Virus record (IMG/VR): IMGVR_UViG_3300014501_000067
Location: 1-25,334 of that record
Direction: 5' to 3' (one strand)
Origin: a virus
Length of the DNA stretch: 25,334 bases
In this document: piece by piece, positions 1 through 25,334 of the stretch
Numbering within the stretch: the stretch's first letter is position 1
Layout of the letters: each line of letters opens with the position of its first letter
Program-made: the position numbers and the translations under genes
Notes under the pieces: generated by a model
Database searches by the model: none
The model's input: only the letters and a program-made list of their open reading frames with translations
Told to the model about the DNA's origin: nothing

Positions 1-202
1 GCACATCGAGATCGGCGCGCAGGCTCAGATATGCGCCGACGATCCCGCCCCCCAGCGTGGTGACGATAATGAGCGCCTGCAGCAGGTGGCCGAGATTGAT
101 GTCGGGCGAGAAATGCGGGTGAACCATCGCGCCGAGCCAGGTCGAAACGCCGCCGGAGGTCTCCGGCGCCGGGTCTTGCGTTGCATGCGTCCCAGGGAGC
201 AT
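1..202 (-). CDS. Membrane protein, possible holin (partial, runs off left edge)
   Basis: About 67 N-terminal residues are visible. A polar stretch of roughly 35 residues is followed by a hydrophobic segment at about residues 43-62 (LLQALIIVTTLGGGIVGAYL), then a charged turn (SLRADLD) where the window ends. The ATG at 202-200 overlaps the TGA of the upstream tail-tip gene as ATGA, so it is the last visible member of the coupled late operon. One N-terminal membrane helix in the first gene after the baseplate genes fits a holin, a spanin-like lysis protein or a membrane-anchored tail accessory protein, but no family was recognised. The coding call is good; the lysis role is inferred from position only. 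Confidence 0.6.
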   Translation of the reverse strand, partial: MLPGTHATQDPAPETSGGVSTWLGAMVHPHFSPDINLGHLLQALIIVTTLGGGIVGAYLSLRADLDV

Positions 203-1245
203 CACAGCGTTCCCGTGAGGGTCCAGGCGAGGTTGGCGAGGGTCGTGTCGGGCGAGGCCGGCGCGATGATGGTCAAGACATCGCCGCCGGCGAAGCTGGT
301 CGCGCTGGCCATCGTGAAGCTGGCGCTCGTCGCGCCGGCAGCCAAGGCCATCGTGCCGACCGTCGACCCGTTCTTCTGAATGGGAAAGTTGGCGAGGGCG
401 GTGGCCGCCGTGCCGGCCGTCCCATAGCTGCCCGCGAGCCCGGCCGCGAAGGTGACCGGGGTGGCGAAGATATAGCGCTCGATCACCTGGCTCGCGCCGG
501 GGCTTCCGGCCCACGAGCCGGAGACATAGGCCGGGCCCTGCACTGCGCCGTCGCCGGTCAGCGCGTAGCTGGTCGGCGTCAGCCCGGCGAGGCTCTGCAA
601 GGCCTGGCCGAAGGTGTTGAAGGCCGGCAGTTTCACATGGATCGTCTGGCCGATGAAGCTGGAGGGATAGCGATAGCGGAAGAGGGATTGGTCGTTCGGG
701 CCGAAGCGCGCGAAGTTCGCGCCCGCGGAATGGCTGCCGATCGGCGTGCCGTAGATCCCGCGCCGCAGGTAGGTCAGGTTGTACTTGTAGGAAGCGGCGA
801 GGGTCGCGGTCTGGTAGCTCACCAGCTCGCCATCGCAGTAGCACAGCATCACAAAATTGTCGGCGTCGGCCATCGTGCCCGACAAGAGCTGCCCCTGGCT
901 CTGGGTCAGATCCACCGACAGCGTGTCGGCGGTGTCGGGGTCGGCATGGCTCGGCAAACTCGCGGTCAGCGTGCCCTGGCGGCCTCCGCGGTAGATCGTG
1001 CCGCCCAGCGCGTAGGTATTGCCGTCGCTCGACACCCAGACCTGGCAGCCGCCCCAGTTCGTCCCGCCCGAGGCAATCAGCCAGACTTCGAGGTCGCCGC
1101 CCGACAATCCCGATGGCGGCTCGAAGATGATCGGCGCATTGGTGTTGCCGGGAGCGACCAGCAAGTCGAGGCCGGACCCGGCCGTCGTCAGCTTCGGATA
1201 GAGCGTCGCGGTGCCGACCCCGATCGGGGTAATGGTTCCGGTCAT
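202..1245 (-). CDS. Phage tail-tip / receptor-binding region protein
   Basis: A 347-residue protein at the distal end of the tail module. Residues about 35-160 are beta-rich and resemble the C-terminal half of phage tail-tip proteins. The stretch near residue 160 (LTYLRRGIYGTPIGSH) matches the R-G-hydrophobic-Y-G-T motif recalled from baseplate and GTA-type host-specificity proteins. The last 90 or so residues (from ERYIFATPVTF) form a Gly/Ala/Ser/Thr-rich beta repeat of the kind seen at the ends of tail proteins, so this part may contact the host surface. The ATG lies 1 nt after the stop of the preceding tail gene, and its own stop overlaps the next ATG. I recall related prophages carrying this sequence and the upstream protein as one polypeptide, so a split form is likely. 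No enzyme motif was seen. Confidence 0.75.
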   Translation of the reverse strand: MTGTITPIGVGTATLYPKLTTAGSGLDLLVAPGNTNAPIIFEPPSGLSGGDLEVWLIASGGTNWGGCQVWVSSDGNTYALGGTIYRGGRQGTLTASLPSHADPDTADTLSVDLTQSQGQLLSGTMADADNFVMLCYCDGELVSYQTATLAASYKYNLTYLRRGIYGTPIGSHSAGANFARFGPNDQSLFRYRYPSSFIGQTIHVKLPAFNTFGQALQSLAGLTPTSYALTGDGAVQGPAYVSGSWAGSPGASQVIERYIFATPVTFAAGLAGSYGTAGTAATALANFPIQKNGSTVGTMALAAGATSASFTMASATSFAGGDVLTIIAPASPDTTLANLAWTLTGTL

Positions 1246-1246
1246 T

Positions 1247-2617
1247 TCAGGGCGTCACTCCCGGGACCTCTTCGGCGGTGACGGTCAGCTCGCCGTTGTC
1301 GTCCTCGTCGATCTGCGTGATCCGCACCGCCGCGCCGGAGAGGCCCAGCGTCGCGTCGGTCAACAGCACGATGTCCATCGGTTCCAAGAGCGAGTAGCGC
1401 CAGCCGAGCTTCCACTTATAGGTGTTTCGCACGTAGGCCTTGCGCTGCAGCTGGAGCTGGGCCGAGATCGTCGCGCTCGTGGGGTTGGTGAACTCATGGG
1501 CCTGGACCGACGGCTCGCTCCGGAGCCCGTATTGGTCGATCAGGCCCTGGTCCCATACCGGCAGGATCTGCGGGTTGTAGGAGTTGCTCGAATCCATGTA
1601 TTCGACGCTGAGCCAGTTGGTCGCGGCGGCCGGGTCGCTGCGGGTCAGCATGACCGGGTCGCTGCCGCCGCCGAAATCGAGGAAATCGGAGTCGACGAGG
1701 CTGTACTGCCAGGTCAGGTTGGGCGTCCAGCTGGCGCCGTTGTCGCTGAGCGCGGTGTCGCCGTAGGGGATGATCTTCAAGAGACTGCCCGACCACACCA
1801 CCGCCGCGACGGCGAGTTGGGCGATCTCCTCGATCCATCGTGCGCAGGGCTGCTGCCGGTCGAGCAGCAATGACATCGCGAGCTGGGCCGCCTGGCAGTA
1901 GGTGGCGAAATCGGCGATCGAGCCGGCGCTGTCGAGGTTGGTCGAGGGAAAGCCCGCGCCGTAGCGCGGGTTGGTCAACAGATCGGTGACGATCGAGGCC
2001 GGGTTCGCGTCGCCCGGGAAACCCGATCCGACCGTGCCGACCTCGAACCCGGTGATCTCGAACGAGACATTCGGCAGGGCCGGGGTCGACCCCAATTGCA
2101 GCGGCGTGCCGGTGACGTAGGAGGTGCCGGAATAGCCGAGAACCGGGCTGTTGGTGTCGCTGCTGGCGAACACCGGGTCGGGCGCCTGGCCGTCGTTGCC
2201 GTCATAGACATTGACCGGCGTTCGGTCGATCCCGGCGATCGAGCCGTTGGCCCAAACGCGGTTTTCGAGGGTCGAGCCGTTGAGAAAGCCGTTCGGCGCC
2301 CCGGTATAGCTTACCGGCCCCTGGCATACCCCGAATGCGACATCGACCGAGTAGTTGGCATTGGATCCCTTCTTGCCGCCCGAGCTGCCAAGCCCCTTGC
2401 CGCCCTTGCTGGTGGTGCCGAAGCCCTGCTCGCCCCAGAACTCCAGGAGGTTGATCGAGATCCGCTGGGTCCCGTAGCAGAGCGGCACCGGGCTGCCGGC
2501 CTGGCTGGTGTTGTAGCGCAACGACGCGATCGTCGCCGGCTTGAAGGCATTGCTGAACGGCGTCGGACCGCCGCCCTTGCCGCCGGGAAAATCGCCGCCG
2601 TCAGGCATGAGCCTCAC
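1247..2617 (-). CDS. Phage tail (baseplate/tip) protein, Phage-tail_3-like
   Basis: A 456-residue protein, equivalent in position to the central part of the large tail-tip protein (GTA Orfg15 type). The N-terminus is Gly-rich (GGDFPGGKGGGP), followed by PLCYGTQRISINLLEFWG and a Gly/Ser/Lys-rich linker near residue 75. The region from about residue 270 (RWIEEIAQLAVAAVVWSG) to the C-terminus (ITQIDEDDNGELTVTAEE) looks like the tail domain that folds around the tail tip. The start overlaps the end of the NlpC/P60 gene by 17 nt; an alternative ATG three codons downstream (2608) cannot be excluded. No TIM-barrel glycosidase segment of the GTA megatron type is seen, so the protein is short for that family. 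Confidence 0.8.
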   Translation of the reverse strand: MRLMPDGGDFPGGKGGGPTPFSNAFKPATIASLRYNTSQAGSPVPLCYGTQRISINLLEFWGEQGFGTTSKGGKGLGSSGGKKGSNANYSVDVAFGVCQGPVSYTGAPNGFLNGSTLENRVWANGSIAGIDRTPVNVYDGNDGQAPDPVFASSDTNSPVLGYSGTSYVTGTPLQLGSTPALPNVSFEITGFEVGTVGSGFPGDANPASIVTDLLTNPRYGAGFPSTNLDSAGSIADFATYCQAAQLAMSLLLDRQQPCARWIEEIAQLAVAAVVWSGSLLKIIPYGDTALSDNGASWTPNLTWQYSLVDSDFLDFGGGSDPVMLTRSDPAAATNWLSVEYMDSSNSYNPQILPVWDQGLIDQYGLRSEPSVQAHEFTNPTSATISAQLQLQRKAYVRNTYKWKLGWRYSLLEPMDIVLLTDATLGLSGAAVRITQIDEDDNGELTVTAEEVPGVTP

Positions 2618-3044
2618 CGAATGGCGTAAAAAACCGCACCTCGCGCCTCTTCAGCGGATGGAGCGCCGCGTCGCCCCACACGACGCCGATCGCCCAATAG
2701 GCATGGATCAGCCGCGGCCACGCGACGACGACCGCGCCGTGCGAGAACACCCGCCCGAATTTGAAGAGCGCGATGTCGCCCGGCTGCGGCGGTCCTTCGA
2801 TCTCGCGCGTGTAGCCCAGAAGCCCCTCCATATAGCGCTCGGCATCGCGGTGCATGTGCCAGCCCGGCACATAGAAAGGCGGCTCGACGTGCGGCGCCAC
2901 TCCGGCGCGCTCGTATACCTCGGCCAGCAGCATCAGACAGTCGACCCCGGCGCCCTTGACCCGCGCCGCGTGGTGGAAGGGCGTGCCGATCCACGTCAGG
3001 GCTTCGGCGACGACGGCCTGCCGAGCATCGCTCATCGGCTGCAC
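2601..3044 (-). CDS. NlpC/P60-type tail peptidase
   Basis: A 147-residue cysteine peptidase of the NlpC/P60 fold, in the position of GTA Orfg14 and lambda-type tail peptidases. The family cleaves peptide bonds in cell-wall peptides; in virions it sits at the tail tip to help penetrate the wall. The likely catalytic residues are Cys36 (in KGAGVDCLMLL), His102 (in FSHGAVVV) and His114 (in RLIHAYW), in the spacing normal for the family. The length is complete and no signal peptide is present, as expected for a virion component. The gene overlaps the small upstream ORF by 13 nt and the downstream tail gene by 17 nt. The start at 3044 (MQPMSDARQ) could instead be the second Met. Confidence 0.88.
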   Translation of the reverse strand: MQPMSDARQAVVAEALTWIGTPFHHAARVKGAGVDCLMLLAEVYERAGVAPHVEPPFYVPGWHMHRDAERYMEGLLGYTREIEGPPQPGDIALFKFGRVFSHGAVVVAWPRLIHAYWAIGVVWGDAALHPLKRREVRFFTPFGEAHA

Positions 3045-3190
3045 CCCGGCCCAAGGGCCAGCGCCACTGCGGCGGTCCTCGCGAAGGCGGGGATCAGCGC
3101 CATGAGCAAACAGCCGATCGCCTGGCTGACATGTGGGTCGAACACGATGTCCACCGGGCCGACCGCGCCCTCCATCGCTAGGCCGGCCAT
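3032..3190 (-). CDS. Small hydrophobic protein between tail hub and peptidase genes
   Basis: A 52-residue frame starting at ATG 3190, just after the hub gene's stop (3195-3193), and ending 13 nt inside the peptidase gene. The same frame stays open further upstream, but there it would lie antiphase over the hub gene, so the short form is preferred; a second in-frame Met is at 3175. Residues about 20-47 are hydrophobic (QAIGCLLMALIPAFA, then AAVALALG), so it may cross the membrane. It fills what would otherwise be a gap of about 150 nt in an operon whose genes all touch, which supports it being real. No family was recognised and function is unknown. Confidence 0.5.
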   Translation of the reverse strand: MAGLAMEGAVGPVDIVFDPHVSQAIGCLLMALIPAFARTAAVALALGPGCSR

Positions 3191-3192
3191 CG

Positions 3193-4140
3193 CTAGACCG
3201 CTACTTCCGGCGGCGGGATGTAGGGGAAGCCGCCAAAGCGCAGCAAGTTCTGGAAGGTCACGTTGCAGGTCCCGCTCGTATGGTCGCAGCCCGGCAGCAT
3301 CGTAAAGGTGTCGCCCGCGGTTATCGGGAAGAGCCACGCCCGGATCACCTCGATCTGCGAGCCGTTGCCGATGCTGACAATCGTGCGCGTGGATCCGGCG
3401 TTGGCGCCGGTTAGGCCGGTCACCGTACCCTCGACGTAATTCGGCACCGTGGTGGTGCAGTTCATGGTCGCCTGGTCGGAGCCGGCCGCGGCAGTAACCG
3501 TGGCCTGGCCCACCCCGGTGGAAGTGCCGAGCGCGTTCTTGCCGTTGACCCGGTCATAGCCGCACATCGTGTCGCCGAAGACATGCGCGCAGGCCGCGCC
3601 GTAGAGCCGGCGCGGCATCTGCTGGATCGCCAAGAGGTTCATCAGCGACTTGACCTTGACCGCGATCGTCGAGCGTCCGACATCGCAATCGGCGATCCGG
3701 CCGTAGAACCACAACAGACAGCCGAGACTGGTGTCGAGTGCGCCCGAGCCGGCGGTCTGCGGCGGGGCGAAGAAGCGGTCCAGCTCGACCGTCGCGCCGT
3801 CGAAGATCCCCATCCGCACCGCGTCCGCGATCGGAAACGTGCCGACCAGATCGTTGGCGCCGGCCATGATCTGGATGTCGAGCTCGGCCGGTTGGACGCC
3901 GATCTTCGTCGTGACCTTCGAGCGCCCGAAGCGCGGGCCGAGCGCAAAAATCTGCTGCGCGCCATGATTGAAGCTGCCGACCGGAAACCCGGCGGCGGGG
4001 ATGGTCAGCGCCGTGTCGCCGCCCGACCAGCGCAATACCTCTCCGCTAGTCAGCGCGAACGTGTAGAGGTCGACCTGGACGACCGCCAGATCGGCGCCAT
4101 CGTTGAGGTAGCTGGTCAGCGCGGCCGAGCATGGTCTCAT
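3193..4140 (-). CDS. DUF2163 / phage_BR0599 baseplate hub protein
   Basis: A 315-residue protein. The C-terminal block (LPGCDHTSGTCN...FGGFPYIP) is diagnostic of the DUF2163/phage_BR0599 family, which forms the baseplate hub in GTA-like tails (Orfg13). Four cysteines (184, 193, 285 and 292) stand in the conserved arrangement. Lambda gpL, an analogous tail-tip protein, is known to bind an iron-sulfur cluster through C-terminal cysteines, and the same is inferred here. A beta insertion between the two Cys pairs (about residues 205-280) accounts for the domain VTGLTGANAGSTRTI. The ATG overlaps the stop of the DUF2460 gene (ATGA) and the stop abuts the small ORF, so it is translationally coupled on both sides. 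Confidence 0.88.
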   Translation of the reverse strand: MRPCSAALTSYLNDGADLAVVQVDLYTFALTSGEVLRWSGGDTALTIPAAGFPVGSFNHGAQQIFALGPRFGRSKVTTKIGVQPAELDIQIMAGANDLVGTFPIADAVRMGIFDGATVELDRFFAPPQTAGSGALDTSLGCLLWFYGRIADCDVGRSTIAVKVKSLMNLLAIQQMPRRLYGAACAHVFGDTMCGYDRVNGKNALGTSTGVGQATVTAAAGSDQATMNCTTTVPNYVEGTVTGLTGANAGSTRTIVSIGNGSQIEVIRAWLFPITAGDTFTMLPGCDHTSGTCNVTFQNLLRFGGFPYIPPPEVAV

Positions 4141-4763
4141 GACAGCACCGATTGCAGCTTGACTTGCTTCAACGACCAGAGCTGGTACATGAAGTTCTCG
4201 AATTCGACGGTGTCGTCGGCGAACCGCACCCGGAAGTAATAAGTGAAGTCCGCGGCGATCGCCTGGCCGGTCGGCGGTGCGGTCGTGAAGGTGACGAGGC
4301 CGGTCGTCGCATCAACCGTATAGCCCGATGATGATTGCAGGACGCCGTTGAAGTAGATCGCGCTGACCATGTTGGGCGCGACGATCGGCTCGCTGAAGCC
4401 GCCGAAATTCCGCACTAGCTGAAACACCGTCGTGCTCGAATTGCCGGTGCCGATCGATTGTGCCAGAACGGCATCATCGGTCGGATCGTCGAACAGGAAC
4501 GGCGTAAAAGATCCCTGCTGTTGCAGAAAGAAGCCGGCGAGCGTGCGCAGCTCGTCAAAGCCGGCGCCGAGCCCGCTTGGCGCCCGCGTGTCATGCTTGT
4601 CGCGCAGGATTTCGTAGGTCAGCGTGAAGGTCCAGATCGGATTGACCTGGTCGATGACGCGCAACTCGCGCCCGGATATCGCCTTCTGCGTGCGGGTGGC
4701 AAAGCGCGCCGCCTTCGAAACCGACCAGCCGAGGCCGGGAAGGGCTGGGAAAATCGCGGTCAC
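4137..4763 (-). CDS. DUF2460 distal tail protein
   Basis: A 208-residue protein of the DUF2460 family (GTA Orfg12 type), which forms the ring joining the tail tube to the baseplate hub. Family features are the opening FPALPGLGWSVSK, the central KHDTRAPSGLGAGFDELRTL followed by a phage-typical GSFTPFLFDDPTDD segment, and the C-terminus with VRFADDTVEFENFMYQLW. Length is normal for the family. Order is conserved: tape measure, DUF2460, DUF2163, peptidase, tip. The gene starts 10 nt after the tape measure stop and its stop overlaps the hub ATG. Confidence 0.9.
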   Translation of the reverse strand: MTAIFPALPGLGWSVSKAARFATRTQKAISGRELRVIDQVNPIWTFTLTYEILRDKHDTRAPSGLGAGFDELRTLAGFFLQQQGSFTPFLFDDPTDDAVLAQSIGTGNSSTTVFQLVRNFGGFSEPIVAPNMVSAIYFNGVLQSSSGYTVDATTGLVTFTTAPPTGQAIAADFTYYFRVRFADDTVEFENFMYQLWSLKQVKLQSVLS

Positions 4764-4772
4764 GGAGCCTCG

Positions 4773-5687
4773 TCAGATCGTGCGTGGGGTCAGCGCGTTC
4801 GAGCGCAGCATGTTGCGCACGACGCCGGGATTGCGGCCCATCAGCCCGGTGAACCAGCGCTCGACTGCTGGGCCGTCGGAGGGTCCGTGAAAATGCAGGT
4901 GCATGTCGCCCGTGCCACCCTGCGCGATCATGCCTTGCAGCCCTTCGCTGATATGCGCCGGCAGCACCATCTCGCGCGAATGCAGGAGGGCGGGTTGCGT
5001 GCCCGCGAAGCTCGGCAAGGCCCAGCCGCCGGCGGCCGACGGCACGATGCCGCCTTGCGAGAATGCCAGCAGGCCGCCAAGCCAGCCGAACAGGCCGCCT
5101 CCACCGGCCGCAGCCCCGCCGACGGTGGCGGCCGCGCCGGTGGCTGCGATCCCACCGCCCGCCGCGGCGGTGCCGGCGGCCATCGTCGTCGCGAGCGCCG
5201 TGAGCGCGGCGGTGTTGGTGGACAGCGCGGCGGTGTTCGCGGTCTGCTCGCCGTTGTCGAGCAGGTTGCCGAGCCCGAGCTGCTTGTTCACAAGACTGCT
5301 GAGCCCGCTGCCCAAGACGTCGCCCACCCCTTTGCCGGCTGCGGGCGCGCCCAGCCCGAGCAGGCCGGCCAGCGGCCCGGCTGCCGCCTGGGAGAGCACC
5401 GTCTGGGCGACGGTGGCGAGTCCGTCCTCGACCGAATTGGTGGCGACCACGGCCGCCTTCTGCCAGGTCAACGTCCCCTGGATCAGCCCTTCGGCGGCGC
5501 GTTTCCAGCCGGCCCCGATCTGGTCGAAGGCCTGCGTGTAGGGCCTCGCGATCTTCGCCGCCGCCTTGCTCGCCGCGGCGGCCATCCTGTCTTGGTCGAC
5601 CTCGAACTGGTCTGCGGCCTCGCCGCTGGCCGCCATCAGCTCGGCGAGTGAGGAGCTGCTCTCGGTAAAGCCGGTGCGTCCGCGCAT
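4773..5687 (-). CDS. Tail tape measure protein, C-terminal part
   Basis: A 304-residue frame carrying the C-terminal half of a tape measure protein. About residues 45-100 (ARPYTQAFDQIGAGWK... LIQGTLTWQKAAVV) match the segment that precedes the hydrophobic core in this family. An Ala/Gly-rich hydrophobic stretch follows (about 100-210), then FSQGGIVPSAAGGW and LLHSREMVLPAHISEGL, typical of tape measure C-termini. Tape measure proteins set tail length and help deliver DNA. A stop (TAG at 5708-5706) lies upstream and an SD-like GGGAGA sits before the ATG at 5687, so this part may be made alone. With 304 residues it would specify a short tail, close to GTA tape measures, but a piece that looks like the normal N-terminus lies just upstream in broken frames, so truncation is likelier. 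Confidence 0.75.
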   Translation of the reverse strand: MRGRTGFTESSSSLAELMAASGEAADQFEVDQDRMAAAASKAAAKIARPYTQAFDQIGAGWKRAAEGLIQGTLTWQKAAVVATNSVEDGLATVAQTVLSQAAAGPLAGLLGLGAPAAGKGVGDVLGSGLSSLVNKQLGLGNLLDNGEQTANTAALSTNTAALTALATTMAAGTAAAGGGIAATGAAATVGGAAAGGGGLFGWLGGLLAFSQGGIVPSAAGGWALPSFAGTQPALLHSREMVLPAHISEGLQGMIAQGGTGDMHLHFHGPSDGPAVERWFTGLMGRNPGVVRNMLRSNALTPRTI

Positions 5688-5705
5688 CGAGCGTTCTCCC
5701 TAGGT

Positions 5706-5920
5706 CTAGCGATCGAACCGGCCGGCCGCTTCGAGCGCGGCGGTCAGCTGCTGGTCGGCGGTCTGGGCGAAGGGCGGCGCGCCCGGCAATGTCGCGATCA
5801 GGTCGTGCGGCGCCAGCGCCCTGGCGTGGTCGCGCCGGTGATCGCCTGCTTCAGCGCGTTGAGGGCCGAGAGCGCGCCGCCGATACCGGCGCCGATCTTG
5901 ATCTGCACCTTGTCGGCCAA
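5706..5920 (-). pseudogene. Tape measure N-terminal fragment, frame-broken
   Basis: From a TTG at 5920, a frame reads about 32 convincing residues (ADKVQIKIGAGIGGALSALN then ALKQAITGAT), the kind of opening seen in tape measure proteins. It runs into TGA at 5800-5798 after a short nonsense tail (GRWRRTT). The -1 frame then gives a plausible continuation, LAPHDLIATLPGAPPFAQTA and so on to ALEAAGRFDR, ending with TAG at 5708-5706, 19 nt before the start of the next frame. Together with the 304-residue downstream part this looks like one longer tape measure gene that has lost an internal segment and suffered at least one frame change. No slippery heptamer was seen at the junction. A sequencing indel would explain the frame break but not the missing middle. 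Confidence 0.5.
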
Positions 5921-5949
5921 GGGTCACTTCAATTTTAAGCGGGGTGCGC

Positions 5950-5983
5950 CAGGCCCCCGCAAAAAAGCTTCCGCGGGGGCCTG
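5950..5983. repeat. GC-rich inverted repeat after the secreted cargo gene
   Basis: Perfect 11-bp arms (CAGGCCCCCGC and GCGGGGGCCTG) flank a 12-nt loop that holds a run of six A (six T on the minus strand). It lies 17 nt past the stop of the 6000-6665 gene and 30 nt before the tape measure fragment. The stem is strong enough to terminate or protect a transcript, but the T run sits inside the loop rather than after the stem, so it is not a textbook intrinsic terminator. It marks the boundary of the cargo gene cassette. Confidence 0.6.
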
Positions 5984-5999
5984 TTGATTGGCGGTGCTG

Positions 6000-6665
6000 C
6001 TACTCTAATTCGATCGAGGAAAACTGGGTCCGCTTCGCCGCGGCTTCCGGGTCCTTGGACCCCCGCCACTCGATGATGTGGGTGTAGGCGAGGGTGACGC
6101 CGCCGCAATACGGCACACCGGCGGTGTGCGACACGATCCGGTGCAGCCCGTTGAGGCCGGTCGAGAGATCCTGGTGTTGACGGGTGATCCGGGGTTTCAC
6201 CGAATTTTCAAAAAACTGGTACAGCTCGATCTTGCGGATCCCCGGACAACGGCGGCCCACGAGACGCGAGACGATGTCATAGAGCTTGCTCTGGTCGTAG
6301 AACTGCTCGGTCCGCGCCGTGAGCAGATTGTGCAACAGGTTCGATTCGACGCTCTGCACCGTATCGTTCGGCCGCAGATGCAGCAGGAAGACAAAGGCGT
6401 CGAGCTCGCCCGGGAGTTTGGCGTAAACCGTGACAAGCCCGTTGCCGATCGGCCTGCCATTGACGTCGGTGTCGTGGCGATGCGCTATCGTGGTGGCGAG
6501 AAAATTCTCGTCGATCGTCATCGTCGCGCGCAGCCAGCGCACACATTCCTCGACCGAGACGCCAAGGCACCCCGGCCCGTCAGCCGGCTGGGCGGCAGAG
6601 ACCGGTGCCGGATTGGCGCCGGCCGCCAGCCCGAGCGCCAGGCCGCCGAGAAGCAGCCACCGCAT
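6000..6665 (-). CDS. Secreted protein of unknown function (moron-like cargo gene)
   Basis: A 221-residue protein with a clear Sec signal peptide: Arg2, a hydrophobic core WLLLGGLALGLAAGA, and a likely cut after the Ala residues near position 25. There is no lipobox Cys, so a periplasmic or secreted protein is expected. Four cysteines (33, 41, 140 and 187) could form two disulfides. The fold looks mixed alpha/beta (VYAKLPGELDAFVFLLHL; KIELYQFFENSV). I recognise no family. It interrupts the usual tail order between the assembly chaperone and the tape measure. It has its own promoter (6699-6726), an SD (AAGGGA) before the ATG, and a hairpin behind it. That layout is typical of a moron expressed from the lysogen, perhaps altering host surface or physiology; this role is inferred. 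Confidence 0.75.
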   Translation of the reverse strand: MRWLLLGGLALGLAAGANPAPVSAAQPADGPGCLGVSVEECVRWLRATMTIDENFLATTIAHRHDTDVNGRPIGNGLVTVYAKLPGELDAFVFLLHLRPNDTVQSVESNLLHNLLTARTEQFYDQSKLYDIVSRLVGRRCPGIRKIELYQFFENSVKPRITRQHQDLSTGLNGLHRIVSHTAGVPYCGGVTLAYTHIIEWRGSKDPEAAAKRTQFSSIELE

Positions 6666-6698
6666 TGCCGTCCCTTAGCGTCGTTTGTCGCGGCGCAG

Positions 6699-6726
6699 AT
6701 TATGCGGCACAGCCGCTCTTCGACAA
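6699..6726 (-). promoter_or_regulatory. Sigma70-like promoter for the secreted cargo gene
   Basis: On the minus strand, TTGTCG (-35, 6726-6721), a 16-nt spacer and CATAAT (-10, 6704-6699, 5 of 6 consensus bases). The start of transcription would fall about 25-30 nt before the ATG at 6665. It sits in the only intergenic gap of this part of the operon, directly after the chaperone stop. Confidence 0.5.
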
Positions 6727-6731
6727 TGACG

Positions 6732-7019
6732 TTAGCCGATTGCGGCGCCTTGGTTCCGCCGCGCGATTTCCATCGCCCGGACCCGGTTGCGCGCGCGCAG
6801 CGCGTCGCGGTCGAGCGGCGCGGGCATGCCGAGATCGTCGCCCCGCGCCACATCGAGCCCGGGCGGAGCGGCGGCGGCAATCTCCTCGATCGGCGGTGCG
6901 CCTGCGGGTGCGGAGCGGGGCACCCAGCCGAGCGTGCGCGCGATCGTCTGCAGCATCAGATGCGCCGGCGGGTTCTCTTCCCAATATCCGAAAATCTCCC
7001 CGGCCTCGGCGAGCGTCAT
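6732..7019 (-). CDS. Tail assembly chaperone, C-terminal (GT-type) part
   Basis: A 95-residue frame from ATG 7019, which overlaps the stop of the upstream chaperone gene as ATGA. The opening MTLAEAGEIFGYWEENPPAH matches the segment recalled from tail assembly chaperones just before the tape measure. The frame is coding well upstream of this ATG: back to about 7100 it reads NFREQLGAVYGALATGCSYS and YRVIDG, which are protein-like residues hidden behind the low-complexity end of the upstream frame. So the main product is probably a fusion made by a -1 frameshift from the 7414 start, as in lambda G/GT. The C-terminus is basic (ALRARNRVRAMEIARR). The ATG product could be made by coupling as an alternative. 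Confidence 0.7.
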   Translation of the reverse strand: MTLAEAGEIFGYWEENPPAHLMLQTIARTLGWVPRSAPAGAPPIEEIAAAAPPGLDVARGDDLGMPAPLDRDALRARNRVRAMEIARRNQGAAIG

Positions 7020-7414
7020 GCCGTCGATGACCCGGTAGGAATAGGAGCAGCCGGTGGCGAGAGCGCCGTAGACGGCGCCGAGCTGTTCCCGGAAGTTTCT
7101 TCCGGGCTCGCCACCGGCCGCGCTTCCCCCGTGGCGTTCTCCATGGGGGTCAACCCGGCGACGCGCAGAACAGCCGCCACGGCGGCGTTGAGTTCCTCGA
7201 GCGTCGCTTCGAGATCGAGCACGGCCTCGGCAGTGAGGTCGGGCTGCGCCGGCGCGAACCCGGCGGTCACTACCTTGGCGGCGGCCTCAATCAGCGCGCC
7301 GCCCGATTTGCCGGTCATGTCGTCGAGCGCATCGAGCAGGTGGCGCAATTGGCCGAGCTTCAGCGGGCGGACCTCTAAGCCTCGTCCGCCCAGGGTGACG
7401 ACGGTCTTGGTCAT
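7016..7414 (-). CDS. Tail assembly chaperone, N-terminal (G-type) part
   Basis: A 132-residue protein located between the major tail protein and the tape measure, the place of lambda gpG and GTA chaperones, which bind the tape measure and recruit tail tube subunits. The first 95 residues look folded (LEVRPLKLGQLRHLLDALDD; LDLEATLEELNAAVAAVLRV). The last 35 (ATGEARPVASPEETSGNSSA and onward) are Ser/Pro/Ala-rich, as expected if real coding switches to the -1 frame there. The start ATG at 7414 comes 4 nt after the stop of the tail tube gene, with a GGGG SD. Assignment rests on position and the two-frame layout rather than on a sequence motif. Confidence 0.7.
   Translation of the reverse strand: MTKTVVTLGGRGLEVRPLKLGQLRHLLDALDDMTGKSGGALIEAAAKVVTAGFAPAQPDLTAEAVLDLEATLEELNAAVAAVLRVAGLTPMENATGEARPVASPEETSGNSSAPSTALSPPAAPIPTGSSTA
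7124..7130 (-). other. Candidate -1 frameshift site in the tail chaperone
   Basis: In the upstream chaperone frame the codons ACG GGG GAA give the heptamer G-GGG-GAA. From here the -1 frame stays open through the 7019 ATG to the stop at 6732. The second codon does not re-pair perfectly, so the exact slip site is uncertain; any point between here and about 7095 would keep the reading frame. Confidence 0.35.
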
Positions 7415-7420
7415 CCCCGG

Positions 7421-8185
7421 CTACTCGTTGACGCTCAACGTGCCGATCGTGCCGGTCACATCGGCGAAGGCGCTGAAGTCGAATTCCTGGATCTCGTAAT
7501 CGTCGATCTTGGTCGGCAGCGACAATTTCGTCGCGGTGCACGCGTTCAACATCAGCGCCAAACCGGCCGGCGTGCCCTGAACCGTCTTGGTCGTGTAGAA
7601 GGTTGCCTTGAAGGTCGGCGTCGAACCCATGAACTGGTTGGTCAGCACCAGCTTCTTGCCGGAGCTGGCGGTGTAGAGATAGCTGATCAGCAATGACGCC
7701 CCCGCATCGGCAGCGGCGAAGGTGTAGATTCCGGTCGAGAGGTTGACCGAATATTGGCCGGCGGCCGATGGCGTTGTGACTCGAGTGAAGCGGTTCCCGG
7801 CAGCGGCGCCGGTGGCGTAATAGAGGCCGAGATCATCGACGTAGCTGGCGGCGTTGGCGACCGTTACAGTATAGGGAGTGGTCGCCGGAACCGTCGCCGC
7901 CTCGTTCTCGGAAATGGTCAGCTGGCCCGTCGCCGGCGTCTGCCCGAAGAATAAATCCCCGTAGATCGCGCCGAAAATGCGGGCGAATTTCGCCTTGCCG
8001 CTGATCTTGCCCTGGCCGCGGGCGATATCGACCGGGAACTGGAACTGGCCCCACAATTCCTTGGTCTGCCAGTCCCAATCGATCTGCACGTCTTGGAGGA
8101 TGCCGAACTGGTCGGGGCCGATACCCGATCCGGTCGCATCGGTTCGGTTGCCCCACAGCGCCCCGGCGCCGAATGCGAGCTGCAT
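7421..8185 (-). CDS. Major tail (tube) protein
   Basis: A 254-residue protein that builds the tail tube. The start resembles tail-tube proteins of siphophage-like prophages: MQLAFGAGALWGNRTDATG, then FGILQDVQIDWDWQTKELWG, QFPVDIARGQGKISGKAKFA and FGAIYGDLFFGQT. A beta insertion of about 100 residues in the middle (LTISENEAATVPATTPYTV to LLISYLYT) splits the core, and the C-terminal part (ATKLSLPTKIDDYEIQEFDF) closes it. The ATG at 8185 has a strong GGAGGAG SD overlapping the end of the small gene upstream. It is followed by the assembly chaperones, as usual. Confidence 0.85.
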   Translation of the reverse strand: MQLAFGAGALWGNRTDATGSGIGPDQFGILQDVQIDWDWQTKELWGQFQFPVDIARGQGKISGKAKFARIFGAIYGDLFFGQTPATGQLTISENEAATVPATTPYTVTVANAASYVDDLGLYYATGAAAGNRFTRVTTPSAAGQYSVNLSTGIYTFAAADAGASLLISYLYTASSGKKLVLTNQFMGSTPTFKATFYTTKTVQGTPAGLALMLNACTATKLSLPTKIDDYEIQEFDFSAFADVTGTIGTLSVNE

Positions 8186-8186
8186 G

Positions 8187-8395
8187 TCAGAGGACTCCTC
8201 CAGAGAGATTGACGAGGCGCCGCTTCAGCTCTTCCTTGGCGGCAAAAGCATGGTTCCAGGCCAGCGTCACTTGGGCCACTGGGGACCGGGGAAATGATCG
8301 GCCCACCAGCGCTCCACGAGGTCCTCGAGCGGTCCCGGTGCCGCCGAGCCGCTCGGTGGCGGCCGCGCAACGTCGAGGCCGGCGGTTTCTTCCAT
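8187..8395 (-). CDS. Small tail-module protein, split by a -1 frame change
   Basis: From ATG 8395 (SD AGGAG) the first frame reads MEETAGLDVARPPPSG and then a Pro/Ala linker and LEDLVERWWADHFPG, and stops at TGA 8269-8267. The -1 frame from the same point reads RSPVAQVTLAWNHAFAAKEE followed by LKRRLVNLSGGVL and stops at 8187, 1 nt before the tail tube ATG. Joined, they give a 69-residue protein of the type I recall upstream of tail tube genes in related prophages (W..HF..S.V...T..WN...AAKE.LKRRL). Neither half alone makes sense. The junction carries the heptamer TTTCCCC in the correct phase for -1 slippage. The alternative is a 1-nt insertion in the C run, making a pseudogene. Function is unknown. 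Confidence 0.65.
8288..8294 (-). other. Slippery heptamer T-TTC-CCC in the small tail gene
   Basis: The minus-strand sequence TTTCCCC follows the X-XXY-YYZ pattern. In frame zero it is read T TTC CCC; after -1 slippage both tRNAs re-pair fully (TTT, CCC). It lies exactly where the two halves of the 69-residue protein must be joined. It could equally be a mutated C homopolymer. Confidence 0.5.
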
Positions 8396-8408
8396 GGGTC
8401 AACTCCTG

Positions 8409-8843
8409 CTAGAGGCAGAGGATTTCAACCGGGATGATCGCGACCGCCTGGTCACGGAGCACCCCTTCATCAGTTAAAATTTTGCCGGCGATGTAGGCGT
8501 GCTGAACCACCGCCGGCAGCCCCAGGTTCTGCACCCCCGTCGCCGGCGATGGGGCGAGCGCCGCCTCGACGCCATCGACCAGCGGATTGAGCACCGTCGC
8601 CGGCGCCACATAGGGATTGGTCACATGCGCGTACACGTAGAGCTCGACGCCGAGCGTCCAAACCGTCGGCCCGCCGAGCGTCGCCACCGATGCGAGCTCC
8701 GACTTCTGGCGCATCAACAGCGCGGGCTGCTCTGCCGGGGTCAGGCTGCTCCAGTGACGCAATCGGCGCGACGTCGTGACAAAATTGGCCGCGTCTGCAA
8801 CGAGCGCGAACAGCGCGGCATAGATCGGTTCGCGCGTGATCAT
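8409..8843 (-). CDS. Tail completion / tail terminator-like protein
   Basis: A 144-residue protein between the head-tail connector and the tail tube, where siphophages encode tail terminator or completion proteins. It begins MITREPIYAALFALVADAAN, then FVTTSRRLRHWSSLTPAEQP, a pattern I recall from prophage tail-completion proteins. The middle (TLGVELYVYAHVTNP) and the end (DQAVAIIPVEIL) look like beta strands of a ring-forming protein. The ATG overlaps the stop of the connector gene (ATGA), so it is coupled to it. The role is inferred from order and resemblance, not from a catalytic motif. Confidence 0.65.
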   Translation of the reverse strand: MITREPIYAALFALVADAANFVTTSRRLRHWSSLTPAEQPALLMRQKSELASVATLGGPTVWTLGVELYVYAHVTNPYVAPATVLNPLVDGVEAALAPSPATGVQNLGLPAVVQHAYIAGKILTDEGVLRDQAVAIIPVEILCL

Positions 8844-9478
8844 AACGCGGCCGCCACCAGCGCGGGATCGGTCGCGGTGGCGGCGAGGCGCCGGGCAAAG
8901 CCCGACACCGGCGCCTGGGCACGATATTGCCCGAGCAGCAGCTTCACGTCGTCGGTCATGTCCTGCTGGGAATAGGTGACGGTTTCGCCGCCGCCCAGGG
9001 CACTCGATACCTCGCTGATGTGGGTGCGCTCGCGATATCGCATGGACACCAGCTCGATGCAGGCTTGGGCGATGTCCGGCGGGGTCGTCGCAAAGCCCGC
9101 AGTGTAGCTGACCATCACATTCTGTGCCCGCCGGGTGAATACATAGCCGCGCAAGGCCAGCTCGGTTGGGCTGAACACATACCCGGCGCCATAGCCGCCG
9201 TCGCTCGGGGACGGCGGTATTTCAAGGCCATCGATCGACAATGACAGCACCGCGGTGACCGGAAAGTTGGCGAAGGCGAGGCGCTGTCCGCCGGTCCCGT
9301 CGCGAACCTCCTGCCAATCGCCGAGCGCGATCTGGCGTTGCAGCCAGCTCTGGACAACCTGGCTGGCCCCGGTGATCAGGCGCGCCAGTAATACGTCGTC
9401 CGTATCCGGGTAAGGGTCCTGTCCGGTCTGCAGCCAGGCCTTGACATCGTCAAGAGTAGCCAGATCGCCAAACGCCAT
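8840..9478 (-). CDS. Head-tail connector (gp6-like) protein
   Basis: A 212-residue protein of the head-tail connector type that forms a ring below the portal. The N-terminal half matches the family pattern: LATLDDVKAWLQTG, DDVLLARLITGASQVVQSWL, then FPVTAVLSLSIDGLEIP and VMVSYTAGFATTPPDIAQAC. The C-terminal part is longer than a minimal gp6 protein (SSALGGGETVTYSQQDMTDD onward). The ATG at 9478 is preceded by GGGATGGAG. It follows the capsid gene and precedes the tail completion gene, the standard order. Confidence 0.75.
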   Translation of the reverse strand: MAFGDLATLDDVKAWLQTGQDPYPDTDDVLLARLITGASQVVQSWLQRQIALGDWQEVRDGTGGQRLAFANFPVTAVLSLSIDGLEIPPSPSDGGYGAGYVFSPTELALRGYVFTRRAQNVMVSYTAGFATTPPDIAQACIELVSMRYRERTHISEVSSALGGGETVTYSQQDMTDDVKLLLGQYRAQAPVSGFARRLAATATDPALVAAAL

Positions 9479-9539
9479 CGCTCCATCCCTTGAAATAACT
9501 CACCACGGCGTCAGTGAGGCGACGAGAAGGAAAGATCAT
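9450..9539 (-). CDS. Possible small ORF between capsid and connector genes
   Basis: A 29-residue frame (MIFPSRRLTDAVVSYFKGWS, then DGVWRSGYS) with an SD-like GAGAGGGTGAGG just before its ATG, overlapping the first 29 nt of the connector gene. It fills most of the 99-nt gap after the capsid gene, which otherwise holds nothing I recognise. The SD and its basic/aromatic composition are the only support; it could be chance. Confidence 0.25.
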   Translation of the reverse strand: MIFPSRRLTDAVVSYFKGWSDGVWRSGYS

Positions 9540-9577
9540 CCTCACCCTCTCGCCGCCGCACTGGTGAACGAGCGCGA

Positions 9578-11065
9578 TTACCCGTTGCCGATATTGGTGA
9601 TGACCCCCATCGCGAACGGCGCGTAGACCGCCAGCACCTCTTCGGCGTAGACGCCGACTTGGCGCTGACGGGTTATCACCGGCCAGTCGATCTCGTAGTA
9701 GTCTTGCCGGGTCTTTACCTCGGCGACGTTCGGCACCTCGTTCGACTGGTACTGGACGGGCAGGTTCTCGGCCCAACCGATGATCGTCCCGGCCGGGATC
9801 CTCGGATGAATGCGGATCGGAATGCGCAACCCGCCATTCAAGGCGTACGGATTGAAGTAGAACGATACCGCGCCCGCCGCCGCCAGATCGTACGCGTTGC
9901 CGTCGCCGCTGACCTCATAGCGCAGCAGCGGCCCCGAGGCGTTGGACAGCACCTTGTTGGTGATGTTCTTCAGCTCCTGCGCATTGACGTAAAGGACCGT
10001 CGGCGAGACCTCGAAATTGTTCCACATGGTCTGGAACATCGTGTCGATCTCGACGACCGAGCCGCGGCCCGACGCGGTCAGCGGCGTGCCGGTCCCTGCG
10101 GTGCCGGTTGCCAGGCTGCTGACATAGGCGTTGGAGCCCGATTTCAGCGCAGCGGTGAGGAGCCCGTCATAGGCATAGCTCGGATTGGCCGAATTATCGG
10201 CGGTCACCGCCGACACCGCCTGCTGCCCGCCGGTCAGCGGCGCCGCGACGGTCGCGCTGTTGATCGTGGTGATCGCCTGCAGCGTCTCCGAGCCGGCGGT
10301 GCCGACAAACCAGGCATAGGCGACCGCGCCCTGGATCGCCGTGACACTGGCGAACAGGGTCTGACCCAATGTTACCGCCTGGGTCGCATTCGCGCTCTTG
10401 TTGGACGAACCACCCGACAACACGAAGGTCTTGCCGTCGGCGCCGTTGATGGTCTTGGTTGTGGCAATCCCCGAGGCAAGGCTCGAGTTTTGGTAGCCTT
10501 CGAGGGTCAGTGCAACGACGATGACCGAATAGGTCGCGCTCGGTAATGTCGCTCCCGAGCCCGAGGCCGACAGCACCGGCGCTGTCGGGGTGCCCAGTTG
10601 CAGCGAGGCATTGCCGGCGAGGATCGCCATCTCCTCCTTTAGCATCAGCTTCTGCAACAAGCGGAAGGTCATGCGCGCCTGGATGTCCTCGAAATGGCGC
10701 CCGGCGCTGATCGCCTCATAGGTGGCCGCGTCTTCCTCGCCGATCGTCACGTAACTGGCCGATTTGGAAGCGGTCGAATAGGACATCTGGCCCGAGCGCT
10801 GGCCTTCCGGGACCCAGCCCATCGAGTCGAAGCCGGAGCCGGTCAGCGCGGTCACCTGGCGCCAGTTGGTCGCCGTGCCGGTGCCGCCGCCGATCCGCGG
10901 TATCACGTTGCGGATCGGCGTCACGACCGGATAGAGGTTCTTGGCCGGCGCTTGCAGGTCAAAGGCAACAAGGCCGGTGCCGGTGGAAATCGATTTGGTG
11001 ATCCGGTCGTCGGGCGTGCGCAACGCGCCCTTCACCAGATCGAGGGTGTCCTGGGTCGGGTTCAT
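9578..11065 (-). CDS. Major capsid protein, HK97-like, with an inserted beta domain
   Basis: A 495-residue protein. The start is MNPTQDTLDLVKGALRTPDD at 11065, chosen because a strong SD (GGAAGGAAA) precedes it; the longer frame would start inside a terminator hairpin. Typical coat features are VTPIRNVIPRIGGGTGTATN near residue 50, GWVPEGQRSGQMSYS near 84, a spine-helix-like RMTFRLLQKLMLKEEMAILA at 131-150, and the C-terminal EVKTRQDYYEIDWPVITRQ. Between about residues 158 and 288 lies a Ser/Thr/Gly-rich domain (TYSVIVVALTLEGYQ... AVAYAWFVGT) that resembles a fibronectin-III or Ig-like fold and is not part of the coat core; it may be displayed on the capsid. No scaffold gene is seen, and the protease lies immediately upstream. 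Confidence 0.85.
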   Translation of the reverse strand: MNPTQDTLDLVKGALRTPDDRITKSISTGTGLVAFDLQAPAKNLYPVVTPIRNVIPRIGGGTGTATNWRQVTALTGSGFDSMGWVPEGQRSGQMSYSTASKSASYVTIGEEDAATYEAISAGRHFEDIQARMTFRLLQKLMLKEEMAILAGNASLQLGTPTAPVLSASGSGATLPSATYSVIVVALTLEGYQNSSLASGIATTKTINGADGKTFVLSGGSSNKSANATQAVTLGQTLFASVTAIQGAVAYAWFVGTAGSETLQAITTINSATVAAPLTGGQQAVSAVTADNSANPSYAYDGLLTAALKSGSNAYVSSLATGTAGTGTPLTASGRGSVVEIDTMFQTMWNNFEVSPTVLYVNAQELKNITNKVLSNASGPLLRYEVSGDGNAYDLAAAGAVSFYFNPYALNGGLRIPIRIHPRIPAGTIIGWAENLPVQYQSNEVPNVAEVKTRQDYYEIDWPVITRQRQVGVYAEEVLAVYAPFAMGVITNIGNG

Positions 11066-11090
11066 CGGTGTTTCCTTCCGCTCGGGCATC

Positions 11091-11113
11091 AAAAAACCCG
11101 GCATTGGCCGGGT
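11091..11113 (-). terminator. Intrinsic terminator between protease and capsid genes
   Basis: On the minus strand: ACCCGGC, loop CAAT, GCCGGGT, then a run of six T. The 7-bp stem, 4-nt loop and T run are textbook. It lies 26 nt after the protease stop and 26 nt before the capsid start. No convincing promoter is visible between it and the capsid gene, so readthrough, antitermination or RNA processing must set capsid expression. Confidence 0.8.
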
Positions 11114-11139
11114 CTGGGTTAGGGTTCAGGCCGTCGGCG

Positions 11140-12579
11140 CTACCAGGTCGCGACTCCCGCCGACCGGCCAACGGGAACTATCGGGTTGGCGTGCGCCGCC
11201 TTGATCAGGGTCAGGGTGCGCTCCTCATCGCTCATTCGCGCGAGCGCGGCGACGACGTCTTCGGCGGGTGGGATCGTGCCGCCGGCATCTTTCCGCTTCG
11301 AGAGCCCAACAAATCCGCGCGCGACGGTCTGCGGCGGCAGCGGCGTACGGGCGATCTGCTCGACTCGTTTTTGCAGTGCATCGAGGCGCGGCATGATCTC
11401 GCCGGCGAGCTTGGCAAGACCGGTGGCGACGGGTGCAAAATCGGGCCGGCGCACCTTGCGCAGATTGCCGGCGATGGCCAGCGCGGCCAGGTCGGCCTGG
11501 GCCGATCCGTCGCTGCCATCGACCAGTTCGGCGCTTTCCTCGGCGACGAGAGATTGGAGGAAGTCGCACAATTCGGCGATGATCCCTTGCAGCTGCGGCG
11601 CCAGAGGCGAATCGTCCGCTTCTGTCGCCGCCTCGATCGCGATGCGGTCGTAGAGCCAGTCGAGATCGAGGATGAGTTGCGCCAGGCGCCCGACCTCGGC
11701 AAGGCTTTTGCGCGCCGGTTCGGCCGCGCGGCCAGGCCCGGAGACGGCCGCCGGCGGCCCGTCGCGATCGACCTTCTCCTGCCAGGCGGCGACGATCCGC
11801 GCCTTGATGCGCTCGAGTTGGGCCGCCGTGTAGCGGCGCGCGTTGCCGGGCTGGTGAATAAAGGCCCAGGCGGCGCGGATATGGCGCTCGGTGTCGATCG
11901 GATAGCGCTTCTTTCCGTCCGGGCGATAGCCGGGATCGGCATAATCGACGTCGCCATAGGGGTCGCCGTCGCCCTCGGCCGCATCCTCATCATGCTCACC
12001 GGGGGCTGTCGCGGCGGCGGGCTCATGCCCTTCGAGGCAGCGCACCGCCTCCGCCTTCGCGAGATGGCGGTGGCCGGCAACTCCACAATCCCAGATCTGC
12101 ACGGGTGCGCCGGTTGTCGCCGCAATAGTGGCCATACTGCCTCCTGTCGCCGGGCCGGTGGAAAATTTCCAGCAATCGAATACCGCATCGGGGTTGGCCG
12201 GGCGGTCGACCACCGAGATTTCGGTCAGGCGAAGCGCGGTGATCAGCCGCCGGTCGGCGGGATCACGGGCGGTCACCCTGCCGCCGATCGAGAAACCCTT
12301 GTAGACGCCTTCGACGACCTTCTGCCAGGCATCGGCGTCGACGATCTTGGCCCCGAGATAGAGGCCCTTGTCGTCGACGGCGGCTTCCGTGGCGACACCG
12401 ACCGCCGAGGGCTGATGCATCTCGCGGATATTGGCAAAGCGCATGTAGTCGTCTAGCGCCGCGGTCAACGCCTCGCGGGTGACGGTCTCGCCCTGGTCGT
12501 CCTCAGCCTCGGTCGACGCATAGCCCCACACCATCCGCTGTTCGGCATCGACCTTGGCGATCGGCCAGTAAAAGCGCAT
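11140..12579 (-). CDS. XkdF-like prohead protease with DUF6582-like C-terminal region
   Basis: A 479-residue protein starting at ATG 12579 (SD GAGGAGAG). Residues 1-135 form a phage prohead serine protease domain of the XkdF/S78 type: VWGYASTEAEDDQG, probable catalytic His55 in IREMHQPS, Ser97 in VYKGFSIGG and the family motif LTEISVVDRPANP. It would trim capsid proteins during assembly. Next is a Cys/His cluster (Cys165, His170, His172, Cys181, His185) that could bind a metal. An acidic linker follows, then a DUF6582-like module at about 223-270 (KRYPIDTERHIRAAWAFI ... LERIKARIVAAW). The rest is helical and charged, with a possible coiled coil (AKLAGEIMPRLDALQKRVEQ), and could act as a fused scaffold. 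That role is inferred. It directly precedes the capsid gene. Confidence 0.8.
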   Translation of the reverse strand: MRFYWPIAKVDAEQRMVWGYASTEAEDDQGETVTREALTAALDDYMRFANIREMHQPSAVGVATEAAVDDKGLYLGAKIVDADAWQKVVEGVYKGFSIGGRVTARDPADRRLITALRLTEISVVDRPANPDAVFDCWKFSTGPATGGSMATIAATTGAPVQIWDCGVAGHRHLAKAEAVRCLEGHEPAAATAPGEHDEDAAEGDGDPYGDVDYADPGYRPDGKKRYPIDTERHIRAAWAFIHQPGNARRYTAAQLERIKARIVAAWQEKVDRDGPPAAVSGPGRAAEPARKSLAEVGRLAQLILDLDWLYDRIAIEAATEADDSPLAPQLQGIIAELCDFLQSLVAEESAELVDGSDGSAQADLAALAIAGNLRKVRRPDFAPVATGLAKLAGEIMPRLDALQKRVEQIARTPLPPQTVARGFVGLSKRKDAGGTIPPAEDVVAALARMSDEERTLTLIKAAHANPIVPVGRSAGVATW

Positions 12580-12636
12580 CGAGAACTCTCCTCGGTTCGT
12601 GCCCGTCCAGGAATTGCGATCCACCGCCCCGCCCGC

Positions 12637-13128
12637 TCAAAGCTCCAAGGCGCTGATCGAGACGGTGGCGATCGAGGCCGTGCCGCCGGTTATTGCGGTG
12701 AGACCGACATCGACCCAATAGGCGGTGCCGACAGTGAGCCCGGTCACGACCGCCTGCACGCTGAACGGGATCTTGTTCGTCACGGGGTTGTTGTCGGCGA
12801 TGTTGTTGCCGACCGCTGTCCCGGTAAGCGCCGCGCCATTGGTTGGCGCCGTGCCGGTGCCGTAGCGGATCTGCAAACTGGCGCCGTCGCCGGTCGTGCC
12901 GTTGGTCAGGGTCCCACTGACGATCAGCAGCACATTGCCGCTGTGCGCCGGGATGATCGCCCCGGCGAGCCCCATCATCAGGCCGGTCGTGCTGGTCGTG
13001 CCGGCCGGCGCCGCTACGTTGGCCTGCGTCGCGTTAGATGGATGCGGGCCGTAGACCGTGGTGCCGGCCTGTGCCGGGACGACGGCGGCGCCGATCAGCA
13101 GCAGGCACAAAGGGATCAATCGTTTCAT
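12637..13128 (-). CDS. Secreted beta-rich protein in the head module
   Basis: A 163-residue protein with a strong signal peptide (Lys2, Arg3, core LIPLCLLLIGAAVV, cut after AQA near residue 22). The mature part is Gly/Thr/Ala-rich with alternating hydrophobic residues (NVLLIVSGTLTNG; PFSVQAVVTGLTVGTAYWVD), suggesting a beta sandwich like phage decoration or fibre domains. Its ATG overlaps the stop of a 12-codon mini-ORF, which itself overlaps the stop of the upstream gene. It lies between the fibre-like gene and the prohead protease. No family was recognised. Export signals are unexpected for a virion part. Confidence 0.7.
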   Translation of the reverse strand: MKRLIPLCLLLIGAAVVPAQAGTTVYGPHPSNATQANVAAPAGTTSTTGLMMGLAGAIIPAHSGNVLLIVSGTLTNGTTGDGASLQIRYGTGTAPTNGAALTGTAVGNNIADNNPVTNKIPFSVQAVVTGLTVGTAYWVDVGLTAITGGTASIATVSISALEL

Positions 13129-13163
13129 CGGTGCGTCAGCCTCTTCGGGTTGATTTCTGACAT
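13125..13163 (-). CDS. 12-residue mini-ORF linking two secreted protein genes
   Basis: [12 protein letters not shown]. The ATG shares its A with the TGA of the upstream gene (TGATG) and its own TGA overlaps the next ATG (ATGA). It also contains the GAAGAGG that may serve as SD for the next gene. It probably works as a reinitiation relay rather than as a functional peptide. Confidence 0.35.
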   Translation of the reverse strand: MSEINPKRLTHR

Positions 13164-14950
13164 CAATTCACCGTCCACGTGCCGGTCGTGCGGTCGGCCG
13201 CCCACTGGTTGGAAACGCTGGTCGCGAAGATGCAGGCGGTCGAATAGACCGCGCCTGCGGTGATGTTGCCGGCTGCGGCGCTGTTGGTCGTACCGATCGC
13301 GATCTTGGTGGAGGCCGGCGCGATCACCTTCAAGGTCTGCGCCGCCGTCACGGTGAAGCAATAGCGCAAACCGGCGGCATAGGCAGGCAGCGTAAAGTCG
13401 ACTTCGCCCGCGGCGCCGGTGTTGTCGAAATAGGTGTTGCTGTCGCCTGTCAGCACCGAATAGTTGCTGGTCTTGGTGACTTCCAGGGCCTTCTGCCCGG
13501 CGATCGTCGTCGCGGTCGCCGCGCCGAGCGCCGGGGTAACGAGCGTCGGCGAGGTCGCCCGCACATAGCCGCTGCCGGCGGTGCCGGTCGGGGCGGTGCC
13601 GTTGTCGTAGACCGCGCCCGCTGGATTGAGCGTCCCGGCGCCCCTGTCGCCGGCGGTCGGGGTGCCAAGCGCCAGGCCGCCCCCCGCCGTAAACTGTGCA
13701 ATGAGGCTGGGACTGAAGCCGGTGCCGCCGGTCAATCCAGTGTTCGCCCAAATGTTCACCGTGCCCGTGCTGGCTTGCAGATCCACACCGGCCGCCGAAG
13801 TTGCCTTGGCCGTCCAAGACCCGCCGCTACTCAGCGTCGCCTGGGAACTCAGGCTTGCTTGATTGCCGTACACACTGAAATAGCCGCTTTGGAATTCGCC
13901 CTGCGTGCCATTCGCCCCGCTCGTGAAGTCGAGCGGGAAGTTGGCCGCCTTGTTGACGCCGACGCCGTTGTTGTTGAGTTGGATCGTCTGGTTGCCGGTG
14001 GTCGCCGTCGAATAGAGCCGCCAGGCCGCGTTCCCGGCCGCGCTGTACCAGTCGATCGACTGGCTCTGCCCCATCTGAATTGCCGGCGCGATGCGGCCCG
14101 ACGAGGTATCGAGCCCGTTTGCGTCGAACACCAATCCCGAGCGGTACACCGCGCCGTTGCCGAGGATATGCACCGCGTTGGTGCATTTGTTCGGCGACAT
14201 CGCGAGGGTGATCGTCTCGCTTGAGACGGTTGAGGATCGCGTCAGCTGCCAGGTGCCGACGCCCGTCGTCGTATTCCCGGTCAACTGCCGTAGGATTTCG
14301 GTGTCCGCCGTCACCCCGGTGCCGGTCAGGACCTGACCGGGATAGAGGCCGCCCGAATTGACCGCCGTAACCGTCAGAATCGTGCCCGCGATCGACCCCG
14401 TGATATTGCCGGGAATGCTGCCGACGCCGCAGTCAATCCGGTAATTCTCGTTATCTCCGGTGATGTTGGGCGTGTAGGGGTCGATGTCGGGAGTAATGCC
14501 GCGATTATATTGAGAACTTTCCGTCATCAGCATTTGCGCAGAGACGGCGGCCGAGGAGACATGCCCTTCCAGGTACTCGTTCCAGACCGAATGCGCTACC
14601 GATTGGTTGTCTAAAAAAGTTCTGTTAAAATACGCTATGACGCCCGCCGATGACCCGCCAGCGTTATCGGATGAATAGCTGCCGTCAAAGAGAGCGACTT
14701 GACCGATCGGGCTGATCGTGATGACGGTGGCGCTCGCATTGGGCAGCGCGTTCCCAAACAGAGCGCCCCCAAAAGCCGGCGTATTCGTCGTGCCGAGGCC
14801 GAGGTTGTTGAGCGTGGCGGGCAGGCTCGCGTTGGCGGCGTTGAGAGCCATACCGGGCGGTGGCTGGATCGGCGGCACCTGGGCCGCCGCGGGTAGCGAG
14901 AGGGCGAGAGCCGCCGCCCAGATAGCGAGATAGCCAAGGCGCTTCATCAT
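13163..14950 (-). CDS. Secreted tail fibre-like protein
   Basis: A 595-residue protein starting at [10 protein letters not shown] (ATG 14950, overlapping the upstream stop as ATGA). Residues 1-24 are a Sec signal peptide ending in AAAQ. Residues about 35-90 ([20 protein letters not shown]) resemble the fibre segment recalled from prophage tail fibres. Residues 183-248 ([36 protein letters not shown]) form the beta domain common in phage fibres. Residues 300-400 are beta-rich, and 488-595 form a C-terminal sandwich ([20 protein letters not shown]). The gene for residues about 100-170 is clearly more AT-rich than the rest, which suggests domain exchange. A fibre-like protein in the head module and with a signal peptide is odd. 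It may be exported by the lysogen or bind its surface; function is not established. Confidence 0.7.
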
Positions 14951-15414
14951 CACCAGCTCCTCGCGGCCATCTGGCAGGAGGACGAGCTCGAATAGATCCG
15001 GATGCGTCCGGTATGCGGCATCCCCGCCATGCTGAGCGAGCCGCCCGAGCCGCCATTCGCGGCCGCTCCGCCGATCACGATGATCGTCGGGGCGAGGCTG
15101 CCCCCTTGGTCGTCGAGCACGACCACGAGGCCGGCGGTGCATTGCGCCTGGACGATATAGCCGAGCCGCGGCACCGCGGGCGCTGGGATCGTCGCGAGCA
15201 TGGTCAGCCCCGACAGCGATCCGGCATTGGCGCTGTAATCGAGGCCGCTGTTGCCGGGCGAGGCCATCGCCTCGGCTGCGCCGAGTTGGCGGTAGCCCGG
15301 CACCTCGACGGCCTTACTCTGCGCCGCCGCGCTGCCGATACCGCCCATGGGAAGGCCCGCAGCGAGCGCCGCCGAGAGGAAAGCCGCCCGGAGGCGGCGT
15401 GCGGAGATTTTCAT
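14950..15414 (-). CDS. Secreted protein of unknown function
   Basis: A 154-residue protein. The N-terminus is a long signal peptide (basic MKISARRLR, core [18 protein letters not shown], cut after SAAAQ near residue 32). The mature part has [20 protein letters not shown], a hydrophobic strand [20 protein letters not shown] and a Gly/Ser-rich C-terminus with [14 protein letters not shown]; two Cys (in QAQCTAG and SSSCQ) could form a disulfide. It looks like a small beta protein. The start is separated from the portal stop by 88 nt that hold a mini-ORF and no clear promoter. Its stop overlaps the next ATG, so it is coupled to the fibre-like gene. No family was recognised. Confidence 0.65.
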
Positions 15415-15473
15415 GAGGGAATTACCGTCGGTTACCGTGAAATTCGCGGAGGTGTGGGTGGCGCGGGCGGCCC

Positions 15474-15506
15474 CTAATTAGTGTCACCGCCGTTGCACAT
15501 TTTCAT
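15474..15506 (-). CDS. Possible 10-residue mini-ORF after the portal gene
   Basis: MKMCNGGDTN then TAG; the ATG overlaps the portal TGA (ATGA). The same frame continues beyond the TAG as GPPAPPTPPRISR to a TAA at 15434-15432, a Pro-rich stretch like those in tiny phage proteins. It may be a reinitiation relay or a broken 24-codon gene. Support is weak. Confidence 0.2.
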   Translation of the reverse strand: MKMCNGGDTN

Positions 15507-16852
15507 TTTGGCTTAACCGACGCGCTAGGCGCCGGTGCCCCAAGCGGTACCGCGCCGGCACTGCCGTAGACCAGCGCCTGGTCGCCGCCGGCGACCGGGT
15601 CGAAGCCGAGGATGTCGCGCGCCTCGTTTACCGTGTAGATCCCGTCCCGGACATAGATGTCGAGCATCTGGGCCTGCTCGGCCGGGTCGGCCGGGCGCAG
15701 ATCGACCCAGGTGAATTCGAGGTCGGCATGGCCCATCCGGTCCTGGATGACGTGGTCGGCGAGGCGCTTAACCCAGCCCATCAGCGGCGCCAATCCCTCG
15801 GCGAGCGCAGCCTCCTGCGCGGTCTCGGCGGTGGCGCGGTTGACCTGGCGGGTGAACGCGCTGGGCGGCAACGAGAAGGCGTAGCAGATGATGCGCGCCA
15901 GCCATTCGTCGAACTCGTCCTTGTAGGGCGCCTCCTTGAAGGGCTGGTACTTCGCTCCGCTTGGGCCCCATACGAGCCGCGAGCGCGCGCCGGTATTGCC
16001 GGCGAGAACGCTGTCGAACCACTCCTGGAACTGCCCGATCTGTTCGACGTTCCACCCGTCCGGCGCATTCAGCAACCCGGGCGGCACATTGCCCTCGGTG
16101 AAGTGCTGCAGCTGCATCCCCTGCCGCCGCAGGGCGATGTTGACGGTCATGACGATCTGCTCGACCGGGCCGAAGCCGTAGGCCTTGTGCGGGCGCGGAT
16201 TGCGCGGCAGGTACAAGAGCTCGTCGCTCGTCAAGAGCTTCCACGGCCGGCCGTGGATCACCTGCTCGAAAGCCGGTGCCGGCGGCTTGGGCCGGCGTCC
16301 GGTCTCGTCGAACAACACCTTGATGGTGGCACCGTCGACGACATCGAGACCGGTGATCTCGCCGCTGCGGTTGCGGCGCAGCTCAAGTGCCGGCGCATCG
16401 AGCACCAGAACGTCTTCGAGAAGCTCGCGCAACCAGGTCGCGAACGGCCGCTCACCGTCCGGTCGGCGCCAGAAATCGGCGAGGTGTGCGCTGCGCGTCG
16501 TCGCGTCTGCGGTGGGAAGCTGTGTCGTGCGCGGCTTGATCGTCCAGTCGAGCTTCTCGATCTGGTCCTTGCGGGTCTCGATCGCCAGGCGTGTGATGTC
16601 ATGGGCATCGGCCAGTGCGCGCAGTTCGTCGAAGGCGATCGGCTCGTAAGCGCGCGGCGTGTAGATCGTGTTGACGCCGACCGGAAAATCCCAAAGCCGC
16701 ACCCGCTCGGGCTCGGGCGGCGCCAGCGGATAGCCGGGCGAGAAGATCCCTTGGCCCGGTTGGAACACGGTGCCGAACTGCGCCTCGAGGCCCTGCTGAC
16801 CCCAGGTATAAGAGGCTGTCAGGGGCTTGCGCGTACCACTTTCGGGAGGCAT
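15503..16852 (-). CDS. Phage portal protein
   Basis: A 449-residue protein that forms the dodecameric DNA entry ring at the capsid vertex. The start MPPESGTRKPLTASYTWGQ is at ATG 16852, overlapping the stop of the upstream gene (ATGA). Portal features are ALADAHDITRLAIETRKDQI followed by EKLDWTIKPR, LLEDVLVLDAPALELRRN, DELLYLPRNPRPHKAYGFGP, VPPGLLNAPDGW, and the FSLPPSAFTRQVNRATAE segment with the C-terminal DIYVRDGIYTVNEARDILGF. Length and order of blocks are those of a complete HK97-type portal. The C-terminus is Pro/Ala-rich. Instead of lying next to the terminase, it is separated from it by the two genes at 16852-20111. Confidence 0.9.
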   Translation of the reverse strand: MPPESGTRKPLTASYTWGQQGLEAQFGTVFQPGQGIFSPGYPLAPPEPERVRLWDFPVGVNTIYTPRAYEPIAFDELRALADAHDITRLAIETRKDQIEKLDWTIKPRTTQLPTADATTRSAHLADFWRRPDGERPFATWLRELLEDVLVLDAPALELRRNRSGEITGLDVVDGATIKVLFDETGRRPKPPAPAFEQVIHGRPWKLLTSDELLYLPRNPRPHKAYGFGPVEQIVMTVNIALRRQGMQLQHFTEGNVPPGLLNAPDGWNVEQIGQFQEWFDSVLAGNTGARSRLVWGPSGAKYQPFKEAPYKDEFDEWLARIICYAFSLPPSAFTRQVNRATAETAQEAALAEGLAPLMGWVKRLADHVIQDRMGHADLEFTWVDLRPADPAEQAQMLDIYVRDGIYTVNEARDILGFDPVAGGDQALVYGSAGAVPLGAPAPSASVKPK

Positions 16853-19662
16853 CAGAAGCTGCTCCAGGCTGATCGCTTCCAGGTATTGGGTGCAGTGCAG
16901 GCGTAGAGGTAATTCGAGTCGAATTGGAGCGCACCGGTCTGGCAGGCGGCCGAGCTTGAGGCCGGCGTCCCGATCGGCAGCGCCATGCCGTTGATGTTGG
17001 CGGTCAGCGGGGTCGCGTAGATGATGCGGAAATTGCTGCCGTCGAATTGCAGGATGACGAGTTCGTACGCGCTGGTGTTGTTCGAGAGCGCCAGCGAGGT
17101 CTTCGCCCCGAGCGTTCCCGGCACCAGGATCTTCTCGCCGGCGCCGCCATTGACCGCGACGCTCATCGTCTTTGAGTTGTCGGTCGCGACGCCGATCGTC
17201 CAGCCGGGCGAGAGCGTGCCGATTGCCGGCAGGGTCACCGCGAGGCCGGCGCCCGGCGCGTTGAAGCTCGACAAAGCGTTGCCGCCATCCGCGGCGGTCG
17301 CCGTGTAGGTGTTGACGGACGGGAACGACCATCGCGTCGTCGCGCCGGCGCTGCCCGGGAACGCCAGGCCTTGCGCCGTCAACGGAGTCACCTGGGCGAC
17401 GCGAAAATTCGACCCGTCGAATTGCAGGACCGCGAATTCGTAATTGCCGGCGGCGAGGGCCAGAGAAGTGACCGACGGGCCGCTGCCGGGATAGAGGATC
17501 TTGCCGCCGCTGGTCGGGTTGACCTGGACCGCGGCGAGCTTGCCGTTGTCGTTGGCGATCGCGATCGTCCACCCAGCGCTGATCGCATTCGTCGACGGCA
17601 GCGTCACCGTCAGATATCCGAGCGGCGAGTTGTAAGCCGAGATCGCGTCGCCATTGTCGGCGAGGGTGGCGCTGTAGGCGCTCGCCGATGGGAAACTCCA
17701 CCGGCTGATGCCGCCGATGCCGGCCATGCCGAGCTGCGTTGCTGTCGCCGGCGTCGCCTGCTCGATCCGGAAATCGCCGCCGCCGTCATATTGCAGCACG
17801 ATGAATTCGTAGTTGTTGCCGGCGAGGCTCAGCGAGGTCACGAGTGCGCCGCTGTTCGGGTAGAGCAGATGCCCCCCGCTCGTGTTGTTGACCTGCACGG
17901 CGAGGCTCTTGCCGTTCTCGGCGGTAAAGCCCATCGACCAGCCCGATGACAGTGTGGTCGTCGACGGCAGCGTCACCGTCAGTCCCGCTCCTGTGTTGTA
18001 GCTCGACAGCACATTGCCGTTGTCGGCTAGCGTTGCGCTGTATCCCGCGCTCGACGGGAAGAGCCAGTTGCCGGGCCAGTTGCCGGGTTCGATCCCGTTG
18101 CCGAGGCGCGTGTTGCGGGTTGAGGTGCGCACCCGGTAGTTCGAGCCGTCGTTGACCAGCTCGACATATTCGTAATTGCCGGGGCCGAGCGTGAGCGTCG
18201 AGATCTGCTTGCCGCCCGACAGGATGAAACCCGAGGGCGGGGTCAATGTCATGCCCTTGCCGTTGTCGCTGGCAAACCCCATCCACCAGCCGGTCTCGAC
18301 CCCTGCCGGCGCCGGCAGGGTGATCCCCATCGACGCGCCAGGCGCGTTGTAGGACGAAATCGCCGTGCCGCTGTCGACGCCGACGGCGGTGAAGGTCGCG
18401 ACCGCCGGGAATTGCCACGGCACCCGATTGCCGGTGCCGATTACCTGGATCGAGGATGATTGCGGACCGCGATTGACGACATTGCCGCCATAGTTCGGGT
18501 TGATCAGCACATTGCGCGTCGAAGCTGTCGCACTCACTGCGGTCACGCAGTTGAAATAGGGCGAGACAAACGTGTTCTGCCCGTCATGGGCGAAGGTGAT
18601 CGAGAGGCACGTCGGCGAGACTTCGAGATCGAGCGCGAGAAAGGTGTTCGAGAAGTTGTAGCCGTTCTCGAGCACGAGCCCGGCGCCGCCGGTGCCCTGC
18701 GCCGTGCCGGCGCCGCTGATCCGCGAGAACTGCGTCTGTTCGAGCGCGAGGCCCGCGGCGCCGCCGCCCGAGACGCACACCGCCCAGAGGTCGCTGTCGA
18801 GCACATAGTTGAACTGGCAGCCGCCGGCGCCTGCCGCGGTACTGGCGTTGTTGACCGTGAGATGATCGATCTTCGCCGAATTGTGCGCGTCGGCGAAATT
18901 GTAGGTGCCGAGCATGAACGGATAGGAGGGCCGCGACACCTGGCCGTTGATGTCGGCCGCGGACGGCAGCCCGGTGTGCAGCGTGATGCTGACCCCGGGG
19001 TTCATCGCGTCGACCGGTGCGGCGAAGCTGCCCCCGCTGTGCAGCGCAACGATGACCGTGCCGCCGACCGTAAACGGCGCCGTCGTCGAGACGCCGAGCA
19101 CGGTCGCGCCGGTACTGTAGCCGGCGGTCAGGGTTGCCAGGTTCTGCTGGCCCGAATTGGCGAGGATGTCGAGCGTGCCTTCGATCTTCAAATAAAAGCA
19201 GCCGGTCGGGCTTCCGGCCGACCCGCCCGAGCACAGCACCTGCAGCACCGGGCCCGAGCTGATCGAGCGCCCGTCGAGGATCGCGCCTTCGGATATGAGG
19301 CGGAACCCGTTCGCCGCCTGGCTGGCGTAATCGGCGGTGAGGAGGCTGGTGACCTTGTACTTCCCGGCCGGGACATGCACCGGCCAGTTGCTGGCGATTC
19401 CTGCGTTGATGGTGGCTTGAAGTGCGCTGGTGTCGTCATGGCTGTCGTCGCCGACCGCCCCCCCGGCCATGCTTGGGCATTTGACATCAATCCACGGCCG
19501 CCCCGAGCACATCAGGACGTCGCCGTTGAGGGTCGCCGTGCCGGTCGTCGACAGCGTCGAAAAATTGCCCGGCGACTGCGCCAGCGCGCTCCAGGCGACC
19601 AGAACTCCCGCGATCAGCGCCGCTGCCGTGAGCGTACGGTCGATCCATTTCGTCGGCGACAT
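16852..19662 (-). CDS. Secreted beta-helix (tailspike/pectate-lyase-like) protein with four tandem repeats
   Basis: A 936-residue protein. ATG 19662 is preferred (5 nt after the upstream stop); a GTG at 19674 is in frame. Residues 1-29 are a signal peptide (Lys5, Arg9, core TLTAAALIAGVLVAW, then SALAQ). Residues about 55-110 carry the entry motif of phage beta-helix proteins: a G-A-V-G-D...H-D-D-T-S-A-L-Q-A-T-I pattern and PVHVPAGKYKV. A right-handed beta helix then runs to about residue 410. Four repeats of 117-123 residues follow (416-896), and a C-terminal cap ends TWKRSAWSSF, with a Cys pair. Similar architecture is used by polysaccharide-degrading tailspikes, but no catalytic residues can be assigned. 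It lies between terminase and portal, far from the tail genes. An exported depolymerase or surface protein is possible. Confidence 0.8.
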   Translation of the reverse strand: MSPTKWIDRTLTAAALIAGVLVAWSALAQSPGNFSTLSTTGTATLNGDVLMCSGRPWIDVKCPSMAGGAVGDDSHDDTSALQATINAGIASNWPVHVPAGKYKVTSLLTADYASQAANGFRLISEGAILDGRSISSGPVLQVLCSGGSAGSPTGCFYLKIEGTLDILANSGQQNLATLTAGYSTGATVLGVSTTAPFTVGGTVIVALHSGGSFAAPVDAMNPGVSITLHTGLPSAADINGQVSRPSYPFMLGTYNFADAHNSAKIDHLTVNNASTAAGAGGCQFNYVLDSDLWAVCVSGGGAAGLALEQTQFSRISGAGTAQGTGGAGLVLENGYNFSNTFLALDLEVSPTCLSITFAHDGQNTFVSPYFNCVTAVSATASTRNVLINPNYGGNVVNRGPQSSSIQVIGTGNRVPWQFPAVATFTAVGVDSGTAISSYNAPGASMGITLPAPAGVETGWWMGFASDNGKGMTLTPPSGFILSGGKQISTLTLGPGNYEYVELVNDGSNYRVRTSTRNTRLGNGIEPGNWPGNWLFPSSAGYSATLADNGNVLSSYNTGAGLTVTLPSTTTLSSGWSMGFTAENGKSLAVQVNNTSGGHLLYPNSGALVTSLSLAGNNYEFIVLQYDGGGDFRIEQATPATATQLGMAGIGGISRWSFPSASAYSATLADNGDAISAYNSPLGYLTVTLPSTNAISAGWTIAIANDNGKLAAVQVNPTSGGKILYPGSGPSVTSLALAAGNYEFAVLQFDGSNFRVAQVTPLTAQGLAFPGSAGATTRWSFPSVNTYTATAADGGNALSSFNAPGAGLAVTLPAIGTLSPGWTIGVATDNSKTMSVAVNGGAGEKILVPGTLGAKTSLALSNNTSAYELVILQFDGSNFRIIYATPLTANINGMALPIGTPASSSAACQTGALQFDSNYLYACTAPNTWKRSAWSSF
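16975..18417 (-). repeat. Four tandem protein-level repeats of about 120 codons
   Basis: Units, from N- to C-terminal: 18417-18067, 18066-17701, 17700-17332 and 17331-16975. Each opens with W-x-FP, followed by Y/F-x-A-x-x-x-D-x-G-x-x-x-S-x-x-N, then a T-L-P strand, G-W-x-x-x-x-x-x-(D/E)-N-x-K, a G-x-K/L-x-L-x-P/G turn, and (Y/F)E-(F/L/Y)-V-x-L-x-x-D-G-S-x-(F/Y)-R. Units 2-4 are closest to one another; unit 1 is the most diverged. Confidence 0.75.
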
Positions 19663-19667
19663 CCGGC

Positions 19668-20111
19668 TCACCACCGGCGCGCCGCAAAGCCCTGGCCCGT
19701 TGTCGCGCCGTAGAGGCTCACCGCCCCGGCGGGCTTATACCCGGAGGGGGTGGCGAACAGACCCCCATTCGCGGCGAGCTGGATGCTGGCGCCGCCCGCC
19801 GAGGCGACCCCGACGTCCGAGATCCACAGCGCGGCGGACGAATTGTTCTGCACGACAAACCCGTTCACCGGGACGAGCCCGCCGAACAGCGCTTGGGCGC
19901 TGCCCCCGGTGGCGACCGCGCCGCTGCCGTCGCTCGCCACGGCGCCGGCCGTGTTGGTCACCGGCAGCGGGTTTTGCAGCCCGACCGGGCTCGATACGCC
20001 TTGCGCGTTGGTCACGGCCGGCGCGTGCACCGGCACGAGGTTGCCGTTGCCGTCGACCTCGGTCGCCAGCGACTGCACCGTGGTGTTGGCGTCTTTGACG
20101 AGCAGCGTCAT
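19668..20111 (-). CDS. Small virion-type structural protein
   Basis: A 147-residue protein. The N-terminal half is VQSLATEVDGNGNLVPVHAP and LQNPLPVTNTAGA. The C-terminal half has a compact beta pattern (LFGGLVPVNGFVVQNNSSAA, LWISDVGVASAGGASIQ) and ends with KPAGAVSLYGATTGQGFAAR, a pattern I recall from small proteins near prophage terminases. There is no signal peptide, unlike the next gene. The ATG overlaps the stop of the large terminase gene (ATGA). It may be a decoration or fibre-attachment protein; that is inferred from composition. Confidence 0.6.
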   Translation of the reverse strand: MTLLVKDANTTVQSLATEVDGNGNLVPVHAPAVTNAQGVSSPVGLQNPLPVTNTAGAVASDGSGAVATGGSAQALFGGLVPVNGFVVQNNSSAALWISDVGVASAGGASIQLAANGGLFATPSGYKPAGAVSLYGATTGQGFAARRW

Positions 20112-21448
20112 GGAGCGTCATTCTCCTTTGCAGCGAGCCGCCGATAAGTCTCGAAAATGCCGTCCCCCGCACGGGGCTGGACCAGCAGCTCGGTGATGGC
20201 CCAAACCAGCGCGTCGACCCGGTCCGGCGAGTAGCCGGCCGCTGTCCGATCGAAATCGCTGGTGAAGGCGCACATCTGGTCTTCGAGCTGCGGGTAGGCG
20301 CCGAGGTGGTGAATTCGGCCCTGCTCATAGAGCGCGGCCACCGGCTCGGCCCGCGCGACCTTGCCGCGCGCCGCCCTCACTGCGCTGAACGGGACGTTCG
20401 GGTCAATCATCCGCAGCGTCGCCTCGACCATGTCGCCGCCATTGTTGATTTCGGCGACAATGCGGTCGGCCTGGTGGGCGCCGTAAGCGGCGATAGCGAT
20501 GCGTGCCCACTCCGCCGGCGCATAACGGCCCGAAGCGTCGGCGAGCACATAGCCGTGGCCGTTTCCGTCCCGGCCGACGGCAATGATCCCGGTTTCGTCG
20601 GCTTTCTCGCTTGCGGAGACCGCGGGATCGATCGCGACGACGACCCGCGAGAGTTCCGGTAGGGCGCTCGTCCGCGTCGCCTCGATGATGCCGCGCTGCC
20701 ACAAGCCGCCGGGCATGTCGTCGAGAATCTCGGCATCGAGCTCCTGCCGCCCGAGCCGGGTTCCTTGATAGCGTCGCACGATCTGGTCGAGAAAGGCGGG
20801 CGCCAGGTTGGCGCGATTTTCGGCCGTCGTGCCGCGGCTCACCACGACCTTCGGGTCGGCGATGAGGGCGCGGATCGGCTTTGTCGGCCGCGGCGTCGTG
20901 GTCACGATTGCCCGCGGGTCGTTGCCGAGTCGCAGCCCGAACATCAGCATGTTCCACGCTTCCGGATAGCGCCACGCGGCAAGTTCGTCGCACCAGGCGA
21001 AATCATGCTGCGGTCCTCGCAAGCGTTCCGGTTCCTCGGCGCTGAAAATCGTCGCGACCGCGCCGTTGGGCCAGGTGAGGCGACGGTTGGATGGCTCGTA
21101 GAGCGGCCGGTCCCAGGGTGGCGCGATCGCCAGCAGCCCGCTTTCGCCCTCAACCATCACATCGCGCGCATCGGCCGCGGTTGGTGCCACCAGCGCTATG
21201 CGACGCGCCGTATGCGCCCCGACCCGGGCCCGTACCAATTCGGCGCCGGTCCGCGTCTTGCCAAAGCCGCGGCCGGCCAGCAGCAGCCAGACCCGCCAAT
21301 CGCCCGGCGGTGGCAATTGCTCCGGTCGCGCCCGGTACGGCCATTCGTATTTGAGCCTGAGCGCCTTGTCGCGCGGCAGCGACCAGACGAGCCTATTCCT
21401 CACCGGCTCCGGCAGCGAGGCGAGCGAGCTCGCGTGCAAGGAATTCAC
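20108..21448 (-). CDS. terL: Terminase large subunit
   Basis: A 446-residue packaging motor ATPase/nuclease. The GTG at 21448 is chosen because GAGAGGA stands 5 nt before it; an ATG at 21466 is the alternative, and both lie inside the end of the small subunit gene. Walker A is LLLAGRGFGKTRTGAEL (Lys64), and the Walker B region is DFAWCDELAAWRYPEAWNML with the catalytic acid in DE. The TTTPRPTKPI coupling motif follows. The RNase H-like nuclease domain begins at RVVVAIDPAVSASEKADETG, has VAEINNGGDMVEATLR, and ends with YSPDRVDALVWAITELLVQP; the acidic residues of these motifs form the metal site. The family is of the Terminase_6 type. The stop overlaps the next ATG. Confidence 0.93.
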   Translation of the reverse strand: MNSLHASSLASLPEPVRNRLVWSLPRDKALRLKYEWPYRARPEQLPPPGDWRVWLLLAGRGFGKTRTGAELVRARVGAHTARRIALVAPTAADARDVMVEGESGLLAIAPPWDRPLYEPSNRRLTWPNGAVATIFSAEEPERLRGPQHDFAWCDELAAWRYPEAWNMLMFGLRLGNDPRAIVTTTPRPTKPIRALIADPKVVVSRGTTAENRANLAPAFLDQIVRRYQGTRLGRQELDAEILDDMPGGLWQRGIIEATRTSALPELSRVVVAIDPAVSASEKADETGIIAVGRDGNGHGYVLADASGRYAPAEWARIAIAAYGAHQADRIVAEINNGGDMVEATLRMIDPNVPFSAVRAARGKVARAEPVAALYEQGRIHHLGAYPQLEDQMCAFTSDFDRTAAGYSPDRVDALVWAITELLVQPRAGDGIFETYRRLAAKENDAP

Positions 21449-21878
21449 GAGGATCCTCTCCCTCATCCTGCGGCGCCTCGTTCTCGTGGCGCCGCGGCGG
21501 CAGCGGGAACATGCCGAGATACCGGGCGATCGCGTCGAGCGCTGCCTTCCTGTCGTACAGCTTGACCCGGGAATGCTCGGGGTCGGAGCCGGGCACAATC
21601 TCGGAAATCGCGGAGACGTCCGCGTTGCTCATCGTGTCGAGCGACTTGATCCGCAGCCCGCCAGGGCCCCACTCGACAATGTGACGCAAATCCGCAAAGG
21701 CGATATGGCCATATTCCTCTAGGACGCGGTCGGCGGTGATGCCGAGCCGGGCGGCGCGCGCCGCGATCTCTTCGAGATCGGCCGGGAGCGCTTCCTTCTG
21801 CGCCTCTTTTTTTGGCCCGCGGCGCGCTTTGCCCGATGTCGGTCGGGAGCTGCCGCGCCGCGGAGACCGAGTTGCCAA
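21393..21878 (-). CDS. terS: Terminase small subunit, apparently without the N-terminal HTH
   Basis: A 161-residue protein. The segment ARLGITADRVLEEYGHIAFA, DLRHIVEW and the later RVKLYDRKAALDAIARYLGM match the C-terminal two-thirds of Terminase_2-type small subunits. Family members normally carry about 60 residues before this, with a helix-turn-helix that recognises the packaging site. Here that part is replaced by a short basic tail (PRRGSSRPTSGKARRGPKK). The start is a TTG at 21878 without a clear SD; the frame stays open to a stop at 21950-21948 but has no better start. The C-terminus is acidic and overlaps the terL start by 56 nt. It is transcribed from the promoter at 21945-21973. Confidence 0.7.
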   Translation of the reverse strand: MATRSPRRGSSRPTSGKARRGPKKEAQKEALPADLEEIAARAARLGITADRVLEEYGHIAFADLRHIVEWGPGGLRIKSLDTMSNADVSAISEIVPGSDPEHSRVKLYDRKAALDAIARYLGMFPLPPRRHENEAPQDEGEDPREFLARELARLAAGAGEE

Positions 21879-21939
21879 GAAGGATGCTCTATCGAGATTG
21901 CGATCGGGCGCCGTCGCCGCGCCCAGTTCCGTCAGTGTG

Positions 21940-21954
21940 GTGATCTTTTATCAC
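21940..21954. promoter_or_regulatory. Palindromic candidate operator over the late promoter
   Basis: GTGAT-5-ATCAC (minus strand GTGATAAAAGATCAC) covers the -10 box of the late promoter and the expected transcription start. A protein bound here would block or control that promoter. The binding protein is unknown; the repressor at 22995 or the 21951-22910 product are candidates. Confidence 0.4.
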
Positions 21955-21973
21955 ATTGATCCGGATTTGTCAA
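21945..21973 (-). promoter_or_regulatory. Late promoter for terminase and structural genes
   Basis: TTGACA (-35, 21973-21968, full consensus), a 17-nt spacer and TAAAAG (-10, 21950-21945). It lies in the most AT-rich stretch of the phage, at the very end of the upstream gene, whose stop codon falls inside it. Initiation near 21938 would give a leader of about 60 nt before the TTG of the small terminase. Confidence 0.6.
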
Positions 21974-22910
21974 GATGAAAATGCTTATATGATAATTTTT
22001 GTGCGATGCCAAAATGCGATTCTAGCGCGCCCAGCCCGGCGATGAGGATGCCCGACGCCGATTCCTGGCTGACTCGACGCCCGCTCCAGCCCTGCTGGAG
22101 AGCCCATTCCTTGAGCGAACGCTCCCAGCCGAGGACATGCCAGAGGCACGATCCCGCCGGCGAAGCGATCCCGCCGACTGCCTGGATCGCGCGCCACACC
22201 GCCGTGCGCGCCGCCTCGATGCGCAGCGCGGGACCGTCCCTGTCGGGCCGCGGGCTGCGCTCGCCGGACCGCAGACGCGACGGGTCGAATGCGCGCAGCG
22301 GGTCGAGTTGAGCCGTCGCGAACCGGGCGCGAAAATCCTCGCCGGCCTGTCGCATGCTCCCGGTTATCGAGCCGCGCCGTTGCATGATCGCCAGCGTGTC
22401 GACCGCGCGATACGGGCGGGAGGGATGGCCTGCCGAATCGCCGATCGCGTGCGCCGGCCGCTCGATGGCGCCATGTTGGCGACGCTCCGGCGTCGGCCCG
22501 GAATCTTGCACGCCGGCGGTCGCGGTTCTTGGTGTTCGTTGTGTCGCCATCTGGATCTCCTCAGGAACAATTGGTGAACATCTTGGGCGCGAAAATGCGC
22601 GCGCAATACGGTCGAGCCGGTGCAACAGGCGGTCTGGAGGGTGGCGCGCCTCACGTCCCTGTCGCCCGCCGACCGCTTCCGCCAGCGCTTCGATCTCGCG
22701 CAGCTCTCGCTCCTCAGTTGCGCTGCCCTTGGTGAGATGGCACAGGGCGTGGTGTCGTAGGCAATAGGCCGAGCCGGAGCCCCGCGGCGCATTGCAGAAA
22801 TTGACGCGGCCCGGGGCCGGGTCGGCACTATTGACAATAAACGCACAACCGCCCTCGGCTTCCGTATCTCCCCGTGCGTGCTCATGCGTTTCCACGATTT
22901 TGCCCGCCAT
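21951..22910 (-). CDS. Cys/His-rich (GcrA-C-terminus-like) and DUF6456-like fusion protein
   Basis: A 319-residue frame that looks like two genes in one. Residues 1-115 hold Cys22, Cys39, Cys50, His53, His54 and Cys57 (FCNAPRGSGSAYCLRHHALC), a likely zinc site resembling the C-terminus of GcrA-type regulators, and a helix REIEALAEAVGGRQGREARH. Residues 121-300 resemble DUF6456-type prophage proteins: RAVDTLAIMQRRGSITGSMR, AGEDFRARFATAQLDPLRAF, then SPAGSCLWHVLGWERSLKEW with ALQQGWSGR. An internal ATG at 22550 has a strong SD (GAGGAGATCCAG), so the second half is probably also made alone. The 22910 ATG follows AAGGGG. Lying between repressor and late promoter, it is a candidate activator of late transcription; that is inferred. 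The last 20 residues run through AT-rich promoter DNA and may be an extension. Confidence 0.7.
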   Translation of the reverse strand: MAGKIVETHEHARGDTEAEGGCAFIVNSADPAPGRVNFCNAPRGSGSAYCLRHHALCHLTKGSATEERELREIEALAEAVGGRQGREARHPPDRLLHRLDRIARAFSRPRCSPIVPEEIQMATQRTPRTATAGVQDSGPTPERRQHGAIERPAHAIGDSAGHPSRPYRAVDTLAIMQRRGSITGSMRQAGEDFRARFATAQLDPLRAFDPSRLRSGERSPRPDRDGPALRIEAARTAVWRAIQAVGGIASPAGSCLWHVLGWERSLKEWALQQGWSGRRVSQESASGILIAGLGALESHFGIAQKLSYKHFHLDKSGSM

Positions 22911-22922
22911 GCGATTCGCCCC

Positions 22923-22951
22923 TTGTCAAAGCCGCATGCTGCATATATTAT
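22923..22951 (+). promoter_or_regulatory. Promoter of the repressor gene
   Basis: TTGTCA (-35, 22923-22928, 5 of 6), a 17-nt spacer and TATTAT (-10, 22946-22951, 5 of 6). The transcript would start near 22958, with a leader of about 37 nt that contains a 9-codon mini-ORF (MSMRQLRRP, 22964-22993) before the repressor ATG. Its -10 box overlaps that of the opposite promoter. Confidence 0.6.
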
Positions 22952-22969
22952 CAATTGGAGCAATGTCAA
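22942..22969 (-). promoter_or_regulatory. Early (lytic-side) promoter facing the repressor promoter
   Basis: TTGACA (-35, 22969-22964), a 16-nt spacer and TATATG (-10, 22947-22942). It would transcribe the 21951-22910 gene with a leader of about 25 nt. Because it overlaps the repressor promoter, polymerase can use only one at a time. Confidence 0.5.
22954..22964. promoter_or_regulatory. Candidate repressor operator ATTG-GAG-CAAT
   Basis: A perfect 4+3+4 palindrome in the spacer of the minus-strand promoter and at the start point of the repressor transcript. It is nested inside a looser AATTG...CAATT pair. Its placement suits autoregulation by the repressor; binding is inferred. Confidence 0.35.
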
Positions 22970-22994
22970 TGAGACAATTACGCAGGCCGTAATC

Positions 22995-23660
22995 ATGGAT
23001 GCGATCTGGTTTCAGCAGACACTCGAGCGGGCCGGCGCGTCGCAGGCCGACCTCGCCCGGCATCTGCGCCTGGCCCCATCGGCGGTCTCACGCATGGTGA
23101 AGGGCGAGCGCCAGATGAAACTCTTGGAGGCGGTGCAAATCGCCGGTTTCCTCGGGGTTTCCCAAGACGAGGTGCTGCGCCACGCCGGCGCCAATGCCGA
23201 GACGCCGCCACGAATCGGCCCGGCCCGGCGCGGCCGCCCGCCGCGCGCCTTCGTCGCTGCGGTCGCCCCGCCGCGTGCCGAGCCGATCCCGATCCGCAGC
23301 GCCGCACGCGGCGGCGCCGATCAGCAGATGTTTCTCGAGGACGGGCCGATCGGCTATACCCCGCGTCCCGCTAATCTCGCCGGGGTCCGTGGCGCCTACG
23401 CGATCTACATGGTCGGCGACAGCATGGAGCCGCGCTACAGGCAGGGCTGGCTATTGCACGTCAACCCGTTCAAGCCGTCGACCCACGGCCGCGACGTCGT
23501 CGTCTTCAAAACAGGTCAGGCGGTGCTGATCAAGCAGTTCGTACGCTGGGACGGCGACGCCCTGGTGCTGCACCAGCTCAACCCGCCCGAGGAGCTGAGG
23601 GTCCCCCGCGACGAGGTTCTCGAATGCCACCTCGTCGTCGGCGTCGACCAGGAGGGATGA
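22995..23660 (+). CDS. Phage repressor, HTH plus S24/LexA-like domain
   Basis: A 221-residue CI-like repressor. The start at 22995 (MDAIWFQQTLERAGASQADL) is chosen because the longer frame runs back through the promoter region. Residues 5-60 form an HTH_3-type domain (ASQADLARHLRLAPSAVSRM then VKGERQMKL). A basic, Pro/Ala-rich linker follows (PPRIGPARRGRPPRAFVAAV). Residues about 120-221 are an S24 peptidase-like domain with Ser143 in MVGDSMEPRY and Lys180 in GQAVLIKQFV, the serine-lysine pair used for self-cleavage in LexA and CI. The usual Ala-Gly or Cys-Gly cleavage pair is not obvious just before that domain, so induction by RecA-stimulated cleavage is possible but not shown. It is the only phage gene on the plus strand in the window. 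Confidence 0.88.
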   Translation: MDAIWFQQTLERAGASQADLARHLRLAPSAVSRMVKGERQMKLLEAVQIAGFLGVSQDEVLRHAGANAETPPRIGPARRGRPPRAFVAAVAPPRAEPIPIRSAARGGADQQMFLEDGPIGYTPRPANLAGVRGAYAIYMVGDSMEPRYRQGWLLHVNPFKPSTHGRDVVVFKTGQAVLIKQFVRWDGDALVLHQLNPPEELRVPRDEVLECHLVVGVDQEG

Positions 23661-23714
23661 CCGATCGGCGCCAAGCCGCATCGGCCGGTCTCAATTTAAC
23701 GCAAGGGGCGCCCG

Positions 23715-25046
23715 TTGAGTGAGGCCGGCCGGCCGGCCGTCGCTGCGCCGGGCATCGGCTACCGGCTGCTGCGCCGGGTCATCGATGTTCGGCCCGGGGA
23801 GGTCGCGGTCCTCTTCTGGTGCTGGCTCTACATCTTCGCGGTCTTGTCGTCCTACTACATCATGCGTCCGATCCGCGACGAGATGGGCGTCGCCGGCGGG
23901 GTCAACAATCTGCAATGGCTGTTCACCGGCACGCTTGTCGGCATGGTGGTGCTGAACCTGCCCTTCGCCTATCTCGTCAAGACCCTGCCGCGCCAGCGCT
24001 TCATACCGCTGACCTACCGGTTTTTCGCCCTCAACATCATCCTGTTCGCGGCGCTCTTTTACGTCGCCGATGCGGCTCAGACGGTGTGGGTCGGCCGGGC
24101 CTTTTTCATCTGGGTCTCGGTCTACAATTTGTTCGTCGTCTCGATCTTCTGGCAGATGAATGTCGATCTGTTCAGCCCCGAACAGAGCAAGCGTCTGTTC
24201 GGCTTCATCGCCGCCGGGGCGACGCTCGGCGCGATCGCCGGCTCGGCGCTGACCGCGGCGCTGGCGCGCTACGTCTCGCCGATCGTGCTGCTCCTGGGCG
24301 CGGCGGGATTGCTCGAACTCGCGGTGTTCGCGGTCGGCCGCCTGTCGCGCCTCTCGCCTGCTCTGTCGCGCCGGCCCGGCAGTGAGGCCCGCGGCGAAGA
24401 ACAACCGATCGGCGGCAGCATCGTCGCCGGCATCACACACGCCTTTCGCTCGCCCTATCTCGTCAATGTCAGCCTGTTTCTGCTGCTGTTCGCGATCACC
24501 TCGACCTTCCTCTATTTCCAGCAGGCCGGGATCGTCAGCCACAGCTTTGCCGACCGCGGCGCGCAGACCGCGTTCTTCGCGACGATCGACCTCCTGGTGA
24601 ACACGCTGACCTTGATCGTGCAGCTGTTTTTCACCGGGCGGCTCCTGGTGCTGTTCGGCGTCGCGCTGGCGCTCGGGTTCCTCCCCGTCCTGACGATGAT
24701 CGGTTTCGGAGCGCTGGCGTTCGCGCCGACGCTCTCCGCGATCGCGGTGTTCCAGGTGCTGCGCCGGGCCGGCGACTATGCGATCGCTCGGCCGACGCGC
24801 GAGATCCTGTTCACCGTGGTGCCGCGCGAGGACCGCTACAAGGCGAAGAGCTTTATCGACACCTTCGTCTATCGTCTGGGGGACCAGCTCGGCGCCTGGG
24901 GCGTGGCGGGGCTGCGCGGGCTCGGCGCCGGTGCGACCGAGCTGGCGCTGGTGGCGATCCCGATCGCGCTCCTATGGCTCGTCAACGCGCTGTGGCTCGG
25001 TCGCCGCCAGGAAGCCCGCGCAGAGGCGCAAGCCGCGGCGAAATAG
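23715..25046 (+). CDS. Membrane transporter, TLC/NTP-NDP exchanger-like (MFS fold)
   Basis: A 443-residue integral membrane protein with about 10-12 hydrophobic helices. The start is a TTG at 23715 with an AAGGGG SD. The first helix region holds LFWCWLYIFAVLSSYYIMRP followed by IRDEMGV, the P-x-R-D-x-x-G signature seen in relatives of the TLC nucleotide transporters that are annotated in free-living bacteria as NTP/NDP exchange or MFS transporters. Later segments (GFIAAGATLGAIAGSALTAA; RRAGDYAIARPTREILFTVV, PREDRYKAKSFIDTFVYRLG) also fit that group. The substrate cannot be told from sequence. It lies 54 nt after the repressor on the same strand, with no clear terminator between, and is most likely host DNA at the prophage edge. 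Confidence 0.75.
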   Translation: MSEAGRPAVAAPGIGYRLLRRVIDVRPGEVAVLFWCWLYIFAVLSSYYIMRPIRDEMGVAGGVNNLQWLFTGTLVGMVVLNLPFAYLVKTLPRQRFIPLTYRFFALNIILFAALFYVADAAQTVWVGRAFFIWVSVYNLFVVSIFWQMNVDLFSPEQSKRLFGFIAAGATLGAIAGSALTAALARYVSPIVLLLGAAGLLELAVFAVGRLSRLSPALSRRPGSEARGEEQPIGGSIVAGITHAFRSPYLVNVSLFLLLFAITSTFLYFQQAGIVSHSFADRGAQTAFFATIDLLVNTLTLIVQLFFTGRLLVLFGVALALGFLPVLTMIGFGALAFAPTLSAIAVFQVLRRAGDYAIARPTREILFTVVPREDRYKAKSFIDTFVYRLGDQLGAWGVAGLRGLGAGATELALVAIPIALLWLVNALWLGRRQEARAEAQAAAK

Positions 25047-25057
25047 ACCGAGCCCTA

Positions 25058-25334
25058 AGAGCCGTTCCGGAAAGGAGTTGATTCGGTTGAATCGGTCGTG
25101 ATTCGATATGTGGTTTGAGTTTGTTTTGGGAGGCACCACATGGGGACGGACGATCATCGTCGCGCGGCGGGCCGCAAGGAGCTGCGCTATCCGAGCGATC
25201 TGAGCGATAGGGGCGGTGAACTTTGACGATGGTGGCGTCGACCATGGCGTACTCCATATCCGGCTGGTCCGAGGCGGCATCGAAAAGCCGTTTGAAAACA
25301 TCAGCTTTGACCCAGTCTCGATATCGCTTGAAGA
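25058..25334 (-). mobile_element. Remnant of an IS5-family insertion sequence (partial)
   Basis: Between the transporter stop and the window end, the sequence holds GAGCCGTTCCGG, then short nested inverted repeats (GATTC-GGTT-GAATC at 25080-25093 and GAATC-GGTCGT-GATTC at 25089-25104) typical of a subterminal IS region, and a transposase fragment further right. The stretch at about 25110-25212 matches nothing I recognise. The left boundary near 25058 is a guess; the element continues past the right edge. Confidence 0.45.
25213..25334 (-). pseudogene. IS5-family transposase fragment
   Basis: Forty residues are readable from the right edge: FKRYRDWVKADVFKRLFDAA, then SDQPDMEYAMVDATIVKVHR. The VDATIVKVHR motif carries the first catalytic Asp of IS5-type DDE transposases. 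After HR the frame continues as PYRSDRSDSAAPCGPPRDDD, which has no resemblance to the Gly-rich segment expected next, so the rest of the gene has been deleted or replaced. The N-terminal part lies beyond the window. It should not be active. Confidence 0.65.

Follow-up and report, generated by a model that had tools for sequence, protein, structure and literature searches.

In the accepted picture, tailed phages both produce and attach their fibers within the cytoplasm. The locus described here raises the question of why proteins with N-terminal Sec signal peptides (SPs), some of them spike- or fiber-like, are encoded amid phage head genes.

Signal-peptide genes in the late operon

In the window (the whole 25,334-nt stretch of viral DNA analyzed), the minus strand carries the late genes, which run TerS, TerL, p147, A, portal, B, C, D, protease, capsid, connectors, and GTA-type tail genes. 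A sequence-only reading had reported four genes with classical Sec SPs (A–D) amid the terminase, portal, and protease genes, and all four were recovered there. Its list was incomplete, as a fifth SP gene, E, had been overlooked at 6000–6665. It had also called all four products fiber-like; this description suits A and C, which are spike- or fiber-like, but not B and D, which are small proteins. The start of A is probably the GTG at 19671, which gives a GTGA overlap with p147, and the start chosen earlier, 19662, is an alternative ATG. The features are:

20108–21598, minus strand: large terminase subunit (TerL; Pfam Terminase_6N/6C)
19668–20111, minus strand: p147, conserved, 147 aa, lacking both SP and Cys; located between TerL and A
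16852–19671, minus strand: gene A, 936–939 aa, with SP, predicted beta-helix, about four fiber-type repeats, and a CTAxNTWKR tip domain
19579–19671, minus strand: SP of A, predicted cleavage between SALA and QS (SP scoring, homologue alignment, pN/pS)
15503–16852, minus strand: portal protein (Pfam Phage_portal, 1.7e-29; phrog_2662, 4.8e-77)
14950–15414, minus strand: gene B, small predicted exported protein with two invariant Cys (92, 147); SP 15322–15414
13163–14950, minus strand: gene C, predicted exported fiber-like protein with an NAANA..NNLGLG motif (phrog_21413, 4.3e-8); SP 14882–14950
12637–13128, minus strand: gene D, small predicted exported protein; SP 13066–13128
11140–12624, minus strand: head maturation protease, Peptidase_S78 with DUF6582 (Pfam)
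9578–11104, minus strand: probable major capsid protein (phrog_13692, function unknown; tblastn to phage major capsid proteins)
6000–6665, minus strand: gene E, a moron-like gene of the tail module and the fifth with an SP; SP 6591–6665
5951–5982, minus strand: strong hairpin directly after gene E

TerL overlaps p147 through ATGA, p147 overlaps A through GTGA, and A/portal and B/C overlap through TGATG; gaps of about 88, 34, and 12 nt separate portal from B, C from D, and D from the protease gene. The overlaps with neighbors described earlier for the SP genes therefore exist for A and for B/C, but the ATGA form that had been given for them occurs only at TerL/p147. Such overlaps argue for late expression, and the translational coupling of A and C to virion genes makes lysogen-only expression unlikely. 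No promoter-like site was found before A–D in a consensus scan, which alphaproteobacterial or phage promoters may escape, and a dedicated promoter for these genes was rejected on this basis. Morons are recognized by their own promoter and terminator; this combination was not found for A–D, whereas E has a promoter-like site upstream (6699–6726; consensus scan) and the hairpin downstream. E thus appears moron-like and A–D late-gene-like. Relatives of E also have hairpins (e.g., L096, L100 with a T-run; L numbers denote related loci), and some start like lipoproteins. Small lipoprotein-like genes, possibly spanins, were also seen near a GH25-like endolysin gene in the terminal part of the late region (L095 1822–3561, L099 1018–2137, L104 1–1160).

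Conservation of the signal peptides and variability of their slots

SPs were scored by a home-made rule (basic n-region, hydrophobic core of 8–16 residues, AxA-like site) applied to every possible start; it detected six of seven textbook E. coli SPs. Besides A–E, no late gene of the window scored above 7. The cleavage-like sites are SALA/QS in A, SAAA/QS in B, PAAA/QV in C, and AQA/GT in D. A portal-based scan yielded about 80 related viral loci or contigs, whose proteins were de-duplicated before SPs were counted. Between TerL/p147 and portal, 30 of 45 genes were SP-positive, as were 33 of 99 between portal and protease; the corresponding count for unique core late proteins was 1/308 (0.3%), and shuffled N-termini gave 0.8–1.6% at stricter cut-offs. 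SPs therefore occur in the two slots far beyond chance. At least one SP-positive member was present in 20 of the 49 protein clusters from both slots. Mean Cys content was 0.55% in core late proteins, 1.39% in the TerL–portal slot, and 1.05% in the portal–protease slot.

The N-terminus of A was followed through its homologues. In all 28 aligned sequences, the hydrophobic segment is kept and a cleavage-like site is followed by an invariant AQ, while the sequence preceding it is strongly divergent. In close pairs, pN/pS was 0.48 for the SP, as against 0.21 for the mature protein, which suggests that the SP segment is translated and under purifying selection. A few homologues miss the strict rule, although the hydrophobic segment is still there; these either have an acidic residue that lowers the charge of the n-region or lack a standard start codon ahead of the segment. 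Homologues lacking the N-terminal segment, which the sequence-only reading had named as evidence against export, were thus not what we found; the SPs are conserved.

These data bear on whether the N-termini are export signals at all. They could be chance hydrophobic stretches, the product of wrong starts, or uncleaved membrane or virion anchors; high-GC genes do yield many Ala/Leu-rich stretches, and starts were picked by reading frame. We regard this explanation as very improbable, because core late proteins of the same genomes are positive at 0.3%, the full n-, h-, and c-region pattern is present with its invariant AQ and purifying selection, SPs recur in several unrelated slot families, and slot genes are enriched in Cys. 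Sec export of A–D is, on these sequence grounds, very likely. The eight invariant Cys of A in the homologue alignment fit an oxidizing compartment.

Many loci (L020, L027, L059–L061, L073, L076–L081) have nothing or next to nothing in the portal–protease interval, which elsewhere holds differing cassettes; this interval is an optional, variable cassette site. Its cassette nature follows from the empty-gap loci together with the loci carrying quite different genes, and the earlier suggestion that the late operon contains a cassette for a secreted set agrees with this and with the SP conservation. Among the slot proteins with SPs, one in L066 matched Pect-lyase_RHGA_epim (6.2e-12), and two were GDSL esterases (L005, 8.4e-14; L033, 2.7e-14). 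In the subclade L033–L057, the slot holds an SP-less fiber cassette (368 aa, LamG-like, 125 aa); a cassette of the same type was seen in the tail module of L098 (7468–10711).

SP-bearing proteins were also found outside the two slots. Just after the tail-tip gene, at 3401–4648 (minus strand) in L100 and 3464–4894 (minus strand) in L099, lie SP-bearing members of tail-fiber families (phrog_4492, 2.2e-33, and phrog_5939, 7.5e-16, respectively); SP proteins at this site, in these loci and in L096 (9557–11234), match tail-fiber families or carry A-like fiber repeats. In L089 (7476–13780; labeled Candidatus Binataceae MAG), a pair of SP genes resembling A is located behind the tape-measure gene, not before portal. 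Twin-arginine (Tat-like) signals were seen at similar positions in L032 (7061–7996) and L104 (2569–4410, minus strand), the latter protein with a weak GDSL esterase C-terminus.

Predicted folds, relatives, and hosts

The AlphaFold model of A (mean pLDDT 72) comprises a beta-helix at about residues 50–400, repeats of about 110 residues, and a small tip. In VIA-align, the model reached Z about 25 against the Sf6 tailspike (24.9) and alginate epimerases including AlgE4, and its beta-helix gave Z 21–25 against tailspikes of the Sf6, phi29 gp12, and CBA120 type. The best PDB match in Foldseek was a Klebsiella phage structure, and the repeats matched a T4-type fiber; BFVD matches included a long tail fiber proximal subunit and pectate-lyase-like phage proteins. 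Against PF12708, A scored 24.8 bits, short of the cut-off of 27; a related slot protein of L066 exceeds it at 46.2 bits. The C-terminal tip of A recurs at the C-termini of Klebsiella and Synechococcus phage tail proteins. A is thus predicted to be a tailspike/epimerase-like beta-helix with tail-fiber-type repeats, built like a phage spike or fiber with an SP in front. In A, no residues were recognized as catalytic. An adhesin or depolymerase, as proposed in the sequence-only reading, is compatible with the predicted folds and domains (tailspike/epimerase fold, pectate-lyase-like, GDSL).

The model of B is beta-rich and of low confidence (pLDDT 56). In relatives, B is fused to a C-type protein (L029) and a C-type protein to D (L010, L011, L023), which suggests that B, C, and D act jointly. 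In the C-type–D fusions, the sole signal is the N-terminal one; the L029 junction retains the C-type signal-like stretch internally, so an error of gene calling or of the sequence may account for this fusion. p147 and B both end in AARxW and are 34% identical over 62 columns, with a profile-comparison probability of 3%, a weak hint that p147 (no SP, no Cys) may be related to B (SP, two Cys).

A-carrying prophages were found in metagenome-assembled genomes of soil Alphaproteobacteria, mostly of one family. The A-carrying elements are a prophage family of soil bacteria that encodes spike- or fiber-like proteins with export signals amid its head genes. Short, SP-bearing chromosomal homologues of the beta-helix of A were present in five host-group genomes, one of them beside mraZ/ftsI. 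These stand-alone proteins (L092 307–1224, L093 6894–7826, L094 1823–2719, L137, L145) are 44–61% identical to the beta-helix of A over the aligned part. In an unrooted tree, a 99% branch separates phage and chromosomal copies, and two host branches are long; a host origin of the beta-helix of A was therefore not upheld.

Among cultured phages the nearest is Brevundimonas phage Polewnik, in which portal directly follows TerL and neither A nor the cassette is present. Its head and tail structural genes have no SP; one hydrophobic protein beside the lysozyme gene scores 7.9. The absence of A and the cassette from Polewnik and the empty slots of many loci indicate that these genes are accessory. 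Searches of cultured phages by tblastn with A, C, and E gave no match, and the cultured-phage tail-fiber and esterase homologues checked have no SP. Phage DGR target proteins likewise lack the SPs found on bacterial ones (PMC6199706), in line with the earlier statement that virion parts normally have none.

Possible roles of the predicted exported set

Tailspike-fold secreted enzymes (WceF), SP-bearing phage-like fibers (Bdellovibrio MAT), and exported morons are already known. Lambda Lom and Bor, like A–D, are SP proteins encoded among or near late genes. These morons are single small outer-membrane proteins, whereas A–D include spike-like proteins and are coupled to head genes; E is closer to the moron description. 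The tailspikes of Sf6, phi29 gp12, and CBA120 type share the parallel beta-helix predicted for A but are virion parts of the cytoplasm that are not known to carry an SP; A does start with one, and its gene is flanked by the terminase and portal modules' genes.

WceF of Pantoea stewartii (PMC7949094), a secreted EPS hydrolase, is exported, has a tailspike fold, and works in an envelope/EPS context; it is a bacterial protein using the Tat route, whereas A is a phage late-operon gene with fiber repeats, known from its sequence. In the mosaic adhesive trimer (MAT) fibers of Bdellovibrio (PMC10769870), likened here by description, an SP precedes a phage-type trimeric fiber with mosaic C-termini; they are bacterial chromosomal predation proteins and have a conserved post-SP domain of about 130 aa. 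The detachable tailspike TspA of RcGTA (PMC13420450) is also a soluble biofilm depolymerase, and the tail genes of the window are GTA-like; TspA, however, is virion-bound first, and a term search of that article returned nothing on secretion, export, or periplasm. gp76 of phiCbK, a candidate head filament (PMC3556154), is likewise the product of a large fiber-like gene close to the head genes in a phage of Alphaproteobacteria, but it is lectin/Gly-rich rather than a beta-helix and no SP was reported as seen.

With about even confidence, we favor the reading that A–D form a late-expressed, Sec-exported set of spikes or adhesins, free or cell-attached, acting on surface polysaccharide. The proteins would be synthesized alongside the head proteins, pass through the inner membrane via Sec, and lose their SPs, with disulfides probably forming in the periplasm. 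A would be a tailspike/epimerase-like beta-helix with a fiber-type stalk, and C and its replacements would be fiber- or enzyme-like. The target of the set would most likely be polysaccharide, surface-bound or extracellular, of the producing cell and neighboring cells, which it would bind or modify either before lysis or once lysis frees the proteins. Possible gains to the phage are a matrix loosened for its progeny or masked receptors.

The same proteins, exported, folded in the periplasm, and disulfide-bonded, could instead dock on heads or tails at lysis as receptor-binding spikes. The sequence-only reading had listed a periplasmic virion-decoration step among its options. A, with its tailspike and fiber-type domains and a tip shared with Klebsiella and Synechococcus phage tail proteins, looks the part. 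Its repeats and tip are typical of virion fibers, and the nearest relative read to the tail end, G001 (L095), has no other obvious fiber gene after the tail-tip gene; together, these points favor a virion role and speak against free spikes. The SP-bearing tail-fiber-family proteins of L100 and L099 at the conventional fiber site, the resemblance of the cassette variability to that of receptor-binding genes, and the SP-less fiber cassettes occupying the same slot in other members point the same way. Nevertheless, no known docking domain was recognized after the SP, and the absence of A and the cassette from Polewnik, and of the cassette from many loci, indicates that they are not needed for assembly. 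The open-access literature yielded neither a tailed-phage precedent for such decoration nor any description of SP-bearing spikes or fibers coupled to tailed-phage head genes. We consider post-lysis decoration rather unlikely, yet it is the strongest competitor of the favored reading. The wider proposition, a tailed-phage lineage that routes its receptor-binding spikes via Sec and periplasmic disulfides and attaches them only at lysis, with assembly partly extracytoplasmic, appears doubtful to us and quite unlikely.

Lysogenic conversion or superinfection exclusion, in which proteins displayed by the lysogen block or alter phage receptors, is a role that SP-bearing prophage proteins often play (Lom, Bor, Ltp, Cor). 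The promoter-like site and 3′ hairpin of E and the stand-alone chromosomal homologues would suit it. The sequence-only reading had offered lysogen-made superinfection blockers as one option, but A and C overlap virion genes, the remaining gaps are small, no promoter-like site precedes A–D, and no match to the PADLOC anti-phage defense models was obtained at an E-value of 0.01. This role for A–D is improbable in our view.

If exported spikes conserved in the late operon are indeed what A–D represent, one of two things would follow: some temperate phages would, as a rule, shed free spikes active on surfaces along with their virions, or virion assembly would take place partly outside the cytoplasm. 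Such a set might also connect phage spikes with the secreted beta-helix proteins encoded on chromosomes, and under either outcome the annotation of SP-bearing genes inside phage structural modules would change.
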